Origin: Verrucomicrobiota bacterium
Lineage (GTDB): Bacteria > Verrucomicrobiota > Verrucomicrobiia > Opitutales > Puniceicoccaceae
Assembly: GCA_038744685.1 (NCBI GenBank)
Contig: JBCDMB010000007.1
Span: 62,001 to 126,000, forward strand
Length of the DNA: 64,000 bases
Direction: 5' to 3'
Shown here: positions 1 to 64,000 of the stretch, piece by piece
Numbering within the stretch: position 1 is the stretch's first letter
Layout: each line of letters opens with the position of its first letter
Translations under genes and position numbers: made by a program
The notes under the pieces: model-generated
What the model saw: the letters and a program-made list of their open reading frames with translations, nothing else
Databases searched by the model: none
What the model was told of the DNA's origin: nothing

Positions 1-1058
1 CTGAGGTCAAGCCCCTGAAAAACCTTGATGTCGCCATAGGACTTGTAGAGGTCCTTCAACTCAACGACCTTCTGTGAGGCAGGAGGTGGGGCCGGAAAAC
101 GAAAAAAGATCCTTTTCTCATCCCGCTCCACTTCGACCAGCTCCATCTTGTCGAGCTGCTTGATTCGGCTCTGAACCATCCCCGCTTTCTTCTGGTTGCC
201 CCGAAAGCGAGTGATGAGCTCTTTTTGACGGGCAATCTCCTTCTTTTGGTTATCCGCCTTCCTGCGCTGGGTAGCAATAAGATCAGCCTTTGCTTTCTCG
301 TAAAAGGAGTAGTTTCCAGAAAACGAATTCAAGTTACCGAATTTCAGCTCGAAAGTCCGGTTAGTTACCGAATTCAGAAAGGCGCGATCGTGCGAAATCA
401 CCATCAGGGCTCCGTGATATTCTTTCAGGTAGCCCTCCAACCAGGTTTGGGAGACGATGTCCAAATGATTGGTTGGCTCGTCCAAAAGGAGTAAGGAAGG
501 GTTCTGGAGGAGTAACTTCCCCAAAGCGATTCTCATTTGCCATCCGCCAGAGAACTCTCCGGTGTCGCGCTTGAGGTCATTCATCGAGAAGCCCAATCCG
601 ATAAAGACCCGCTCTATCCGGGACTTCATCTTTTCAGGCTCATGGTCTTCAAGCTGCTGCTCCCACTCTCCGATGGCGTCCACAAGGTCGTAGTACTCTT
701 CCTCCTCTGGATCGAGTTGGTACATTTTCTCAGTCGCTTCATCGATCTTTTCTTGGAGGGATAAAACGTCTGCAAATGCCTGCTCTGCCTCCTTGAACAA
801 GGTGCGGCCCTTACACTCTATGCCGTCTTGAGGAAGATAACCAAGCGTCACGAATCCAGGCTTTTCGACCTCTCCAGAATCAGACGTCACTTCTCCAAGG
901 AGTAGTTTTATCAGAGTTGATTTCCCGGAACCGTTTACCCCTATGAGGCCGATCCGATCCCTTGACCCAATAGTCACGTTGACCTCGTTGAAGAGTTTCC
1001 GGTCTCCATACGCCAGCGTAATATCCCGCAAAGTAATCATCCGCCTTTCTAGCGACAT
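1..1058 (-). CDS. ABC-F family ATPase, N-terminal part (cut by window edge)
   Basis: Reading leftward from an ATG at 1058 gives a protein opening MSLERRMITLRDITLAYGD. A second possible start is the ATG at 1040 (MITLRD), where ABC-F proteins usually begin. The first ATPase domain has a Walker A (GVNGSGKST), a signature (FSGGWQMRIALG) and a Walker B with LLLLDEPTNHLD. The NHLD form and the absence of membrane segments mark the ABC-F class of soluble ribosome-associated or antibiotic-resistance ATPases. A charged linker rich in K, R and Q follows, with the start of the second ATPase domain (VVELKDLYKSYGD) at the window edge. The second half is missing only because the window ends. The Uup or EttA subgroup cannot be decided. 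The gene is divergent from the histidine kinase at 1160. Confidence 0.9.
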   Translation of the reverse strand, partial: MSLERRMITLRDITLAYGDRKLFNEVNVTIGSRDRIGLIGVNGSGKSTLIKLLLGEVTSDSGEVEKPGFVTLGYLPQDGIECKGRTLFKEAEQAFADVLSLQEKIDEATEKMYQLDPEEEEYYDLVDAIGEWEQQLEDHEPEKMKSRIERVFIGLGFSMNDLKRDTGEFSGGWQMRIALGKLLLQNPSLLLLDEPTNHLDIVSQTWLEGYLKEYHGALMVISHDRAFLNSVTNRTFELKFGNLNSFSGNYSFYEKAKADLIATQRRKADNQKKEIARQKELITRFRGNQKKAGMVQSRIKQLDKMELVEVERDEKRIFFRFPAPPPASQKVVELKDLYKSYGDIKVFQGLDL

Positions 1059-1123
1059 GGTTTCGAGAAGAGCAAACACGAATACAAACTCCCTCTCCCT
1101 CCCGCCCGAATCCAAAGGGTATA

Positions 1124-1154
1124 TTGACAACACACCGCTAACCAAAGATAGATA
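1124..1154 (+). promoter_or_regulatory. Candidate sigma-70 promoter of the hybrid histidine kinase
   Basis: A perfect TTGACA lies at 1124-1129. About 17 bases later there is an AT-rich GATAGATAA at 1147-1155 that could be a poor -10. A transcript from here would begin close to 1160, which would favour the ATG at 1175 as the kinase start. The -10 match is weak. Confidence 0.35.
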
Positions 1155-1159
1155 AGGCT

Positions 1160-3298
1160 TTGTCTGAAAGGGTGATGGAAAAGAAACAGAGCTCAGCATC
1201 ACAGAGTATTAACGCTCTGGTGAAGACTCTCGAACTCAGCACAAGTGCGATCATTTTCACGGATACTCGTGGACGTATCACGTACGTAAATCAGTCCTTT
1301 CTCGACAAGACCGGTTATTCGAGCGCAGAGGTCCTCGGGCGAAATCCCCGTATCCTTAAATCGGGAAGGCAGTCCAAGGAAGTCTATGAAGAACTTTGGA
1401 GAAGGATCTCCTCTGGCCACACATGGACTGGCGAACTTCAAAACAAAAAAAAGAACGGCACTCTTTTTTGGGAGCACGCGACGATTTTTCCAGTTTTCGA
1501 TGATCATCAAAAGACCCGACAGTTTGTTGCAATTAAAGAGGACATTACTGAACGAAAAAGGACCGAACAGATACTCCGATGTATTGCCGAGGCGAACCAG
1601 ATTCTGGTCCATTCCTCCAGTCTTTCCGTTACCATACCTCAAATCCTTGAGCTCCTAGGTCAAGCAAGCGAAGTTGATCGAACCTATATTTTTACTTATT
1701 CAGAACCCGTTTCTGATCCAGAGAAAGGGGTATTTAGTATCAAATACGAATGGAATTCGGGAGCCTTTCGACCGCTATTGCAAATTCCCGAAATGCAGAA
1801 CTTCTCCGCTTCAGGCGGGGTGTTTGCCGAATGGTCGAGCCTGCTGAAAAAAGGCGAAACCATTGAAGTTGCCGTGGGTAGTTTACCTCTCAAGGAGCAG
1901 TATTTTCTAAGGGCTCAGGACGTTCAGTCCATCCTGATGGTTCCAATTTTCCTCAATGAACTTCTTTACGGGGTGATCGGTTTTGACGATTGCCGATCCG
2001 AACGCAGATGGTCGGTCCGGGAGACTAACCTTCTTCAGTCCATCGCAGGTAGCCTCGGGATTTCACTTCAAAAGAGCCTCTTTGAGAAAAGTCTTAAGGA
2101 TGCCCTTGTGAAAGCCGAAGATTCCGCAATGGAAGCGATTCGGGCAAATACCGCTAAGAGTTCTTTCTTGGCTACCATGAGCCACGAGATCCGAACCCCC
2201 TTGAACGGGATTCTGGGGATGACCCAAATCATGCTCGATGAGGTCGAAAACAATGAACACCGGGAGTTTCTCACCACAATCCACAAGAGTGGACACAGCC
2301 TGAACGACCTACTCAATGATGTTCTTGATTTCTCGAAAATCGAAGCTGGTAAGATGGAGATTTGCCTCAACGACTTTTCAGCGCAAACCGTATCTCAAGA
2401 GGTCATCGATTTATTCAGAGCGAACGCTGAAATGAAAGGCATTGGCCTCTGCTTGGAAGTCGAGAAAGGTTTTCCACGGAGTGTCTACGGAGATTCAGAG
2501 AAGTTCCGCCAAATCATCACCAACCTGATTGCAAACGCCGTTAAGTTTACCTCCAAAGGAGGTGTGACTCTCCGCCTAGAGACTGCTTTCAGCAAGGCGA
2601 GCCACATGCGTTTAATTGTTTCCGATACGGGTATCGGCGTATCCGAAAACGCGAGGGCCTCAGTTTTCCAATCCTTCAAACAAGCGGATTCCTCAAACAC
2701 GAGGCTTTATGGCGGAACTGGCCTCGGACTGGCAATCTGCAGGCGACTCTCCGAGTTGATGGAGGGTAAGATCTGGTTCAAGAGCGAGATGGGTGTAGGG
2801 AGTCAATTTTGTGTCGAGCTACCTTGCCAAAGGAAGAATGCAGAAGTGAAATCCGTACTGGAGCCTGCAAAAACTACAAGACTTTCGAACGAAGCCAAAA
2901 CAATAGGATCGCAAGGGAAGTTTCAGCCAAAGATTCTCATTGTAGAAGATAACGAAATCAGCCAACGGGTTACCAGCTTACAGCTGAAGAGCCTCGGCCT
3001 CGAGGCTACCTGCGCAAGAGACGGCCTCGAGGGGGTGATGACTTATGAGAAAGATGGCCCTTTTGACCTTGTCCTAATGGATTGTCAAATGCCACGAATG
3101 GACGGGTTTCTGGCAACCAGAGAGATTTTAGCACGAGCAAACGGATCCAGACCGTACGTGATTGCGATAACAGCGGCAGCAACTCAGACCGACAGGGACG
3201 AGGCTAAAGCCTCTGGAATGGATGATTACCTTGTAAAACCTGTATCAAAAAGAAAGCTGCAGGACGCGATCGAGAGATTCGAACGATCAAGATCCTAG
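1160..3298 (+). CDS. Hybrid sensor histidine kinase (PAS-GAF-HisKA-HATPase-REC)
   Basis: A 712-residue soluble sensor kinase with no membrane segment. Residues 18-135 form a PAS domain with its C-terminal cap (NQSFLDKTGYSSAEVLG). Residues 150-305 look like a GAF domain. The HisKA phosphoacceptor is H342 in FLATMSHEIRTPLNG. The ATPase domain shows an N box (QIITNLIANAVKFT), DTGIG and GGTGLGLAI. A receiver domain (about 590-705) has phosphoacceptor D641 in LVLMDCQMPRMDG and the conserved K of YLVKPVS. Phosphate probably passes from H342 to D641, or onward to an unseen partner. No output regulator is adjacent. The start at 1160 is TTG. GTG at 1172 and ATG at 1175 are in frame, and the ATG is the more usual choice. 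The signal sensed is unknown. Confidence 0.9.
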   Translation: MSERVMEKKQSSASQSINALVKTLELSTSAIIFTDTRGRITYVNQSFLDKTGYSSAEVLGRNPRILKSGRQSKEVYEELWRRISSGHTWTGELQNKKKNGTLFWEHATIFPVFDDHQKTRQFVAIKEDITERKRTEQILRCIAEANQILVHSSSLSVTIPQILELLGQASEVDRTYIFTYSEPVSDPEKGVFSIKYEWNSGAFRPLLQIPEMQNFSASGGVFAEWSSLLKKGETIEVAVGSLPLKEQYFLRAQDVQSILMVPIFLNELLYGVIGFDDCRSERRWSVRETNLLQSIAGSLGISLQKSLFEKSLKDALVKAEDSAMEAIRANTAKSSFLATMSHEIRTPLNGILGMTQIMLDEVENNEHREFLTTIHKSGHSLNDLLNDVLDFSKIEAGKMEICLNDFSAQTVSQEVIDLFRANAEMKGIGLCLEVEKGFPRSVYGDSEKFRQIITNLIANAVKFTSKGGVTLRLETAFSKASHMRLIVSDTGIGVSENARASVFQSFKQADSSNTRLYGGTGLGLAICRRLSELMEGKIWFKSEMGVGSQFCVELPCQRKNAEVKSVLEPAKTTRLSNEAKTIGSQGKFQPKILIVEDNEISQRVTSLQLKSLGLEATCARDGLEGVMTYEKDGPFDLVLMDCQMPRMDGFLATREILARANGSRPYVIAITAAATQTDRDEAKASGMDDYLVKPVSKRKLQDAIERFERSRS

Positions 3299-3424
3299 AA
3301 GATCACTCGGGAAATCTAAGTGTGGTCTTCCCTGCCTGTCTAACTCGGAGGCCAAATTCGACGAAAAACAGGTGCTCCTGACTTGCTTTCTTAACTTCGC
3401 TCCCCAAGCCTTCAAACGATCGTC

Positions 3425-3500
<76 letters not shown>

Positions 3501-3568
3501 CCACCTCCCGTTCCATTAACGGTTATTAAAATGGGTGGATGACGGACAGGGGGCTTTTGAAATCCAGG

Positions 3569-3679
3569 GGTCTTTCACGGATGAAGGCTGCCCGACGGAA
3601 GTGCCACGACGGAGGAGTGGACGTAGGCCGGGCATACGATATCACAGAGTCCGAACGCTTGAGGTTACGGCTTAGCAAG
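3569..3679. repeat. Dispersed intergenic repeat, copy A
   Basis: About 111 bases between tRNA-Thr and tRNA-Leu recur with roughly 90% identity at 4021-4130. Both copies contain AAGGCTGCCCGACG, a GGAGGAGTGGAC segment, GGCCGGGCATACGATATCA and GGCTTAGCAAG. The segment beginning GAAGGCTG is also recognisably related to part of the 165-bp repeat at 19031-19471. No reading frame is conserved. Bases 3501-3758 hold no gene. Confidence 0.8.
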
Positions 3680-3758
3680 CCATCAAATTGCCCTTGCTAA
3701 TCGACAACGGGCATCCTTACGCTCGTCGCTTGGTTGAATGGCAAAAGCCGTGAAACTC

Positions 3759-3843
3759 GCCCGGGTGGTGGAATTGGCAGACACGCTGGATTTAGGATCC
3801 AGTGCCGCAAGGCGTAAGGGTTCGACTCCCTTCCCGGGCACCA
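3759..3843 (+). tRNA. tRNA-Leu (anticodon TAG)
   Basis: An 85-base class II tRNA. The acceptor stem is GCCCGGG (3759-3765) with CCCGGGC (3833-3839), the anticodon stem-loop is CTGGA-TTTAGGA-TCCAG, the T-loop is TTCGACT and there is a short variable arm. CCA is encoded at 3841-3843. The dispersed hairpin repeat starts immediately at the CCA end, as it does at tRNA-Leu(CAA). Confidence 0.95.
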
Positions 3844-3876
3844 GCCTTCGCTCAAGCGCAGCGCAGGCCGAAGGCT
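3843..3876. repeat. Hairpin repeat abutting tRNA-Leu(TAG)
   Basis: AGCCTTCG (3843-3850) pairs with CGAAGGCT (3869-3876). The first A is the last base of the tRNA CCA. The same outer arms border the repeat after tRNA-Leu(CAA). The 339 bases from 3844 to 4182 contain this hairpin, repeat copy B and another hairpin, and no gene that I can support. Confidence 0.7.
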
Positions 3877-4020
3877 GTCACGCGGAGTCTCGAAGAGCGT
3901 AGGCGGGCCTTAACCCACCGACTTCCCAACGCTCAAGGCTACGACTTGGCAAGCCAGCAAAAGACGGGATCGGCACTTCGGCTGGCTCCGCCCTTACCAT
4001 TGCGGCTTTGTATTCCCGTA

Positions 4021-4130
4021 GGTCTTTCAAGGACCAAGGCTGCCCGACGAAGTACCACGACGGAGGAGTGGACCTAGGCCGGGCATACGATATCAGAGAG
4101 TCCGAACGCTTGAGATTACGGCTTAGCAAG
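4021..4130. repeat. Dispersed intergenic repeat, copy B
   Basis: Second copy of the 110-base element described at 3569-3679, in the same orientation about 450 bases away. Differences are scattered substitutions and single-base gaps, which fits an old duplication rather than a recent insertion. Confidence 0.8.
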
Positions 4131-4138
4131 TAACCGCA

Positions 4139-4170
4139 GCCTTCGCTTGAACGGTGCGTAGAGCGAAGGC
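4139..4170. repeat. Short hairpin of the same GCCTTCG family
   Basis: GCCTTCGCT (4139-4147) pairs perfectly with AGCGAAGGC (4162-4170) around a 14-base loop. It sits 12 bases beyond the stop codon of the leftward HAD gene (4183) and may act as a transcript end for it, although no T-run follows. Confidence 0.55.
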
Positions 4171-4182
4171 GGGCTTCAACTC

Positions 4183-4827
4183 TTACGAATTGATCGACTC
4201 GAGAACAGTCTTCATCTGCCACAATGAGGGAATGTGGTAATCCGCGTTGTTCGTTCGAGGGACCCCCGGTCTTAGTGTTTGTAAGGTCAACATCCCGAGA
4301 TCATTGCCTGCGGCAATTTCGGAGTCGGCATTATCGCCCACTATAAGCACCTCAGACACATTCAGGTGCCCCCTCTCGATGATCTGCTCGAAGTAACCCT
4401 TCTTCCCTAGTCGATCCAATTCGTCGATCCCATCCACAATCATCTCCCGAAAGAAACGGAAAAGGCCCAACGCCTTAATCTTGCTTTCCTGCAGTTTGCG
4501 AAAGCCCGAGGTGACAAGATAGCAATCCATCCCCAGGCCATCCAGCGCCTCAAGATCTCCATAATCCTCCATAGGTATTGCGACCTCTAAAGTCTGAAAC
4601 ACCTGCCAACCCGCCGACCGCATTTCGTCCGTAAAACCATACCGTTCGGCCACCCAATCCAACGGATGCCGCCAAATCTCATCAAAAGCCGTCTCCAGTT
4701 TCTCCTCGGACAGGTTTCCGTGATTGGCGTTTCGGATCGCTGCGAACGCAGGCTCAAAGAGCGCTTCACCCACAGCAGTAGCGGGTGCGAGACAATTGTC
4801 TAAATCGAAGATGGCTGCGCGGATCAT
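4183..4827 (-). CDS. HAD-superfamily hydrolase
   Basis: A 214-residue soluble protein. Motif I is FDLDNCLAP near residue 8, giving the two aspartates of the HAD nucleophile loop. Motif II is LVTSG near residue 105. A lysine in the KIKALG/GKKGYF region fits motif III, and motif IV is VLIVGDNADSEIAAGNDLG. This is the usual order of a phosphatase of the HAD-IA type acting on a small phosphorylated metabolite. The substrate cannot be told from sequence. An aromatic and acidic cap domain lies at about 20-90. The start is the ATG at 4827, 33 bases after the stop of the 337-residue gene upstream, so the two may be co-transcribed. Confidence 0.85.
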   Translation of the reverse strand: MIRAAIFDLDNCLAPATAVGEALFEPAFAAIRNANHGNLSEEKLETAFDEIWRHPLDWVAERYGFTDEMRSAGWQVFQTLEVAIPMEDYGDLEALDGLGMDCYLVTSGFRKLQESKIKALGLFRFFREMIVDGIDELDRLGKKGYFEQIIERGHLNVSEVLIVGDNADSEIAAGNDLGMLTLQTLRPGVPRTNNADYHIPSLWQMKTVLESINS

Positions 4828-4860
4828 AAGAGATAGAAAGGGGCCGAGGGGCTACATCCA

Positions 4861-5874
4861 CTACTCTGCCGGTTTCTGGTTCCGAATCGATGTAATCAGC
4901 CACTGTCCATCTTCGCCCTTTACTAAAGTGAAACTGCTCCAAAGCCATCGATCCGGGCCATCGATCCCCTTAATCGTGTAGCGGGCATCGGCGAGAGCTA
5001 CGTCAGGACGAAGGAAACGGACCGATTCCACGGTGAGAATGCGGTCCCCGGGATTGGTTGACGTGCTTCGTTTCATTCCTGCGGTAGCCCCTTCTACTCC
5101 CCTCCTCCACTCGCCACGGGAGGTCAGTTGATCGACCTCTGGATGTAAAACCGCCTCAACCGCCTCCAGATCCCTCGCCTGACGACCGTCGACGTAAGCC
5201 TGAAGGACCTGTCTGATTTCTTCGGGGCTGGAATCCGAAATCTCGGGAAGCTCCTCAGGCACAACCGTAACGGAGCTTCCCAAGATGCGAGAACCCGGCG
5301 GCAACGCCTCAAGGTAATTTTGGGTGGTTTCGTCCGTCCCGTATTTCGCAAAATCGGCTCTCTCGAACCACTGGACACGCCCGTCCATAAACGCAACAAG
5401 GCCACCCTCCCCGTCAAACAGAGAGTCTTCGGACCACGTCCCATCTTCCTGAAGGCCACTGACCCAAAGAATCGGAATTTTGCTCGAATGAACGTCCTTA
5501 CTAGACGGAACAGCAAAATCGAAAATCACCTTCTTTTCAAATACCTCCGGATCCATGACGTAGTTCCCGTCCAGAACGAGAGGTTGTTCCCGAAACTCTT
5601 CCGCATCGTCCCCAAAGAAGTAAAGACTGCTCTCATTCAACCACGCCTCCTTGGCAAATGTGACCGCTAGTTCGTGTCGGCTACTACTGGTCGGGAGGCG
5701 AACTCTTGGCGCGTCGATCACGTAGGTATTGTATGCAATCGCGAGACTCTTCATGTCGGCCTTTACAACTGCTCTCGGGACTAGCCTTCCTGTTGATCCA
5801 ACTTTTGGAACAAACAACATGTAGAACAAGCCTACGACAAGAAGAAGGACAAGGACGCGCGCTAACACCTTCAT
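4861..5874 (-). CDS. Membrane-anchored pilin-like / SnoaL-like fusion protein
   Basis: A 337-residue protein with one N-terminal membrane segment (about residues 4-24), followed directly by an amphipathic stretch (DMKSLAIAYNTYV) resembling the start of pseudopilin or H-X9-DG type proteins. Around residues 150-165, VAFMDGRVQWF resembles the conserved DG segment near the end of that family. Residues 215-335 are a different fold: EIRQVLQAYVDGRQARDLE, HPEV and a C-terminal WLITSIRNQ fit the SnoaL/NTF2-like pocket domain. The role is unknown; it may be an envelope protein binding a small ligand. It ends with a TAG 33 bases before the HAD gene. The start is the ATG at 5874. Confidence 0.75.
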   Translation of the reverse strand: MKVLARVLVLLLVVGLFYMLFVPKVGSTGRLVPRAVVKADMKSLAIAYNTYVIDAPRVRLPTSSSRHELAVTFAKEAWLNESSLYFFGDDAEEFREQPLVLDGNYVMDPEVFEKKVIFDFAVPSSKDVHSSKIPILWVSGLQEDGTWSEDSLFDGEGGLVAFMDGRVQWFERADFAKYGTDETTQNYLEALPPGSRILGSSVTVVPEELPEISDSSPEEIRQVLQAYVDGRQARDLEAVEAVLHPEVDQLTSRGEWRRGVEGATAGMKRSTSTNPGDRILTVESVRFLRPDVALADARYTIKGIDGPDRWLWSSFTLVKGEDGQWLITSIRNQKPAE

Positions 5875-5974
5875 AATCGGCTAAGTTTAAACGCTAGGCG
5901 CGCGTTTCTGCCATCCTAAATACCACGAGCATTTTCGGCAGGGTCCAATTTAATCCATGGGGCAAGTGCATCGA

Positions 5975-6100
5975 CTCTTCGGGAGGGACCACCTTCCTCC
6001 TTCGCTCTTCGAGCTTCGGCGGACACGCCGCGTGGTCCGCGCGTCGGAGTGGTCCTTCGCCCAAAATTACCGGACGGGACAAGCCCGTCCCTCCCCTCAC
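5975..6100. repeat. Cluster of GC-rich hairpins
   Basis: Intergenic block with several inverted segments: GGACCAC near 5981 against GTGGTCC near 6032 and 6050, GGCGGAC/GTCCGC-type arms, and GACGGGACAAGCCCGTC near 6073-6089. The CTTCGGCGGACA motif resembles the reverse complement of part of the 165-bp repeat at 19031. These look like REP-type elements. They lie directly upstream of the P450 remnant. Confidence 0.55.
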
Positions 6101-6125
6101 AAAGGCTCGTCAACCACGCGTTCAA

Positions 6126-6356
6126 AAGGAAACCTCTCTCGGCATTCGAACTTATCATGCCGCCTTCGGATTCGGCCACCACAACTGCCTCGGTGCCCAT
6201 CACGCCCGCGGCATCATGCGCTGCTTCCTCCTTCAAATCTCCCAAACGGTCTCAACAATCACCGTCGTGGAAGAGGAGCCTTGCATGGAGGTGGAAAAGG
6301 ACTACAGCCGCCAAATTGGCTTCAACAAGCTGGTGGTACGGTGCACGCCCGCCTGA
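6126..6356 (+). pseudogene. Cytochrome P450 C-terminal remnant
   Basis: In the frame ending at the TGA of 6354-6356, residues encoded from about 6153 read YHAAFGFGHHNCLGAHHARG. This is the P450 heme-binding signature FGxGxHxCxGxxxAR with its cysteine. About 45 more residues follow with the acidic stretch VVEEEPCMEVEKDY and an ending IGFNKLVVRC, as expected for the last beta sheet of a P450. No I-helix or ExxR motif can be found upstream; instead there are hairpin repeats. I therefore call it the decayed 3' end of a lost P450 gene. Bases 5875-6416 otherwise hold no intact gene. Confidence 0.75.
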
Positions 6357-6416
6357 CGTAACATTGGCCCCAAAGGTATCGTAGCATCGGTCGCGAAGAC
6401 CGATGACTGACCTCGC

Positions 6417-6980
6417 CTACTCCCGCCTAGACCGCCTGCGCCGAAGCAAGACGCCCGACGCTGCAAAGAGGCCGAAGAACAGTCCCGCTGTAGCCGCCTC
6501 CGGAACCTGAACCACAGAAATTGGGTTTGCACTTCCCCCATTCCCGTTGAAGAAAACCGGCATAGTGTTTCCGATTGCGGACTCTAGCAGGTCTTGATTC
6601 GTGGCACTGAGAGCACCATACGACTGGAAAAACCCTAAACCGGTAGCGGTAGTCGGTAAACCTGTTCCTCGGATGCTGAAGAAGAAATAGGGCGTACCAG
6701 AGTTGACACGGAGGTTGATTTCAACGGATTCCGACTCTCCCTCAAAGAGCGAGAATGCCAAATCATTTTCGTAGATGATGACTTGGGGAAGTGGGTCTGG
6801 ATCATTGGAAAGAGCAAACTCCCAAGAAACCGTTCTGGGCGCAAACCCCGCGTCAACAAAATCCGACCCCACCAGAGCGAACTCATTCGTAAACGGATTG
6901 ATTTGGAGCTGGAGCACAGCGTTAGCGGTATGCCCAAAAAGCAAACCTGCCAGCGCCCCAATGAAAACAATCCGTCTCAC
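6417..6980 (-). CDS. PEP-CTERM-type exported protein
   Basis: A 187-residue protein with a signal peptide (MRRIVFIGALAGLLFGHTANA), a beta-rich middle part without recognised domains, and a C-terminal sorting signal. The signal has VPEAATAG, a hydrophobic helix and the basic tail LLRRRRSRRE. The motif reads VPEA rather than the classical PEP, a common variant. Such proteins are normally cut and anchored by an exosortase, and no exosortase gene lies in the window. The start is GTG at 6980. The gene is followed upstream, 34 bases away, by a second PEP-CTERM gene in the same direction, so the pair may share a transcript. Confidence 0.8.
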   Translation of the reverse strand: MRRIVFIGALAGLLFGHTANAVLQLQINPFTNEFALVGSDFVDAGFAPRTVSWEFALSNDPDPLPQVIIYENDLAFSLFEGESESVEINLRVNSGTPYFFFSIRGTGLPTTATGLGFFQSYGALSATNQDLLESAIGNTMPVFFNGNGGSANPISVVQVPEAATAGLFFGLFAASGVLLRRRRSRRE

Positions 6981-7014
6981 AGGTCGTGGATCAAGTGGCC
7001 TCGGGACACGGGAG

Positions 7015-7833
7015 TCAATGCTGATTTACCGTGCCTTGTTCGGTCTGTTTGATTCGGCGACGCAGAGTTACAAAAACCGAAATCGATAAACCAAAAAGAA
7101 GCGCCGACTGGGGTTCAGGAATGGCAAATGCATAGACAGTTGAACCATCTGACGATGAGATTGATATCAATGAGTCTCCTGGGTCGAGACCAGTTACATC
7201 TAGGTTCCCAAAGACTGAAGTGCCGAAGAGTGTATCTCCGTCTACAAGAATCCATGAATCTACAGCCCCAAAGTCCACGTCCAGAAAAGAATATTTGGAG
7301 GCCACACCCGTAGTCGTAATTTGGTAGATGTCACCATCGTTTGAATACGCGACCACGAATCCGGCACTCGACGTTGAAATGTCTGTTAAAGAGTCGCCTG
7401 GGTCGAGGCCCGTTACGTCGACGCTACCGCTAATTGGAGTACCAGAGAGTGTGTCACCATCTTCGAGTATCCAAGCTGCGAAGGCGCCGAAGTCGACATC
7501 CAGAAAAGCAGGCTTGGAAGCCACGCCGGCTGTCGTGATTTGGTAGAGGTCGCCATCGTTTGAAAAAGCGAGTATATTTGTCAAAGACGATGTTGAAATT
7601 GTCACGAGCGAGTCTCCAGGATCGAGGCCCGTTACATCGACACTACCGCTAATTGGAGTACCAGAGAGTGTGTCGCCGTCCTCGAGTATCCAAGTTGCGA
7701 AGGCGCCGATGTCGACATCCAGGAAAGGCGATTTGGTCGCAACCCCGGAAGCATCAATCTCATACAAGTTCATGACAGCCGGTAAGCTCTGGGCTGTCGC
7801 TAGTAGCAACAGATATGGAATGGCATTTCTCAT
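7015..7833 (-). CDS. PEP-CTERM protein with three 73-residue repeats
   Basis: A 272-residue exported protein: signal peptide at residues 1-19, three tandem repeats, then a PEP-CTERM tail (AIPEPQSALLFG, hydrophobic helix, LRRRIKQ). Each repeat carries FLDVD.GAF..WILEDGDTL, a G..ISGSVDVTGLDPGDSL segment and SNDGDLYQITT-like strands, suggestive of stacked beta sheets or an incomplete propeller. At DNA level the motif recurs at 7172, 7391 and 7610, exactly 219 bases apart, and two copies are nearly identical. That regular spacing suggests recent duplication and possible length variation between strains. The start is the ATG at 7833. Function unknown; probably surface or matrix material. Confidence 0.85.
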   Translation of the reverse strand: MRNAIPYLLLLATAQSLPAVMNLYEIDASGVATKSPFLDVDIGAFATWILEDGDTLSGTPISGSVDVTGLDPGDSLVTISTSSLTNILAFSNDGDLYQITTAGVASKPAFLDVDFGAFAAWILEDGDTLSGTPISGSVDVTGLDPGDSLTDISTSSAGFVVAYSNDGDIYQITTTGVASKYSFLDVDFGAVDSWILVDGDTLFGTSVFGNLDVTGLDPGDSLISISSSDGSTVYAFAIPEPQSALLFGLSISVFVTLRRRIKQTEQGTVNQH

Positions 7834-8089
7834 GGTAGTTTCCTCGAACAGATCGTTGTTTGGATTCTGGATTTATGGGACAGCTACTCTCCAGTGTAAA
7901 CAAGGAAAAGGAACGAACGCTTCCACAATCGCTCCGAGTCGGCCGGACTGCGCTTGGTTACTAGATTCGGTTGAACAAGTCTTTGTAGCAAAACGGAGAG
8001 ACCAACTTAAATTCGTCCTCCGTTCAAGGGATTGGATGGTTTCCGATCTTGCGAAGGGGTGAAAAGATATTGATAGTTCGGGTTCGTGG

Positions 8090-8165
8090 GGGCTCTTAGC
8101 TCAGCGGTTAGAGCAGAGGACTCATAATCCTTTGGTCCGGGGTTCGAATCCCCGAGGGCCCACCA
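8090..8165 (+). tRNA. tRNA with CAT anticodon, probably Ile2 (lysidine type)
   Basis: The acceptor GGGCTCT (8090-8096) pairs with AGGGCCC (8155-8161) with one U-G pair. The anticodon arm is GAGGA-CTCATAA-TCCTT, the T-arm is CGGGG-TTCGAAT-CCCCG and CCA is encoded at 8163-8165. The D-arm AGCTCAGCGGTTAGAGCAG and anticodon region resemble tRNA-Ile(CAU) of the ileX type more than elongator Met, but the sequence alone does not settle this. It is not an initiator: the acceptor stem begins with a proper G-C pair. Confidence 0.9.
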
Positions 8166-8174
8166 ATTTTACGA

Positions 8175-8357
8175 ATGGCTGAAGTCTATATTCTTAAGGG
8201 AACCTCGAATAGGTATTACATAGGGTCAACCGAAAACCTCGCGCAGCGCTTTGCTCGACACAACGCCGGGATGGTTCACAGCACGAAGCGTCTCGGACTT
8301 CCAATGACACTAATCGCTTCAAAGGAATTCCAATCAAAGTCCGAGGCGTTTCCTTGA
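8175..8357 (+). pseudogene. Truncated GIY-YIG nuclease-domain ORF
   Basis: Sixty codons beginning 9 bases after the tRNA CCA. VYILKGTSNRYYIGSTENL contains the two core strands of the GIY-YIG fold (YIL and YIG), followed by the conserved R of AQRFARHN and the EFQSKSEA segment. Single-domain members of this URI-type family are usually about 80-95 residues, with a basic C-terminal helix after SKSEA. Here a TGA follows SEAFP, so that helix is missing. It is most likely a decayed copy, although a short functional protein cannot be excluded. Starts at ATG 8175. Confidence 0.7.
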
Positions 8358-8388
8358 CGAACGGTATCCGCCGAATAAAAATGGACGA

Positions 8389-8709
8389 ATGCAGACTATT
8401 TCATCCAATACAGCTAAACAGTCTTTGGGAACCGTTCTCCAAACGGCACAGCATGAGCCAGTGCTCATTGAAAAGCATACGCATCCCACCGCAGTCATCT
8501 TGTCGGTGGCGGAGTACGACCGTCTCAAATCTGGGAGAGCTCCGGCACGCAAGGCGGGATTCCCGTCCCAAGTTCAGGAGAGAGCTGCCTTGGCAGCAAA
8601 GTCGCTTCCTGTTGTCCGCAAATCGCACGAGGGCTCCGGCACTCGCTATTCTCCTATGGAAATGGTGGAGTTGGTGAAGTTAGCTGAGTTTGGCGAGGGC
8701 GGTGAGTAA
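8389..8709 (+). CDS. Phd/YefM-type antitoxin
   Basis: A 106-residue protein. The N-terminal 50 residues (TISSNTAKQSLGTVLQTAQ, then VLIEKH...AVILSVAEYDRL) match the Phd/YefM DNA-binding fold, which neutralises a toxin and autoregulates the operon. The C-terminal half is a long, poorly conserved tail that would wrap the toxin. The stop overlaps the GTG start of the PIN toxin by 8 bases (8702-8709), the usual arrangement of translationally coupled toxin-antitoxin genes. The reading frame is intact, although its partner toxin is frameshifted. Confidence 0.8.
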   Translation: MQTISSNTAKQSLGTVLQTAQHEPVLIEKHTHPTAVILSVAEYDRLKSGRAPARKAGFPSQVQERAALAAKSLPVVRKSHEGSGTRYSPMEMVELVKLAEFGEGGE

Positions 8710-9150
8710 GCTCCTCGACATCAATTCGTGGCTGGCGCTTCTTTTGGAAGGCCATTCACAACATGCCGTCGCCCGTGCTTGGTATGAGAGCGAAGACTTG
8801 TTGGCCAGTGATCTGAATTTCTGTCGTCCGACGGAAATGGGCCTATTACGTTTACTTACCCAGACGAAGGTGATGCAGGCCTGTCTGTCGCAACATAAAG
8901 TAATGAATCGGCAGCTCAATTTCTGGCAGAGACTTTGCGCGATGAGGCTGTCGGTATGACCTACGAGGTGCCAGGCACCCGGGCCCCGTGGCTTGCACTG
9001 GCGCGTTCTCCAAAACCCTCACCGAATCGCTGGATGGATGCCTACTTGGCCGCAATGGCGATTAGCAATGACCTGCAGATGGTCACTTTCGACAAGGGGT
9101 TTGTGGCCTATGAAGGCTCAGGCCTGAATCTTTTCCTTTTAAGGGATTGA
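8702..9150 (+). pseudogene. PIN-domain (VapC-type) toxin with a frameshift
   Basis: The first part, from GTG 8702, reads MSKLLDINSWLALLLEGHSQ and carries the first PIN aspartate (LLDIN) and the acidic TEMGLLR. The rest of the domain continues in another frame from about 8912, with the third and fourth acidic sites in PNRWMDAYLAAMA and VTFDKGF, ending at 9150. The switch is a single-base loss (or two-base gain) between about 8904 and 8936. All four PIN acidic positions survive on the two halves, so the break is recent or an assembly error. PIN toxins of this type cleave RNA. The antitoxin at 8389 is intact. Confidence 0.75.
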
Positions 9151-9160
9151 CCACATTCTT

Positions 9161-9439
9161 ATGACCAAGAAAGAAAATCCGTTTCTGAGATGGATCGTTA
9201 TTTCTTCGGTCAGTACTGTTTTAGGATTCATCGCACTGACCATCTCCGCCCGAAACCCGGGACGGGTGATCTTTGAGACGGGTATCGGTGATGAGCTAAA
9301 GGTGGCGTACCTCGTCTCCCTTGGTGTGATCGGAGCCGGGCTGCTGTGGTCGTTCTTTCGATCCCTGGGAGATGGCGTGAAAGTTTTTGCGGTGGTTGCG
9401 CTTATCGGTGGGGTTTTGTTTCTGCCTGCGCTTTTTTAA
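9161..9439 (+). CDS. Small membrane protein, unknown function
   Basis: A 92-residue protein with three predicted membrane helices (about residues 10-28, 48-64 and 72-90) and a short charged N-terminus (MTKKENPFLRW). It begins 11 bases after the end of the broken PIN toxin and converges on lnt. No family recognised. The ATG at 9161 is the only sensible start. The hydrophobic pattern and codon use look like a real gene. Confidence 0.6.
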   Translation: MTKKENPFLRWIVISSVSTVLGFIALTISARNPGRVIFETGIGDELKVAYLVSLGVIGAGLLWSFFRSLGDGVKVFAVVALIGGVLFLPALF

Positions 9440-9502
9440 CGTGCGTGGGTAGGAGCATTTGGAACTCGTTTGCGGCCTCTCACAACGACTGCCGTCGTCA
9501 TG

Positions 9503-11104
9503 CTACTGGGGTTGGTTGTTTTGTCGGGTGGAGAGTAATCGGATAATCGAGGCGAGTAGGACTACAGCGGAAAGCCCCACAAACCAGTCGCCCCAACGCA
9601 CGAAGGGAGTTTGGTAGCCGGCGAATCTTAGTTCGCGTTCTACCGGGATGACTTCACCGCCTCGGAAGTAGATGGTTCCCTCTTCGTTTTCCACTACCGA
9701 CCGCACCCTCCCCCACTCGTCGATCCAGCCGGACCAGCCGCCGTTGCCGCTGCGGAGGATCGGGCGTCTGGTTTCTACGGCGCGGAGAACTGCGTGGACG
9801 GCGTGTTGGTAGGCACCCGCTTCCTCGCCATACCAAACGTTGTTCGTGGCCACGAAGAGCCAGTCGGCACCTGCGGCCGCGGTGCTTCGGGCCAGTCCCG
9901 GGAAGACATCCTCGTAGCAAACGAGCGCACCAATCTGTTCGTTGGTCTGTCCTTCTACTGGGAAGGGAAACAAAACCGGGCGGTCGCCCGGTCGGCAATC
10001 CAATCCGATCGGAACTACGGTTTCGAGAAACGGTAGAAACTGCCGAAAGGGAATGAACTCACCGAAGGGAACCAGCTCGCGTTTGGCGTAATATTCTTCC
10101 GCTAATCCATCCTCGGGATCGACATAGAAGACGCCGTTTTCGTAGTACTCATCCTCTCGGTAAAAAGCCATGTTTCCCATGAGGATCGGCGCACCAATAC
10201 GGGTGGCGAGACGCTCCACACCGATCCGGAGGCCATCATTGCCTACGATGGGAAGCGGGGTCGATGACTCGGGCCAAAGAATCAGATCGGGTTCGTCGTC
10301 ACCGACCGCCAGGGTCTCCTCCCAAAGAGTATCGAGATTGGCACTTACCTGTTCGCGATCCCACTTCATCGAGAGGTAGGGCTGGACGAAGCCTACCCGA
10401 ATCGGCTGCGACGGTTCCCGATCATTTATCGTAAAAAAGAACCATCCCGCACTCACCATAAGAATGCCAAGCGGAAGTACCACCATCAGTGGGACCCTTC
10501 GCGCGAACGGCAAGAATCCTTTCCTCTTCCATTCTGTAAAGGGTCGGACCAGCCACTCCGCGAGGGCGACGTTCAGCCAGACGAGGAGAAAAGATAGTCC
10601 CCATCCTCCGGTGACGGAAACCAGTGATAAAACCGCTGGTCGGTTCCATTGCGAAACCGAAACCGGGTTCCAAGGAAATCCCCAAAAGATCCAGGAGCGC
10701 ACCCACTCTAAAACGACCCAAAGGGATGCAGCAGCCAAAGAGATCCACCACCGGCCGGAAGGTCGAATCAACTTGGCGAAGGCCACTAGCCAGATTCCAA
10801 AGAAGACCGCTAGAATACCCGAAAGCCCCAGAGTCCCAGCTACAGTGACATGCCGCAACCAGATCAAGGATGCCGTCCAGAAGAGAAAAGCGGAAAGCCA
10901 GCCAAGAAGGAAGACACGCCGTTTTGAGGCACTCGACCAGTCAACCAGCAGTAGCGGAACAAGAAAAACGTAAGCTGCTTCGGCAAGTGAGATGGGAGGA
11001 AAGAGGCAAAACCGCAAAACTGCGCAAAGCACGATCATCCCGGTGAGAAACCACCCAGATGCGCGAACGCCTCCTTTTTCCTTCTCCTCTTGTGCCACGT
11101 TCAC
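9503..11104 (-). CDS. lnt: Apolipoprotein N-acyltransferase
   Basis: A 533-residue inner-membrane enzyme that adds the third acyl chain to the N-terminal cysteine of lipoproteins. About six membrane helices fill residues 15-230. The nitrilase-like periplasmic domain follows with the catalytic triad visible: E in LILWPESSTPLP, K in YAKRELVPFGEFIPF and C in GALVCYEDVFPG. A last helix near residues 505-525 ends the protein. Length matches the family. The start at 11104 is GTG with an AGGCGG-like site 7 bases upstream. It fits the several lipoprotein genes in this window (12565, 23089, 29832). Confidence 0.93.
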   Translation of the reverse strand: MNVAQEEKEKGGVRASGWFLTGMIVLCAVLRFCLFPPISLAEAAYVFLVPLLLVDWSSASKRRVFLLGWLSAFLFWTASLIWLRHVTVAGTLGLSGILAVFFGIWLVAFAKLIRPSGRWWISLAAASLWVVLEWVRSWIFWGFPWNPVSVSQWNRPAVLSLVSVTGGWGLSFLLVWLNVALAEWLVRPFTEWKRKGFLPFARRVPLMVVLPLGILMVSAGWFFFTINDREPSQPIRVGFVQPYLSMKWDREQVSANLDTLWEETLAVGDDEPDLILWPESSTPLPIVGNDGLRIGVERLATRIGAPILMGNMAFYREDEYYENGVFYVDPEDGLAEEYYAKRELVPFGEFIPFRQFLPFLETVVPIGLDCRPGDRPVLFPFPVEGQTNEQIGALVCYEDVFPGLARSTAAAGADWLFVATNNVWYGEEAGAYQHAVHAVLRAVETRRPILRSGNGGWSGWIDEWGRVRSVVENEEGTIYFRGGEVIPVERELRFAGYQTPFVRWGDWFVGLSAVVLLASIIRLLSTRQNNQPQ

Positions 11105-11141
11105 TCTGCACCGCCTGGCGGGCGGTCAGTTTGACCAACTC

Positions 11142-12461
11142 TTAACGAGCGAAGGAGTCGACCCCTCGGGGGTTCCGAGCCAAATCCTGCAATTTCTTGT
11201 TTACCGGACCGTAAAAATCCATCAGCGCCCTCACTTCAGGGATGAAGTAGCTGTAATAACTCTCCTCCGCTTCCTGCAGGTCGCCCTGGATGCTGCCGGC
11301 AGTGCTGTTGACCGAGAAGAGGAAGCTAGAACGAGCCCTATCCTTCTCAACGTCCTGTCCGGACCGCTGCAAGCCATCCTTCAAGCGACTCTGTGCGGAC
11401 AGCAGTCTCTGCAGAGTCACCTGGGTGTCTCGAGATCCTACGCCCAGAAAAACAGCGAGCTGCTCAATTAGATTGCGAATTTCGTCGAGCCTCTCCCTTT
11501 CACTCGCGACTGTTCGCAGATCAATGCCTTCCCAAGAAATACCGGCAGATGGAGGAACGATCCCCACAGGCCAAAGATCTTCGTTCGAGCGGCTTCCCGT
11601 GCCGAGACTTACGTTTCTCGCCGGACTGTAAACTCCAACCACCGTGTCACCATCAACGGCAGGAGAACCGGAATAAACCCTACCATCAAGAGCCTTAAAG
11701 TTGATCCGATTGCCAGAAACCTGACTCACGGAAACTTCAACCTGACCTCGTGGGGAGAGAATAGTGAGGTCTTCTCCATCACTAATCTCTGGATCAATTG
11801 AGACCTCGGTAACTGGTATCGAATCCCCGGAGCCTGTGACTGCGATGAGAGCGAGATCCCGATCCTGGGCGGCAATGATTTGGCCTGTTGGCACGACCGT
11901 GCCTCCAGCAGTGTTTACAACGATTCGACGATTGCCTACAAGCGAGGACAATGAGGTCATGACAACCACTTTCCCGTCATACTCGACGACGACACCCAAA
12001 CCGAGTTCAGCGTCACCCCTTACAGCAACCAAGGCGTCAGACGGATCCGCGACACTACTGACCCCCGAACTGATCCCATCGTCAAGCTGGGCATCATTAG
12101 TTGTCGAATCAAGCCCCGCACCTTCTGCATCCAGTGCGCCGTCGGTTGCAGCCGCCTCGTTAGCCATTTGGGTATCCTCTGCAGCGGCATTGGAAGAGAC
12201 TACCTCTTCATCGAGGGCGGTATCTGTGCCTGCCGCCTCCTCGGCTAGCTTGGAGTCTTCAGCGGCCGCCTCCGGTCCCTCTTCATCCGGGCCCTCAATC
12301 ACCTCGTTCTCAGAGTCGAGCTGGGCATCGGTTTCCGACAAGAGAACGCTCTGCAGTGGCAAAAACACTGCAAACGCGAAAATCGCTAGGCTGCTTTTAT
12401 TCGCCAGTGAGAGAAATGCAGGACACAGGCTTGAAAAATCAAAATTCTTGCGGGTAGACAT
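11142..12461 (-). CDS. Exported trypsin-like protein with missing catalytic histidine
   Basis: About 439 residues from the ATG at 12461; an in-frame TTG at 12497 would add 12. A signal-like helix (LAIFAFAVFLPLQSVLL) is followed by an acidic Ala/Glu/Asp-rich stretch with two imperfect copies of an AAAEDxxxAxEAAxTDxALD unit. The next 200 residues resemble a HtrA/trypsin-fold barrel: GLGVVVEYDGKVVVMTS, DRDLALIAV and VYSGSPAVDGDTVVGVYS. The aspartate and a serine are present, but the position of the catalytic histidine (TNNHVV in HtrA) reads TSLSSL. It is therefore probably not an active protease. The C-terminus is a coiled-coil-prone helix region. It lies upstream of lnt in the same direction. 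Confidence 0.7.
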   Translation of the reverse strand: MSTRKNFDFSSLCPAFLSLANKSSLAIFAFAVFLPLQSVLLSETDAQLDSENEVIEGPDEEGPEAAAEDSKLAEEAAGTDTALDEEVVSSNAAAEDTQMANEAAATDGALDAEGAGLDSTTNDAQLDDGISSGVSSVADPSDALVAVRGDAELGLGVVVEYDGKVVVMTSLSSLVGNRRIVVNTAGGTVVPTGQIIAAQDRDLALIAVTGSGDSIPVTEVSIDPEISDGEDLTILSPRGQVEVSVSQVSGNRINFKALDGRVYSGSPAVDGDTVVGVYSPARNVSLGTGSRSNEDLWPVGIVPPSAGISWEGIDLRTVASERERLDEIRNLIEQLAVFLGVGSRDTQVTLQRLLSAQSRLKDGLQRSGQDVEKDRARSSFLFSVNSTAGSIQGDLQEAEESYYSYFIPEVRALMDFYGPVNKKLQDLARNPRGVDSFAR

Positions 12462-12564
12462 GAATTCACAAAAGTAGGCGGTGTATGATTGTGACAAGGA
12501 TTAGCTCCATAGAGGATCGTTCTTTCTCACTGGAGGTCAACCATTTCCCTGTGCGTATCGTCCG

Positions 12565-13104
12565 ATGAATTACCCGAAAACCTTTACGTCTTTTTTGCTA
12601 ATTACAATGGTCATCGGTGCCGGGTTTTCGTGCTCCTCCCGCAAGAACGACGTCTCGAAGCAACTCGTCGAGCAAAGATATTCCACTGAGGAAGATTTTA
12701 CCCGAATCAGCGAATTTTTCACAGGCAGGGAACCCGTTGGGGGAAGAGTTTATCTGCGGACAAGCCCGGACTCAAGGGAGGGTTACTATTGGATCGTTCC
12801 GAGCGAAGATCTTCCCGATCAACCGAGTGTGGCAAAGCTCACGGTGCAGCTTCCCGGATCTCCCGAATGGATTCACTACGAATTCCCGATTTCGGAAGCG
12901 GAGAGGGAGAGATCGGTGTTTTGGCTGGGCATCACGGGAGAGGACTGGCCGGGGAGAAAGTTCCACCCAATAGCGTGGCAACTGTCCTTTCAGTCCGAGG
13001 AAGGAACCGTTCTCTACTCAAGAGATAGTTTTCTTTGGACTCCAGAGGTGAAGATTGTCGCCGCAGACGACCCATCCTCCGGTGAAGTCAATGAGTCTAA
13101 CTAG
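12565..13104 (+). CDS. Putative lipoprotein, unknown function
   Basis: A 179-residue protein with a lipoprotein signal peptide (hydrophobic stretch to about residue 22, lipobox GFSC). Polar beta-rich mature part with no recognised domain. Its 3' end overlaps the start of the OGG1-type glycosylase by 14 bases, so the two are probably translated from one message. Divergent from the trypsin-like gene at 12461. Confidence 0.65.
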   Translation: MNYPKTFTSFLLITMVIGAGFSCSSRKNDVSKQLVEQRYSTEEDFTRISEFFTGREPVGGRVYLRTSPDSREGYYWIVPSEDLPDQPSVAKLTVQLPGSPEWIHYEFPISEAERERSVFWLGITGEDWPGRKFHPIAWQLSFQSEEGTVLYSRDSFLWTPEVKIVAADDPSSGEVNESN

Positions 13105-13987
13105 CGTGCATTCCGAATCGAGTGTTTGCACCGGAACACTTCCCTTCTCCATCACAGGAGGCGAAGAGGTCGTTTCCGAAATTCTTCTTGGGGGACAGTC
13201 TTTTCTCTGGGATAAAGCCGGCCAGAATTGTTGGGTTGGCGTGCAGGAAAGGAAAGTCTTCCGGCTAGTGCTCGGTTCCGACAATCGATTGAATTGGGGA
13301 TGCCTGAGTGGTCCCTCCTCAGAAGCTTGTGCATCAATCGAAAGTCTATTTGCGGTATCGACAGACTTTGAAGAATTGACGGACCGTTTACCTTGGAGGT
13401 CGGATTTTCTTTTACAGTCGGCGATCCAGAATTTTATGGGGCTTCGGATACTCCGGCAGGACTGCGGAGTGATCTTGCTATCCTTTCTCCTTAGCCCGTT
13501 GAAACGGATTGATCAAATTCGGGAAGGACTACGAAGTTTATCGAAGCGATGGGGTGATCCGCTCGGTAGTGGTTTCCACGCGCCACCCGAGTGGTCGACG
13601 CTCAAAGAGGTTCCTGAAAAGGAGTTGCGCGAATGCGGAATCGGATACAGGGCAAGGTCTATCCACAAGACCTCTAAGGTGCTGGCAGCGAAGCCCTGTT
13701 TTTTGGAGGAAATGGAAGAGAAATCAACTGCCGAAGCCCGCAAAGGCCTCATGACCCTCCCCGGAGTCGGTCGGAAAATCGCAGATTGTGTGCTCTTGTT
13801 TGGACTTGGAAGGCTCGAGGCATTTCCAATCGATACCTGGATCCACCGCTTTTTGGTCGAGGAGTATCAACTGACTGACTACAGCGAGAATCAGCTACAG
13901 ACTTTTGCTGCAGCCCACTTTGGAATGTCCGCAGGTTTTGCCCAGCAGTTTCTTTTCGCTCATGCCCGAAAAAACCTCGCGCAGTGA
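13091..13987 (+). CDS. ogg: 8-oxoguanine DNA glycosylase/AP lyase, OGG1 type
   Basis: A 298-residue base-excision repair enzyme removing oxidised guanine. The helix-hairpin-helix motif LPGVGRKIADCVLLFGLG carries the catalytic lysine, and FPIDTWIHRF carries the aspartate that activates it; both correspond to the human OGG1 pair (K249 and D268). The N-terminal OGG domain begins with LPFSITGGEEVVSEILLGGQSF and the QSFLW segment seen in OGG1 proteins. Length is close to the eukaryotic core. The start is ATG 13091, preceded by GGTGAAG and inside the end of the lipoprotein gene. A frame extension to TTG 13055 is less likely. Confidence 0.9.
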   Translation: MSLTSVHSESSVCTGTLPFSITGGEEVVSEILLGGQSFLWDKAGQNCWVGVQERKVFRLVLGSDNRLNWGCLSGPSSEACASIESLFAVSTDFEELTDRLPWRSDFLLQSAIQNFMGLRILRQDCGVILLSFLLSPLKRIDQIREGLRSLSKRWGDPLGSGFHAPPEWSTLKEVPEKELRECGIGYRARSIHKTSKVLAAKPCFLEEMEEKSTAEARKGLMTLPGVGRKIADCVLLFGLGRLEAFPIDTWIHRFLVEEYQLTDYSENQLQTFAAAHFGMSAGFAQQFLFAHARKNLAQ

Positions 13988-14012
13988 AAGAGTTTTCACA
14001 ATTTCTCAGCGA

Positions 14013-15098
14013 ATGACTTTTCAGAAGATGCGAATCACTTCGGCCGGCTTTTGCTTGGCACTGGTCTTCGCACCTTTACCTCTGCAAATTTACGGAAAAG
14101 CGTTCGCGCCCATTTTTGGAGCTGATGACCCAGATTCCACCAATTGGATCGATTCGGTCCACAATTACATCTACGGCAAATCTCACGGTTCGGTAGAATG
14201 GTTCGACGACCAGTTTGTTCCCGACGGCGAGAAACCGATTCCATTGCCTCCTTCCCGATTTCGTTTAGGCCTGTTCTCCGAGTTCGATTTCGGAAAAGGC
14301 AACGGGTTCCAAATTTCACCGGTGGTCGATTTCAAAACGGACGTCCACCTGCCCAACCTTGAGCACCGCCTAAGGCTGTTTGTCACAACTGAAGATCAGG
14401 CCGCTTTGCCGGGCGACGATCCTTTGGAGTCGAATAACGCCCTTCGGATCGGTGCCACCCGCGATCTCTTCAAAAACTGGGACACCTCACTCGGCGTGAA
14501 GGCAAGATGGCCGCCGGAGGTCTTTGCTAATGTTCAGTGGAGTCGCAAATACGACGCCGGGACCCATTGGAGTTTATATCCGCGGGTGAAACTCTTTTGG
14601 GACAGTAAAGATAAGTTTGGCTATTTGGGATCTTTAGTTGGGGACAGGTGGCAAGATCGTTGGCTGTTTCGTCAGACACTCTCCTTTAGGTGGGATGGAA
14701 GAGAGCAGGAGGACGATTCTGACGATGCCAACGATCCCGACAATTCGCGATTCGGTGAGGATGGTGGAGGCTATCGGTGGGAGTCTTCGACGGTTGTTGG
14801 ATATGTTCCACTTCTGATCGATGAGCGCGACTATGGCAGAACGGTGCGGGGTTCGGATGTTGCTGATGGATGGGGCGCAAGAGGTCGTGTCGTAGGCGAT
14901 ATCGTTCAGCCGCTCACTTACGAAATATCGCTTTTTCGAAAGGGTCGGCTCTACAAGAATTATCTATTCTACACCATTGTTCCCCTCATCGAGTGGGATC
15001 AAGATGAAGACTGGGACGCCGAGTTTGGTTTCAGGATTGGGGTAGAAATGCTCCTTTGGGGTGACGATCCATTGCGGCGGCCAAGCACAGGTGGATAA
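14013..15098 (+). CDS. Exported beta-barrel-like protein
   Basis: About 361 residues from ATG 14013 (an ATG at 14028 is also possible). A signal peptide (MRITSAGFCLALVFAPLPL) precedes a chain rich in alternating aromatic and charged residues, with many short strands such as RLGLFSEFDFGKGNGF, HWSLYPRVKLFWDSK and YEISLFRKGRLYKNY. This pattern suits an outer-membrane beta barrel. An Asp-rich loop (REQEDDSDDANDPDNS) is near residue 235. It is not recognised as a named family. The gene starts 26 bases after ogg. Confidence 0.65.
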   Translation: MTFQKMRITSAGFCLALVFAPLPLQIYGKAFAPIFGADDPDSTNWIDSVHNYIYGKSHGSVEWFDDQFVPDGEKPIPLPPSRFRLGLFSEFDFGKGNGFQISPVVDFKTDVHLPNLEHRLRLFVTTEDQAALPGDDPLESNNALRIGATRDLFKNWDTSLGVKARWPPEVFANVQWSRKYDAGTHWSLYPRVKLFWDSKDKFGYLGSLVGDRWQDRWLFRQTLSFRWDGREQEDDSDDANDPDNSRFGEDGGGYRWESSTVVGYVPLLIDERDYGRTVRGSDVADGWGARGRVVGDIVQPLTYEISLFRKGRLYKNYLFYTIVPLIEWDQDEDWDAEFGFRIGVEMLLWGDDPLRRPSTGG

Positions 15099-15175
15099 AG
15101 GATAAAGCTGGCTTGTATGGATAGGTTACCCGTCGAGTTTCGGCCGGGACCTCTTGAAAGCCGTGTAGGTTTCCA

Positions 15176-17377
15176 TCAGGAAGCTTTACCCCGTATCATT
15201 CTAAAAAAGAGCATTCCACCGAGAAATGAGATCATACAAAAGGCCACCGCGTGGCTGCCTGAAATGTAACCTTGGTTAGTCCAAGAGACCTTTGCCTCGG
15301 CTTCAGCGTTTTCAACTGGGGTAGAGAAGGTATCCCGCAAGGCTGCGAAGAAAGAGCTTGGTGTCTCGTTACCTGACGCCGAACTGTCTTGGTTGACCTC
15401 AATATAATAGTCGAGCCAACCATCTACCACATTCAAATCCTCAACGTAGCGGTCAAGGTCCTCATTCAACACAAAATCCAGTTGGTTTTCATAACGATGG
15501 GAGAGGATCAGGAGATTTCCTTCTTGCCGGACATTTCCTTCGTAGAGGAACCACTCATTCTCTACCGAGAAATCTTCATCCTCGAATTCCGACTGGTCCG
15601 GAATCTGAATCTCGATCTTGTGCTCCAAATTAAGTGGCCTAGGAAGTGAGAAAGCTGACGAGCGGATCCGCTCCGGAGGGTAAGCCAGATTGTCGCGAAT
15701 GACCTCAGCAGGAAAATTCGTAACGGTAGTCGAACCTGCCTCATCCGGAAACAAAGTATCGAAACGGTAAGTCTCCTCGATCGTGAGGATGTTCTCCTCT
15801 CGCTCGTCCTTCACCAAAAGTGGCTCCGAATCGGGAATACGATCATAGAGTTCGGCGTAGTAATTCAGGTAGCTTCTGGCAAAAGAATCGAGACCGTCGT
15901 CAGCCAGGTTCCAGCGAAGCGAATCCGCCTCCTCACCGAAATATTCGGACACCACCTTGAATTCTACAGGACCAGAAAAGCTCGCCAAGGAAAACTGCTC
16001 TTGAATTGTCGAACGGGAAAACTCTTCTCCCTGTGGTCCTACATCACTGATCAATCCGGTAGTCTCATCTCCGACTACCAAACCAAAGCTGTAGTCGGAG
16101 AAAAAACGCTCGGGCAACACTCCACCTTGATGACTGTTGGTGGGATCCATCCAGACCTCTTCACCCTCAATCATCGCCAGAACCACTACATGATCAAATG
16201 AGGCGGGAGTTGGTAAACGATCAACCACGAGGCTGCGATCCACGCTATCGACAAGAACGGGCCATGCCTCGAGACCAAGACCTCGCAACAAGAGCACGGT
16301 TAAAAGGCTTTTATCCTTGCAGTCACCATAGCGTCTCTCCGCTATTCTCTTGGGCGGGTAGGGTTTATAAGAGTGTGGGCCTATCGGAATTGAAACGTAG
16401 CGAATTGAGTCCTGAACAAAAGTCAGCGCTTTGGTCGCCATCTCCATTGGGGTTCCTCCCTCAGTCAAAATCGACTTTCGTTTGGACTCCAAAAAAAGAG
16501 GCAAATCAGAATCAAGCGGATACAATTCTACCGCCCAATCCGCGACTGCTGACCAGTCAGGCCAGTCCGAAAACTGAACCCAAGGAAGCACCTCCGTCCC
16601 AGAAGGCAGTTGATCCTCGACGATTACCGGGGCCACATCGACAAGATTCCAGAGGAAGGTCTTTTGATCACCCTCCTCTCGAACCTCAGGTTCGATCAAT
16701 TCGGGAAACGTCTTATAACGAAGAGCTTCGTTGCCGAGGGGCCAGTCGAACCGAACGCGAATTTCACCGACAGGCACCGAGTAGCCCAAAGAGACTGACT
16801 CGGAATAGTAGTCTTTTGTGACCGGATTACTCCCACGGATCGTAAACGCGTAATCGAGCACATCCCCTACCCGAACGTCTTCGAGAATAGCACGGACATC
16901 CTTCGAATCATCGTAGAACCACGAACTGACGTCTGTTCGCGCATCGACTACCTCAAGAGCGAGAGTCGGTAACACATCTATCCACTGACCGTCCCGAAAA
17001 ACTCGGATCCAGTGCAAGTCAAGCGTCTCGAATTCCGGGTTAAAGTTCCAGACTAACGTGCTATTATCCTCCAAACCCACCTGTGATTGAAACTCGTAGA
17101 CGTAGCGGGAGAAGATTGCCCTCTCATTCGCCCGCAAATGGTGTGAAACCAAGTGGTAAAAAACCCCACCAGCGGAATACGGCGTGCTATCAGAAACCTC
17201 GAAAGCGTCTATAAAATCTGCCCATTCAGGACTCGCAGACTTCTGGACCCCCTTTTCATTTTGGCCCGCAACGACAGACGGATATAGCGATAAAATGAGG
17301 CAGGCCAGAACGGAACCGAGTCTTGACCGGTTGGCCCGGTCACTCGTTCTCACAATATTCGCCGTAGGCTTGCGCAT
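15176..17377 (-). CDS. DUF3857 / transglutaminase-like exported protein
   Basis: A 733-residue protein with signal sequence (LGSVLACLILSLYPSVVA), an N-terminal DUF3857 domain (about 60-250), and a transglutaminase-like core with the triad C in RRYGDCKDKSLL, H in PASFDHVVVLA and D in EVWMDPTNS. A C-terminal membrane helix (about 705-725) with a basic end anchors it, so the bulk faces the periplasm. The enzyme may cleave or cross-link peptides; the substrate is unknown. The ATG at 17377 lies within gcvH (38-base same-strand overlap). GTG at 17353 is an in-frame alternative with a shorter overlap. Confidence 0.85.
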   Translation of the reverse strand: MRKPTANIVRTSDRANRSRLGSVLACLILSLYPSVVAGQNEKGVQKSASPEWADFIDAFEVSDSTPYSAGGVFYHLVSHHLRANERAIFSRYVYEFQSQVGLEDNSTLVWNFNPEFETLDLHWIRVFRDGQWIDVLPTLALEVVDARTDVSSWFYDDSKDVRAILEDVRVGDVLDYAFTIRGSNPVTKDYYSESVSLGYSVPVGEIRVRFDWPLGNEALRYKTFPELIEPEVREEGDQKTFLWNLVDVAPVIVEDQLPSGTEVLPWVQFSDWPDWSAVADWAVELYPLDSDLPLFLESKRKSILTEGGTPMEMATKALTFVQDSIRYVSIPIGPHSYKPYPPKRIAERRYGDCKDKSLLTVLLLRGLGLEAWPVLVDSVDRSLVVDRLPTPASFDHVVVLAMIEGEEVWMDPTNSHQGGVLPERFFSDYSFGLVVGDETTGLISDVGPQGEEFSRSTIQEQFSLASFSGPVEFKVVSEYFGEEADSLRWNLADDGLDSFARSYLNYYAELYDRIPDSEPLLVKDEREENILTIEETYRFDTLFPDEAGSTTVTNFPAEVIRDNLAYPPERIRSSAFSLPRPLNLEHKIEIQIPDQSEFEDEDFSVENEWFLYEGNVRQEGNLLILSHRYENQLDFVLNEDLDRYVEDLNVVDGWLDYYIEVNQDSSASGNETPSSFFAALRDTFSTPVENAEAEAKVSWTNQGYISGSHAVAFCMISFLGGMLFFRMIRGKAS

Positions 17378-17726
17378 CCATCAGATCGTCCGTTGCTGCG
17401 TCTTCAGAGATTCGCACTCGAATCAACCAACCCTCTCCGTAAGGATCTGAATTCAAAGTCTCTGGAGAGTCTTCGAGATCACTATTCACGCCTTCAACTA
17501 CTCCTCCAACCGGCAGATAAATATCTGATGCGGCTTTCACGGACTCCACCACGCCAAAAGTGTCCCCTGAGCTGAACTCCGAACCAACGTCTGGCAGCTC
17601 GACAAAAGTGATGTCGCCTAACGCTTCCTGAGCGTGGTCAGTAATTCCTACGGTGGCTACACCTGCTTCAATTTTCACCCACTCGTGGTCTCTCGTGTAT
17701 TGAAGATCGCTAGGAGTGTTGCTCAT
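17340..17726 (-). CDS. gcvH: Glycine cleavage system H protein
   Basis: A 128-residue lipoyl-carrier protein that shuttles the aminomethyl group between the P, T and L proteins. It opens YTRDHEWVK and carries the lipoyl lysine in GVVESVKAASDIYLPVGG. The end NSDPYGEGWLIRVRIS is typical of the family. It is located 27 bases after gcvT in one transcript. No gcvP is in the window. Lipoylation can be served by lipB (27886) or the LplA homologue (54652). Confidence 0.96.
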   Translation of the reverse strand: MSNTPSDLQYTRDHEWVKIEAGVATVGITDHAQEALGDITFVELPDVGSEFSSGDTFGVVESVKAASDIYLPVGGVVEGVNSDLEDSPETLNSDPYGEGWLIRVRISEDAATDDLMDAQAYGEYCENE

Positions 17727-17752
17727 TGTCTCTGGCTTTTATTCGGTAGAAA

Positions 17753-18838
17753 TTATCGGTGCAAGGGTGGTTTAGCAAAAATGACAGGGAGCCGTTTACC
17801 TCTCGAGTCAACTTCCGCCGTATCCCCAGTAAAAGAGGCATCGATTAGGGCAGAACCAATCGGCTTATCCAGAATCGGACTCTTGGAGCCGGAAAGCACC
17901 TTTCCAATCTCTTCATCTTCCGAGTATAAAAGCATCTCTTCGCGAGCGATCCGCCGATCCCCAACGGTAAAAAAGCGAACGGTTTGTTCCGAACCGATCT
18001 GTTTCTCGAGCTGAAGAGCATCTTTCCCAACAAAACGCGGTTTCTCTTCCTTTACAGCCCAACCAAAGCCAGCTGCAACCGGTGAGATCTGTTCCGTCAA
18101 CTCATGCCCGTACAGCGGTAGACCCGCCTCGAGTCGAAGACTATCCCGCGCTCCAAGACCAATCCATTCGATCGTATCTCCCGCTTTCAATCTCTTTGCC
18201 AGCTCCAGCGCGTTCTCTGCCCTCACAAACAGTTCAAAACCATCCTCTCCAGTGTAGCCTGTTCGACTGGCAACGATAGAAATGCCGGCGACTTCGGCCT
18301 GTAACAGGTGAAACCGCTTCACGCCGCTCCAGTCTACCTCAAGCACATCGTTCAGGTAGGAAACTGCTTGTGGGCCCTGAACTGCTAAAAGCGCCCAATC
18401 CTCTGATTCGTCGGCCAAAGAAACGTCGAAAAGTCCAGACCGCTCGTTCATCCACCGCCAATCCTTTTCTCGATTCGACGCGTTTACAACGACGAGGAAA
18501 GAGTCTTCGGTCAGGCGATATGCAATCAAGTCGTCAACCACTCCACCCGCTTCATTGCACATGGGGCTGTAGACTGCCTTACCGGGAGGACAATTGCCGA
18601 TGCGATTGGTAAGCACATAATCTAGAAACTCATCTGCCTGCGAACCGGAAACCATGAATTCCCCCATGTGGGAAACGTCAAAGACGCCTACTCTATCCCG
18701 GACCTGACGATGCTCTTCCAGGATCCCTCGGTAAGAGACCGGCATCTCCCATCCCGCAAAATCCACAATTCTTGCACTCGCCGCAACATGGGTTTCAAAG
18801 AAAGAGGTACGCCTTAGAATCGATTCCGTATCCGACAC
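17753..18838 (-). CDS. gcvT: Aminomethyltransferase (glycine cleavage T protein)
   Basis: About 361 residues. It moves the methylene group from aminomethyl-H protein to tetrahydrofolate. Recognisable segments are RIVDFAGWEMPVSYRGI, GVFDVSHMGEF, SRTGYTGEDGFELF and GLGARDSLRLEAGLPLYGHEL, in the usual order. The open frame runs back to 18982 but would overlap tRNA-Leu, so I place the start at GTG 18838, just before SILRRTSFFETHV; GTG 18856 is another option. This gives the normal family length. No glycine riboswitch is visible upstream. Confidence 0.93.
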   Translation of the reverse strand: MSDTESILRRTSFFETHVAASARIVDFAGWEMPVSYRGILEEHRQVRDRVGVFDVSHMGEFMVSGSQADEFLDYVLTNRIGNCPPGKAVYSPMCNEAGGVVDDLIAYRLTEDSFLVVVNASNREKDWRWMNERSGLFDVSLADESEDWALLAVQGPQAVSYLNDVLEVDWSGVKRFHLLQAEVAGISIVASRTGYTGEDGFELFVRAENALELAKRLKAGDTIEWIGLGARDSLRLEAGLPLYGHELTEQISPVAAGFGWAVKEEKPRFVGKDALQLEKQIGSEQTVRFFTVGDRRIAREEMLLYSEDEEIGKVLSGSKSPILDKPIGSALIDASFTGDTAEVDSRGKRLPVIFAKPPLHR

Positions 18839-18945
18839 TAGTAGAGTAGTCCCCACAAATCCTACCACAGGCAAGGGAAAATCGGTTTGGCTGAATTTTT
18901 CTCGACTCTCTTGAAGAAGAGACGTTTTCTCACGGATCTGAGAGT

Positions 18946-19031
18946 GCCCGGGTGGCGGAATAGGCAGACGCGGTAGACTCAAAATCTGCTTCCCTCTGGG
19001 AGTGTGGGTTCGATTCCCACCCCGGGTACCA
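18946..19031 (+). tRNA. tRNA-Leu (anticodon CAA)
   Basis: A class II tRNA. The acceptor GCCCGGG (18946-18952) pairs with CCCGGGT (19021-19027), ending on a G-U pair. The anticodon arm is GTAGA-CTCAAAA-TCTGC, the variable stem is around TCCCTCTGGGA and the T-arm is GTGGG-TTCGATT-CCCAC. CCA is at 19029-19031. The three-copy 165-bp repeat begins on its last base. Confidence 0.95.
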
Positions 19032-19471
19032 GCCTTCGTCTCGGACCTAGCGGTCCGGCACTACGGCTGGCTTCGCCTGAGGAACAAGGAAAACGATGGT
19101 AGATACTAGCACGAGAGACGAAGGCTGTCCGCCGAAGTGCCGTGACGAAGTCGCGGACGCAGGAGGACCTACGAAAAAAGAGCACTTTTGAACGTAGCCT
19201 TCGTCTCGGACCTAGCGGTCCGGCACTACGGCTGGCTTCGCCTGAGGAACAAGGAAAACGATGGTAGACACGAACACGAGAGACGAAGGCTATCCGCCGA
19301 AGTGCCGCGACCAAGTCGCGGACGCAGGAGGACCTACCAATAAAGAGCACTTTTGAACGTAGCCTTCGTCTCGGACCTAACGGTCCGGCACTACGGCTGG
19401 CTTCGCCTGGGGGAACAAGGAAAACGATGGTAGACACGAGCATGAGAGACGAAGGCTGTCCGCCGAAGTGC
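19031..19471. repeat. Three tandem copies of a 165-bp hairpin repeat
   Basis: Copies begin at 19031, 19196 and 19361, exactly 165 bases apart; the third stops near 19471. Each contains an outer stem of 12 perfect pairs (AGCCTTCGTCTC at 19031-19042 with GAGACGAAGGCT at 19115-19126 in copy 1), an inner hairpin CGGACCTAGCGGTCCG, and a second stem GTCCGC (19127-19132)/GCGGAC (19153-19158). Copies differ at only a few positions. The middle is related to the repeats at 3569 and 4021. The leftward open frame across it is not a gene. Confidence 0.9.
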
Positions 19472-19518
19472 TCTAAGAATTGCAATTTTCCAAACGGTTC
19501 CGCACCCTTCGATTCTTC

Positions 19519-20208
19519 ATGGTTCCACCGAAAACAAAGAAAGAGGCATCGCTCGCTGCTGTACTCTCGACTGTCTTGGCCGCAGTGGTAGTCGGTGTGG
19601 TCCTTGGATTCGTCTATCAAGTCCGTTTTATCCCCACATTCGTGCGCACTGCTGACGCGGTTGCTAGTCCGGATTCAGACGGAAGACCTACCTTCCTCTT
19701 GGGCATTCAATCGCCCGGGGCAAATTTGAACCGAGCGATGCGCCAACTGAGTGATTCAAACAGCGAAGAATCTGTGGTTAGCCTCACGGCCGGGGATTTG
19801 AACGAGATCGCTGATGAATACCTCAATCTAACGCTCGGAAAGCAGCAGGCATTGAGTAACTCGTCCGAACCGACCTATGCGATTCTGCCAGACACGCCCA
19901 ACTTCAATCTCGTCGAAAGCAAACTTCAGGTCCTCGTGCCCTTCGATATTCTTTTTTTTGGAATGAAGGGTGAGGGTTTTTTCGTTTCGATAGGCGAGTT
20001 TGTTCAAAAGGACGGGAAGCCTTCTTTTTCGGTGGAAGAGTCGTGGATCAATTCAGCCAGAATGCCAGCTTTTGCAGCGAGCTTCGTAGTCGACCGCTTT
20101 ACAAAAGCTATTGGCAATATGGTAGAGGACTCCCTTCTTGCCAAAGCTTGGACGAACGTGGACCACATCGAGATCGATGGAAACTCAATGGCCATTACGA
20201 TCCGGTAA
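19519..20208 (+). CDS. Membrane-anchored protein, unknown function
   Basis: A 229-residue protein from ATG 19519 (an upstream TTG at 19480 would extend into the repeat). One N-terminal membrane helix (about residues 10-32: SLAAVLSTVLAAVVVGVVLG) anchors an extracytoplasmic domain. That domain includes LTAGDLNEIADEYLNL and ends IDGNSMAITIR, the last strand of a beta sheet. No family recognised. The next gene, another exported protein, follows after 19 bases, so they probably act together in the envelope. Confidence 0.65.
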   Translation: MVPPKTKKEASLAAVLSTVLAAVVVGVVLGFVYQVRFIPTFVRTADAVASPDSDGRPTFLLGIQSPGANLNRAMRQLSDSNSEESVVSLTAGDLNEIADEYLNLTLGKQQALSNSSEPTYAILPDTPNFNLVESKLQVLVPFDILFFGMKGEGFFVSIGEFVQKDGKPSFSVEESWINSARMPAFAASFVVDRFTKAIGNMVEDSLLAKAWTNVDHIEIDGNSMAITIR

Positions 20209-20227
20209 CCCTACCGAGTGTGCATAA

Positions 20228-21460
20228 ATGAATAGATGCTTATTACTTCTTTTGTTCCTTTCTGGATCGATCGTCTCGCCACGATTCGTTTTTTCTCAAG
20301 AGTTGGTCCAGCCTCCTCTTGCACCTTCGCCCTCGGTTTTCGAAGGCAGCGCAGGCGTCTTTGACTTTGTCGCTGCAGACCAAGGGTCTCTTCAGATTGC
20401 CCGTGTAATCGGACGCAAAGTAGTGGAAGTCTGTGATGAGTTGCTTACACCACCCCTGGAGCGTATCCCGAAAATTGCTGTAAAGCTCGCTCCGGAGGGA
20501 CGGGGAAATCTCGAAGGAGAGAGTTATCTCCTCTATCAGGATATTGCCGGCGACTACGGAATCGCGGTGAACTGGACTCCAGAATTATCGATATCCGTAT
20601 TCACGAAGGCTCTGGTCGAAACTTACCTGAAACAGATTGTTTTTACTGTTTCAGACCGCAGGCGCGCGGAGGAAGTTCCCCCCTGGCTGATCGCTGGAGC
20701 TGATCTCAGAGTGCAGGTGGCACTCCGCCCATCTCTGATCGAATACTTAAGGGAGCTCGGTCGAGACTCCCCTATGGTCTCACTCGAAGAATTCACGACC
20801 AAAAAGGAGTTTTCCGATCTTACTACCGCAGATCGGATTGCCTCGTTCTGGTTTATCGAGCTTTTGATCCGGTCGCTACCCACCGACAAAGAGTTGAGAA
20901 ACGTCTTCGACTCAGTTGTCGAGGGAGAGACTGCCGTAGATTCGCTCCAGAAGCAGGCCGAGTCCCGCGGGGGTTTCTCGGGGGGTATCGAAGCGTGGTG
21001 GGTGATTGGGTTTCAGGATCTCGTTCACCGGGAAACTGGTATCGTCCTACCAATCGAGAGAACTGGGAAACAACTCTTCCTCCTGAATCGTTTTGAACTG
21101 ATCGAGGACGGACAGCCGATATTTACCGATGCGAGCGGGTTGTGGGATTATCGAGATAACCCTTTGATTCGGCAGTCTGCTACGGGGAGACTTGCTGAGA
21201 TCGATGCGGTGCTTCCCCGCGTTAATCCCATTTTCTACAACGCTTTTCGCAGTCTTGGTCTTCAGTTTCAGGCCCTTCTCGATGGCGATAGGGACGACTA
21301 TGAACTCCATTCAGAAGAGTTTGCCAGTGAGGCCCGAATCGCCGCAGCGATGGCCCGTGACGTTCGGATCCTTGCGGAGGACCCGAACGCGGATCTTCCG
21401 GAACCGGAGTTTATCATCCCGGAAGCTACCGGGATCCTTGGAGCTCAAGAAGGCGAGTAG
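20228..21460 (+). CDS. Exported protein resembling a degenerate peptidase-MA domain
   Basis: A 410-residue protein with a signal peptide (MNRCLLLLLFLSGSIVSPRFVFS). Residues 55-230 have the layout of gluzincin-like basic secretory or peptidase-MA domains: FTKALVETYLKQIVF where a zinc helix would be, then PPWLIAGADLRVQ resembling the PxWLxEGxA segment. The HExxH motif itself is absent, so no catalytic function is claimed. The C-terminal 150 residues (WDYRDNPLIRQSATGRLAEID and following) are helical. Cotranscribed with the preceding membrane protein. Confidence 0.6.
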   Translation: MNRCLLLLLFLSGSIVSPRFVFSQELVQPPLAPSPSVFEGSAGVFDFVAADQGSLQIARVIGRKVVEVCDELLTPPLERIPKIAVKLAPEGRGNLEGESYLLYQDIAGDYGIAVNWTPELSISVFTKALVETYLKQIVFTVSDRRRAEEVPPWLIAGADLRVQVALRPSLIEYLRELGRDSPMVSLEEFTTKKEFSDLTTADRIASFWFIELLIRSLPTDKELRNVFDSVVEGETAVDSLQKQAESRGGFSGGIEAWWVIGFQDLVHRETGIVLPIERTGKQLFLLNRFELIEDGQPIFTDASGLWDYRDNPLIRQSATGRLAEIDAVLPRVNPIFYNAFRSLGLQFQALLDGDRDDYELHSEEFASEARIAAAMARDVRILAEDPNADLPEPEFIIPEATGILGAQEGE

Positions 21461-21487
21461 CAACCGTCCAAGTCAGACAATTTCGCT

Positions 21488-23011
21488 CTATGGACGGGGA
21501 AAGAGGATCGTCTTCTCACCAAGGGTCGAGCCCGCAAGTAGGTCCGACCATTCCATTCCTTCGCTCCAATCGGCGACGGGCTCGCATCCAAGTAGGGCGA
21601 CAATCTTTGTGCTCACTTCAGGCATAACCGGTGTGAGGGCAGCAGCCGCAAGCCGAAGGCCCTCTGCCATGAAGGCAAGTGAGGTTTCCAACTCTTTACG
21701 GTCCTCTTCAGCTTCGGACTTCGCAAGCTTCCACGGCGCCCTGATTTCGGCGTATCGGTTGATGCTTTTGATGAAGTCAAAGATCTCCTCCAACGCGAAA
21801 TGGAACAGAAAACCATCGTAGGCTTCGCGCGCTTTTGACCAGTTCTTCTTCCATGTCTCCTGCAAGTCTTGCTCGGGACTTTCCTTGATCGAGCTTTCGG
21901 GAATTTTGTGGTCCGTAAATCGCCCGCCCATATTCAGCAGACGGCTAAGAAGATTACCAAGGTCGTTGCCGAGCTCCCCATTATAGCGGCTAAGAAAAAG
22001 CTCTTCGGAAAAGTCACTGTCCTGACCAACCGCCATTTCCCTCATCACGAAGTAACGGAAGGAGTCTGCTCCAAAACGCTCGACCATCTCCAGAGGGTTG
22101 ACGACGGCCCCCGTGCTTTTTGACATCTTTGCACCCGACAAAGTCCACCAACCGTGAACCAACAAGTGTTTAGGCAACGAAATCCCACAGGCATGCAGCA
22201 TGATGGGCCAGTAAACCGAATGAGGCGGTAGCATAATGTCCTTGCCGATCACATGATAGTCTGCAGGCCAAAATTCATCAAAGTCGTGGCTACCGTATCC
22301 GATAGCAGAGATATAATTGACCAGTGCATCGAACCAAACGTAAGTCACAAAACCATCGTCAAAAGGAAGGGGGATTCCCCACGATAGTCTTTCGACTGGT
22401 CTCGAAATACAGAGGTCATTCAACGGTTCCTTCAAAAACTCCTGAACCTGCTTCAGTCGATAGCGCGGGTAAATGAAGTCCGGGTTATCCCGAAGAAAGC
22501 CGATCAACCATTCCTGATATTTACTCTGTTTGAAGTAGTAGTTGCGCTCGGTGATGGGCTGGACGTCGCCAAACTCCTCAGGCCATTTTCCATCTACTTT
22601 GTCCTTTTCGAGAACAAACTGTTCAGCGCGTGTGCTGTAAAACCCTGAATACTCCGCTAGGTAGATCTCGCCCGCATCATAAAGCTTCTGCAAAAGGCCT
22701 TGCACGACTACACGGTGACGTTCTTCGGTTGTTCGAATAAAATCGTTGTTCGAAATGTTGAGATCGCGGCAAAGTGCCTGAAAATCTTCGGCGATAGAGT
22801 TCGTGTACTCGATCGGTTCGACCCCTTCCCGTTGGGCTGATTGTTGGACCTTCTGCCCATGTTCATCCATCCCAGTGAGAAAATAAACATCCTCCCCTGA
22901 CATACGACGGGTTCGTGCAATTACATCAGTAAGCACCTTCTCGTAGGCATGCCCGAGGTGAGGCTTACCATTCGCATAGTCAATTGCGGTCGTAATGTAG
23001 AACTTCTTCAT
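21488..23011 (-). CDS. metG: Methionyl-tRNA synthetase
   Basis: A 507-residue class I synthetase. The HIGH motif is PHLGHAYEK, the KMSKS motif is GAKMSKSTGAV, and LTGMDEHGQK and YVWFDALVNYISAIG are the other conserved pieces. In the connective peptide the usual zinc-knuckle cysteines are missing: the segment reads YSGFYSTRAEQFV where others have a CxxC. It ends with the anticodon-binding helical domain and has no C-terminal tRNA-binding (Trbp111-like) domain. Start ATG at 23011. Divergent from the lipoprotein at 23089. Confidence 0.95.
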   Translation of the reverse strand: MKKFYITTAIDYANGKPHLGHAYEKVLTDVIARTRRMSGEDVYFLTGMDEHGQKVQQSAQREGVEPIEYTNSIAEDFQALCRDLNISNNDFIRTTEERHRVVVQGLLQKLYDAGEIYLAEYSGFYSTRAEQFVLEKDKVDGKWPEEFGDVQPITERNYYFKQSKYQEWLIGFLRDNPDFIYPRYRLKQVQEFLKEPLNDLCISRPVERLSWGIPLPFDDGFVTYVWFDALVNYISAIGYGSHDFDEFWPADYHVIGKDIMLPPHSVYWPIMLHACGISLPKHLLVHGWWTLSGAKMSKSTGAVVNPLEMVERFGADSFRYFVMREMAVGQDSDFSEELFLSRYNGELGNDLGNLLSRLLNMGGRFTDHKIPESSIKESPEQDLQETWKKNWSKAREAYDGFLFHFALEEIFDFIKSINRYAEIRAPWKLAKSEAEEDRKELETSLAFMAEGLRLAAAALTPVMPEVSTKIVALLGCEPVADWSEGMEWSDLLAGSTLGEKTILFPRP

Positions 23012-23088
23012 TCAGAATCCGAACGAATGCGTTACCAAGGAGGAACTCAACCTTTGAATACGCCTCTCCGACCGAGAGGGAGATTGGG

Positions 23089-24069
23089 ATGCCAAAATCA
23101 AGGTCCAAAAAAGAATCTCCGTTACAGGCAAAACACGCTCTGCTCCTTGGCAAAAAACAAAAAGATTCTACCCTCTTTAGTGTGAACTCATTACTCTCCA
23201 CTCTCCGCCATTCCGGCGTGGCCTTCGTCGCCGGATTTACGGTATCCTGTGCTTCTCCCTTTCCTGAGACTTCTGCGAAAAGTATAGAAGACTACTGGTT
23301 CGATAAGGCAGAAATCACCCGATACGATCTGGAGCAGTTGCGGTATGGCGAGATCCGGTCTGGCGAAAGTGTCCTGATTTTTGTCACCGAGCCCTTTCTC
23401 TCCGAGCAACAGGTGAAGCACGAGTACGGTCCCGGAGATGATGCCGTTCCCGTTCTGAAGCTAAATCGCCTGCGGTCCTTTAAAACAGGAATTTATCCTT
23501 ACGAAATGATGACCTCGATTTTTCAGCCCGTGCACGAGACTGGCCCTGCTCCCTCGGGACTGAAAATAGCTACCAGCACTACAGAGTGGTGTGGACTCGT
23601 ATTCCAACAGGTCAACCGCCGCTCCGATGCCCTGGAGGTAGAGGTACGCTCCTACTTCCAGCGAGAGGCGGATCAGGACGTTTCCCTACCTGAGGCTTGG
23701 ACGGAGGATGAGCTTTGGACGAGACTTCGACTAGACCCGCAGTCTCTTCCAACGGGAGAATTTTCACTTTTCCCAGAAACCTTTTTTCAACGGCTGGCCC
23801 ATCTACAACCTGTTTTGGTTGAGGCAAGTGCGGAACTAGATTTTTCCGATGCTACCGCATCCTACACGATCAATACGCCCTCGTTAGCACGGACGATTTC
23901 GATCAGTTTTGAGAGTGATTTTCCTCACCGAATTCTTGGGTGGGAAGAGACGGTTAACGGGCAGCTCTTTTCGAAGGGCACAGCTACGCATTCCGAAATG
24001 CTTTACTATTGGGAAAACAACGCGATCAAAGACGAGCCTCTTCGCCAAAAGCTTGGATTTGATCGGTAG
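23089..24069 (+). CDS. Putative lipoprotein, unknown function
   Basis: A 326-residue protein. A hydrophobic stretch ends in a lipobox-like VSCAS near residue 55, preceded by an unusually long basic N-region (PKSRSKKES). A GTG at 23182 would give a normal-length lipoprotein signal peptide starting MNSLLSTLRHSG; ATG 23089 has the better ribosome site (GAGAGGGAGA). The mature part has YWFDKAEITRYDLEQLRYGE and LYYWENNAIKDEPLRQKLG. I recall similar uncharacterised septum-associated proteins in the phylum, but name no family. Followed by another exported protein after 76 bases. Confidence 0.6.
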   Translation: MPKSRSKKESPLQAKHALLLGKKQKDSTLFSVNSLLSTLRHSGVAFVAGFTVSCASPFPETSAKSIEDYWFDKAEITRYDLEQLRYGEIRSGESVLIFVTEPFLSEQQVKHEYGPGDDAVPVLKLNRLRSFKTGIYPYEMMTSIFQPVHETGPAPSGLKIATSTTEWCGLVFQQVNRRSDALEVEVRSYFQREADQDVSLPEAWTEDELWTRLRLDPQSLPTGEFSLFPETFFQRLAHLQPVLVEASAELDFSDATASYTINTPSLARTISISFESDFPHRILGWEETVNGQLFSKGTATHSEMLYYWENNAIKDEPLRQKLGFDR

Positions 24070-24145
24070 GGTTTCGAGTTGAGGGAGAAAGTTCGGGTAG
24101 GAGAAACAAGTCGACCTCACTCGGCCGCTCTGTTCTTCTTAACGG

Positions 24146-24931
24146 ATGAAAACTAGGACCCTTCCCGCAATACTAGCGTTCTCTTCCGTTTCCGTGTTCG
24201 CGGATATCTCAGGAGAGATTGGCGAGACTGTTTCGAAAACCCAGACTGCCCACAATCTAGAGTCCTGGTGGGGAAAAGACGTGGTGCAGGCAGACGTCCT
24301 CATTGATTTTGGCGGGATGATTGCAGTCGATGGAACATTCACGTTTGAAGCGCATGGTCCGAAAGCTCGGTACGACCGCAAGGACGGAACGACGATCTTT
24401 TTTGACGGGGAGACTGCGTGGGTTCACCCTGCGGAAGCCGAGGCGAGCCGGGGGCGATTTCACGTGCTCACCTGGCCCTGGTTCATCATGGCTCCATTCA
24501 AGATGGAAGGAGACGGAATACAACTCAGTGAACTAGAGGAAGGAACATTCAATGGTGAACCGCGGGTCACGCTTCTCCAAACCTTTGGTTCAGGAGTGGG
24601 AGACACTCCCGACGACTGGTACCGTTTTTTCATCAACCCTGACACCGGTGTTATCGAGGAAATGTCGTACATCGTCACGTACGGAAAGGACGCAGAGACT
24701 GCGAATGAAGAACCTTCCATAATCCGCTACCTTGATTACAGTGATGGCAGTGATCCGATAATCTCTCAGACCTATGAATTCTGGCTTTGGGACCCGGAAA
24801 ACCAGACTTACGCCGCAGATCAGCCAAAGGCAACAGGGACGGTTTCAAACATTACCTACCTGGACCTAGACGAAGAGGTGTTCGCAATTCCTGAAGGCGC
24901 CCGAGAGCTGACTCTTCCAGACGTCGATTAG
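24146..24931 (+). CDS. Exported protein, LolA/LppX-like fold suspected
   Basis: A 261-residue protein with signal peptide (MKTRTLPAILAFSSVSVFA). The mature chain is a series of long beta strands: AVDGTFTFEAHGPKARYDR, TTIFFDGETAWVHP, EPRVTLLQTFG, DWYRFFINPDTGVIEEMSY. This organisation (lipid-binding half-barrel with an early Trp-rich helix) resembles LolA-type or DUF6503-type periplasmic proteins. The family is an inference. It lies in a run of rightward envelope genes (23089-27884). Confidence 0.55.
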   Translation: MKTRTLPAILAFSSVSVFADISGEIGETVSKTQTAHNLESWWGKDVVQADVLIDFGGMIAVDGTFTFEAHGPKARYDRKDGTTIFFDGETAWVHPAEAEASRGRFHVLTWPWFIMAPFKMEGDGIQLSELEEGTFNGEPRVTLLQTFGSGVGDTPDDWYRFFINPDTGVIEEMSYIVTYGKDAETANEEPSIIRYLDYSDGSDPIISQTYEFWLWDPENQTYAADQPKATGTVSNITYLDLDEEVFAIPEGARELTLPDVD

Positions 24932-24965
24932 ATTGAACTACGAGTCGGATACCGGATGCTTGACA

Positions 24966-25436
24966 ATGCAGACTCTATCCCCGCTTCTTGATCGCATGAA
25001 ACTCGCTAATGCTCCCTCATACTGTCTCCTCGCTCTTCTCGTTCTTTTACCTTTTTCGGCTCGGTCTGAGGGATATCTCGGAATCAACATTTCGTCTCCG
25101 CTAGTAGTAAGCGGGACCGCTGGCTTGTATTTGGATTCCGGAGTGGAGGTAGGTAGCCAAGCTCTTCGCACCGGGATTGAAGGGGAGCTTGGGATTGGCG
25201 GTGGAAAAATTCTCATTGGAATGGACACGATCGGCCAAGGATTGGGTTACGGTATCAAAGGAAGTCTGCTTCGGACTTGGTTTGAGCCAATCGGTGCGGA
25301 TGAGGACAACACCTACCTTGGTCTTGAAGTGCAAGGGAGTATCCAATCCTTAATCCTCTCCCTCGGAGGCTATCGACGGGTGGACGGGGACGGAGACGGG
25401 TGGCTAGGAACCGTGTCACTCGGTTTTCGGTTTTGA
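24966..25436 (+). CDS. Small outer-membrane-like protein
   Basis: A 156-residue protein from ATG 24966; ATG 24996 (MKLANAPSYCLLALLVLLPF) gives a tidier signal peptide, and TTG 24933 is also open. The mature part is glycine-rich, with alternating strands (LGINISSPLVVSGTAGLYLD, GKILIGMDTIGQGLGYGIKG) and an end of VSLGFRF. A terminal aromatic residue is typical of outer-membrane barrels. It resembles no named family that I can place. Confidence 0.6.
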   Translation: MQTLSPLLDRMKLANAPSYCLLALLVLLPFSARSEGYLGINISSPLVVSGTAGLYLDSGVEVGSQALRTGIEGELGIGGGKILIGMDTIGQGLGYGIKGSLLRTWFEPIGADEDNTYLGLEVQGSIQSLILSLGGYRRVDGDGDGWLGTVSLGFRF

Positions 25437-25536
25437 CCGTAGGCCAAACTTAGCCTTTGCGAGGGAAGCCTCGTTTTCAGCTGGTTATTCATCTGAAATC
25501 TTGTCACCACCTGCAATACCCGCATGATGTCTGGGT

Positions 25537-27369
25537 ATGAAGTGCAAGACCTCCTCCTCAAGTGGCTTTTCAGTTCTCAAGTTTTTGCTTTTTGCGGTTC
25601 TTGCGCTCGTTCTGCTGGTAGTCGTTTTTCTTACTTTTCTTCTCTCCCCAACGGCTAAGTGGATTGCAAATAGCCAACTCCCTAAAATTCTGGGGACCGA
25701 AGCCTCCATCCAGGATCTAAAAATAAACCTTTGGTCGGGAGACGTTGAGGTGAAGGGGGTGCGAGTCGCAGATCCCGACAATGCCGACGGGGTAAAGGAT
25801 TTGTTTCTCTTGGAATCTCTCGTTATTGATGTGGACCCAAGTTCAGTTTTTGGAGACGTAATCAAGATCAACGAGATCGCGGTGACAGGGCCCTCAGTGT
25901 CGATAGATCGAGACAAAGACGGGAAGTTTTCTTTTGAGAAATTGGCCGTGATGCAACCTACAGAAGAGACTGAGCCGGAACCGGAACCCGCACCAGAATC
26001 GGGAGGTGGAAAAGCAATCCAGATCGACTCCATTTCGGTCACTAGCCTCTCTGCGTATTTTTCGGACGAAGGTAGCCCAAACGCTAAGAACGTTTACGAC
26101 CTCACTGGATTCAATTTTCTTGGAGAAGGAATCACCGTAAATCCCGGTAGCTCCGTCGCCTCGGTTGCAGAAGGCGTCTCCTTTGCCCTTCTCAAGCTCT
26201 CGGACGCGAAACTGGTTTACTCCACCAACGAGCTTCCTCAGCCGGAAACTACAGAACCGGTAACTGATGAGACAATCGAAACTGCACTATCAGAAGACGC
26301 TGAGGAAATTGAGGAGCAGCCAACCGACGGCGATACCACGGACCCCATTTATATTGGAGACTTTCTGATCGAGAATTTCCAACTCGAGTATTCAAGCCGA
26401 CCAGCAAACGATGAAGATCTCGACGTTAAGGTAGATGGATTTCAAGTGCGTGGAAAGAACATCGCTTTTGATCCATCAGGCGTTCGTCAACCGAGGGAAG
26501 ATGAAGTGATGACCGGTGAGATTTCGTTTCGGATTGAACAGGAAGCTGAAGGCGTTACGGCTGCAGAATTCGACTCCGTGGTTAAATCAACGGTGATTGG
26601 ATCTGGTATTCCAGTGACTGCTGGGCGGTTCCAGTTGACCGGTTTCGAACTGCAGACCGTAGGTTCTCTCGTCCCTGCTGGCACTCAAACCGCCATCGGG
26701 GGGCCAGCCTTTGATCTAACCGGCCGGTGGTTCGTCTCTTCTGACGAACTGGACGGGAAAATCACCCTCGTCAGCAGTAACAATGTAACTACTTCGGTCA
26801 CGCTGAGTGGCACTCCCGACAACCCAAGGATCAATGGCGGTGAAATGCTATTGAACGTTATTGGGAGACCGGGACAATTCCTCGGAAACTTAGCTGGCGA
26901 CGCGATGAAGGGTAGTATGGAGGTCGTCTCCGGTGCTGCTGACGCCGCAGGCACTCTCGCAAGGGGTGCCGGAGATACGGTGATGAACTTAGGAAGAGGG
27001 ATCTTCGATACGGGTAAGGCTCTTGCTAGAGGAGATCTCAAAGGAGCTGGCAAAGGTCTTGAGAAAGCTACTGTTGGGACGGTTACAACGGCCGGTTCAG
27101 CCCTTGGCGATAGCGCCGAGGCGGCGACGGAGGGAGCTGTGAGTGCAGTTTCTTCTGGGACTGGTGCGAACCGCCAGGCTAACTGGAGGGAGGCAAGCAC
27201 TAAGCGCCACGAAGAGTTTCAAGCTGCGGCAAAACAGTGGCTGGAAGAAGGCACATTTCCTCCAGTTTCAGAGCCAAAGCCAGAGGAGACTTTGGATGAA
27301 CCGGTCAATGCGCAACGGGGCGATTCCGATGCAGAGCGGGCGCGTGAGGCGGTAGAGGCGGACTCCTAG
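25537..27369 (+). CDS. AsmA-like membrane-anchored protein
   Basis: A 610-residue protein. One N-terminal helix (about residues 13-36) is followed by ILGTEASIQDLKINLWSGDVEVKGVRVADP, the characteristic opening of AsmA/DUF748-type proteins with repeated beta strands. These span the periplasm and are linked to outer-membrane lipid homeostasis. An acidic Pro/Glu linker (TEETEPEPEPAPESGG) lies near residue 150. The last 150 residues are low-complexity, Ala/Gly-rich repeats (TAGSALGDSAEAATEGAVS and others) that may form helices. Start ATG 25537. Stop 5 bases before the DUF456 gene. Confidence 0.75.
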   Translation: MKCKTSSSSGFSVLKFLLFAVLALVLLVVVFLTFLLSPTAKWIANSQLPKILGTEASIQDLKINLWSGDVEVKGVRVADPDNADGVKDLFLLESLVIDVDPSSVFGDVIKINEIAVTGPSVSIDRDKDGKFSFEKLAVMQPTEETEPEPEPAPESGGGKAIQIDSISVTSLSAYFSDEGSPNAKNVYDLTGFNFLGEGITVNPGSSVASVAEGVSFALLKLSDAKLVYSTNELPQPETTEPVTDETIETALSEDAEEIEEQPTDGDTTDPIYIGDFLIENFQLEYSSRPANDEDLDVKVDGFQVRGKNIAFDPSGVRQPREDEVMTGEISFRIEQEAEGVTAAEFDSVVKSTVIGSGIPVTAGRFQLTGFELQTVGSLVPAGTQTAIGGPAFDLTGRWFVSSDELDGKITLVSSNNVTTSVTLSGTPDNPRINGGEMLLNVIGRPGQFLGNLAGDAMKGSMEVVSGAADAAGTLARGAGDTVMNLGRGIFDTGKALARGDLKGAGKGLEKATVGTVTTAGSALGDSAEAATEGAVSAVSSGTGANRQANWREASTKRHEEFQAAAKQWLEEGTFPPVSEPKPEETLDEPVNAQRGDSDAERAREAVEADS

Positions 27370-27374
27370 AGTCA

Positions 27375-27884
27375 ATGGATCCGACTGCCTGGTTTCTCCT
27401 GGCCGTCACACTCCTTCTTTTCCTCTTAGGAGTGGTCCTAACGGTCTTACCGGTTTTTCCCGGGCCGATTCTTGTCTTTGCGGGGGTCGCCCTTTTTCAC
27501 TTTACGGTTCCCGATGCTTCTCCCGGTATAGCTTTTCTTTGGGTAACCCTAGGGCTCACACTCCTTACCCTCGTTCTTGACTTCGTTCTCTCGATAATGG
27601 GTGCGCGGCGTTACGGTGCCACCTGGAAGGGAGCGACGGGTGCTCTTATCGGTGGAATTGTCGGGATCTTTATTCCTCCACCCCTCGTATGGATCTTTAT
27701 TGGACCCGTTATTGGAGCGATTCTCGGAGAGCTTTTGGGTGGACGACAGCTTAGGGCCGCAGGAAAGGCCGGTTGGGGAACCTTCCTCGGAGCAATGATC
27801 GCGATGGTTATCAAACTCGCTGTTTGTTTTTTCGTAATACTCGGATTCGGATACCTCTGGTTTCGACAGATTTCCGAAGGCTGA
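27375..27884 (+). CDS. DUF456 family membrane protein
   Basis: A 169-residue, very hydrophobic protein with five or so membrane helices and glycine-rich turns (GATWKGATGALIGGIVGIF, GPVIGAILGELLGGRQ). This Gly-zipper pattern and length match the DUF456 family, whose function is not known. The stop is directly before the lipB ATG at 27886, suggesting one transcript with the AsmA-like gene and lipB. Confidence 0.85.
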   Translation: MDPTAWFLLAVTLLLFLLGVVLTVLPVFPGPILVFAGVALFHFTVPDASPGIAFLWVTLGLTLLTLVLDFVLSIMGARRYGATWKGATGALIGGIVGIFIPPPLVWIFIGPVIGAILGELLGGRQLRAAGKAGWGTFLGAMIAMVIKLAVCFFVILGFGYLWFRQISEG

Positions 27885-27885
27885 A

Positions 27886-28530
27886 ATGAAGACCACTATT
27901 GAGGATTGGGGTTCGACGTCCTATCAGGATGCACTTCAGATACAGCTGCGCACTCTCCAAGAGAGAAGAGAAGGAAAAAGACCCGATACACTGGTCTTTA
28001 CTGAACACCAACCCGTCTATACGGTCGGTCGTCACCCCAAGGCTGCTAAGAACTTGATAGCCTCACCGACATTTCTACACACTCATGGAATCGAAGTGGT
28101 TGAGACCAATCGCGGTGGGGATATCACATACCACGGGCCAGGCCAGATCACCGGGTACCTATTCGTCGACCTTTCCCAATCGAAGGATCTTCACCAACTC
28201 CTTCGCCAAGTAGAGGACCTGGTCATCGCTACAGTCTGCTCTTTCGGCCTCGCAGCGAATCGGCGGAAGGGCCTGACCGGGGTCTGGATAGACTCCCGCA
28301 AGATCGCCGCCATTGGAATGGCCGCTCGACATTGGGTTTCCTTTCATGGATTCGCTCTAAACGTCTCCACGAATCTCGAACACTTTTCAGGAATTGTTCC
28401 CTGTGGGATCACAGACGGAACGGTGACTTCCCTAGAAAAGGAATTAGGAAGATCAGTAGTGCTGGACGAGGTAAAGAATCGCCTTGGTAGGGAATTTCAA
28501 AGGGCGTTTGGGACCGAGAGTAAAAACTGA
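27886..28530 (+). CDS. lipB: Octanoyl-(acyl carrier protein):protein transferase
   Basis: A 214-residue enzyme that transfers octanoate from ACP to the lipoyl lysine of proteins such as GcvH. Key segments are NRGGDITYHGPGQITGYLFV, the catalytic lysine in WIDSRKIAAIGMAARHW and the cysteine in IVPCGITDGTVTSLEKELG. Length and order match LipB. No lipA gene is next to it. The presence of an LplA homologue at 54652 gives a second route using free lipoate. Confidence 0.95.
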   Translation: MKTTIEDWGSTSYQDALQIQLRTLQERREGKRPDTLVFTEHQPVYTVGRHPKAAKNLIASPTFLHTHGIEVVETNRGGDITYHGPGQITGYLFVDLSQSKDLHQLLRQVEDLVIATVCSFGLAANRRKGLTGVWIDSRKIAAIGMAARHWVSFHGFALNVSTNLEHFSGIVPCGITDGTVTSLEKELGRSVVLDEVKNRLGREFQRAFGTESKN

Positions 28531-28619
28531 CGGCTCCCTTGGAGTCGAATAGCGGCACCGTCCTTCGATTCGACTAACAGATTGCCACATCCACCTTCAT
28601 CCTGCTTTCCTCGATTCCT

Positions 28620-28907
28620 ATGGGGAAAGAAAAGTCTCGGATCCTCAATGAGGTGTGGTTTTCAGGACGCGTGCAGGGTGTAGGCTTCCGATATGAGACC
28701 ACAAAAATTGCCAACGGCTATGAAGTAACGGGATATGTCGAGAATCTGGCTGACGGTCGAGTCCATCTGGTCGCCAACGGAACCGAAGAGGAAGTTCGAC
28801 AGTTTATCGAGGCGGTTTGCGATGGGCTGTCCGAATACATTCGAGATACGGAGATACGCGTTGGCGACGCGAAAGACCCATTCGAGGGGTTCCAGTTAAA
28901 GATTTAG
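28620..28907 (+). CDS. acyP: Acylphosphatase
   Basis: A 95-residue cytoplasmic enzyme hydrolysing acyl phosphates. The phosphate loop is FSGRVQGVGFRYET with the catalytic arginine, and the second signature is GYVENLADGRVHLVANG with the catalytic asparagine. Length is typical. Separated by 89 bases from lipB; the gap holds an inverted pair AGTCGAAT (28543-28550) and ATTCGACT (28568-28575). Confidence 0.93.
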   Translation: MGKEKSRILNEVWFSGRVQGVGFRYETTKIANGYEVTGYVENLADGRVHLVANGTEEEVRQFIEAVCDGLSEYIRDTEIRVGDAKDPFEGFQLKI

Positions 28908-28935
28908 AAAATGACCTCTAAAAAGGTTCCAAAGC

Positions 28936-29832
28936 CTACTCGGTAACAGTAATCGGGATTGTCAATTCCTTCATCCCTGGAACGTCAGCAAAAAGTGCTC
29001 CGTCTCCCGGGACACCACCTTCAACTACCACACTCACTGAACGGCTCCCTGCTGGAATGATCACCTCAGGCATGATTACGGATGCCGGAACATCTGTGGT
29101 GACCCGAATCGCAAGGCCGCCAGCGGGCGCATCAAAGTCTACCGAGAAGACAAGAATACCCGTTTCGCCAGAGGCAAGTGTAAGACTGATCGGAGCAACC
29201 TTTAGCAGAGAAAGGTCTACCATAAAATTACCAATCGGAACCAATTGCCCGCCCGACTGTAGTTGAACAAAATAACTTTCACCCGCGGGAAGAGCAGGCA
29301 CTACGAAATCGATCTCATTGTCAGACTTGAACCGAGTCTCCGCCTCGACTCCTCCTATGATGATCCTGTCTGATCGGAAAAACCGGCGTCCCAACACCGC
29401 GACAGGTCTACCTACCGGTGCACGGTCCACCTGCATTTGGATCACATATTTATTCACCAACCGGAAACTGTAGAGATTCGAGACGGCCTCGTTAGGGTTC
29501 TCTTCAGAACCACCTAAAACCACGTAGTTTAGAATAAAATAGAACGCCGCTTCTGACTGATCCTCAGGCATCACATAGTCGAAGTCGAAAAGACTCGGAT
29601 CGATAGGGTTCTGCTCCATTGGAAACACGGTTCCATCAATAACGATGTTCCCTTTCACCGAATCGTTCTTGATCGTAGCCCCAGTGGCAGCGTCTGTCCT
29701 CATCGTAATCGTGTAGATGCCAGAGGGGTTCTCAGGAATCCGGGTAGGAGTGAGGTTCTCCATGGTCACCCCGCAGCCGGCGAGGAAAAAGACTAAAACA
29801 GCAGCAAGAGGCGAGAGGAGACGTGGGTTCAT
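28936..29832 (-). CDS. Lipoprotein with IPT/TIG-like domain, unknown function
   Basis: About 298 residues from ATG 29832; the frame is open back to 29889. The signal peptide ends in the lipobox LAGC. Residues near 155-200 (APVGRPVAVLGRRFFRSDR, VDFVVPALPAGESYFVQL in outline) look like an immunoglobulin-like IPT/TIG fold. The last 90 residues form another beta domain ending LTIPITVTE. It follows the HemW-like gene after about 50 bases on the same strand. Function unknown. Confidence 0.65.
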   Translation of the reverse strand: MNPRLLSPLAAVLVFFLAGCGVTMENLTPTRIPENPSGIYTITMRTDAATGATIKNDSVKGNIVIDGTVFPMEQNPIDPSLFDFDYVMPEDQSEAAFYFILNYVVLGGSEENPNEAVSNLYSFRLVNKYVIQMQVDRAPVGRPVAVLGRRFFRSDRIIIGGVEAETRFKSDNEIDFVVPALPAGESYFVQLQSGGQLVPIGNFMVDLSLLKVAPISLTLASGETGILVFSVDFDAPAGGLAIRVTTDVPASVIMPEVIIPAGSRSVSVVVEGGVPGDGALFADVPGMKELTIPITVTE

Positions 29833-29881
29833 ATTGTACTTCAAGGGATTAGTTCTAAGGAAACTGTCGTGCAAGACAAAG

Positions 29882-31084
29882 TTATCCAAGGATCTGTTGC
29901 GAGATCTCGTCTGCGAGCAATCGGCCCTGCAAAGTCAGGCGATAGTTGCCCTTAGACTGAACCAAGTATCCCTCAGATTCCAGCTTCTCCAAAAATACCT
30001 TTACTCTGTCCCGATCCGTTGGGTGCAAAGAATTGACAAGATCTGTGGAGATTCCAGAGTTCTTGCGCAACCCGAAGATGATCTTCTCCAGAGCCCTATC
30101 AGAATCAGAGCTTTCTACAAGATCAGGGTAGCGATCAGCTGCTGCTGTAAACGGAAACTCGCTCCACTTTTTGAGATCGTAAGCATTTCGGAATCGCAAT
30201 GAACCGATCTGCGAAGCTGCGGACGGCCCGATTCCGCGCCAGTTACCCATGGACCAAACATTCAAGTGGTGGTTACAGTGGGAACCCTCCCTTGCGAAGT
30301 TTGAGATCTCGTATTGGTGAAACCCTGCCTCTTCAAGAAGGCACCACGCTCGCTCGTAGAGAGAGGCCTCCTGATCAGGATCGGGCTGATTTCCGGATTG
30401 CGTCAACCGGGTATAGAGAGCGGTATCTTCTTCCAGAGTAAGGCAGTAAACAGAAACGTGGTCTGGACTTAGAGCCACTGTCTGCTCCAAATCCGCCTCC
30501 AGCTCTTCTACCGTTTGACCGGGAAAAGCGATGATCAGATCGAGATTAAGATTTTTGAAACCCGCTTCCCGAATCTCTCCGACAATAGCCTCCAGATTCT
30601 TGGGGTCATAAGGCCGTCCCATTGCTTTCAGAAGCCGTGGGGAGAAGGACTGAACACCAAGGGACAGGCGATTCACTCCGATCTCACACCAGGCCTTGAG
30701 CTTCTCGCGAGTCGGACAAAGCGGCGTCAGCTCAACCGTCCATTCTGTGCCAGAGGCCACTTGCTCATTGATCAATTCCCCGATTCTGAGAATGTCCGAG
30801 GCTTTCAAAAGACCCGGTGTCCCTCCACCCCAGAATACGCTACTAACTGTCCCTTCAAAATGAAGGCTCTCCCACTCCGCTTCCAATCCAGCCCGGTATC
30901 GATCCCAATCTCCCGGAGAGGGGAGACTCTTTTTAAACGCACAGAAGTCACAAAGCGCAGTACAGAACGGAACGTGCAGATAGAGTGCCGCCCCATTTGG
31001 AATATAATTCGGGTGAAATTGAATCGGAGTGGTAACTGCGGCAGAAGAATCCGTCGACTCCGGAGATCCCGAATGCCTATTCAC
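29882..31084 (-). CDS. HemW-like radical SAM protein
   Basis: A 400-residue protein. The radical SAM cluster motif is HVPFCTALCDFCAF, with further family pieces SVFWGGGTPGLL, NRLSLGVQSFSPRLLKAMGR, LNLDLIIAFPGQT and HQYEISNFAREG. This matches HemW (oxygen-independent coproporphyrinogen III oxidase-like), a heme-trafficking protein. The HemW heme motif HNxxYW is not intact: the segment reads CNHHLNVWSMGNW. The start is GTG 31084, overlapping the stop of the 46-residue membrane protein (GTGAATAG), so translation is coupled. Confidence 0.88.
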   Translation of the reverse strand: MNRHSGSPESTDSSAAVTTPIQFHPNYIPNGAALYLHVPFCTALCDFCAFKKSLPSPGDWDRYRAGLEAEWESLHFEGTVSSVFWGGGTPGLLKASDILRIGELINEQVASGTEWTVELTPLCPTREKLKAWCEIGVNRLSLGVQSFSPRLLKAMGRPYDPKNLEAIVGEIREAGFKNLNLDLIIAFPGQTVEELEADLEQTVALSPDHVSVYCLTLEEDTALYTRLTQSGNQPDPDQEASLYERAWCLLEEAGFHQYEISNFAREGSHCNHHLNVWSMGNWRGIGPSAASQIGSLRFRNAYDLKKWSEFPFTAAADRYPDLVESSDSDRALEKIIFGLRKNSGISTDLVNSLHPTDRDRVKVFLEKLESEGYLVQSKGNYRLTLQGRLLADEISQQILG

Positions 31085-31217
31085 CCTTCACTTGCCACCA
31101 AAGGTAAGCAGTCTGGAAAAACGCGTAAGCAAGGATCGCGTAGAAAATCCATTTGAGAGGAATTCCCTTACCTTCGGTCCCCTGCCCTTCATCCACTTCT
31201 TTCCGCTCCTTTTCCAT
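31077..31217 (-). CDS. 46-residue single-helix membrane protein
   Basis: A short gene between the pseudouridine synthase and the HemW-like gene. It starts at ATG 31217, 4 bases after the synthase stop, and ends at TAG 31077 inside the GTG start of the next gene. The charged N-terminal third (MEKERKEVDEGQG) is followed by a membrane helix IPLKWIFYAILAYAFFQTAY and LWWQVKGE. The tight spacing on both sides and the clear membrane helix argue for a real gene. No family recognised. It may be a small partner or anchor. Confidence 0.75.
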   Translation of the reverse strand: MEKERKEVDEGQGTEGKGIPLKWIFYAILAYAFFQTAYLWWQVKGE

Positions 31218-31221
31218 CCGC

Positions 31222-32241
31222 TCAACTGATAAAAGTGGTCATTTCACTTGGCAGGTGTGCCTGCACCTCAAGAACCTTGCCTGATACTGGATGTCGAAAG
31301 ACTGTCTCAAAAGAGTGTAAGAGGATACGCTCCACCCGTGCCGCATCACCAGAAACACGTGTTTTTCGGAAGCCATAAAGAGAATCTCCCAATACCGGGA
31401 ATCCCATTTCCGACAGATGAACACGAATCTGATGCGTCCTACCCGTCTCAATCGAGACCCGCAAGGCACTCCATCCATCATTAGAGCCATTGAGAACCTC
31501 CCAATGAGAAACAGCAGGTCTCCCGTCAGGCAAAACTGCCATCTTTGTCCTATTGACCGGATGCCTCCCAATGGGTCCGTCGCAGGTTCCCACCTGCTGA
31601 TCGGGAACCCCTTGAACTACACAAATGTAGGTTTTCGAAATGGAGCGGGCCTGAAACTGGGAGAAGAGATCCCTCGCAGCTTTTTCGGTTTTGCCAAGAA
31701 TCAACACACCCGAGGTTTCCTTATCCAGCCGGTGAACGATACCCGGTCTCTCAACCTCATCCAGAGCCGCGAGCTTGCCGTGAGTGTGGTGAAGGGCTGC
31801 GTTGACTACGGTTCCATTTTCACAGCCGTTTCCGGGGTGGACCACCATCCCCGATGCTTTATTGATGACCAGAATGTCTTCGTCTTCGAAGAGAATCGTG
31901 AGGGGCAGATCCTGAGGCTCGGGAATTTTGGGATGGTTCGAGTTGTCATTGAATACTTGAGCGTCAATCGACAAAATATCCCCATCCGAGACCATCACTC
32001 GAGGCACAAGATCTTTCTCGCTTCTGACCACTCTTTCTTCGCGAATCGCCTTTTGCCAGCGCGAACGGGACACCTCGGGAAAGTGGGAAGACAACCAGCT
32101 ATCCAGGCGAACCGGATTCGCCGAAACCACCTGAGCCTCGATCCACTCCACAGATCTCTCGGCCTCATCCACCCTTACGTTTCGACTGAAGTCTGATCGA
32201 AGTGGCAACTCCTTTTCGCCATTGTAAATTGAGGTTTTCAA
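31222..32241 (-). CDS. RluD-family pseudouridine synthase
   Basis: An S4 RNA-binding domain (VRLDSWLSSHFPEVSRSRWQ) followed by the RluA/RluD catalytic domain with GIVHRLDKETSGVLILGKT (catalytic aspartate), NKASGMVVHPGNG and IETGRTHQIRVHLSEMGFPV. It probably modifies 23S rRNA. The open frame begins at TTG 32241, giving 339 residues and an unusually long N-terminus. A GTG at 32172 would give about 316 residues, nearer the family length. First gene of a leftward coupled operon. Confidence 0.9.
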   Translation of the reverse strand: MKTSIYNGEKELPLRSDFSRNVRVDEAERSVEWIEAQVVSANPVRLDSWLSSHFPEVSRSRWQKAIREERVVRSEKDLVPRVMVSDGDILSIDAQVFNDNSNHPKIPEPQDLPLTILFEDEDILVINKASGMVVHPGNGCENGTVVNAALHHTHGKLAALDEVERPGIVHRLDKETSGVLILGKTEKAARDLFSQFQARSISKTYICVVQGVPDQQVGTCDGPIGRHPVNRTKMAVLPDGRPAVSHWEVLNGSNDGWSALRVSIETGRTHQIRVHLSEMGFPVLGDSLYGFRKTRVSGDAARVERILLHSFETVFRHPVSGKVLEVQAHLPSEMTTFIS

Positions 32242-32408
32242 AACAGAAATATGATCCCTACACCCTTACTCTCTCCGAAACCAATCGGCTTTGCAACAGA
32301 TCCGATAGCCCTATCGAAGTCACAAATTTCGGCAAGACTACGTGAATCAATTGGACAGTCTCCTTCGAGTAGGTTCGGTGTCAGCAGAGTTTCTCAAATT
32401 CGATATCA

Positions 32409-32446
32409 CAAAAAAGCCCCTCGGTGCGACCTGGCACCGAGGGGCT
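32409..32446 (-). terminator. Rho-independent terminator of rpsA
   Basis: A 13-bp perfect stem (32415-32427 with 32434-32446, AGCCCCTCGGTGC and its complement) with a 6-base loop. On the minus strand it is followed by six T's (32409-32414). It lies 26 bases beyond the rpsA stop. Confidence 0.93.
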
Positions 32447-32472
32447 GAAAATCTTTTGTTGAATCGCTGGGT

Positions 32473-34131
32473 TTAGCGACCGGCCTGATCGAGGATGTCC
32501 CCGAGGCTCGCTAGATCCTCGTCTCCAGAGAGCGAGTCGTAAGCTGCCGCCTCGGCTGCCACCTCGTCATCCGAGTACTCAGCGGCCTTGATGCTGAGAC
32601 CAATCCGGCGGTCATTCCGGTCGATCTTGATCACACGGGCCGTCACTTTCTGGTCGACATCCACCGCATCCTTCACGTTCTCAACCCGATCTTCGCTGAG
32701 CTGGCTGATGTGCACCAAGCCGTCAATGTCATGCTCCAGTTGAACAAAGGCTCCGTAGTTCGTGAGCTTGATGACCGTGCCTGAGACAACATCGCCAATC
32801 TTGAAGTATTGGTCGATTTCTTCCCATGGGTCGTTGCTCAACTGCTTCATACCGAGAGAGATTCGACGGTTGTCTACGTCCACATCCAGAACGATCGCGT
32901 CGACCTCGTCACCCTTCTTCACCACCTCTGTTGGGTTATTGACCTTGCGGGTCCAACTCATGTCGGAGACGTGAACCATTCCGTCGATACCTTCTTCCAA
33001 TTCAATGAAGGCACCGTAGTTGGTGAGATTCCGGACCTGCCCGCGAACGTGAGCACCGACCGGGTAGTTGTGGCGGACCATGTCCCAAGGATTTTCGTCG
33101 AGCTGACGGGTTCCCAGAGAAATCTTTTGCTCATCTTTCTGGATCCCCAAAACAACCGCGTCGACCTCCTGGCCGATCCGCAAGACTTCGGATGGCTTGT
33201 TGATGCGCTTCGTCCAGGAAAGCTCGGTCACATGGACCAGACCTTCGACACCTTCTTCGATTTCGATGAATGCACCGTAGGCGACCAGATTGACGACGCG
33301 GCCTTTGACCACAGCGCCGACCGGATACTTCTGTTCAATGAGATCCCAAGGATTCTGACTAAGCTGCTTCGTGCCCAGTGACACCCGCTCACGGTCGCGG
33401 TCGACCTCCAGGATCTGAACGTCAATTTCTTCGCCCGCTTTCAGCATTTCGCTCGGGTGGGAAACCCTACCCCAGCTCATGTCGGTGATGTGAAGGAGAC
33501 CATCCAGACCGTCGAGATCCACAAACGCTCCATAGTCAGTGATGTTCTTCACCACCCCACGGCGAACATCGCCCGGGTTGACCTCATCAAGAAGCTTGCG
33601 ACGCTTTTCCGCTCTCTGCTCTTCGATCAGCTCCCGGCGGGAAACTACGATATTTTTCCGGTCCGGGTTAATCTTGATGACTTTAAAATCGTAGGTTTGT
33701 CCGACATATTGGTCCAGATTCTTAGGCGGCTGAATATCAATCTGGGACGCTGGGAGGAACGAGTCTACTCCAATGCTGATGATCAACCCTCCCTTTACCT
33801 TGGACTTAACCCGTCCAGGGACGATCGAACCCTCGTCACAGTTTTCGAGGATGTGCTCCCAGTTCTTTTTCTGCTCTGCCTTGTCGTAGGAAACGACGGG
33901 GTTACCGTCGCGATCCTCCAAACGGTCAAGGTAGACTTCAATTTCGCCTCCGACATCCAAATCTCCAGGATCGGAAAATTCAACCGAGGGGATTGCTGCT
34001 TCCGATTTGCCGCCGATATCGACGATCACTTCGGTCGGACGAATCTCCATGATCCGCCCTTTGATAATTTCACCCTCTTCCAGCTTATCAATACTGCTGT
34101 CAGAGAGAAGTTCTTCCATTAAGGAACTCAT
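32473..34131 (-). CDS. rpsA: 30S ribosomal protein S1
   Basis: About 552 residues with six S1 RNA-binding domains: EGEIIKGRIMEIRPTEVIV, EGSIVPGRVKSKVKGG, PGDVRRGVVKNITDYGAF, VGAVVKGRVVNLVAYGAF, VGAHVRGQVRNLTNYGAF and IGDVVSGTVIKLTNYGAF. It binds mRNA on the small subunit. The acidic C-terminal tail has an Ala-rich stretch. The frame is open to 34164; I start at ATG 34131 (MSSLMEELLSD). ATG 34119 is also possible. No Shine-Dalgarno site is visible, which is common for this gene. Confidence 0.95.
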   Translation of the reverse strand: MSSLMEELLSDSSIDKLEEGEIIKGRIMEIRPTEVIVDIGGKSEAAIPSVEFSDPGDLDVGGEIEVYLDRLEDRDGNPVVSYDKAEQKKNWEHILENCDEGSIVPGRVKSKVKGGLIISIGVDSFLPASQIDIQPPKNLDQYVGQTYDFKVIKINPDRKNIVVSRRELIEEQRAEKRRKLLDEVNPGDVRRGVVKNITDYGAFVDLDGLDGLLHITDMSWGRVSHPSEMLKAGEEIDVQILEVDRDRERVSLGTKQLSQNPWDLIEQKYPVGAVVKGRVVNLVAYGAFIEIEEGVEGLVHVTELSWTKRINKPSEVLRIGQEVDAVVLGIQKDEQKISLGTRQLDENPWDMVRHNYPVGAHVRGQVRNLTNYGAFIELEEGIDGMVHVSDMSWTRKVNNPTEVVKKGDEVDAIVLDVDVDNRRISLGMKQLSNDPWEEIDQYFKIGDVVSGTVIKLTNYGAFVQLEHDIDGLVHISQLSEDRVENVKDAVDVDQKVTARVIKIDRNDRRIGLSIKAAEYSDDEVAAEAAAYDSLSGDEDLASLGDILDQAGR

Positions 34132-34274
34132 AGGTTTTTTTGTAAGGCTCAATCGTGCAATCAAGCCTGATGGTTAGTGGTTATTGTTGGTAGTTAGTGA
34201 GTGGCCTCACCCAATGAAAGTGGGCGAAATTCAGCCAAGCGCGGAATCAAGTCAAAGAGACTCGCAACTCGCAA

Positions 34275-34305
34275 GAAAAAAAGCCCCTATTCTCTGGCAG
34301 GGGCT
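34275..34305 (-). terminator. Rho-independent terminator of the 176-residue exported protein gene
   Basis: The stem AGCCCCT (34282-34288) pairs with AGGGGCT (34299-34305), with a 10-base loop. On the minus strand it is followed by a run of about seven T's (34275-34282). It lies about 50 bases downstream of the stop at 34357 and upstream of rpsA. Confidence 0.85.
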
Positions 34306-34356
34306 GTTCCCGACTAGTCCACCTTGGCCTAGTGACTATCGAGGGTAGACTTGGCC

Positions 34357-34887
34357 TTAGCTCTCGGCTCTTCCCTTCGGACCCTTCATTGGCCTTGGGC
34401 CACCAGCCTTTCCGCGCCGAATGTTTGTTTTGACGTCTTCTGCGCGCTCGAGAATGAGCTCGTGGGCCTCTCCGTTCTCTGATGCATCCACATAAACGTG
34501 ACCCCGGTCGAGAACATAAAAAGTGCCTTTCAATCGGCGGCTATCAATCCGGTCAGCAGTTCCACGGTCGACATCTACCGTATCGCCATATCGTTTGATA
34601 AAGCTGTCTGCATCGTCTTCCATCACTGCCGTTACAATCGCTCCCCCACGGCGGGAGTTTTCCTCATCTTCAGTGTGGGCGAGAAAAAGCACAACTCCTT
34701 CAATTTGAGGACCACCATTGATCCGTGTAACGAAAGTGCAGTCGAGCTCGATTTGCTTTCCATCATAGCTGTCAGGGCGACTCTCATAGTAACGCGCTGA
34801 GCCGTCCCCAGCTTCGGAAGCGGAAAACGAGGAGGAGAGAAAGAGGCCGCTAGATGCGACACATAAGAGAAGGGGTTTTAGGTTCAT
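34357..34887 (-). CDS. Exported protein, unknown function
   Basis: A 176-residue protein with signal peptide (MNLKPLLLCVASSGLFLSSS). The mature part has YDGKQIELDCTFVTRING and GTFYVLDRGHVYVD, an OB-like or tRNA-synthetase-anticodon-like small beta domain in appearance. The C-terminus is basic and Gly/Pro-rich (RRGKAGGPRPMKGPKG), possibly disordered. It has its own terminator before rpsA, so it is a single-gene unit. Divergent from purD. Confidence 0.65.
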   Translation of the reverse strand: MNLKPLLLCVASSGLFLSSSFSASEAGDGSARYYESRPDSYDGKQIELDCTFVTRINGGPQIEGVVLFLAHTEDEENSRRGGAIVTAVMEDDADSFIKRYGDTVDVDRGTADRIDSRRLKGTFYVLDRGHVYVDASENGEAHELILERAEDVKTNIRRGKAGGPRPMKGPKGRAES

Positions 34888-35018
34888 CTGAACAATGCGT
34901 TTGGGGGGTTTGAACGACAGGCCGGAAGCGTTTCAAGAAGATGAAATTCACCTTTCGATTGCAAACTCAAAAACTGAGTCTTGCGCACCCTCAGAATCGA
35001 AGAAACACTTCACGCTGA

Positions 35019-36332
35019 ATGGAAAAAGTACTCCTTATTGGCTCTGGGGCTCGCGAACACGCCATCGCAAAGGCCTTAAGTGCCTCTCCAGAAAAGTCCG
35101 AATTGCTTGTTTACGGGAGCACCAACAACCCTGGTTTGTCGTCTGCTTCGATTGCCTATACAGAAGGCCCTTTGACAGATCCCACAAAGATCTGTGAATT
35201 CGCAGTCGAACACGGAGCCGATTTTGCCGTTGTGGGTCCCGAGGCGCCGTTGGAGGCAGGAGTCGTCGATGCGCTGTCGGCAGCTGGAATTGCTACTGCA
35301 GGCCCTGGCCGAGAGCAGGCGAAGATTGAATCCAGCAAAGGATTTACCCGGGAACTTCTCCTCAAACACTCCATACCTGGCTCACCCGTCTTTCAGTGGT
35401 TTTCATCAATGGATGGAGTGGAAGCATTTCTTGTGGAGCTCGGAGACGATTTCGTCCTCAAAGCCGATGGGCTTATGGGTGGCAAGGGAGTCAAGGTTTC
35501 CGGAGAGCACCTTCAGACACGGAAGGAGGCTCTTTCTTGGTGTCTCGAAACTCTCGATGCAGGTTCGAAATTCGTCATCGAGGAGAAGTGTATCGGCCCC
35601 GAGTTTTCACTCTTCACCTACACGGACGGAAAAACTGTCTCACACTCCCCTCTCGTTCAGGATCACAAGCGCGCCTATGAAGGCGACATGGGTCCGAATA
35701 CCGGCGGTATGGGCAGCTATTCAATGCCAGATCACCGAATGCCTTTCACCGAAGAGTCGGATTACCAAGCGGCTGTGGATATGAACGAAAAAACCCTTGA
35801 AGCGATTGCCAGCGAAACCGGGAGCGTTTACCGCGGTATTCTCTACGGCGGCTTCATGGCTACCGCAGATGGCATCCGTTTGATTGAGTACAACGCTCGT
35901 TTCGGAGACCCGGAGTGCATGAATTTGCTCTCCCTCTTCGAAGGCGATTTTCTTACGGCTTTAAGAGGTATTGCCAATGGCAGCTTTGATCCCTCTTCCG
36001 TTTCCTACAAAAGTGAGGCTAGCGTCTGCAAGTATCTGGTCCCGGAAGGCTATCCAGAGCGTCCCCGCAAATTGTTTGAGATCGATCTTTCCGAGGTGGC
36101 AGATTGTAAAAACCTCTTCCTCGCGTCCGTTGACTCGAGAAACGGCAGGCTCTTGGCGGCGGGATCACGGACTCTTGCCTTCGTAGGGACGGGAAAGTCT
36201 TTGGAAGAAGCTGAAGTAGCCGCGGAGTCTTTGGCTTTATCAGTTCCAGGTCCCCTCTTTCACAGATCGGATATCGGAACGGCAGCTCTTGTCCAAAAGC
36301 GTGTGGATTTGATTGACCAGCTACGAGGTTGA
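35019..36332 (+). CDS. purD: Phosphoribosylamine-glycine ligase
   Basis: A 437-residue ATP-grasp enzyme, second step of purine synthesis. It opens VLLIGSGAREHAIAKALS. ATP-grasp pieces are VLKADGLMGGKGVKV, NTGGMGSYSMPDHRMPF and IEYNARFGDPECMNLL. Length matches the family. It forms an operon with purN (start 6 bases downstream) and the two ABC ATPase genes that follow. Confidence 0.97.
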   Translation: MEKVLLIGSGAREHAIAKALSASPEKSELLVYGSTNNPGLSSASIAYTEGPLTDPTKICEFAVEHGADFAVVGPEAPLEAGVVDALSAAGIATAGPGREQAKIESSKGFTRELLLKHSIPGSPVFQWFSSMDGVEAFLVELGDDFVLKADGLMGGKGVKVSGEHLQTRKEALSWCLETLDAGSKFVIEEKCIGPEFSLFTYTDGKTVSHSPLVQDHKRAYEGDMGPNTGGMGSYSMPDHRMPFTEESDYQAAVDMNEKTLEAIASETGSVYRGILYGGFMATADGIRLIEYNARFGDPECMNLLSLFEGDFLTALRGIANGSFDPSSVSYKSEASVCKYLVPEGYPERPRKLFEIDLSEVADCKNLFLASVDSRNGRLLAAGSRTLAFVGTGKSLEEAEVAAESLALSVPGPLFHRSDIGTAALVQKRVDLIDQLRG

Positions 36333-36337
36333 ATCAC

Positions 36338-36925
36338 ATGCAGCAAGTGAAAGTTGGCGTTCTGGGTTCGACGCGAGGGAGCGCGCTAAGGCCAATTGTC
36401 GCGGCTTGGAGAAAAGGTGAGCTCCCGATTGATCTCGCGGTGATCGTATCCAACAGGAAGAAGGCACCCATACTTGAGTTTGCCAGGGAGCAGGAAATCC
36501 CTAGCCGAGCAATTCGTCCGGGTGACCTGACGCGTGAAGAGTTTGACGCAGCCGTCACCGCCGAACTCGAAAAACATCAGGTAGAGTTGGTTCTGATGCT
36601 TGGATACATGCGAATCGTCTCTCCTCCTTTTGTCGAGCGTTGGCGGGGCCGCTTGGTAAACATTCACCCTTCTCTGTTACCTCGCCACGGAGGATTGATG
36701 GATCTTGCGGTTCATGAATCCGTCCTTAGAGCCGGTGATTCGGAATCGGGATGCACGATTCATCTTGCCGAAGAAGAAGTGGATGCCGGGAGGGTCATAC
36801 TCCAAAAGAAATGCCCGGTGGCACCGGATGACACTCCCGAAACCCTAAAGGCAAAAGTTCAAAAGCTGGAAGGCAGGGCGTTCGTTGAATTCCTAAAGGA
36901 TCCCCTATCCTTTCTGAATTCTTAA
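36338..36925 (+). CDS. purN: Phosphoribosylglycinamide formyltransferase
   Basis: About 195 residues, third step of purine synthesis using 10-formyltetrahydrofolate. The active-site block is LVNIHPSLLPRHGG, with the conserved N and H, and the aspartate is in EEVDAGRVILQKKCPV. LGSTRGSALRPIV is the phosphate-binding N-terminus. I start at ATG 36338, with an AGG 8 bases upstream; a TTG at 36329 would add three residues. purD lies directly upstream. Confidence 0.95.
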   Translation: MQQVKVGVLGSTRGSALRPIVAAWRKGELPIDLAVIVSNRKKAPILEFAREQEIPSRAIRPGDLTREEFDAAVTAELEKHQVELVLMLGYMRIVSPPFVERWRGRLVNIHPSLLPRHGGLMDLAVHESVLRAGDSESGCTIHLAEEEVDAGRVILQKKCPVAPDDTPETLKAKVQKLEGRAFVEFLKDPLSFLNS

Positions 36926-36938
36926 GATTCGAACAAGA

Positions 36939-37949
36939 ATGGAAAGTTCCAACAGTCTTCTCTCCGTGACGGGTCTTTCCGCTGGCTTTGAAACCGATGC
37001 GGGATTCCGAGAGGCCGTTGACCGAGTTACCTTTTCGGTTCACCAAAATGAATCGGTTGGAATTGTGGGTGAGTCTGGATGCGGGAAAAGTGTCACCGCT
37101 CACAGTATTCTTGGCCTGCTGCCCAAGCCGTCAGGACGGGTATCGAGTGGGAGTATTGAGTTTTCGGGAGTGGACCTTGCCACACTGGAAGAGAAGAAAC
37201 TGCGAGGGGTGAGGGGAAAGGAGATCGGAATGATTTTTCAAGAGCCTATGACCGCTCTAAATCCCGTCCACACTGTAGGCCGACAAATCGCGGAATGCCT
37301 TCTCATCCATGAAATGTGCGGAAAGCGAGAGAGCTACGAACGGTCTCTCGATGTGTTGAAAAAAGTGGGCATCCCTGCACCCGAACAACGAATGAAGGAA
37401 TACCCCCATCAACTCTCTGGAGGCATGCGTCAAAGGGTAGTCATTGCAATGGCACTGGTCTGCGGGCCGAAACTGATGATTGCAGACGAGCCGACCACCG
37501 CACTCGACGTGACGACACAGGCTCAGATACTCGACCTCCTTCGCGAGAAAAAAGAATCTTTCTCAATGGCCATGATACTGATCACTCACGACCTTGGCGT
37601 TATCGCGGAAACCTGCGATCGGGTCGTAGTCATGTACGCGGGAAGGATCGTGGAAGTGGCCCCTGTAGAAGAACTCTTTCTAAATCCACTTCATCGGTAC
37701 ACGGCGGGACTTCTCCGCTCCATACCGTCGCTGGAATCTAGACCCAAGACTATGCTTCCGACGATCCCGGGGAGAGTACCGGGACTACAGGATTTACCCG
37801 TTGGTGCCCGTTTCGCACCACGCTCTGATCATCCGCGGAGAGACGAATATTTGGAGTCGGAAGATTTCCGAACGATTCGCCCGCGTTTAATTGAAGTCCG
37901 GCCCGGTCATTGGGTGGAGGATTGTGATGTAGTGCGCACTGATCGATGA
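36939..37949 (+). CDS. OppD/DppD-type peptide transporter ATPase
   Basis: A 336-residue ABC ATPase. Walker A is GESGCGKSVTAHS, the Q-loop MIFQEPMTALNPVHTVG, the signature QLSGGMRQRVVIA and Walker B MIADEPTTALDVT. The C-terminal oligopeptide region (HRYTAGLLRSIPSL, PTIPGRVPGLQDLPVGARFA) places it with OppD/DppD. The usual cysteines in that tail (GCRFxPRC) read GARFAPRS. The permeases and the substrate-binding protein are not in the window. Four-base overlap with the next gene. Confidence 0.9.
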   Translation: MESSNSLLSVTGLSAGFETDAGFREAVDRVTFSVHQNESVGIVGESGCGKSVTAHSILGLLPKPSGRVSSGSIEFSGVDLATLEEKKLRGVRGKEIGMIFQEPMTALNPVHTVGRQIAECLLIHEMCGKRESYERSLDVLKKVGIPAPEQRMKEYPHQLSGGMRQRVVIAMALVCGPKLMIADEPTTALDVTTQAQILDLLREKKESFSMAMILITHDLGVIAETCDRVVVMYAGRIVEVAPVEELFLNPLHRYTAGLLRSIPSLESRPKTMLPTIPGRVPGLQDLPVGARFAPRSDHPRRDEYLESEDFRTIRPRLIEVRPGHWVEDCDVVRTDR

Positions 37950-38947
37950 AAGAGGGCGTAACAATCGAGAATCTTAAGGTGCACTTCCCCTTGCGAGGAG
38001 GCCTAATCCCTCGTGTCAAGAGGGTATGCCGGGCCGTGGATGACCTCTCGCTCTCGATAAGCCCCGGAGAAACTCTCGGAATTGTAGGCGAATCGGGATG
38101 CGGCAAAACTACGCTCGGTAAAGCCATCTGCCGATTGGTTAAACCCACTGATGGAGACATCCGCTTGGATGGTGAGAGCGTTTTGAAACTTCGTGGCAGC
38201 TCCCTTCTTGGTTACCGACGGGAGGTTCAAATGATTTTCCAAGACCCCGCTGAATCGCTGAATCCCCGCCAGACCGTCGGACAGATCCTGGAAGAACCTC
38301 TGACCATCCACAAGATTGGGACCCGGAAAGAGAGAGGAATGCAGGTCGCCAAAATTCTGGATGAAGTCGGACTGGATGCCAATACTGTCGACCGTTATCC
38401 CTTCGAGTTTTCCGGTGGCCAACGGCAGCGTATAGGAATCGCCAGAGCTCTCGTGTTGAGACCTTCCCTAATTGTTTGCGATGAGGCAGTCTCTGCTTTG
38501 GACGTCTCCGTGCAGAGCTCGATTCTAAATCTTCTCTTGGACCTACAAAAGGAACACGGTTTCGCCTATCTATTCATCTCGCATGACTTGTCAGTCGTGC
38601 GTCACATATCCGACCGAATTGCCGTCCTTTATCTTGGTAAAGTTGTCGAACTGACGAGTCGCGAGAAACTATTCTCGAATCCAAAACACGCCTACACCAA
38701 GGCACTCATATCTGCGATCCCCAAGGCTGATCCAACGGCTAAAAGAGACCGAATCCTTCTTAAGGGCGACGTGCCCTCTCCTATCGACCCACCTCCTGGT
38801 TGCGCTTTTGCCTACCGTACTTATCTGGAGTGCTCGGAAGAGCAGGCAGCAATCCCCGGCGAGTTTATCGAGATCGAACCTGATCACTGGGTTGAGGCGC
38901 ATATTGGAACTATTGAGGGGTATGAAGAGATGCGGAAAGGAGGATGA
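37946..38947 (+). CDS. OppF/DppF-type peptide transporter ATPase
   Basis: A 333-residue ABC ATPase, partner of the preceding OppD-like subunit. Walker A is GESGCGKTTLGKA, Q-loop MIFQDPAESLNPRQTVG, signature FSGGQRQRIGIARAL and Walker B LIVCDEAVSALDVSVQ. The C-terminal tail KHAYTKALISAIPKADP is typical. It overlaps oppD by four bases (ATGA). The operon purD-purN-oppD-oppF contains no permease, which is unusual. Confidence 0.9.
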   Translation: MKEGVTIENLKVHFPLRGGLIPRVKRVCRAVDDLSLSISPGETLGIVGESGCGKTTLGKAICRLVKPTDGDIRLDGESVLKLRGSSLLGYRREVQMIFQDPAESLNPRQTVGQILEEPLTIHKIGTRKERGMQVAKILDEVGLDANTVDRYPFEFSGGQRQRIGIARALVLRPSLIVCDEAVSALDVSVQSSILNLLLDLQKEHGFAYLFISHDLSVVRHISDRIAVLYLGKVVELTSREKLFSNPKHAYTKALISAIPKADPTAKRDRILLKGDVPSPIDPPPGCAFAYRTYLECSEEQAAIPGEFIEIEPDHWVEAHIGTIEGYEEMRKGG

Positions 38948-39033
38948 CCACAGCCGAGCTTACCTCGGAATTAGGGCCTCGAGTTATTGGTTGCCTGCAG
39001 TTGTTTTTCCAGGCCTGGAGCGGGGAACCAGTT

Positions 39034-39051
39034 CGGCGACTGAAGTCGCCG
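39034..39051. terminator. Small perfect hairpin after the oppF-like gene
   Basis: CGGCGACTGAAGTCGCCG at 39034-39051 folds into an 8-bp stem with a two-base turn and is followed by CTCTTTGT, a weak T-rich end. It may be a terminator of the purD operon or a dispersed small repeat. The rest of 38948-39283 (336 bases) contains no gene that I can recognise. Confidence 0.45.
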
Positions 39052-39283
39052 CTCTTTGTAGAGTGTAGTCTCTGAGAGGCCTGCGACCTTCCCCCTGGAA
39101 ATCACTACGGCCTTTCGAAAATTTCACTCTGGGATCGTATACCTCATAGAGACCTGTGGAAGAGAAGGGTTCCTCCGAGGGACTGAAGGTTGGCCCCTCA
39201 AGTCAAAAAGCAGAGTTGGCTTCCAGCATTTTTGTTTCGATCAATCTGCCAAACGTCTCCTAGTTTAGCGGTTTGGGACCATC

Positions 39284-40612
39284 ATGAGTGCACACCAGAT
39301 TCATCATTCTACAGTCGACGCGGAAGCTCCGATCAAGCCGGCTGACTTGCGGGGAATCCTCAAGTATGTCCCGATGTTTCGCGGTCACACGTTCGTTATC
39401 TCAGTCGATGGGAGCGTGGTGGCCCACGAGAATTTTCGGAACTTATTGATGGATCTTGCGGTCTTTCGGAGCCTGAACATCCGAGTGGTTCTTGTTCATG
39501 GGGTTGGGCAACAGATCCGTTCTCTTGGGGAAGAACGTGGTATAGCGGTAGAGGATGCATATGGGTCGGGACCGACAAACGATGATGTTCTCCATTTAGC
39601 AGTCGAAGCCTCAGGGCAGGTAAGCGCCCACATTCTCTCTCAATTTACCGAGCTCGGTATCAGTTGTGCGGTGCCGAATGCCGTTCGGGCAACCGTTAAA
39701 GGAATCATTCGGGGAGAGGACTATCAGCGGACCGGCAAAGTGGAGAAAGTGGACAGCCAAATGCTGACTCAGCTTCTCGACTCTGGTATCACGCCGCTCA
39801 TAAGTCCCGTAAACGCCTCCAGAAGCGGAAGTATTCTCCGCGTGAATTCTGATTGGATTGCAGCCGAAGTCGCTTCCGCTTTGAAAGCTTCCAAGCTCAT
39901 TTTCCTGACCTCGCACCCAGGGCTCACGGTTCATGGCGAGTCTCTTCTCAACATACCCGCTGAGGTTCTTCGGGAAACGGTTTCGAGGGGACCGGAAGCT
40001 ATACCGAGCGAGCTTCATTCTAAGGTTGCGGCATCTCTCACTGCTCTTGAAGAAGGGACACCTCGTGCTCACATTCTCGACGGAAGGGTATTTGGCGCAC
40101 TCTTAACCGAGGTATTTGACAAGGTTGGCCTCGGTACAATGATTCATAGCAATGAATACGATGAAATTCGCCAAGCAGAATCCAGCGACCTTTATTCGCT
40201 CTACAATTTGATCCAAAATGCGGCTTCCAGTGACGCAGTGCGCGAACGTTCCCTCGAATCCATCCGAGATTCTATCGAAGATTTTTTCCTTTATGAGATC
40301 GACGGTAGTCTGGTTGCGTGTGCTTCGATGATTTCCTACCCTGCTGAACAGGATGGCGAGATCGCGAGCGTATTTGTCCAACCTTTTTACCAGGGACGTG
40401 GGGTCGGATTGAAGATGGTAAATTATGCGGAACGCAAAGCAAAGGCGAAGGGACTCAAGAGGCTTTTTGCTTTGAGCACTCAGAGTTTCGCATTTTTCCG
40501 CGACGCTTGCGGCTACGAAGAAGCTTCGGAAGATGATTTGCCCGGTTCCCGGCGGGACCTCGTTCACTCGGAAGCTCGGAAGCCAGTGGTTCTCGTCAAG
40601 AACCTCAGTTAG
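39284..40612 (+). CDS. argA: Amino-acid N-acetyltransferase (N-acetylglutamate synthase)
   Basis: A 442-residue two-domain enzyme for the first step of arginine synthesis. The amino-acid kinase-like domain (residues 25-285) has FVISVDGSVVAHENF and VLVHGVGQQI. The GNAT domain (about 290-440) has EIASVFVQPFYQGRGVGLKM, the acetyl-CoA loop. Order and size match the ArgA group rather than a kinase. ATG at 39284. The next gene begins 2 bases after its stop, so argA leads a four-gene run. Confidence 0.92.
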   Translation: MSAHQIHHSTVDAEAPIKPADLRGILKYVPMFRGHTFVISVDGSVVAHENFRNLLMDLAVFRSLNIRVVLVHGVGQQIRSLGEERGIAVEDAYGSGPTNDDVLHLAVEASGQVSAHILSQFTELGISCAVPNAVRATVKGIIRGEDYQRTGKVEKVDSQMLTQLLDSGITPLISPVNASRSGSILRVNSDWIAAEVASALKASKLIFLTSHPGLTVHGESLLNIPAEVLRETVSRGPEAIPSELHSKVAASLTALEEGTPRAHILDGRVFGALLTEVFDKVGLGTMIHSNEYDEIRQAESSDLYSLYNLIQNAASSDAVRERSLESIRDSIEDFFLYEIDGSLVACASMISYPAEQDGEIASVFVQPFYQGRGVGLKMVNYAERKAKAKGLKRLFALSTQSFAFFRDACGYEEASEDDLPGSRRDLVHSEARKPVVLVKNLS

Positions 40613-40614
40613 CC

Positions 40615-42021
40615 ATGAAGGCAGGTAATCTTTCGGCTACCCATACTGAATCATCCACTATGTTTCTTACCGATTTGAATCGAGACGGCGGAATTGGCTC
40701 TAACAGCACACTCGTCGAGATCGGACCTTTTCGTATCTTGGTGGATGCTGGCTTACACCCGAAGAAGAAAGGTAGAGAAGCAATGCCGCGCTTTGATCAA
40801 ATCAGAGACGTTGCTTTGGACCTGATCATTCTTACGCACTGCCACCTCGATCACCTCGGCACTCTTCCGGTGGTCGCTCGTCAACATCCGAACGCAGAGA
40901 TTTGGATGTCGCGTGAGTCGTCGGTTCTCGCACCTCGGATGATGCGTAACTCCGTCCGAGTGATGAGCCGTCAGCGCGAGGAGGAGGATGTCCCCGAGTA
41001 TCCACTTTTCACGGATGGAGAAGTCAGGATGCTAGAGGAAAGGTTCACAGCGGTTCCGGTAGACCGGATCAATCAGCTCCACGCAAATGGAGAGACCCTT
41101 GACGTTGAGTTTTTTCATGCGGGGCACGTTCCCGGTGCAGTCAGCGTTCTCTTACGGTATAAAAAAGAGTCGATTCTATTCTCGGGCGATATCTTGTTTA
41201 CCGACCAACACATCCTACCCGGAGCGGAGGTCGGTGAGCCTGTTGACATCAATACCTTAGTCCTGGAGACGACGCGGGGAATGACCAGTCGCTCAGTAGG
41301 AGCAAGTCGTTCCGAGGAAGTGGAACGCCTTGTCAGTACGGTTTCCGAAACGATCCGCCATGGTGGTTCGGTCCTATTGCCCGTGTTCGCTCTCGGACGT
41401 ATGCAGGAAATCTTCTCCGTTCTCCATGAAGCGTTTCGGACACAAGCCATTCCTGAGTGTCCTGTTTTTGCTTCCGGCCTTGGAATGGACCTTGCCAACT
41501 ACTTCGATCTTCTTTCCCGGAAAAACAGCGCATTGCAGTTTCGGAAGCGGATTTTGAAAGACATGAATGTCCGGAAGATTCCCAAGGATATCCGACCCGG
41601 CAAAAACCCTCCCGGACCTGCGATCTATGTCGTCAGTAGTGGAATGGTCGTAGCCAACACTCCCTCTTACCACCTCGCTGCTGCGATGGTCGGAGAGTCC
41701 TCAAACACCATTTGTTTCGTTGGTTACTGTGACCCTGAGGCACCTGGATACGATATTCTATCGGCCGGACATGGGGTTGATATCCTGTTCAAAGAAATTG
41801 ATTTCGTCGCGACCTGCCGTGCCAAGGTTGAGAAATTTGATCTGAGCAGCCATGCCGATCGCGAGGAGCTTCTCGACTATGCCATCAGAATGAATCCGGG
41901 AACTGTCGTGCTCACGCATGGCGACCCGGAGGCAAGGGCCTGGTTCGAGGAGGAGTTGTACGCCAGCGTCCTCGACAGCCGAATCATTGACCCGGAGCCA
42001 CTTGAGCGTGTCCATTGCTAA
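40615..42021 (+). CDS. Metallo-beta-lactamase/beta-CASP RNA nuclease
   Basis: A 468-residue zinc enzyme. The metal motif is LTHCHLDHLGTLPV, with further motifs FHAGHVPGAVSV and LFSGDILFTDQ. The beta-CASP insert includes LPVFALGRMQEIF and YVVSSGMVVANTP. The end has SSHADREELLDY and VVLTHGDPEA, the RMMBL part. This arrangement fits the CPSF/YSH1-type RNA-processing nucleases. Its targets are unknown. ATG at 40615, 2 bases after argA. The next gene follows after 7 bases. Confidence 0.9.
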   Translation: MKAGNLSATHTESSTMFLTDLNRDGGIGSNSTLVEIGPFRILVDAGLHPKKKGREAMPRFDQIRDVALDLIILTHCHLDHLGTLPVVARQHPNAEIWMSRESSVLAPRMMRNSVRVMSRQREEEDVPEYPLFTDGEVRMLEERFTAVPVDRINQLHANGETLDVEFFHAGHVPGAVSVLLRYKKESILFSGDILFTDQHILPGAEVGEPVDINTLVLETTRGMTSRSVGASRSEEVERLVSTVSETIRHGGSVLLPVFALGRMQEIFSVLHEAFRTQAIPECPVFASGLGMDLANYFDLLSRKNSALQFRKRILKDMNVRKIPKDIRPGKNPPGPAIYVVSSGMVVANTPSYHLAAAMVGESSNTICFVGYCDPEAPGYDILSAGHGVDILFKEIDFVATCRAKVEKFDLSSHADREELLDYAIRMNPGTVVLTHGDPEARAWFEEELYASVLDSRIIDPEPLERVHC

Positions 42022-42028
42022 GGGTCAG

Positions 42029-42532
42029 ATGGTCGATTCAGGTGTAGATGAGAACTCGGAGAGCTTTCTGGCTGAGGTTTCTGCTTTGGTTTCCGCTCGT
42101 CCGGGGCGGCCGTCATGGGATGAATATTTCATGGCCACCTCGTTGTTGATCGCAAGTCGATCTCCCTGCGAGAGGCTTCATGTTGGCTGTGTTCTGGTTT
42201 CCGGGGGAACCCACAAGAACCGTATCATAGCGGCGGGCTACAATGGTTTTTTACCGAGCTCACCCCACCTTTCGCGAGTTCGTGACGGTCACGAACAGGG
42301 AACCGTGCACGCCGAGCAAAACGCCATTGCGGATGCAGCCAGACGCGGCATCTCCGTCCAGGGAGCCACTGCCTACATCAGTCATTTTCCATGCATCCAA
42401 TGTGCAAAAGTCCTTGCTGCTGCAGGTATCCAGAAAATCAAGTATTTCTACGACTACCGAAACGACCCTATGGTAACGGAAATTCTTGAAGAATCCGGGA
42501 TCATCCTAGAGAGTCTAAGTAGCAATGGATAG
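42029..42532 (+). CDS. Deoxycytidylate deaminase family protein
   Basis: About 167 residues. Zinc site: HAEQNAIADAA with the catalytic glutamate, and FPCIQCAKVLAAAG with the two cysteines. LHVGCVLVSGG and YNGFLPSSPHLSR are typical of dCMP deaminases, which supply dUMP for thymidylate. I start at ATG 42029 (AAGGG 5 bases upstream); GTG 42008 and a frame back to 41918 are open but overlap the nuclease gene. The stop overlaps yqgE by 8 bases. Confidence 0.88.
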   Translation: MVDSGVDENSESFLAEVSALVSARPGRPSWDEYFMATSLLIASRSPCERLHVGCVLVSGGTHKNRIIAAGYNGFLPSSPHLSRVRDGHEQGTVHAEQNAIADAARRGISVQGATAYISHFPCIQCAKVLAAAGIQKIKYFYDYRNDPMVTEILEESGIILESLSSNG

Positions 42533-43130
42533 CACACCACGATTCAACAGTCTTTCCGGTCTATCGGGATCGCTGCTCGTGGCGCACCCGTCACTCCAAG
42601 ACCCTAATTTCGAAAAGACGGTAATCCTTTTGCCGGTTCACTCCGACGACAGTGGAGCCCTTGGCGTAATCTTGAACAGGCCTACTGGTCAGACTCTAGG
42701 GGAAATGTATCCGGAGCAACACTTTGAGAAGCTCGCCCATATTCAGATTTTTGAGGGTGGGCCCGTCGATCACAGTCAGCTCATCCTGACCGCTTGGAAG
42801 TGGGATCAGGAAGAGAATTCACATAAGATGTTTTTCGGGATCACCAGTGAACACGCCCTCAATCTCATCGAGGGTGATGATCCAGTAACGGTGCGAGCCT
42901 ACCTCGGATATGCTGGGTGGAGTGCCGGTCAGTTGGAAGCTGAGCTTCAAGCCCAATCGTGGATCACCAAGCCAATCGCCACTGAAGTCCTGGACCAAGA
43001 CGGAAACCCGGCACTTTGGAACCAGCTTACCGATGACTCGTTGGCCCAGAACGAGGTGGATCTTTCCTCCGAGGCATCCGACGATGACGAGTTACTGCCC
43101 CGTCCGCCCGAGGATCTAGATTTTAATTGA
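42525..43130 (+). CDS. YqgE/AlgH family protein (UPF0301)
   Basis: A 201-residue protein. LSGSLLVAHPSLQDPNFEKT and GALGVILNRPTGQTLGE are the conserved opening, and IFEGGPVDHSQL and YLGYAGWSAGQLEAEL the middle signatures of UPF0301. Function is not established. A Glu/Asp-rich tail (EVDLSSEASDDDELL) is longer than in relatives. Last gene of the argA run. The following hairpin TCCCGACCTTTTCGGGA (43157-43173) is a weak candidate terminator between it and hisS. Confidence 0.9.
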   Translation: MDSTPRFNSLSGLSGSLLVAHPSLQDPNFEKTVILLPVHSDDSGALGVILNRPTGQTLGEMYPEQHFEKLAHIQIFEGGPVDHSQLILTAWKWDQEENSHKMFFGITSEHALNLIEGDDPVTVRAYLGYAGWSAGQLEAELQAQSWITKPIATEVLDQDGNPALWNQLTDDSLAQNEVDLSSEASDDDELLPRPPEDLDFN

Positions 43131-43226
43131 TCACCGGAGAGATTGTCTAAGCGGATTCCCGACCTTTTCGGGATCTCAACTTTAGAGTGGAAGCCGCTAG
43201 AGCGGTGAGGTCGAGACAGCGAAAAA

Positions 43227-44555
43227 CTAAGACTCCCCCAGAACCAGACTGCTTACAAAATCACCAAGGCCCTCAAGAGGGATACTTTCCTGTTCGCCTG
43301 TGGACAGTTCTTTCACGGGAAACAGCCCGCTCTCAACTTCTCTCTCCCCCACCGAAACCACAACCTTGGCCCCGCATCGATTTGCTTCCTTGAACTGCTT
43401 CTTAAATCCTGCCTCACGAAACAGGTAAGAAGTTGAAACCCCGGACTGTCGAATCAGCTGCGCTACCTGCAACGCTTTCGGCCTGGCGGTGGCATCTCCA
43501 ACCGCGACAAAACAATCCGTTCCGGTTTCGGTTCTGGTAAGAAGATCCTTCGACTCCAATAGATCAAGAAGAGTGACATCACCCATTGCGCCTCCCGTTG
43601 CCTCCATCGGAGTTCCCGCAACCTTTTCGACCAAGTCGTCATAACGCCCCCCACCGGCGAGCGCACGTCCCTCACCTGTGGATTCAAAAATTTCAAACAC
43701 CGGACCCGTGTAATAGGCCAGCCCGCGAACAATCCCGAGATCCATGACCGCACAGTTTCCAAGACCCAACGCCTCTACCGACGAGCGAAATTCCTTCCAC
43801 GAATACAGCAGTTCAGAGGTCCTTTCATTCTCGTCGACTCGGGTGGAGAGACTGAGAAGGAAAGCCCTCAAATCATCATCAGATCGAATCGTCCGTAGCT
43901 CCTCCACCCGACCCAGAAAATCCTCGGAAGCCTCCCCGAGGACAGGATTGAGAGACTGGAGGGTCTTTTCAGCGGAAAGTCGCTCGATGCGATCGACCAC
44001 CGAAAGACATTCATCCTGCTTTTCTTCGGGTATTCCCATCAGATCGAGGAAGCGGGTCCAAATTCGACGATCGCTTAGCCTCACTCGAAAATCTCTTTGC
44101 GTTAGACCGCACCTTTCAAGAGCCGCTACGAAGCAGGCAATCACTTCAGCGTCTGCACCCACTGCAGATTCACCCAGAATATCGAGATTGAACTGGAAGA
44201 AGGACCGCTGTCTTCCTTTTTGAGGCCTTTCGAAACGATACTGCTCATTCAGAGTGAACCAACGGGCGGGTCTCTTGAGGGAATTCGCCATAGAACCAGC
44301 AATTCGGGCGAGGGTTGGGGTCATCTCTGGCCGCAACGCAACCTTCCGTTCACCCCTGTCCTCAAACCAAAAGAGCTGGTCGACTATCTCTTCGCCTGAC
44401 TTATCCACATACAACTCAAGCGGCTCCAAAACTGGTCCATCAAATTCCTCGAAACCAAACAAATCCGCAGTAGACCTCAAGATGCGAAACACGCGGTTTC
44501 GCTCCCGGAAACGTTCCGGTGGAAAGTCCCGAAAACCGGGAAGGGCTTGATACAT
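43227..44555 (-). CDS. hisS: Histidyl-tRNA synthetase
   Basis: A 442-residue class II synthetase. Motifs: ALPGFRDFPPERF at the start, KVALRPEMTPTLAR, YRFERPQKGRQRSFFQFNLD (motif 2), GLAYYTGPVFEIF (the HisA signature) and GGGRYDDLVEKVAG. The C-terminal anticodon domain ends at 43227. Start ATG 44555, preceded by AGGAAGG; the frame is open to 44600 but would overlap the HU/IHF gene. The gap to that gene is 10 bases, so the two are co-transcribed. Confidence 0.95.
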   Translation of the reverse strand: MYQALPGFRDFPPERFRERNRVFRILRSTADLFGFEEFDGPVLEPLELYVDKSGEEIVDQLFWFEDRGERKVALRPEMTPTLARIAGSMANSLKRPARWFTLNEQYRFERPQKGRQRSFFQFNLDILGESAVGADAEVIACFVAALERCGLTQRDFRVRLSDRRIWTRFLDLMGIPEEKQDECLSVVDRIERLSAEKTLQSLNPVLGEASEDFLGRVEELRTIRSDDDLRAFLLSLSTRVDENERTSELLYSWKEFRSSVEALGLGNCAVMDLGIVRGLAYYTGPVFEIFESTGEGRALAGGGRYDDLVEKVAGTPMEATGGAMGDVTLLDLLESKDLLTRTETGTDCFVAVGDATARPKALQVAQLIRQSGVSTSYLFREAGFKKQFKEANRCGAKVVVSVGEREVESGLFPVKELSTGEQESIPLEGLGDFVSSLVLGES

Positions 44556-44565
44556 CGGGACCTTC

Positions 44566-44895
44566 CTACTCCCGCGACCCGTCGAGCGAATCGAGATCAA
44601 GGTGTTTGAGTTTTTCCTTCATCTCTTTACCCGCCTTGAACTTAATCACCGCCCTCGTAGGAATCATCACATCCGTTTCCGGACGGTTCGGATTGCGACC
44701 CACCCTTGCTTTTCTCACCTGGATTTGAAAGACGCCGAAGTTCCTAAGCTCGACATTCATCCCTTCGCAAATCGCTTCACCAATGGCGTCGAGCGTCTGT
44801 TGCACGATCTCTTTCACATCCTTCTGCGGAAAGTCGTTTCGCGAATCCTCGTAAATCTTGAGGACTATATCTCGTTTTGTCAGGTTGTTGGACAT
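44566..44895 (-). CDS. HU/IHF family DNA-binding protein
   Basis: A 109-residue nucleoid protein that binds and bends DNA. LTKRDIVLKIYED, VELRNFGVFQIQVRKARVGRNPNRPE and VIKFKAGKEMKEKL cover the dimer body and the DNA-gripping arm; the proline of GRNPNRP is the intercalating one. The last 15 residues (LKHLDLDSLDGSRE) extend past the usual end. IHF-alpha versus HU cannot be decided. Start ATG 44895. Divergent from the ClpX-like gene. Confidence 0.9.
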   Translation of the reverse strand: MSNNLTKRDIVLKIYEDSRNDFPQKDVKEIVQQTLDAIGEAICEGMNVELRNFGVFQIQVRKARVGRNPNRPETDVMIPTRAVIKFKAGKEMKEKLKHLDLDSLDGSRE

Positions 44896-45051
44896 GAAGA
44901 CGACTTCCGATCAATTTTTCGTTGGAGGCTGCAAAAATCCCTCATACGCGATTCCCTGTCAACGTTTTAGCGAAATTCAAGAGGCAAAATCCAATCGCCG
45001 TCGATCATTGCTTTTCAACAGCTTCAGTCGTACCGTCTCGGTTATCTTATC

Positions 45052-46641
45052 ATGAGCGACAAAGAGAAAGAATCAGACAACCCATTTGAGGAGCTGCAGA
45101 AACAGATCCAATCGATCATAGGAGATCCGAGGGTCAGGGTTCAAGGAGTTCACGCAACGCCTGCCTCTCCGGCTCCCAGTGGAGAAAAAGGAGAAGACGA
45201 CGAAAAAGAGGCAAAGGAAAGGTTAGAAAAGATTCGCGGCTTTAAACTGAAGCCGAAAGAAGTCTTTCAACAGCTTGACCGTTACGTCATCGGCCAGAGC
45301 GACGCCAAGAAAGTCTTGTCGGTAGCAGTTTGTGACCACTACAACCACATTCGGCGTCAGTTCGAAGCACCCGAGGAAGAGAGGGACTACGAATACCAAA
45401 AGCAGAATATCCTCCTTCTTGGACCGACTGGAGTCGGCAAGACCTACCTCATGAAGAATCTTGCTCGGCTCATTGGAGTCCCGTTTGTCAAAGCGGATGC
45501 TACGAAGTTTTCTGAGACCGGATACGTGGGTTCTGACGTGGAAGATCTCGTCCGGGATCTTGTGAAGGTTGCCGGTGGTGACGTAGACCTCGCCGAAAAG
45601 GGAATCATCTACATCGACGAAATAGACAAAATTGCCAGTGAGGCTGCGAGTGGGTCAAAAGACGTTTCGGGCCGGGGTGTGCAGATCAATCTGCTCAAAC
45701 TCATGGAAGAGACTGAGGTAAACCCCTTTAGCCAAACCGATATGATGGGTCAGATGCAAGCGATGATGGGAGGCGGACGTGGAAAGACCAGCCGCCGGAT
45801 TAATACAAAAAACATCCTCTTCATCGTCAGTGGTGCATTTGATCAGCTGGCAAAATCAATACAGAAGCGTGTCGGTAAAACGGGCATGGGCTTCGCGAGT
45901 GAAATTGCCGAATCTGAAGAGGACCTCTACCGATACCTGCGCTTGGCCGAGACGAACGACTTTATCCGATACGGGTTCGAACCCGAGTTTGTCGGACGAA
46001 TTCCGGTCAGGGTCGCTTTCGACTCGCTACGCCCTAAGGATCTCGCGGAAATTATGCAGACTTCTGAAGGCAGTGTTCTGAAGCAATACGTTCGGGATTT
46101 TGCCAACCACGGGATCGAGTTGGACGTAAAAGACGAGGCGATTCACGCGATTGCCGAGAAAGCACACGAAGAGCACACTGGTGCGCGAGGAGTGATGTCA
46201 GTTCTGGAGCGACTGTTTCGGGATTTCAAATTCGAGCTTCCCTCAACCAACCTCGAGCACCTGACCGTGGACACTGATTTCGTTTCGGACCCAGATGAAA
46301 AGCTCTCATCACTTCTCGAGAAACATGCACCTTCGCACTCGATTGACCGCAGCATCATCCAGCCTTTCGTGGACGCGTTCGCAAAGGAGCACTCTCTCAA
46401 CCTTCGGTTTACGGATGAGGCTCTGTTTTACTTGGTTGAGAAAGCTGAAGGTGTGAGTGGAGACTTCGCCTCATTCTGCACCGAGCACTTCCAAGATCTG
46501 CCCTACGGTCTGAAGATTGTCTCGCGAAACTCAGGAGAAAAAGAGTTTCTGATCGACAAAGCCTGTGCGGAAAATCCTGACCGCGAAATCTCAAACTGGG
46601 TCATCCAGAGCTTCAAAAAGAACGAGGAATCGACTGAGTAG
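45052..46641 (+). CDS. ClpX-like AAA+ unfoldase lacking the zinc-binding domain
   Basis: A 529-residue ATPase. ClpX core: Walker A GPTGVGKT (124-131), pore loop GYVG (157-160), Walker [12 protein letters not shown] (185-195), arginine-finger FVGRIP (313-318) and sensor-2 TGARG (376-380). The Cys4 zinc domain of normal ClpX is missing; residues 1-75 are instead charged with no cysteine. The RKH loop is replaced by a Met/Gly-rich stretch ([15 protein letters not shown]), and the ClpP-binding IGF loop reads GMGF (278-281). About 115 extra residues follow the usual end. It may act with ClpP or alone. Normal clpX or clpP is not in the window. Confidence 0.85.
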
Positions 46642-46674
46642 TAGTCCCGAAGACGAACACCTCTCCCATCCTGT

Positions 46675-46736
46675 GCATCCATGTCCATCCATGCTAAACA
46701 CTCTGCATCAGTTTTTGCATGGATTGACATGGATTC
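46675..46736. repeat. Inverted repeat after the ClpX-like gene
   Basis: GCATCCATGTCCATCCATG (46675-46693) is nearly complementary to CATGGATTGACATGGATTC (46718-46736) around a 24-base loop. Shorter echoes of the CCATGTCAACCCATG motif recur at the start of the next gene (46801-46815). It could end or process the ClpX-like message. Confidence 0.55.
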
Positions 46737-46801
46737 ATAAGATGCTTCCCTCCCTTAGTCCTCCGCCACCCTAAGTTCTTATTTCCTGATCCTCCAAATC
46801 C

Positions 46802-47527
46802 ATGTCAACCCATGCCAATAACAGCGCCTCGAGCGGACCGGTCATTGAGTCTAGTGAGGTCAACCGGATGTTTGCTGGAATCGCCGGGAAGTATGATCGA
46901 GCAAATCGGTTTTGCAGCGTAGGGATCGATGTTTACTGGAGGCATCGGACGGTTTCCCGGGCAAAAAAAGAGAAACCGGAAATCGTGATTGATCTGGCTA
47001 CAGGATCGGGCGATATCGCCCTTCTCTTGCGGAAAAAACTCACTCCAGAGACTGAGGTGATTGGATTGGACTTCTGCGAAGAGATGCTTGAAGAGGCCCG
47101 CAAAAAGAATTCGCGCGGAAGTGGACTTTCGTTCCGCCATGGGGATTGTCTGTCTCTTCCGTTGCCTGATGAGTTTGCCTCCGTTGCAACCATCGGGTTT
47201 GGTCTTCGGAATCTGGAAGATAGAGATGCAGGTCTGAAGGAAATGTATCGAGTTTTACAACCGGGAGGATCCCTCCTGATTCTCGAGTTCTCCCAGCCCT
47301 ACCGAATCCTTCGACCACTTTACTATTTCTACCTCAACAAAGTCTTGCCGTGGATCGCTTCTAAGGTCACCGGAAACGTGGACGCTTACCAGTATCTGGG
47401 TGGGACGATTGGTGCTTTTCCGGACAGGGATTCACTCTCCACCCAGATCAAAGCTGCGGGATTCGAGTCGGTGAAGGCGACACCACTCACCGGAGGAATC
47501 GTTGCTTTGCATCACGCAAGAAAGTAG
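46802..47527 (+). CDS. ubiE: Demethylmenaquinone/ubiquinone C-methyltransferase
   Basis: A 241-residue SAM-dependent methyltransferase for the last step of menaquinone synthesis. MFAGIAGKYDRANRFCSVGI, DLATGSGDIALLL (motif I), GLDFCEEMLEEARKK and ATIGFGLRNLEDRDAGLKEM are diagnostic of UbiE/MenG. The end includes YQYLGGTIGAFPDR. ATG at 46802. It stands alone, with convergent neighbour at 47545. Confidence 0.93.
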   Translation: MSTHANNSASSGPVIESSEVNRMFAGIAGKYDRANRFCSVGIDVYWRHRTVSRAKKEKPEIVIDLATGSGDIALLLRKKLTPETEVIGLDFCEEMLEEARKKNSRGSGLSFRHGDCLSLPLPDEFASVATIGFGLRNLEDRDAGLKEMYRVLQPGGSLLILEFSQPYRILRPLYYFYLNKVLPWIASKVTGNVDAYQYLGGTIGAFPDRDSLSTQIKAAGFESVKATPLTGGIVALHHARK

Positions 47528-47544
47528 CCCCTTCTGGGAGAAGA

Positions 47545-50373
47545 TTAAATCTTCCTTTCACGATAGAGAGAAGAATCTGCCACTGCAGCCATCACCTCAA
47601 AATCGAGACCTCCACCGAGAAACTCCACGATCTGCTTAGCTGTTTCAAGTGGCTTGCCAACCGCCTCACTGTATCGAACCGGAAGCAGTTCCCAGTTTTC
47701 CGCATTAGCGGTTAGTTTGTTAATGTTCCCCAGGTGATTCGCGTAAACTTTTGCTAGACTCTCATCAGAGGTCATGGCTCCGGTCTTCTCTTCCCGATCC
47801 AGCATTTTCCGCTGGGACGACAACACCTCAACAACGTCGCGCTCCATAAATATAATTTTACACGGAAGGTCTCGCGGAACGAATCCTAGGAGCGGAGCCA
47901 CAATCTTGATTGCAGAGCCTAGTGACTCTTTGAGCCACGTTCTGTCCTTGTCCGCTGCCAGCTTCTTTACCCGTTCGTCTTCGTAGTAGCCTTTCGGGTT
48001 AGATTCGTCGGAAACCCGGTGTCGGTCCGAAACAATCGGGATGCCTACAGCTTCCAACATCTGCATCATGAGAGAGGTTCCTGAACGCGGTAAACCGGAG
48101 ACAATGATCAGTATATCTGCGAAGCCCTTCGTTGCTTTACCCATTACCTTTACAATCGGTGGAAACGCTGACAATTCCCGCCGACCTTCGGACCGGTTCT
48201 TCTTCGCCTGCTCAGCTTTTTCTTTTGCTAGAACTGCCAACTCTCGATGACGTGTGGCCTTCTCTGGATCTTTTAGAGCCTTTTCGTAGAGAACAACCAA
48301 CTGCTCATGAGCCGCCGGATACGTGGGGCTCTGTGACACTGCTGTGAGAAGCGTCAACTCTGCCAGCTTTGCCTTGCCCATTCGCATGAGAGCCGTGCCG
48401 TAAACCAGATGTGCCCTCGGATTGTGAAAGATCAGTTCCAGCGATCCAAAAGCCTCATCTGCCGCTGCGAAGTGATTTCCTCTTTTCAAATGAACCCGCG
48501 CCAGACCTAAGCGGGCATCATGGCTGTTCGGAGCGATTTCGACAACTTTTTGATAACTCTTCTCTGCTTCGTCCCATTGCTCCAGAGCGAAGTGAACGTC
48601 TCCGATCTTTGAATACAGGCTGGGTTGGTTCGCGGTCTGAACTTTCGTGGCCTGTTCGAGCGACTCCAACGCTTCCATGTGCTTTCCCTCCAAAGTGAGC
48701 ACGCAACCATTTAAGTAAGCCAAGGCATGCGGATTGGTCCCTGACTGTCCGCGTAAGCGACGAATCTTCATCTGCGTCGCCCGTGGTAACTCGGCAGGCT
48801 CGAATTCCTCACCTTGTTCCTCTGCTTCCTTTTTCCGCTTTTCCTCCTCGGCTTTCAGCTCCTCCTGAAGTTCCTGCAACGCCTTCCCTCCCGACTCTAC
48901 GGCCGCCTTCTTGCGTTCGAGCTGACGATCAAATGTCTCCCTTGCCTTTTCCCCGTTTTCGAGTGCCAGCCAGCAAGCCAGTAGTTTGGTTCCAAAACGA
49001 CTCTCCTCCGGCCATCTATCCCACTGCTTTTCGAGGATTTCCACAGCTTCATAGTAAAGACCCCCGTCCATATATGCCTGCGCGAGGTTATACTGGAGTT
49101 CACGAAGGGTTTCATCGATCGCTTTACCGCGGTCTGGATTCGGTTCATCGATGTAGCCAAGATCCACAAGCTGCCGGAGCGACTCTCTCGACTCTGCGGC
49201 GTCCATTCCCGCCTCAGGTGGATGACGTCCGTCGCCGTACTCCCCCTCGATCTCATCCCAGCTCTCCACAAACTCAACCGTCTCTTCGTCTTCAAAACAA
49301 TTGAGTAACACCTTGCCGTCCATATCGCGGCCAACCGGCAAACCATAGAGATGAAGAAGGGTCGGTGCGATATCGAGCAGAGAAGCCCCAAAGATCCGCT
49401 CTCCTTTTTGAATACCGGGTCCCTTCAAACAGAAAATACCGTAGGGTGAATGTTCGGCGGCAGGTCCAGCCGGCTCATTCGGGATAGATGCCGGACGGAG
49501 GTTCCCCGGCTCGAACCCATGGTCCGAGATCAGCATAATGGTCGTATCCTCGCCCGCGAGCTGCAGAAGAACATCCAGCATCATATCGTGATACCGGTAG
49601 CCTGCCTCGATCACGTTTTTGTAGAGTTCAAACTCCTCTTCCTTTACCCAAGGCTGCCGCGGGGGATGGAATTTCATGAACCCGTGCCCAAAGTGATCTA
49701 TGCCATCGTAATACACGGCCATAAAATCCCACGGTTCAAGCTGCATACAAGCAGTAGCAGCTGCATGGATACCAGAGATTTCAGCAATCACCTTTGCGCA
49801 GGAAGCCATCCGTTTGTCCTTATCCTGATCGATTTCTGACGCCTTTGGGATAAAGGGTAGAATATGTTCGTTCTGCAACTCAGCGGGGTGAACTCTCATT
49901 TCCTTGAGCGGTTCCTCCAATTCCTTGGGGTGAACAGTGCCGGGACGCATGGGCCATTCCTCCTCCAGATTCTTCACGGCCTGCTGAAAGTGATTCGAAA
50001 TCATTACGCCATTGATCGGCTCCACTGGATGAGAGGGCCACCAGCCGATTACATTACTCTGCCATCCCTGCTGGCTAAAAATGTTCCAGATTGCTTTCGT
50101 TTTGCGGGAAAGATTAGTGATCGGACGTATCCCTCCAGTGGCAGGACAAGGTTCGGAAAAGCCATGAATCCCGTGTTTCCACGCTCGTTTTCCAGTGGCA
50201 ATGCTCGTCCAAAGCATAGGAGATAGAACCGGTCGCACCGTCGCCAAATTCCCCCATACTCCTTCGTCCATCAGGCGCTTCAGAGCGGGCATCTTCCCCT
50301 GTTCAACGAGAGGGAGAGCGACATTCCAGTCGGCGGCATCCCAGCCAATGAGTAGGACTTTTCGTTCGGGCAT
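47545..50373 (-). CDS. Phosphodiesterase-TPR-sulfotransferase fusion protein
   Basis: A 942-residue soluble protein with three parts. Residues 1-395 form an alkaline-phosphatase-superfamily phosphodiesterase: D12 ([10 protein letters not shown]), [20 protein letters not shown], then metal ligands D223, D226/H227 and H230 ([11 protein letters not shown]), D284/H285 (ISDHGFE) and H308 (EHSPYG). Residues 415-715 are TPR repeats broken by a coiled coil (500-530). Residues 752-942 resemble a sulfotransferase: [15 protein letters not shown] (760-768 is the PAPS 5'-phosphate loop) and [16 protein letters not shown]. No signal peptide, so cytoplasmic. The substrate is unknown; all motifs look intact. 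ATG at 50373. Confidence 0.88.
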
Positions 50374-50487
50374 TTTTGTAATCGCTAGCTACGAATCTAG
50401 GAATCGTCTACCCCGAAGTGCCAGTTTCTATGGCGTCGAGCTCTGCCCCATATTGAACGTATTTCGCGACCTTACCCGAGCAATCCG

Positions 50488-50519
50488 CAGACCACGAGGC
50501 CGTGGTCCCTCCATTGAGC
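50488..50519. repeat. Left flanking hairpin repeat of the toxin-antitoxin pair
   Basis: Contains GACCACGAGGCCGTGGTC, a perfect 8-bp inverted stem around a two-base turn, then CCTCCATTGAGC. A related copy (26 of 32 bases) is at 51318-51349, beyond the toxin. The intergenic 50374-50605 otherwise has no gene that I can support. Confidence 0.6.
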
Positions 50520-50584
50520 GCATTTTTTGTTCCCGCGGGTAGAAGAGTCGCCAGCCCCGTTTGTACAACCAATTAGTTGACAGA

Positions 50585-50597
50585 AACTGACTCAGTT
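50585..50597. promoter_or_regulatory. Candidate operator of the toxin-antitoxin operon
   Basis: AACTGACTCAGTT is a perfect 13-base palindrome 15 bases before the antitoxin ATG. It lies in a longer imperfect palindrome (CAGAAACTGAC...TTAGTTTTCTG, 50581-50605). A TTGACA at 50578-50583 could be a -35. Ribbon-helix-helix antitoxins normally bind such palindromes to repress themselves. Confidence 0.5.
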
Positions 50598-50611
50598 AGT
50601 TTTCTGTGTGT

Positions 50612-50866
50612 ATGAAAAATATCACAGTTTCTGTGCCCGACGAGACCTACTACCGGGCACGCGTTCTCGCTGCTGAGCGAAGGACCTCTCTCTCAGCCAT
50701 CGTCCGAGAAACCCTGAATGCCTTGTCTTCCGAAAGAACGAAGTCAGAGCAGCTTGCCCTTGAGGAGCAACAGATCGTCGACCAAATTCGGATTAGGGGA
50801 TGCACCTTTACGGCAGCGGACCGTCTAAGTCGTGAAGAAGCCCACGACCGAAATGCGCTTCGTTGA
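50612..50866 (+). CDS. Ribbon-helix-helix antitoxin (VapB/CopG type)
   Basis: About 84 residues. The N-terminus KNITVSVPDETYYRARVLAAERRTS is a typical ribbon-helix-helix DNA-binding fold with a beta strand then two helices; the C-terminus is a charged tail for toxin binding. Start ATG 50612 (GTG 50606 also in frame). The stop overlaps the PIN toxin start at 50853 by 14 bases, giving translational coupling. Confidence 0.85.
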   Translation: MKNITVSVPDETYYRARVLAAERRTSLSAIVRETLNALSSERTKSEQLALEEQQIVDQIRIRGCTFTAADRLSREEAHDRNALR

Positions 50867-51266
50867 CACCAACATTCTGCTCTACCGAGTTAGCCCCGCG
50901 CCCGCAGAAAAGGATAAGGCCGAGGTGGCTTCTTCCATCCTCAGAGACCGGGACCCATGCCTCTCGGTTCAGGTCCTTCAAGAGTTCTATGTCCAAGCAA
51001 CAAGAGAATCGCGGGAAAGCCCACTTTCGCACCCTGAAGCAACCGGCCTTATTGAAACCTGGAAACGATTTTCTGTTCAGCCCATGACCCTTGAGTTGAT
51101 GGATAACGCTCTGTCCGCAAAGCTGCGGTGGCAACTATCTTTCTGGGACGCTGCAATTATAGAGGCTGCCCGCCTTCAAGCTTGCTCAACTCTACTCTCT
51201 GAAGACCTCACTCACGATCAGAATTACGGTGGTATTCAGGTGATCAATCCGTTCATCGATCTGTAA
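50853..51266 (+). CDS. PIN-domain toxin (VapC type)
   Basis: A 137-residue RNA-cleaving toxin. Acidic sites in order: MRFVDTNILLYRVS, VQVLQEFYVQATRES, LSFWDAAIIEAARL and LLSEDLTHDQNY; the end is NPFIDL. All four PIN positions are present, unlike the broken toxin at 8702. The frame also opens at 50832, but ATG 50853 begins the usual PIN strand and overlaps the antitoxin. Confidence 0.88.
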   Translation: MRFVDTNILLYRVSPAPAEKDKAEVASSILRDRDPCLSVQVLQEFYVQATRESRESPLSHPEATGLIETWKRFSVQPMTLELMDNALSAKLRWQLSFWDAAIIEAARLQACSTLLSEDLTHDQNYGGIQVINPFIDL

Positions 51267-51317
51267 ACCCTACTTCGTGAGTTTCGAGTATCTTTGTGGA
51301 TCTGAGTCTGCACCCAA

Positions 51318-51349
51318 CAGACCACAGTGCCTCGGTCCCTCCGTTGAGC
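51318..51349. repeat. Right flanking repeat of the toxin-antitoxin pair
   Basis: CAGACCACAGTGCCTCGGTCCC then TCCGTTGAGC. Direct repeat of 50488-50519 with 26 of 32 identical bases, 830 bases apart, enclosing the antitoxin and toxin genes. In this copy the hairpin arms are less perfect. Confidence 0.55.
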
Positions 51350-51363
51350 CAATTGATTCCTCC

Positions 51364-53697
51364 TCAGCGGAGACTCACTGCGTCCACATCAAAGGTCACT
51401 CTAACTCCCTCCGGTAGATCAAACTTTTCCAGCAATCCCGATAGGCGTTTTCCCGTCGATTGAACCGCCTCAGTAAAATACCAGAGTTGGACTCGGTATT
51501 GGTCGGCGATTTTCTCCACCGGAGGCGGCGCAGGACCCCGTATTTCGACCTCGGCACCGAGGGCCCTTTCGGCCGCCTCGACCCATTTCTCGGCGACAAA
51601 CCATACCTTTTCTTCATTTCTCCCTTGAAACAACTGACGGATCAGATGACGGAAAGGCGGGTAGCGAAACTCCCTTCGCAACTCCAGCTCCTCGCGAAGA
51701 AACCCATCAAAGTCCTGCTGCCGAGCAAACTGGATGGGGGCCGCGTGAGGAGTTACGGTTTGCACGACGACTTCACCGGATCGGTCTCCCCTCCCTGCCC
51801 TTCCAGACACCTGAACGATTAACTGAAACGTTCTCTCCGCCGCACGAAAGTCCTCTTGGTGGAGCGAGAGGTCTGCGTCAACCAGCCCAGCCAGAGTCAC
51901 GTTCGGAAAATCCAATCCTTTCCCGATCATTTGCGTGCCAACCAATACATCGATCTTACCCTTTCTGAAATCGCCAAGCACGCGGCGGAAATGGTTTCGG
52001 CGGCGGGCTGAATCCGCATCCAACCGAACGACGGTCGCCCGCGGAAATAGCTTCATCACTGAATCCTCAACCCGTTGCGTTCCCGAACCCTTCCATCGAA
52101 AGCCCGCAGAGCCGCAAGAAGGACAGCTGGACGGTGCCACCTCTTCATAACGACACATATGACACCGCATGCGGTTATCCGTGCGATGCAAGGTCAGTCC
52201 TACACTGCAATGAGGACATTCGATCACGTGACCGCAATCCGGGCAAAGAGCGGTGGTCGAGTAACCCCGGCGATTTAGAAAGAGAATGACCTGCTCGCCC
52301 TTTTCCAGACGATCTGTCATCTTCTCCTTCAATAGATCCGAGAAGAGGCTTGTCCCTTTTCCAACAGACCTGGCGCGTCTCAGATCGACCACATGGAGAA
52401 GAGGCATCTGACGGTCATCGATTCTTTTGGTCAAGCGGACCACTGAATACTTGCCCGTTTCAACGTTATAGAGGGTTTCAAGAGCGGGAGTGGCAGAACC
52501 GAGAACGCACATGGCGTTTCGGACGTAAGCACGAAGAATCGCGACATCCCGCCCATGGTAGCGCGGAGTCTCCTCTTGCTTGTAGGCTGGCTCGTGCTCC
52601 TCATCGACTATGACAAGGCGTAGTGCCGTAAAAGGTGCAAAGACCGCCGACCGCGCCCCCACCACCACATTTGCTCTACCAGCGGCAACCTCCCGGAACG
52701 CATCGGCCCGTTGGCCCGCAGACAAATTACTATGCCAAACCACCACCTGTGCTCCGATCGCTTCCAGCCGGCTCCGTACCCTCGCTACTGTTTGTGGCGC
52801 CAGGGCAATTTCCGGGACCAAAAACAATACCTGTCCACCCCCAGCGATCGTCTTCTCCATGAGGCGCAGATAAACCTCGGTCTTTCCCGATCCTGTTACC
52901 CCGTGAAGTAGCCAGCACGAATAAGCTTCTTGGCTTCGTGCAACCTCCAGCTTCTCGAAGGCTTTACTTTGCTCCTCGGTCAATACCGGAGGCCCCGCTT
53001 CCTGAACCGCCTCTCCATCCAATCCGTCTCGATAGGACTCCCGCGATGGAGTTGCGATCGAACAAACCGCCAATCCTTTGCTGACCAAGCCCCCTGCAAC
53101 CGTCGATGATAGATTCATCCGCCGGAGGATCATCCCCCTAGGCTGCGCCTGCGTTTGGTCGAGAAGAAAAGTGAGAAGCTCAGCCTGGCGAGGTGCTTTC
53201 CGTTTGAGCTGATCGATGGCTTCCTCCTTTACCGGACGAACTGCTTCAATCCAAACCTCTGCTTTTGCCGCTTTTCCCTCCCGAACCGGTGCGGGGACCA
53301 TCGTTTCCACAGTCGCGCGAAAGGAAGCCATGTAGTAGTCGGATATCCACTGGGCCAGTTTTAGGAGATCTCCCGGTAATACCGAACCTTCGGACACGAG
53401 CGCACTGACATACTTGATGCGATTCTCCGGCAAATCACAGACGTCACTTACACCTACTACAAGAGCCTTCTGCCGCCCGCCCCGGAGAGGAACAACCACA
53501 AGACTTCCGAGAGAGATCGCTCCAAGAGCAGCTGGAACTCTGTAAGTCAATCGAAGGTCGCCCCCACTCAAAGGAACGACCTCAACGAAGGTCGCCGACT
53601 CAACAGATCGATTCCCTTTGCTGCTCGACACCCTGAGAGTGAGCGGAAAATCCAACTCCCATTCAACTGAATTTCCCGAATCCGCTTTACACCTCAC
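51364..53697 (-). CDS. priA: Primosomal replication helicase PriA
   Basis: A 777-residue helicase that restarts stalled replication forks. Helicase motifs: Walker A LLHGVTGSGKTEVYLR, DEEH in LVIVDEEHEPAYKQ, and IGKGLDFPNVTLAG near motif V. The zinc site has four CxxC pairs: CPDCGHVIECPHC, then CHMCRYEEVAPSSCPSC. The frame begins with GTG 53697. The usual N-terminal strand begins at ATFVEVVPLSGGD, so GTG 53631 may be the true start. Divergent from the Fur-like gene. Confidence 0.93.
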   Translation of the reverse strand: MRCKADSGNSVEWELDFPLTLRVSSSKGNRSVESATFVEVVPLSGGDLRLTYRVPAALGAISLGSLVVVPLRGGRQKALVVGVSDVCDLPENRIKYVSALVSEGSVLPGDLLKLAQWISDYYMASFRATVETMVPAPVREGKAAKAEVWIEAVRPVKEEAIDQLKRKAPRQAELLTFLLDQTQAQPRGMILRRMNLSSTVAGGLVSKGLAVCSIATPSRESYRDGLDGEAVQEAGPPVLTEEQSKAFEKLEVARSQEAYSCWLLHGVTGSGKTEVYLRLMEKTIAGGGQVLFLVPEIALAPQTVARVRSRLEAIGAQVVVWHSNLSAGQRADAFREVAAGRANVVVGARSAVFAPFTALRLVIVDEEHEPAYKQEETPRYHGRDVAILRAYVRNAMCVLGSATPALETLYNVETGKYSVVRLTKRIDDRQMPLLHVVDLRRARSVGKGTSLFSDLLKEKMTDRLEKGEQVILFLNRRGYSTTALCPDCGHVIECPHCSVGLTLHRTDNRMRCHMCRYEEVAPSSCPSCGSAGFRWKGSGTQRVEDSVMKLFPRATVVRLDADSARRRNHFRRVLGDFRKGKIDVLVGTQMIGKGLDFPNVTLAGLVDADLSLHQEDFRAAERTFQLIVQVSGRAGRGDRSGEVVVQTVTPHAAPIQFARQQDFDGFLREELELRREFRYPPFRHLIRQLFQGRNEEKVWFVAEKWVEAAERALGAEVEIRGPAPPPVEKIADQYRVQLWYFTEAVQSTGKRLSGLLEKFDLPEGVRVTFDVDAVSLR

Positions 53698-53728
53698 CCT
53701 ATCAGTGTCAATTTCGTCTCAATAAGAA

Positions 53729-54247
53729 ATGGAAACACCCCTGACTCAGACAGAAACCGAAGATCCGTGGACCACATTTAGAGATTTTCTTTCCAGCCGT
53801 GGATTGAGGATTACAAATCAGCGACACGCTATCTTTAAAGCCGCCTACGAAAGTGAGCACCACTTCACCGCGGAAGAGCTTTTGGACAGTGCGCGGGCAA
53901 TTGACCATACGGTTTCCCGCGCGACAATTTACAGAACGTTGCCGATAATGGTCGAAAGTGGTTTGATCCGCGAAGTCGACATAGGAAAGGACTACAAATA
54001 CTACATGGCCCATCGGTCGGCGGATACTTTCAAAGCGCAGGTGATTTGCATGGAAGACGACCAAATCTACGAGGTGGACGCACCTTTTATGGAATGGTAT
54101 GGCAAGGCAGTCGCCGCCAAACTGGGTCTCGAGGTGGTATCTCAGCGCCTGCAGGTACAGGCGAAATATAGGGCGGATATCGAGGTTAGTGAGGCGGTTG
54201 AGGAAGCACGCCGAAAGGCCCTTTCCGGAGGCGTTGCCAAGGTTTAA
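53729..54247 (+). CDS. Divergent Fur-family regulator
   Basis: A 172-residue protein. The winged-helix half is clear: [35 protein letters not shown] and [19 protein letters not shown]. In the second half, the Fur dimerisation and metal sites are badly altered. The place of the usual HHDHxxCxxC segment reads [19 protein letters not shown], so the histidine cluster and one cysteine of the CxxC are gone, as is a C-terminal cysteine pair. It may have lost metal control or sense something else. ATG 53729. Followed after 7 bases by the TPR gene. Confidence 0.8.
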
Positions 54248-54254
54248 CAAAGGG

Positions 54255-54665
54255 ATGGGGTCAAGTCTCAATCCAACCAGCACAGACGAAGAAAAAGACT
54301 ACAGTTTCGAAGTCGGTTTTTTCGAGGATCTTTCTCGCCGAAACAGCAAGGACTTGCGCGTTCTTGAGGTCTTGGCGCATTACTACACTAAAAGTGGTAG
54401 GGTTGGCGAGGGCCTGAGGGTCGACCGGAGGATTGTTCGCCAGGATCCAGACAATCCAGTGGCTCACTACAACTTGGCGTGTAGCCTGGCATTGCGAAAT
54501 CGAAAGAAGGAAGCCGTCGAGTCTTTGGAAAATGCGATTAAACGCGGCTACCGTGACATTTCTTGGATGTTGAACGACGAAGATTTGAAAAACCTTCGGG
54601 AGTATCGCCCGTTCGTAGTTCTCATTGAGAGAGTGAGGAAGCACTTGGAAGGTGGGGTCGCCTAG
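54255..54665 (+). CDS. Small TPR-type protein
   Basis: A 136-residue protein from ATG 54255, with AAAGGG just upstream. The middle has a TPR unit (DNPVAHYNLACSLALRNRKK) and flanking helices LEVLAHYYTKSGRVGEGL and EAVESLENAIKRGYRD. It resembles the TPR-end-of-peptide-motif family. The stop overlaps the lplA start by 14 bases and it starts 7 bases after the Fur-like gene, so the three form one transcript. Function unknown. Confidence 0.8.
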   Translation: MGSSLNPTSTDEEKDYSFEVGFFEDLSRRNSKDLRVLEVLAHYYTKSGRVGEGLRVDRRIVRQDPDNPVAHYNLACSLALRNRKKEAVESLENAIKRGYRDISWMLNDEDLKNLREYRPFVVLIERVRKHLEGGVA

Positions 54666-55659
54666 CTCATCGGGACGAGTTCGCTACGCTTGGATTTCGG
54701 ACGATGACGACCCGACTCTCCACGCCTGTTTGGAGGAGGCCTGTTTAAGGGACTCTGAAGAGGATTATCTTCTGGTCTACATCAATCGCCCATCGCTCCA
54801 TGTGGGAAAGAACCAAAACCTCTGGGCGCAAGTCTCCGCGAAAGAAGTATTTGAGTCCAACGTAAGTCTCCATCGGAGGATTACGGGGGGAGGAACGGTG
54901 TACCATGATTTCGGCAATCTTAACTACGCTCTCATCTCGACTGGAGAGCCTCGGGTAGATTTCTGCCGTCATCTCCACTTCCTCTTTCCCTATTTTGAGG
55001 CAAGGAAACTCTCGGTGGAGATTCGCAACCGGAGCGATCTATTTAAGGGGGAAGGGAAATTCTCCGGGAATGCCGAGTATTTCTCTGGTCGTCGGATCCT
55101 GCACCACGGAACGCTGCTCTTCAAATCTGATTTGAATCGACTGCATTCCCTTCTCACCCCATCTTCCTCGGCATACCGAGATCGGAGCATCGATTCGAAC
55201 CGCAACCGAACAATCAATCTCTCCACTTTTCTTCCAAAACTCTCCGATACTCGTTCCTTCGCCGAGGATTTCGTTGCTACTCTTCAGGATTTCCATCCGT
55301 GTCTCACTCTCCTTGACAAGCCTCCAATCGCGCTCAAGACGGCAAATGAGAAATATGGTGAACGTTTCAAGTCTAACGGGTGGATCTACGGGCGCTCACC
55401 AAAATATGAGCTGAGGAAAACGGTGAAGTCTTCTTTCGGAGAAGTGAGCAGCCTCCTCGTTGTTCGGGAGGGTAAAATAATGTCCGCCAGATTCAAGTGC
55501 GACGACAAACAATGGGACGAGAGTTTTCAGAGGCTTGCGATCGACCTCGGAGATAAGCTTCACGCACCGTCCGAGATTTCAAAATGCCTCCCAAAGAATG
55601 AAAACGCGGACAGATTTAGCTCGTTACTCTCGGACCATTGGCTGGATCTTCTCTTCTAG
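54652..55659 (+). CDS. lplA: Lipoate-protein ligase A family protein
   Basis: A 335-residue enzyme. LHVGKNQNLWAQVSAKE, HRRITGGGTVYHDFGNLNYA (lipoyl-AMP-binding segment) and GKFSGNAEYFSGRRILHHGTLLF (the conserved lysine and phosphate region) are typical. The C-terminal accessory domain (WIYGRSPKYEL, REGKIMSARFKCDD) is present. It attaches salvaged lipoate to proteins such as GcvH. Start GTG 54652, overlapping the TPR gene. Confidence 0.9.
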   Translation: MGSPSSSGRVRYAWISDDDDPTLHACLEEACLRDSEEDYLLVYINRPSLHVGKNQNLWAQVSAKEVFESNVSLHRRITGGGTVYHDFGNLNYALISTGEPRVDFCRHLHFLFPYFEARKLSVEIRNRSDLFKGEGKFSGNAEYFSGRRILHHGTLLFKSDLNRLHSLLTPSSSAYRDRSIDSNRNRTINLSTFLPKLSDTRSFAEDFVATLQDFHPCLTLLDKPPIALKTANEKYGERFKSNGWIYGRSPKYELRKTVKSSFGEVSSLLVVREGKIMSARFKCDDKQWDESFQRLAIDLGDKLHAPSEISKCLPKNENADRFSSLLSDHWLDLLF

Positions 55660-55680
55660 GTGCTACTGGCAAAACGAACA

Positions 55681-56457
55681 ATGAGTGAATTCGTCTTACA
55701 ATACGAAAATCTGAATGTCTGCTACGGTTTGAATGAATCCTCCGATTTTGCGCTTAGAGACTTTTCACTTGAGGTCTCTCGGGGCGAGGTCTTTGCACTT
55801 GTTGGGGAAAGTGGTAGCGGAAAATCGACTGCTGGATTCGCTGCAGGAGGTCTACTTCAATCCAACAACACTGAGGTGAGCGGCCGAATTGCTGTCGCCG
55901 GTCGTTCGATTCCCGCAGATGACTTCGCTACCTTGCGCAAAAACTGTGGAGTTAAGATCGGGTTCGTTTTTCAGGAACCGGCATCTGCGCTTCACCCAAC
56001 TATCCGGATAAAAACACAAGTTGCCGAGGCCATTCAGCCAAGGAGATCCCGAGAGGAGACGGATCTTCGCGTGGCTCAGCTTCTCGAATCCGTTCAACTC
56101 GATCCGGAGAAGCGTATTCTCGGCTCCTACCCTCACCACCTAAGTGGCGGAATGCAGCAGAGGATCGTCCTGGCAATGGCGATTGCCAATTCGCCCCCCG
56201 TTTTAATAGCCGATGAACCTACAACAGCGCTCGATCCAACGATTAGGAAAGAGGTGTTGGAGCTCATCCGGAATCAAGCGAGTGAGAACGCCCGGAGTGT
56301 GCTTTTGATTACTCATGACCTTGGCGTGGTCTCTCACTATTCAGATCGAATGGCGGTTTTAAAAAAGGGACAGATCGTCGAGAGCGGCGACACTAAGAGG
56401 GTCCTAGCAAATCCCCAGCACGAATATACACGGGAACTGATTGCTTCCGCTCTCTGA
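55681..56457 (+). CDS. OppD-like ABC transporter ATPase
   Basis: A 258-residue ATPase from ATG 55681 (GTG 55660 also open). Walker A GESGSGKSTAGF, Q-loop VFQEPASALHPTIR, signature HLSGGMQQRIVLAMA, Walker B VLIADEPTTALDPT. It stops soon after the ATPase domain (QHEYTRELIASAL), without the long peptide-transporter tail of the copy at 36939. Second OppD/OppF-like pair in the window; neither has a permease nearby. Confidence 0.85.
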   Translation: MSEFVLQYENLNVCYGLNESSDFALRDFSLEVSRGEVFALVGESGSGKSTAGFAAGGLLQSNNTEVSGRIAVAGRSIPADDFATLRKNCGVKIGFVFQEPASALHPTIRIKTQVAEAIQPRRSREETDLRVAQLLESVQLDPEKRILGSYPHHLSGGMQQRIVLAMAIANSPPVLIADEPTTALDPTIRKEVLELIRNQASENARSVLLITHDLGVVSHYSDRMAVLKKGQIVESGDTKRVLANPQHEYTRELIASAL

Positions 56458-56477
56458 ACAATTTTGCTCCTATACCG

Positions 56478-57317
56478 ATGTTCCCAAGAGAAAAAACTGA
56501 AAGCCAACTCCTACTTGAAAACGTTTCAGTTGAGTACCGTGGAGGGTTTAGGGCAGTTCACGAAGTGACCTTTCGAATTGAAGAAGGTGAAAGAGTCGGA
56601 CTCGTGGGAGAGAGCGGGAGTGGAAAGTCTTCTTTGGCCCGGGCAATTCTCGGGCTACAACCGATCTCCGGCGGATCAATTTCGATCAACGGGAAGACTT
56701 ATCATGGCAGATCTCAAAAAGAGAGGATCGATCGGGCGCGGTTGGTTCAAATGGTCTTTCAGGATCCATACCATTCACTCAATCCGCGACGATCCATACT
56801 GCAAAGTCTTTCTGAAGCAGTTGCTGCCCAAGCCAATCCGCCGCCTGCAAAAGACTATCCGAGTGCCTGCACTAGCCTCCTCGAAAGAGTTGGATTGGAT
56901 CTTTCGATCCTCCCTCGGTATCCCCACGAATTTAGCGGCGGTCAACGGCAGAGAATTTGCATTGCCCGCGCTCTAGCCGTTCAACCTAGAATCCTAATCT
57001 GCGACGAAGCCGTAAGCGCTCTGGACGCGTCTACCCAAGCCTCGGTGGTGCGACTGCTAAAAAAGATCAGCGAGGAAGAAGGTATTAGCCTACTCTTTAT
57101 CACTCACGATTTACCCCTGATCGAGAGTCTTTGTGAAAGGGTAGTCATCATGCACAAAGGAAACTTGAAAGAGGAGGGACAGTCTGCCGAAGTCTTCTCA
57201 ACTCCTAAGACAAAGGAGACCAAGAGGTTGTTGGACTCAGTCCTTAGACTGGAGGTGAAAGATGACCGAGTGGACCCGGTTCCTACTGCGAAACCTTTCT
57301 CAGGTGAGAATGCCTGA
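56478..57317 (+). CDS. OppF-like ABC transporter ATPase
   Basis: A 279-residue ATPase. Walker A GESGSGKSSLARA, Q-loop MVFQDPYHSLNPRRSI, signature FSGGQRQRICIARALA, Walker B ILICDEAVSALDAST. It ends after ETKRLLDSVLRLEVK without the usual OppF tail cysteines. It starts 20 bases after the preceding ATPase. Its 3' end overlaps the LacI gene tail-to-tail by 35 bases. Confidence 0.85.
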   Translation: MFPREKTESQLLLENVSVEYRGGFRAVHEVTFRIEEGERVGLVGESGSGKSSLARAILGLQPISGGSISINGKTYHGRSQKERIDRARLVQMVFQDPYHSLNPRRSILQSLSEAVAAQANPPPAKDYPSACTSLLERVGLDLSILPRYPHEFSGGQRQRICIARALAVQPRILICDEAVSALDASTQASVVRLLKKISEEEGISLLFITHDLPLIESLCERVVIMHKGNLKEEGQSAEVFSTPKTKETKRLLDSVLRLEVKDDRVDPVPTAKPFSGENA

Positions 57318-58323
57318 TCACAATTTCCGTCGGGATGACTTGGCGCACTGGCACCTTTCCCCGTTTTTCGATTCCGTCAATGATCCCATTGACCGCTGCT
57401 TGCATCAGTAGATGAATATTTTGGTCCACCGTTGTGAGCTTTGGTTCGGTAAAAGACGCGACATCAAGGTTATCGTGACCTACCACCGATAGGTCTCCAG
57501 GAATTTGAACTCCCGCACTTCGAAGATGAGTGATCAGACCAATCGCAACACGGTCATTCACCGCGACAACTGCCGAGGGTTTCTTTTTCTCCTTCAAAAC
57601 CATTTTTCCAAGTCTCTCTCCATACTCATAGTCATGTGTAACCATTCCAGGTTCGAATAGTGACCAAATCTTTGTTGCCTTTCGGCGAGAGAGGAAAAGC
57701 TCTACTCCTTTCAAACGCTGAAAGCTGTATGGATACTCCGGATCGAAACCAGCGAGGCCAAAAGAGCGGTGTTGCTCCTTCCAAAGCAGTTCGAGCATTT
57801 TTTCCATGGCACCCGCACGGTCGACCTCAACGGAAGGGAAGTCGACGTCTGTCTCTGGATCCACCAGGGAAACCGGTGTTCCAGACTGGACCAGTTCTGC
57901 AAAAACTGGAGAGTTTCCCGAAAGGATCGACCCAATCACAACGATTCCGTCGACCTTAAGATTGAGAAATCGGGAAAGCACCTGCTCTTCTAGGACCCGG
58001 TTCCGCCCAGTCAGCTCTAAAAGACAGCGAAAACCCTCTTTCCGGAACAGTGCCTGTAGACGACCCACTTTCTTGCTCAGTGAAGGTGAATCCAATTCTT
58101 GAATACAGACGCCTATCGTCAAGGTCCTTCCTCCCCGCAACGTTCTCGCGTAAAGACTGGGTTCAAAACCACTCTCTCGAACGAGCGCCCTGACCCGCGC
58201 CTCCGTTTTCTTACTCACACCGCCATGGCCGTTCAGCACTCGGGAAACGGTCCAGCGGGACAAGCCTAATGAGCGAGCGAGAGCTTCGGTTGAGTTGATT
58301 CTCCGCCTTCGAGAGCCACTCAT
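57283..58323 (-). CDS. LacI-family transcriptional regulator
   Basis: A 346-residue repressor. The DNA-binding helix-turn-helix is INSTEALARSLGLSRWTVSRVLNG. The periplasmic-binding-like sensor has LTIGVCIQELDSPSL, KVDGIVVIGSILSG, AVVAVNDRVAIGLITHLRSAG and GDLSVVGHDNLDVASFTEP. Sugar-like ligand assumed, identity unknown. Start ATG 58323. The AraD-like gene lies 64 bases upstream on the same strand, so it is a likely target. Confidence 0.92.
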   Translation of the reverse strand: MSGSRRRRINSTEALARSLGLSRWTVSRVLNGHGGVSKKTEARVRALVRESGFEPSLYARTLRGGRTLTIGVCIQELDSPSLSKKVGRLQALFRKEGFRCLLELTGRNRVLEEQVLSRFLNLKVDGIVVIGSILSGNSPVFAELVQSGTPVSLVDPETDVDFPSVEVDRAGAMEKMLELLWKEQHRSFGLAGFDPEYPYSFQRLKGVELFLSRRKATKIWSLFEPGMVTHDYEYGERLGKMVLKEKKKPSAVVAVNDRVAIGLITHLRSAGVQIPGDLSVVGHDNLDVASFTEPKLTTVDQNIHLLMQAAVNGIIDGIEKRGKVPVRQVIPTEIVIRHSHLRKVSQ

Positions 58324-58387
58324 AGCGACCTCAGACTTTCTCGAGAAGAATACTCATCCCGAATCCTTGTAAAACTGCACCCCTTGA

Positions 58388-59134
58388 CTAGCGAAGCTCA
58401 ATCTGGCGACCCCTGATCCGATAGGACGGAACAATTCCCCGCTTCCTCATCAGCGAAAAGTGTCTGCGTATATCCGAATCCCGGAGCGAAGACTGATCCG
58501 GGTTCAGCGTAAGCGTCCCATAAGCAAGTTCCGCGAGCATCTCGACATAAACCGCATTTCGGGCAGCATCCATTGGAGAATCACCCCAAGTTACCGGGCC
58601 CAACCGGTCGACCAAAATCGCGGGAACCAAACTGGGATCTTCACCACTAGCTTCGTAGTGCGCGACAATCTGTTCTCCCACCCTCTCGTAGTAGCTTTCA
58701 TCGTCAATCTCGTCCTCGGAGGGAACGGTAATAGGAATCTCTCCTTGGAAAAAATCGGCGTGAGCGACCCCTAGACAGGGTATCGCCCGGCCCGCTTGAG
58801 CCCACATCGTCGCATACTTTGAGTGGGTTCCGACCACAGATCGAATGTCAGGAAGATCCCGGTACAGACTCAAATGAGCCTCGAGACCGGTAGCAGGCGC
58901 TCCCAGGCCCTCTACAACTTGGCCAGTCCGCGCTGAAACGACCAGGTAGTTCTCTGGAGAGAGATTTACGTAATCGATTCCTCGGGGCTTGATCACGACC
59001 AGTCCCCTCCTGCGGTCGAAGCCGCTAATGTTTCCCCGGAAATAATCAACCAGTCCGTTTTCAATGAGTTGAAGTGTCGCCTCATGGACGGCCAAACGAA
59101 GGTTTTCGAGCATAGAGCCCGAACCAAAACCCAT
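58388..59134 (-). CDS. Class II aldolase/AraD-like protein with altered zinc site
   Basis: A 248-residue protein of the ribulose-5-phosphate 4-epimerase fold: GNISGFD, VIKPRGIDYV, VGTHSKYATMWAQAGRA and AHADFFQGEIPIT align with E. coli AraD. The AraD zinc ligands as I recall them (D76, H95, H97, H171) seem mostly lost: the sites read G83, G102, H104 and L178 (DRLGPVTWG replaces HSHGPFAWG). The catalytic aspartate (AHADFF) remains. It may use another metal or have another role. Start ATG 59134; ATG 59113 (MLENLRLAV) matches the family start. Divergent from the amidohydrolase at 59194. Confidence 0.85.
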   Translation of the reverse strand: MGFGSGSMLENLRLAVHEATLQLIENGLVDYFRGNISGFDRRRGLVVIKPRGIDYVNLSPENYLVVSARTGQVVEGLGAPATGLEAHLSLYRDLPDIRSVVGTHSKYATMWAQAGRAIPCLGVAHADFFQGEIPITVPSEDEIDDESYYERVGEQIVAHYEASGEDPSLVPAILVDRLGPVTWGDSPMDAARNAVYVEMLAELAYGTLTLNPDQSSLRDSDIRRHFSLMRKRGIVPSYRIRGRQIELR

Positions 59135-59193
59135 CGACAGATCGAGAGCAACCCTGTAAATTTCGCGGCTTTTGTGAGGTTTTCGACTGGATT

Positions 59194-60084
59194 ATGGTGA
59201 TTGATTGTCATGCTCATGCTTTCCCTGAGGAAGCAGTTGCAAACCCTCAAAAGTGGGCCTTGGAAAAAGGCGAAAAACACTGGAGTGAACTCGTTCTACC
59301 GAGTGGTTCGAAACCTTCGCTTCAGTGCTGGAGGGGGAAAACGGACTTTTACCGAGAAACCGAAAAAGACGGAATCGAATATACCATTCTTTTGGGGTGG
59401 TATTGGGAAAACCCAGACACCTGTTCTCTTCACAACGACGAAATGGCAGGTTGGTTACGACAGTTTCCTTCAAAGTTTTCGGCCTTAGCCTCTGTTCATC
59501 CAGGGGGTCCACCGCCAGGGGAAGTCGTGGCGAAAGCGGTTGAGCAGGGGTTCTCTGGTTTTGGAGAAATTCATCCAACCGTTCAGCATTCGAGCATTCT
59601 AGATCCGTTTTGGCAAGAGCTGGCTGAAAGATCAGCCCAGCAGAATCTTGCGTTCAACTTTCACGTGTCTGAACTGGTGGGGCGGACCCACGGCGGCCGA
59701 TTGGAAACGCCCTTTCAGGAAATCCAAAGGTTCATTTCTGATCATCCAGAACTCACCGTCATACTTTCACACTGGGGCGGCGGTCTTTTGTTTTATGAAC
59801 TCAACCCTTTTGTGCGTAAAGAGTTCGCGAACGTTTTCTACGATTCCGCAGCGAGTCCCCTTCTCTACGATCCAAAGATCTTCGAACTAGCTTGTCAGAT
59901 GGTCGGAGCGGAGAAAATACTCTTTGGCTCCGACTATCCTTTGCGACTTTATCCCGCGAGCGAAAAGGGGCCAGGCCGCGCGAGGTTTCTGAGCGAGATT
60001 TCGCAATCAGGACTTTCAGGTAAACAGCTGGACGCGATCCTCCATCGCAACGCCTCGAGGCTCTTCGATATCACTGAGGTGTAA
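59194..60084 (+). CDS. Amidohydrolase family 2 (TIM-barrel) hydrolase
   Basis: A 296-residue metal-dependent hydrolase. It opens VIDCHAHAFPE (HxH), has FNFHVSELVGR, VILSHWGGGLLFYEL (metal histidine) and ILFGSDYPLRL (aspartate). These are the signs of the amidohydrolase-2 group, which includes decarboxylases and lactonases. The substrate is not known; the divergent AraD-like gene and LacI regulator suggest carbohydrate breakdown. ATG 59194 with TGAGG upstream. Confidence 0.88.
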   Translation: MVIDCHAHAFPEEAVANPQKWALEKGEKHWSELVLPSGSKPSLQCWRGKTDFYRETEKDGIEYTILLGWYWENPDTCSLHNDEMAGWLRQFPSKFSALASVHPGGPPPGEVVAKAVEQGFSGFGEIHPTVQHSSILDPFWQELAERSAQQNLAFNFHVSELVGRTHGGRLETPFQEIQRFISDHPELTVILSHWGGGLLFYELNPFVRKEFANVFYDSAASPLLYDPKIFELACQMVGAEKILFGSDYPLRLYPASEKGPGRARFLSEISQSGLSGKQLDAILHRNASRLFDITEV

Positions 60085-60103
60085 TACCGGATTCAGGATA
60101 TTT

Positions 60104-61030
60104 TCATAGACTGTCCTGATTGCGTGGATGAAACCTTGAGTGCTCATCAAGAAGCCGTTCGCTATCGACTTTTGTGTAGATTTGGGTCGTGGAAATGTCT
60201 GCGTGTCCCAACATTTCCTGAATCACTCGTAGATCCGCACCACCCTCCAGTAAGTGGGTCGCGAAAGAGTGTCGCAGAAGATGGGGTTTAATGGAAAGGG
60301 AGAGTCCTACCCGTTCTCCGTGGACCTTGACCAAGTGCCAAACCGTCTTTCGGGAAATTGGTAATCCACGTTGACTTAGGAAGACTTCGCTACCTGTCTT
60401 CGCCTTCACGAGTTTAGGTCGTCCAGCCTGAAGGTAATCGCGGAAGGCTTTTAGTGCACTTCCTCCAACGGGTACGAGCCTCTCCTTAGATCCTTTGCCA
60501 AAAACGCGGACGAACCTGTTGTCCAAATCAACAGACTGGAGAAGCAAAGCCGTGAGCTCACTCACCCGTAGTCCAGACCCATACAACAGCTCGAGAATTG
60601 CACGATCCCGCAAACCATGGGGAGTGGAAGTGGAAGGAGACTCCAGAAGTCGCAGCGTCTCTTCCACAGTGAGACTACTTGGAACCTTTCTTCCCGAACG
60701 AGGCCCACGGACAACTTCAGTAAAGCTCGCAGCGCCACTCTCCCGTTCTCGAAATGCGGAAAGACCCTTTAGGGCAGAAAGCTTTCGGGACAACGAACTA
60801 GGTTCAAAATTCAACTCTGACAATGACGCGAGAAATTCACCTGCTTTCGACTCATCGACATCCCGCCACGAGTAACAGCCTGCCTCTTCGAGAAATTGTC
60901 CGAATTGCGTCAAATCCTTTTCGTAGCTTTCGACCGTATTCGAGGAAAGTCCCCTCTCCAGCTGAATCCATGCAAGAAAAGCGTCGATGTCCTCACGCCA
61001 GAAGTGATCTCTTTTCTTATCGTCGGTCAT
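60104..61030 (-). CDS. xer: Tyrosine recombinase XerC/XerD
   Basis: A 308-residue site-specific recombinase. The N-terminal SAM-like domain has FLAWIQLERGLSSNTVESYE. The catalytic part has R in YGSGLRVSELTAL, the K-containing GKGSKERLVPV, HLLRHSFATHLLEGGADLR and the tyrosine in STTQIYTKVDSERL. The length is right for XerC/XerD, which resolve chromosome dimers at dif. XerC versus XerD is not decided. No dif site was identified in the window. Start ATG 61030. Confidence 0.93.
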   Translation of the reverse strand: MTDDKKRDHFWREDIDAFLAWIQLERGLSSNTVESYEKDLTQFGQFLEEAGCYSWRDVDESKAGEFLASLSELNFEPSSLSRKLSALKGLSAFRERESGAASFTEVVRGPRSGRKVPSSLTVEETLRLLESPSTSTPHGLRDRAILELLYGSGLRVSELTALLLQSVDLDNRFVRVFGKGSKERLVPVGGSALKAFRDYLQAGRPKLVKAKTGSEVFLSQRGLPISRKTVWHLVKVHGERVGLSLSIKPHLLRHSFATHLLEGGADLRVIQEMLGHADISTTQIYTKVDSERLLDEHSRFHPRNQDSL

Positions 61031-61131
61031 CTTCCAGACCCTGATTTACCTAGTGTCCCAAAAATTTGTCGAACTGAATCTAGCTCACGAATTTTCTTTG
61101 TCATACTACAAGTGAGGACTAGGGTGACCTC

Positions 61132-61959
61132 GTGGATCCACTTCACACAGTCGCTTTGGTAGTCAATTGCTCAAAGCCCGGTGCCCGCAAAATTGGCGAT
61201 CAACTCAAGGCACTCGCCGAGGATCGCGGGGTCACCACCCTCTTGACCGAAGATCACCCGCTACCCGACGGTTTTTTAGAAGGCTGCGATGCGGTTTGTG
61301 TGATTGGGGGCGATGGAACCTTTCTCGGGGTGGTTCCTCAGGCACTCGAATTTGATGTAAGGATTCTTGGAGTCAATCTGGGCAAACTGGGATTTCTTGT
61401 CACCTTCTCGCCCGATACGATCACGCGCGAATTTACTCAAATTCTCTCGGGTGAGTATGAGATAGAGGAAAGGACTCTTCTCGAAGCATGGGTTCCTGGA
61501 GAAAAACAACATTTTTGCCTGAATGATGTCGTGATCAAACAAACCTCCTCCTCCCGAATGATGATGCTCGAAGTTTTTGCGGATGGAGAACTGGTGAACG
61601 AATTTGCCTGTGATGGTTTGATTTTTTCCACACCTACAGGCTCAACGGCCTACAATCTATCGGCGGGTGGTCCAATCGTGCACCCTTCGGTTCTAGGTAT
61701 CACCCTCACGCCAATTTGTCCTCATTCACTAAGCAACCGAAGTGTTCTTCTTTCAGCAGACACAAAGATTGAAGTTCGCACGGACGTGGAAACCTCTTGC
61801 CCTCAGATCACTTTGGACGGACACATGGTCTTTGAGGACTCCCAATTTCCTCTGTCGATCAGCACTCCGGAAAAAACTGTTTCGCTGATTCATCGAAACG
61901 GATACTCCCATTTTTCTACGGTTCGCACCAAACTTCTTTGGCGGGAAACTGCTTTGTAG
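61132..61959 (+). CDS. nadK: NAD kinase
   Basis: A 275-residue enzyme making NADP. VIGGDGTFLGVVPQ is the catalytic GGDGT loop, NLGKLGFLVTFSP the second motif and CDGLIFSTPTGSTAYNLSAGG the NAD-binding motif. PICPHSLSNRSVLLSAD is also typical. Start GTG 61132 with AGGGTGA upstream; no ATG is suitable. Divergent from xer, then followed 33 bases on by the GYF_2 gene. Confidence 0.95.
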   Translation: MDPLHTVALVVNCSKPGARKIGDQLKALAEDRGVTTLLTEDHPLPDGFLEGCDAVCVIGGDGTFLGVVPQALEFDVRILGVNLGKLGFLVTFSPDTITREFTQILSGEYEIEERTLLEAWVPGEKQHFCLNDVVIKQTSSSRMMMLEVFADGELVNEFACDGLIFSTPTGSTAYNLSAGGPIVHPSVLGITLTPICPHSLSNRSVLLSADTKIEVRTDVETSCPQITLDGHMVFEDSQFPLSISTPEKTVSLIHRNGYSHFSTVRTKLLWRETAL

Positions 61960-61992
61960 AGAAACAGTTCGAACCGAAAACCCGACACTGAA

Positions 61993-63066
61993 ATGGATGA
62001 ATTTTACGTTCGATCGCCAAATGCAACTTCAGCGGATGGACCGTTCTCCGTTGAACAGCTCCAGGAGCTATACAAAGCGGAGATGCTGAACGAAGAGACG
62101 CTGTTTCGCGAGATCGAGACCGAAGGGTTTGCACCGTTTTCTTCCAATGAGGAGCTATGGAATCTGGTATCGTCCAATGAGGAGTCAGAAATCGGTCAGG
62201 AGACAGCCGAGGACACTCCACTAGAGAGGAAAAAAGAAGGCTCTGCTCTGTCTCAGTTCTTTTTTCTCAATTCGACTACGGACGAGGTTCAAGGACCTTA
62301 CACACTAGATCAGTTTCGCAGCCTCGCCGCAGCGAGTGCTATCGGGGCAACAACGCCAGTTTCCCGGTCTGTTGACAGCGGATTTAAACCACTCGCCCAA
62401 GATCCCATTTGGGAGAGAATACGCCCCCAGGATAAGCCAGTTCTCCGCCTCAAAAAGAAGGAACCAACCCTCGCCACGAGTGCTTCACGGGATACCAAGA
62501 TTCCAAGCCTAAGAAAGAAGAAGCCACTGATGGAGGTTACGGAAAATGGTTTACAGGAATCCCCCGACATTGACCACATGCTTAAGGCAGCAGAAGGGAA
62601 CACAAGACAAACCAAACACGTTCAAAGCTTTCGCAAGTCACGGGAACGGGCATTCTCAATCCTTCTTCCGGGGTTGCTCCTCTCCTTTCTTCTTTCGGCA
62701 GCCGCAATCGTTCAACCTTTCTGGGAGACACTTTTCGAGATGATCCAGAGCCGAAACTTTACGACCAGCTTCTTTCTGAAGAACTGGATACTCGTTTTTG
62801 TAGTCATCGATGTTTTCCTCGCACTGGCAATCGGCTTCGGTAAGACCGCGGTATTCCCTTTTGCCCGGTTGCGTTGCGGAATCGGTATCGGCTTCTTTCT
62901 ATTCCTCTTTTACTCGAGACAAGAATGGACTGCCCTCGTGGCGATGACCGCTCTTCAATCCGGCATCATTGGAGCCACTCTTTGCACGCGTTTCGCGACC
63001 ACGCTACTCTTCATTGCCCTATCAGTGGGAGGTGGCGTTGTGTTGGTTCGCTTCTTCTGGTTTTGA
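61993..63066 (+). CDS. Protein with two GYF_2 domains and membrane helices
   Basis: A 357-residue protein. Two small GYF_2-type domains (residues 3-60 with DGPFSVEQLQELYKAEMLNEE, and 92-145 with EVQGPYTLDQFRSLAAASAI) precede a charged basic linker (LRLKKKE, SLRKKKPLM). Then come four or so membrane helices from about residue 220 to the end. The GYF_2 domains are likely peptide-binding and cytoplasmic. Function unknown. ATG 61993. Only 19 bases separate it from the next gene. Confidence 0.8.
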   Translation: MDEFYVRSPNATSADGPFSVEQLQELYKAEMLNEETLFREIETEGFAPFSSNEELWNLVSSNEESEIGQETAEDTPLERKKEGSALSQFFFLNSTTDEVQGPYTLDQFRSLAAASAIGATTPVSRSVDSGFKPLAQDPIWERIRPQDKPVLRLKKKEPTLATSASRDTKIPSLRKKKPLMEVTENGLQESPDIDHMLKAAEGNTRQTKHVQSFRKSRERAFSILLPGLLLSFLLSAAAIVQPFWETLFEMIQSRNFTTSFFLKNWILVFVVIDVFLALAIGFGKTAVFPFARLRCGIGIGFFLFLFYSRQEWTALVAMTALQSGIIGATLCTRFATTLLFIALSVGGGVVLVRFFWF

Positions 63067-63085
63067 CTTCCGATTGGTCATCAGG

Positions 63086-64000
63086 ATGAGAATTCTCCGT
63101 AAAATAAAAGACGGGATTCGTTTGATTCCTACCCTTCTCGAAAGAGAGATCTGGTCGAGTGGAGACGATGATCCTAAGAACCGTCGCGCTAGGTCATTCG
63201 CCCTACTTCGTATTCTGATTATCGTTTGGAGGGGAATTAATGGGAACAAGTTATTCAGCCAAGCGGCTGCTTTAAGCTATTATTCTCTGATCGGACTCGG
63301 TCCACTGCTCGCAATCGGAATCATGATCTCCAGCTTCCTGCTCAAAGGAGACGAGCAAGACAATGTGATCGTCGAGAAGCTGAGTCAGGCTCTGATATTT
63401 GTGGCACCTCCCGTGTCTGAATGGGACCTCGATGAGGACGCTTCTACAAAGGGCGAAACAAAGGAGACCAATGAGGAATCGACCGAAAGTGCACCCTCTA
63501 CCGCGGAAGATAATGAAGGGGTTACCAAAAAGATAAACCCTTCGGTCATTAATTTTATTGATCAAATCGTCAAAAGCGCTCGTTCGGGCACAGTTGGAGT
63601 GGTTGGCTCAGTAGCCCTCATCGTAATCGTCATCCAGCTCATCACGTCGATTGAAAAGACGTTCAACGGGATCTGGGGGGTTAAACGCGGAAGGTCGTGG
63701 GCCCAGCGGATCATCTCCTATTGGACAATCGCGAGTTTGGGTGCGGTTCTGAGTATAACCGCTGTGACCGTTCTCTCCGCATCAGCTGCAATCAACCTTT
63801 TCAATCGCTTCGTCCCTGGAGTTGAATACGAGGACATCAACACATGGGCCGGACCTGTGATTTCGATTCTGCTGCTCACCCTGGTTCTGGCGGTTTTCAA
63901 CCGGTTTTTCCCGCACACTTCCGTTCACTGGCGCGCTGCTTTCTACGGTGGATTTATTGGCTCTCTCCTCATGCTGGCCAATCACTCGCTTTCCTTCCTC
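63086..64000 (+). CDS. YihY/BrkB family membrane protein (cut by window edge)
   Basis: It starts at ATG 63086, directly behind a CAGG, and is open to the end of the window (at least 305 residues). ALSYYSLIGLGPLLAIGIMI is the YihY/UPF0761 opening, and later IEKTFNGIWGVKRGRSWAQRIISYW is the other signature. An acidic insert (KGETKETNEESTESAPS) sits between the first and second helix regions, longer than usual. The 3' end is missing only because the window ends. Confidence 0.88.
   Translation, partial: MRILRKIKDGIRLIPTLLEREIWSSGDDDPKNRRARSFALLRILIIVWRGINGNKLFSQAAALSYYSLIGLGPLLAIGIMISSFLLKGDEQDNVIVEKLSQALIFVAPPVSEWDLDEDASTKGETKETNEESTESAPSTAEDNEGVTKKINPSVINFIDQIVKSARSGTVGVVGSVALIVIVIQLITSIEKTFNGIWGVKRGRSWAQRIISYWTIASLGAVLSITAVTVLSASAAINLFNRFVPGVEYEDINTWAGPVISILLLTLVLAVFNRFFPHTSVHWRAAFYGGFIGSLLMLANHSLSFL

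Follow-up and report, generated by a model that had tools for sequence, protein, structure and literature searches.

Genes for a phosphodiesterase–TPR–sulfotransferase chain commonly lie beside those of an exported bacterial surface-protein family

The 942-residue protein described here is likely a bifunctional enzyme in which two active sites, that of an alkaline-phosphatase (AP) superfamily phosphodiesterase and that of a PAPS-dependent sulfotransferase, are intact on one chain. It is encoded within the window, a 64,000-nucleotide stretch of a Verrucomicrobiota contig, and most of its homologs are encoded beside a family of exported surface proteins. This physical linkage of the enzyme gene to a surface-protein family is new here and is the main lead that a first-pass annotation of the window had missed. 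It is consistent with a cytoplasmic, TPR-docked enzyme dedicated to modifying exported surface proteins before their export, a reading to which we assign a probability of roughly 0.5.

Results

Domain architecture and active sites

The layout of the gene is given in Table 1; the plus strand across the same interval is full of stop codons. A Pfam search with the 942-residue protein matched Phosphodiest (PF01663) over residues 6–290 with an E-value of 2e-25, several TPR models over their cutoff (best 2e-14) and Sulfotransfer_3 (PF13469) with an E-value of 4e-12 and 47 bits against a cutoff of 27. An AlphaFold model built with 63 homologs (mean pLDDT 93, pTM 0.80) arranges the chain as an AP-type alpha/beta domain, a helix of about 46 residues, TPR helices to about residue 728 and a C-terminal alpha/beta domain. 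The AP part aligns with Xac NPP, the ENPPs and PafA with Z of 26–27 over 270–325 residues (rmsd 2.7–3.6), and the top Foldseek matches of the TPR part are consensus TPRs and O-GlcNAc transferase. In the model the sulfotransferase domain is folded with high confidence, but the PDB fold matches listed fall in the AP and TPR regions; by profile, this domain matches SULT and tyrosylprotein sulfotransferase (TPST) chains among PDB sequences with weak similarity (best E 5e-6). The first-pass description of two intact active sites on one 942-residue chain, joined by TPR and coiled-coil segments, is thus borne out by Pfam, the model and the conservation described below, with the long helix of the model (residues 474–519) standing beside the TPRs as connector. 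As the first AP strand in the model begins at residue 5, a signal peptide could not be accommodated before it, which points to a cytoplasmic location.

Table 1. Features of the enzyme gene, in window coordinates
Feature	Position	Strand	Basis
CDS, phosphodiesterase–TPR–sulfotransferase, 942 aa	47545..50373	minus	ATG start; ORF list, Pfam, AlphaFold model
AP-superfamily (NPP-like) domain, residues ~3–370	49264..50367	minus	PF01663; VIA Z 26–27 to NPPs and PafA; catalytic residues 63/63
Ser51 codon, predicted covalent nucleophile	50221..50223	minus	aligned to Thr90 of Xac NPP; Ser in 63/63
Helical/TPR segment, residues ~411–728	48190..49143	minus	Pfam TPR models, model helices, Foldseek to consensus TPRs and OGT
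Long helix, residues 474–519 (~46 residues)	48817..48954	minus	AlphaFold model
PAPS-sulfotransferase domain, residues 753–942	47548..48117	minus	PF13469; profile matches to SULT and TPST chains in PDB
5'-phosphosulfate loop SGLPRSGTS, residues 759–767	48073..48099	minus	invariant or near-invariant
3'-phosphate motif R845...S853-Q854	47812..47841	minus	invariant or near-invariant

Both active sites are conserved far beyond chance. The Ser/Thr nucleophile and the six ligands of the two metals that mark the NPP/AP superfamily are present, and these residues (D12, S51, D226, H230, D284, H285 and H308) are identical in 63/63 homologs, including chains that have no sulfotransferase. The 5'-phosphosulfate-binding loop and the 3'-phosphate-binding Arg/Ser motif of PAPS sulfotransferases are likewise present in a domain that scores above the PF13469 cutoff, with SGLPRSGTS, E798, K823, R845, S853 and Q854 near-invariant wherever that domain exists. 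At the nucleophile the sequence is S51-P-M-L-W, with S51, P52 and W55 invariant among the homologs and S51 falling, in the alignment, at the position of Thr90, the catalytic residue of Xac NPP; the C/S-x-P-x-R formylglycine motif of sulfatases is absent there, and sulfatase activity of the AP domain was rejected on this ground. The AP domain should therefore make or break phosphate rather than sulfate esters and is unlikely to remove the chain's own sulfate mark, and the earlier suggestion that a single protein adds and removes the same ester group is weakened accordingly. Phe72 is invariant (63/63 aligned homologs) at the position after HGxxx that holds Asn in NPPs, which we take to be the phosphate ligand Asn111 of Xac NPP, and the phosphate pocket may therefore differ from that of the NPPs.

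Spread of the architecture

One genome scan for enzyme homologs returned 80 loci in Verrucomicrobiota, Planctomycetota, Bacteroidota, Acidobacteriota, Cyanobacteria, Gammaproteobacteria and other groups, the phyla being those of the record titles, which can be wrong for metagenome bins. Among the 72 loci with a complete AP reading frame the sulfotransferase lies on the same chain in 60, in the next reading frame in 4 and nowhere in the locus in 8. The first-pass annotation had proposed looking for the three-domain order in other genomes, where it proves to be the architecture of those 60 single chains; its description of the pairing as unusual was wrong. In nine loci where the sulfotransferase is off the chain or damaged, it was found elsewhere in the genome in four (E ~1e-75), as a broken C-terminal half in one and not at all in four. 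The broken case (L054:6001-8361, Puniceicoccaceae 5H) has an intact AP-TPR part, two partner genes upstream and a sulfotransferase that lacks the PAPS-loop half. Loss of PAPS residues in close homologs, named at the outset as a possible refutation, was noted in this one homolog, the residues being near-invariant wherever the domain exists. Three loci (L066, L073 and L103) combine an AP-TPR chain retaining all catalytic residues and neighbouring partner genes with no sulfotransferase found. Given that the sulfotransferase is absent or encoded elsewhere in some genomes, AP-TPR is therefore the constant core and the sulfotransferase its frequent partner.

In the Phycisphaerales loci L040, L041, L044, L045, L050 and L065 the enzyme gene is directly followed by one for a protein of about 540 residues, often in an overlapping or touching frame. 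This neighbour looks like an AP domain that has degenerated, ending in a TPR region, and these loci have no adjacent partner.

Exported proteins linked to the enzyme

An all-against-all comparison of neighbouring genes found one family in 51 loci, far above any other, the next clusters reflecting lineage-specific synteny. By profile search this partner family is present in 50 of the 72 complete loci, in 48 of them within 600 bp. The partner gene lies upstream on the same strand in 20 of the 50, upstream and divergent in 16, downstream on the same strand in 11 and downstream on the opposite strand in 3; the occurrence of several arrangements in different phyla argues for a functional link between enzyme and partner. 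Cultivable flavobacteria such as Winogradskyella thalassocola DSM 15363 and Mesonia oceanica are among the bacteria that have both. Across 338 Verrucomicrobiota genomes the partner family is found in 13 of the 16 that encode AP-TPR versus 36 of the 322 that do not (Fisher 1e-9), and in 11 of those 13 it is adjacent. A partner gene was also found elsewhere in 22 of 27 genomes whose AP locus either has no partner beside it or is truncated where the contig ends, and the link is kept by phosphodiesterase–TPR chains without a sulfotransferase. A mirror-tree comparison of enzyme and partner gave r 0.66 (p 0.001), to which we attach no weight because shared descent can cause such a correlation.

Partners start with a leader, continue with a beta-rich core marked by the signature GRF...THYGW...AYE...AG, and end in a tail of the PEP-CTERM, IPTL or T9SS type. 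The PF07589 PEP-CTERM tail was found in 12 of 40 partners and a T9SS tail in 18 of 40; exosortase is encoded in 17 of 19 genomes tested. The core is covered by no Pfam or NCBIfam model, and a fold search gave PDB matches only for the T9SS tail (residues ~196–271), with none convincing for the core, which by itself does not demonstrate a new fold. In the Acidobacteriota partners of L078, L098, L112 and L106 the C-terminal tail retains a LALLALGA-type motif yet is hydrophilic in some (e.g. LELLAAGHVAIAERQRR), which makes a role as membrane anchor very doubtful there.

No acceptor residue is conserved across the partner alignment. The Tyr of the HYGW motif was rejected as a sulfate acceptor, being Phe in partners of the sulfotransferase-bearing loci L007 and L109, as was the Tyr near the mature N-terminus of Bacteroidota partners (QIVYTDxDPD, an acidic site), which is Phe or absent in Acidobacteriota and others.

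The partner leader

Partners encoded beside AP-TPR usually have a weakly hydrophobic, Ala/Gly-rich leader directly preceded by [KR][LI]xxY, whereas their homologs in genomes without AP-TPR have ordinary Leu-rich signal peptides. The motif is found in 54 of 77 partners next to AP-TPR and in 2 of 26 from genomes without it (Fisher 2e-8), and peak hydropathy is 1.47 and 2.08 respectively, in samples that mix related, non-independent genomes and with an AP-less set drawn entirely from Verrucomicrobiota. A profile of the leader alone, built from sequences of the same AP-TPR genomes with rows chosen to contain the Tyr, finds 1–8 proteins in every AP-TPR genome examined from lineages other than the window's (17/17), among them products of non-adjacent genes. 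In 18 AP-less genomes it gave partial matches and none that was complete (best E 2e-4, over positions 19–43).

The Tyr itself varies. By eye, only about half of the AP-linked partners of Verrucomicrobiota have it, and in Opitutae, the lineage of the window (G000, G013 and G011), the leader is Ala/Gly-rich without it, so it was discarded as a universal acceptor. Exported neighbours with other cores in L056, L064 and L107 also begin with [KR][LI]xxY (DKLKSY, KRIEDY and NKLGNY), hinting that the leader rather than the core may define the group.

Discussion

The intact sites, the order of the domains, the linkage to the partner and the co-distribution of its leader with the AP-TPR core lead us to propose a route in four steps, for which we infer the binding, the identity of the substrate, the modified residue, the order of events and the direction of the AP reaction. 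The TPR superhelix would dock the partner precursor before export, with the N-terminal leader ([KR][LI]xxY and the Ala/Gly-rich stretch) as the recognition tag in most lineages. The AP domain would then perform phospho-ester chemistry on the docked substrate, with phospho-Ser51 as the covalent intermediate, and the PAPS domain would sulfate a hydroxyl group of that substrate. Finally, the partner would be exported by way of its Sec-type leader, cleaved at an A-x-A-like site, and would reach the surface through sorting by exosortase, where it has a PEP-CTERM tail, or by the type IX system. A wider form of this proposal, in which an AP-TPR core with an optional sulfotransferase installs phospho- and/or sulfo-modifications in a leader-directed pre-export pathway across many bacterial phyla, is put forward tentatively. 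A dedicated modifier is harder to reconcile with the want of a conserved acceptor in the partners, the Tyr-less leader of Opitutae, the persistence of AP-TPR without a sulfotransferase in four genomes, the marine Phycisphaerales loci in which the gene next door is a second AP-like gene and not a partner, and the absence of an adjacent partner at the window gene.

The main rival is that both domains act on a small molecule, lipid or glycan, with the partner binding, carrying or displaying the product or sharing a surface-coat programme. The NPPs, as close relatives of the AP domain, act on nucleotides and phospholipid head groups, and close homologs of the sulfotransferase lie beside pairs of exported or membrane AP proteins with no partner (L128, L131, L132 and L134), both of which would suit a small-molecule substrate, as would the missing acceptor. 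We nevertheless consider it unlikely, since the feature that tracks the enzyme is a leader, normally removed on export, and direct handling of the precursor accommodates this better; nor do genes for glycan or lipid synthesis turn up repeatedly near the loci among the neighbour clusters listed. Alternatively, the AP domain may serve as a helper that clears PAP, the reaction product by which the sulfotransferase is inhibited, and only the sulfotransferase would act on the partner. Fusion of the two domains or their placement in one operon would be natural for such a helper, and the AP fold does include phosphomonoesterases such as PafA, but the catalytically complete AP-TPR chains that have partners and for which no sulfotransferase was found make it improbable, as does the tracking of partner and leader with AP-TPR rather than with the sulfotransferase. 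An escort, in which AP-TPR holds leader-bearing precursors export-competent and catalysis is regulatory, would account for the leader co-distribution and the TPR architecture; complete conservation of the seven metal and nucleophile residues, and of the PAPS residues where that domain exists, argues for turnover and renders mere escort very improbable.

A precedent for modification before export is RaxST–RaxX of Xanthomonas, in which a sulfotransferase gene is linked to that of an exported protein and sulfation precedes leader removal and export (PMC8872720, PMC6637879). The system described here similarly links a PAPS sulfotransferase gene to that of an exported protein, in 50 of 72 loci and with the partner as presumed substrate. 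While RaxX is a 60-residue GG-leader peptide with type I export, the partners here are of about 200–300 residues or more, with leaders of Sec-like type and tails for exosortase or T9SS sorting, and no peptidase-containing ABC exporter like that of the RaxST–RaxX cluster recurs among the neighbour clusters listed. Unlike RaxST, the enzyme, known here from its genes and with sulfation predicted, adds an AP domain and TPRs. Its AP domain shares fold (Z 26–27), metal ligands and nucleophile position with the type I phosphodiesterase/NPP family (PF01663; Xac NPP, ENPP1–7) and differs in having no signal peptide, Phe72 for Asn and a fusion to TPRs and a sulfotransferase. The sulfotransferase domain has the 5'-phosphosulfate loop and 3'-phosphate motif of cytosolic SULTs and TPST, and is distinguished from them by its short length (~190 residues) and weak sequence similarity. 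A TPR superhelix beside a catalytic domain is reminiscent of O-GlcNAc transferase and SPINDLY, which modify proteins as the present enzyme would, but the catalytic domains and chemistry differ; the enzyme is a member of neither RaxST–RaxX nor the O-GlcNAc transferases. The partners have the C-terminal tails of the PEP-CTERM/exosortase (PMC1569441) and T9SS sorting systems, which read the C-terminus, whereas the enzyme-linked feature is N-terminal and common to both tail types. No paper describing such a system was returned by literature searches that paired these domains with PEP-CTERM or TPR, and the PEP-CTERM paper of Haft (2006) does not mention a sulfotransferase or phosphodiesterase.

If correct, the proposal would describe a widespread and hitherto undescribed way in which bacteria modify surface proteins ahead of export, and a sequence tag would allow the targets to be predicted. 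It would give a recurrent fusion of known domains a likely job, make a surface-protein family without a core-domain model testable, and place a second type of pairing between a sulfotransferase and an exported protein alongside RaxST–RaxX. The AP-TPR core without a sulfotransferase would point to cytoplasmic phospho-ester chemistry on exported proteins.

A second, differently located AP–sulfotransferase module appears to be present in the Verrucomicrobiota loci L128:685-6502, L132:415-6222, L134:2146-8000 and L131, where a close stand-alone sulfotransferase accompanies two AP-family proteins, exported or membrane-bound, and a membrane protein of about 280 residues. One AP protein of L128 has membrane segments and the other a Tat-like signal. 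These loci suggest that AP domains and this type of sulfotransferase are linked in more than one setting.

In the window's genome a second contig encodes a paralog of the enzyme (L002) with 33% identity to the window gene, giving two copies in all; of these, only the paralog has an adjacent partner. Six partner-family genes and four exosortase copies were found in this genome, together with one APS kinase, which implies that PAPS is available. In the closest relatives of the window gene (L093 and L006, 57–58% identity) a partner lies 86 bp upstream; at this place the window has a toxin–antitoxin pair and priA. By eye, the pair (50606..51266, plus strand) consists of ribbon-helix-helix-like antitoxin and PIN-like toxin reading frames that overlap head to tail. 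A functional link to the window neighbours, named by eye as hisS, clpX, ubiE, the toxin–antitoxin pair, priA and a fur-like gene, was dismissed, as they look like unrelated housekeeping genes. In the 3.6 Mb genome G011 at least six enzyme copies, some fragmentary, accompany 38 partner-family matches.
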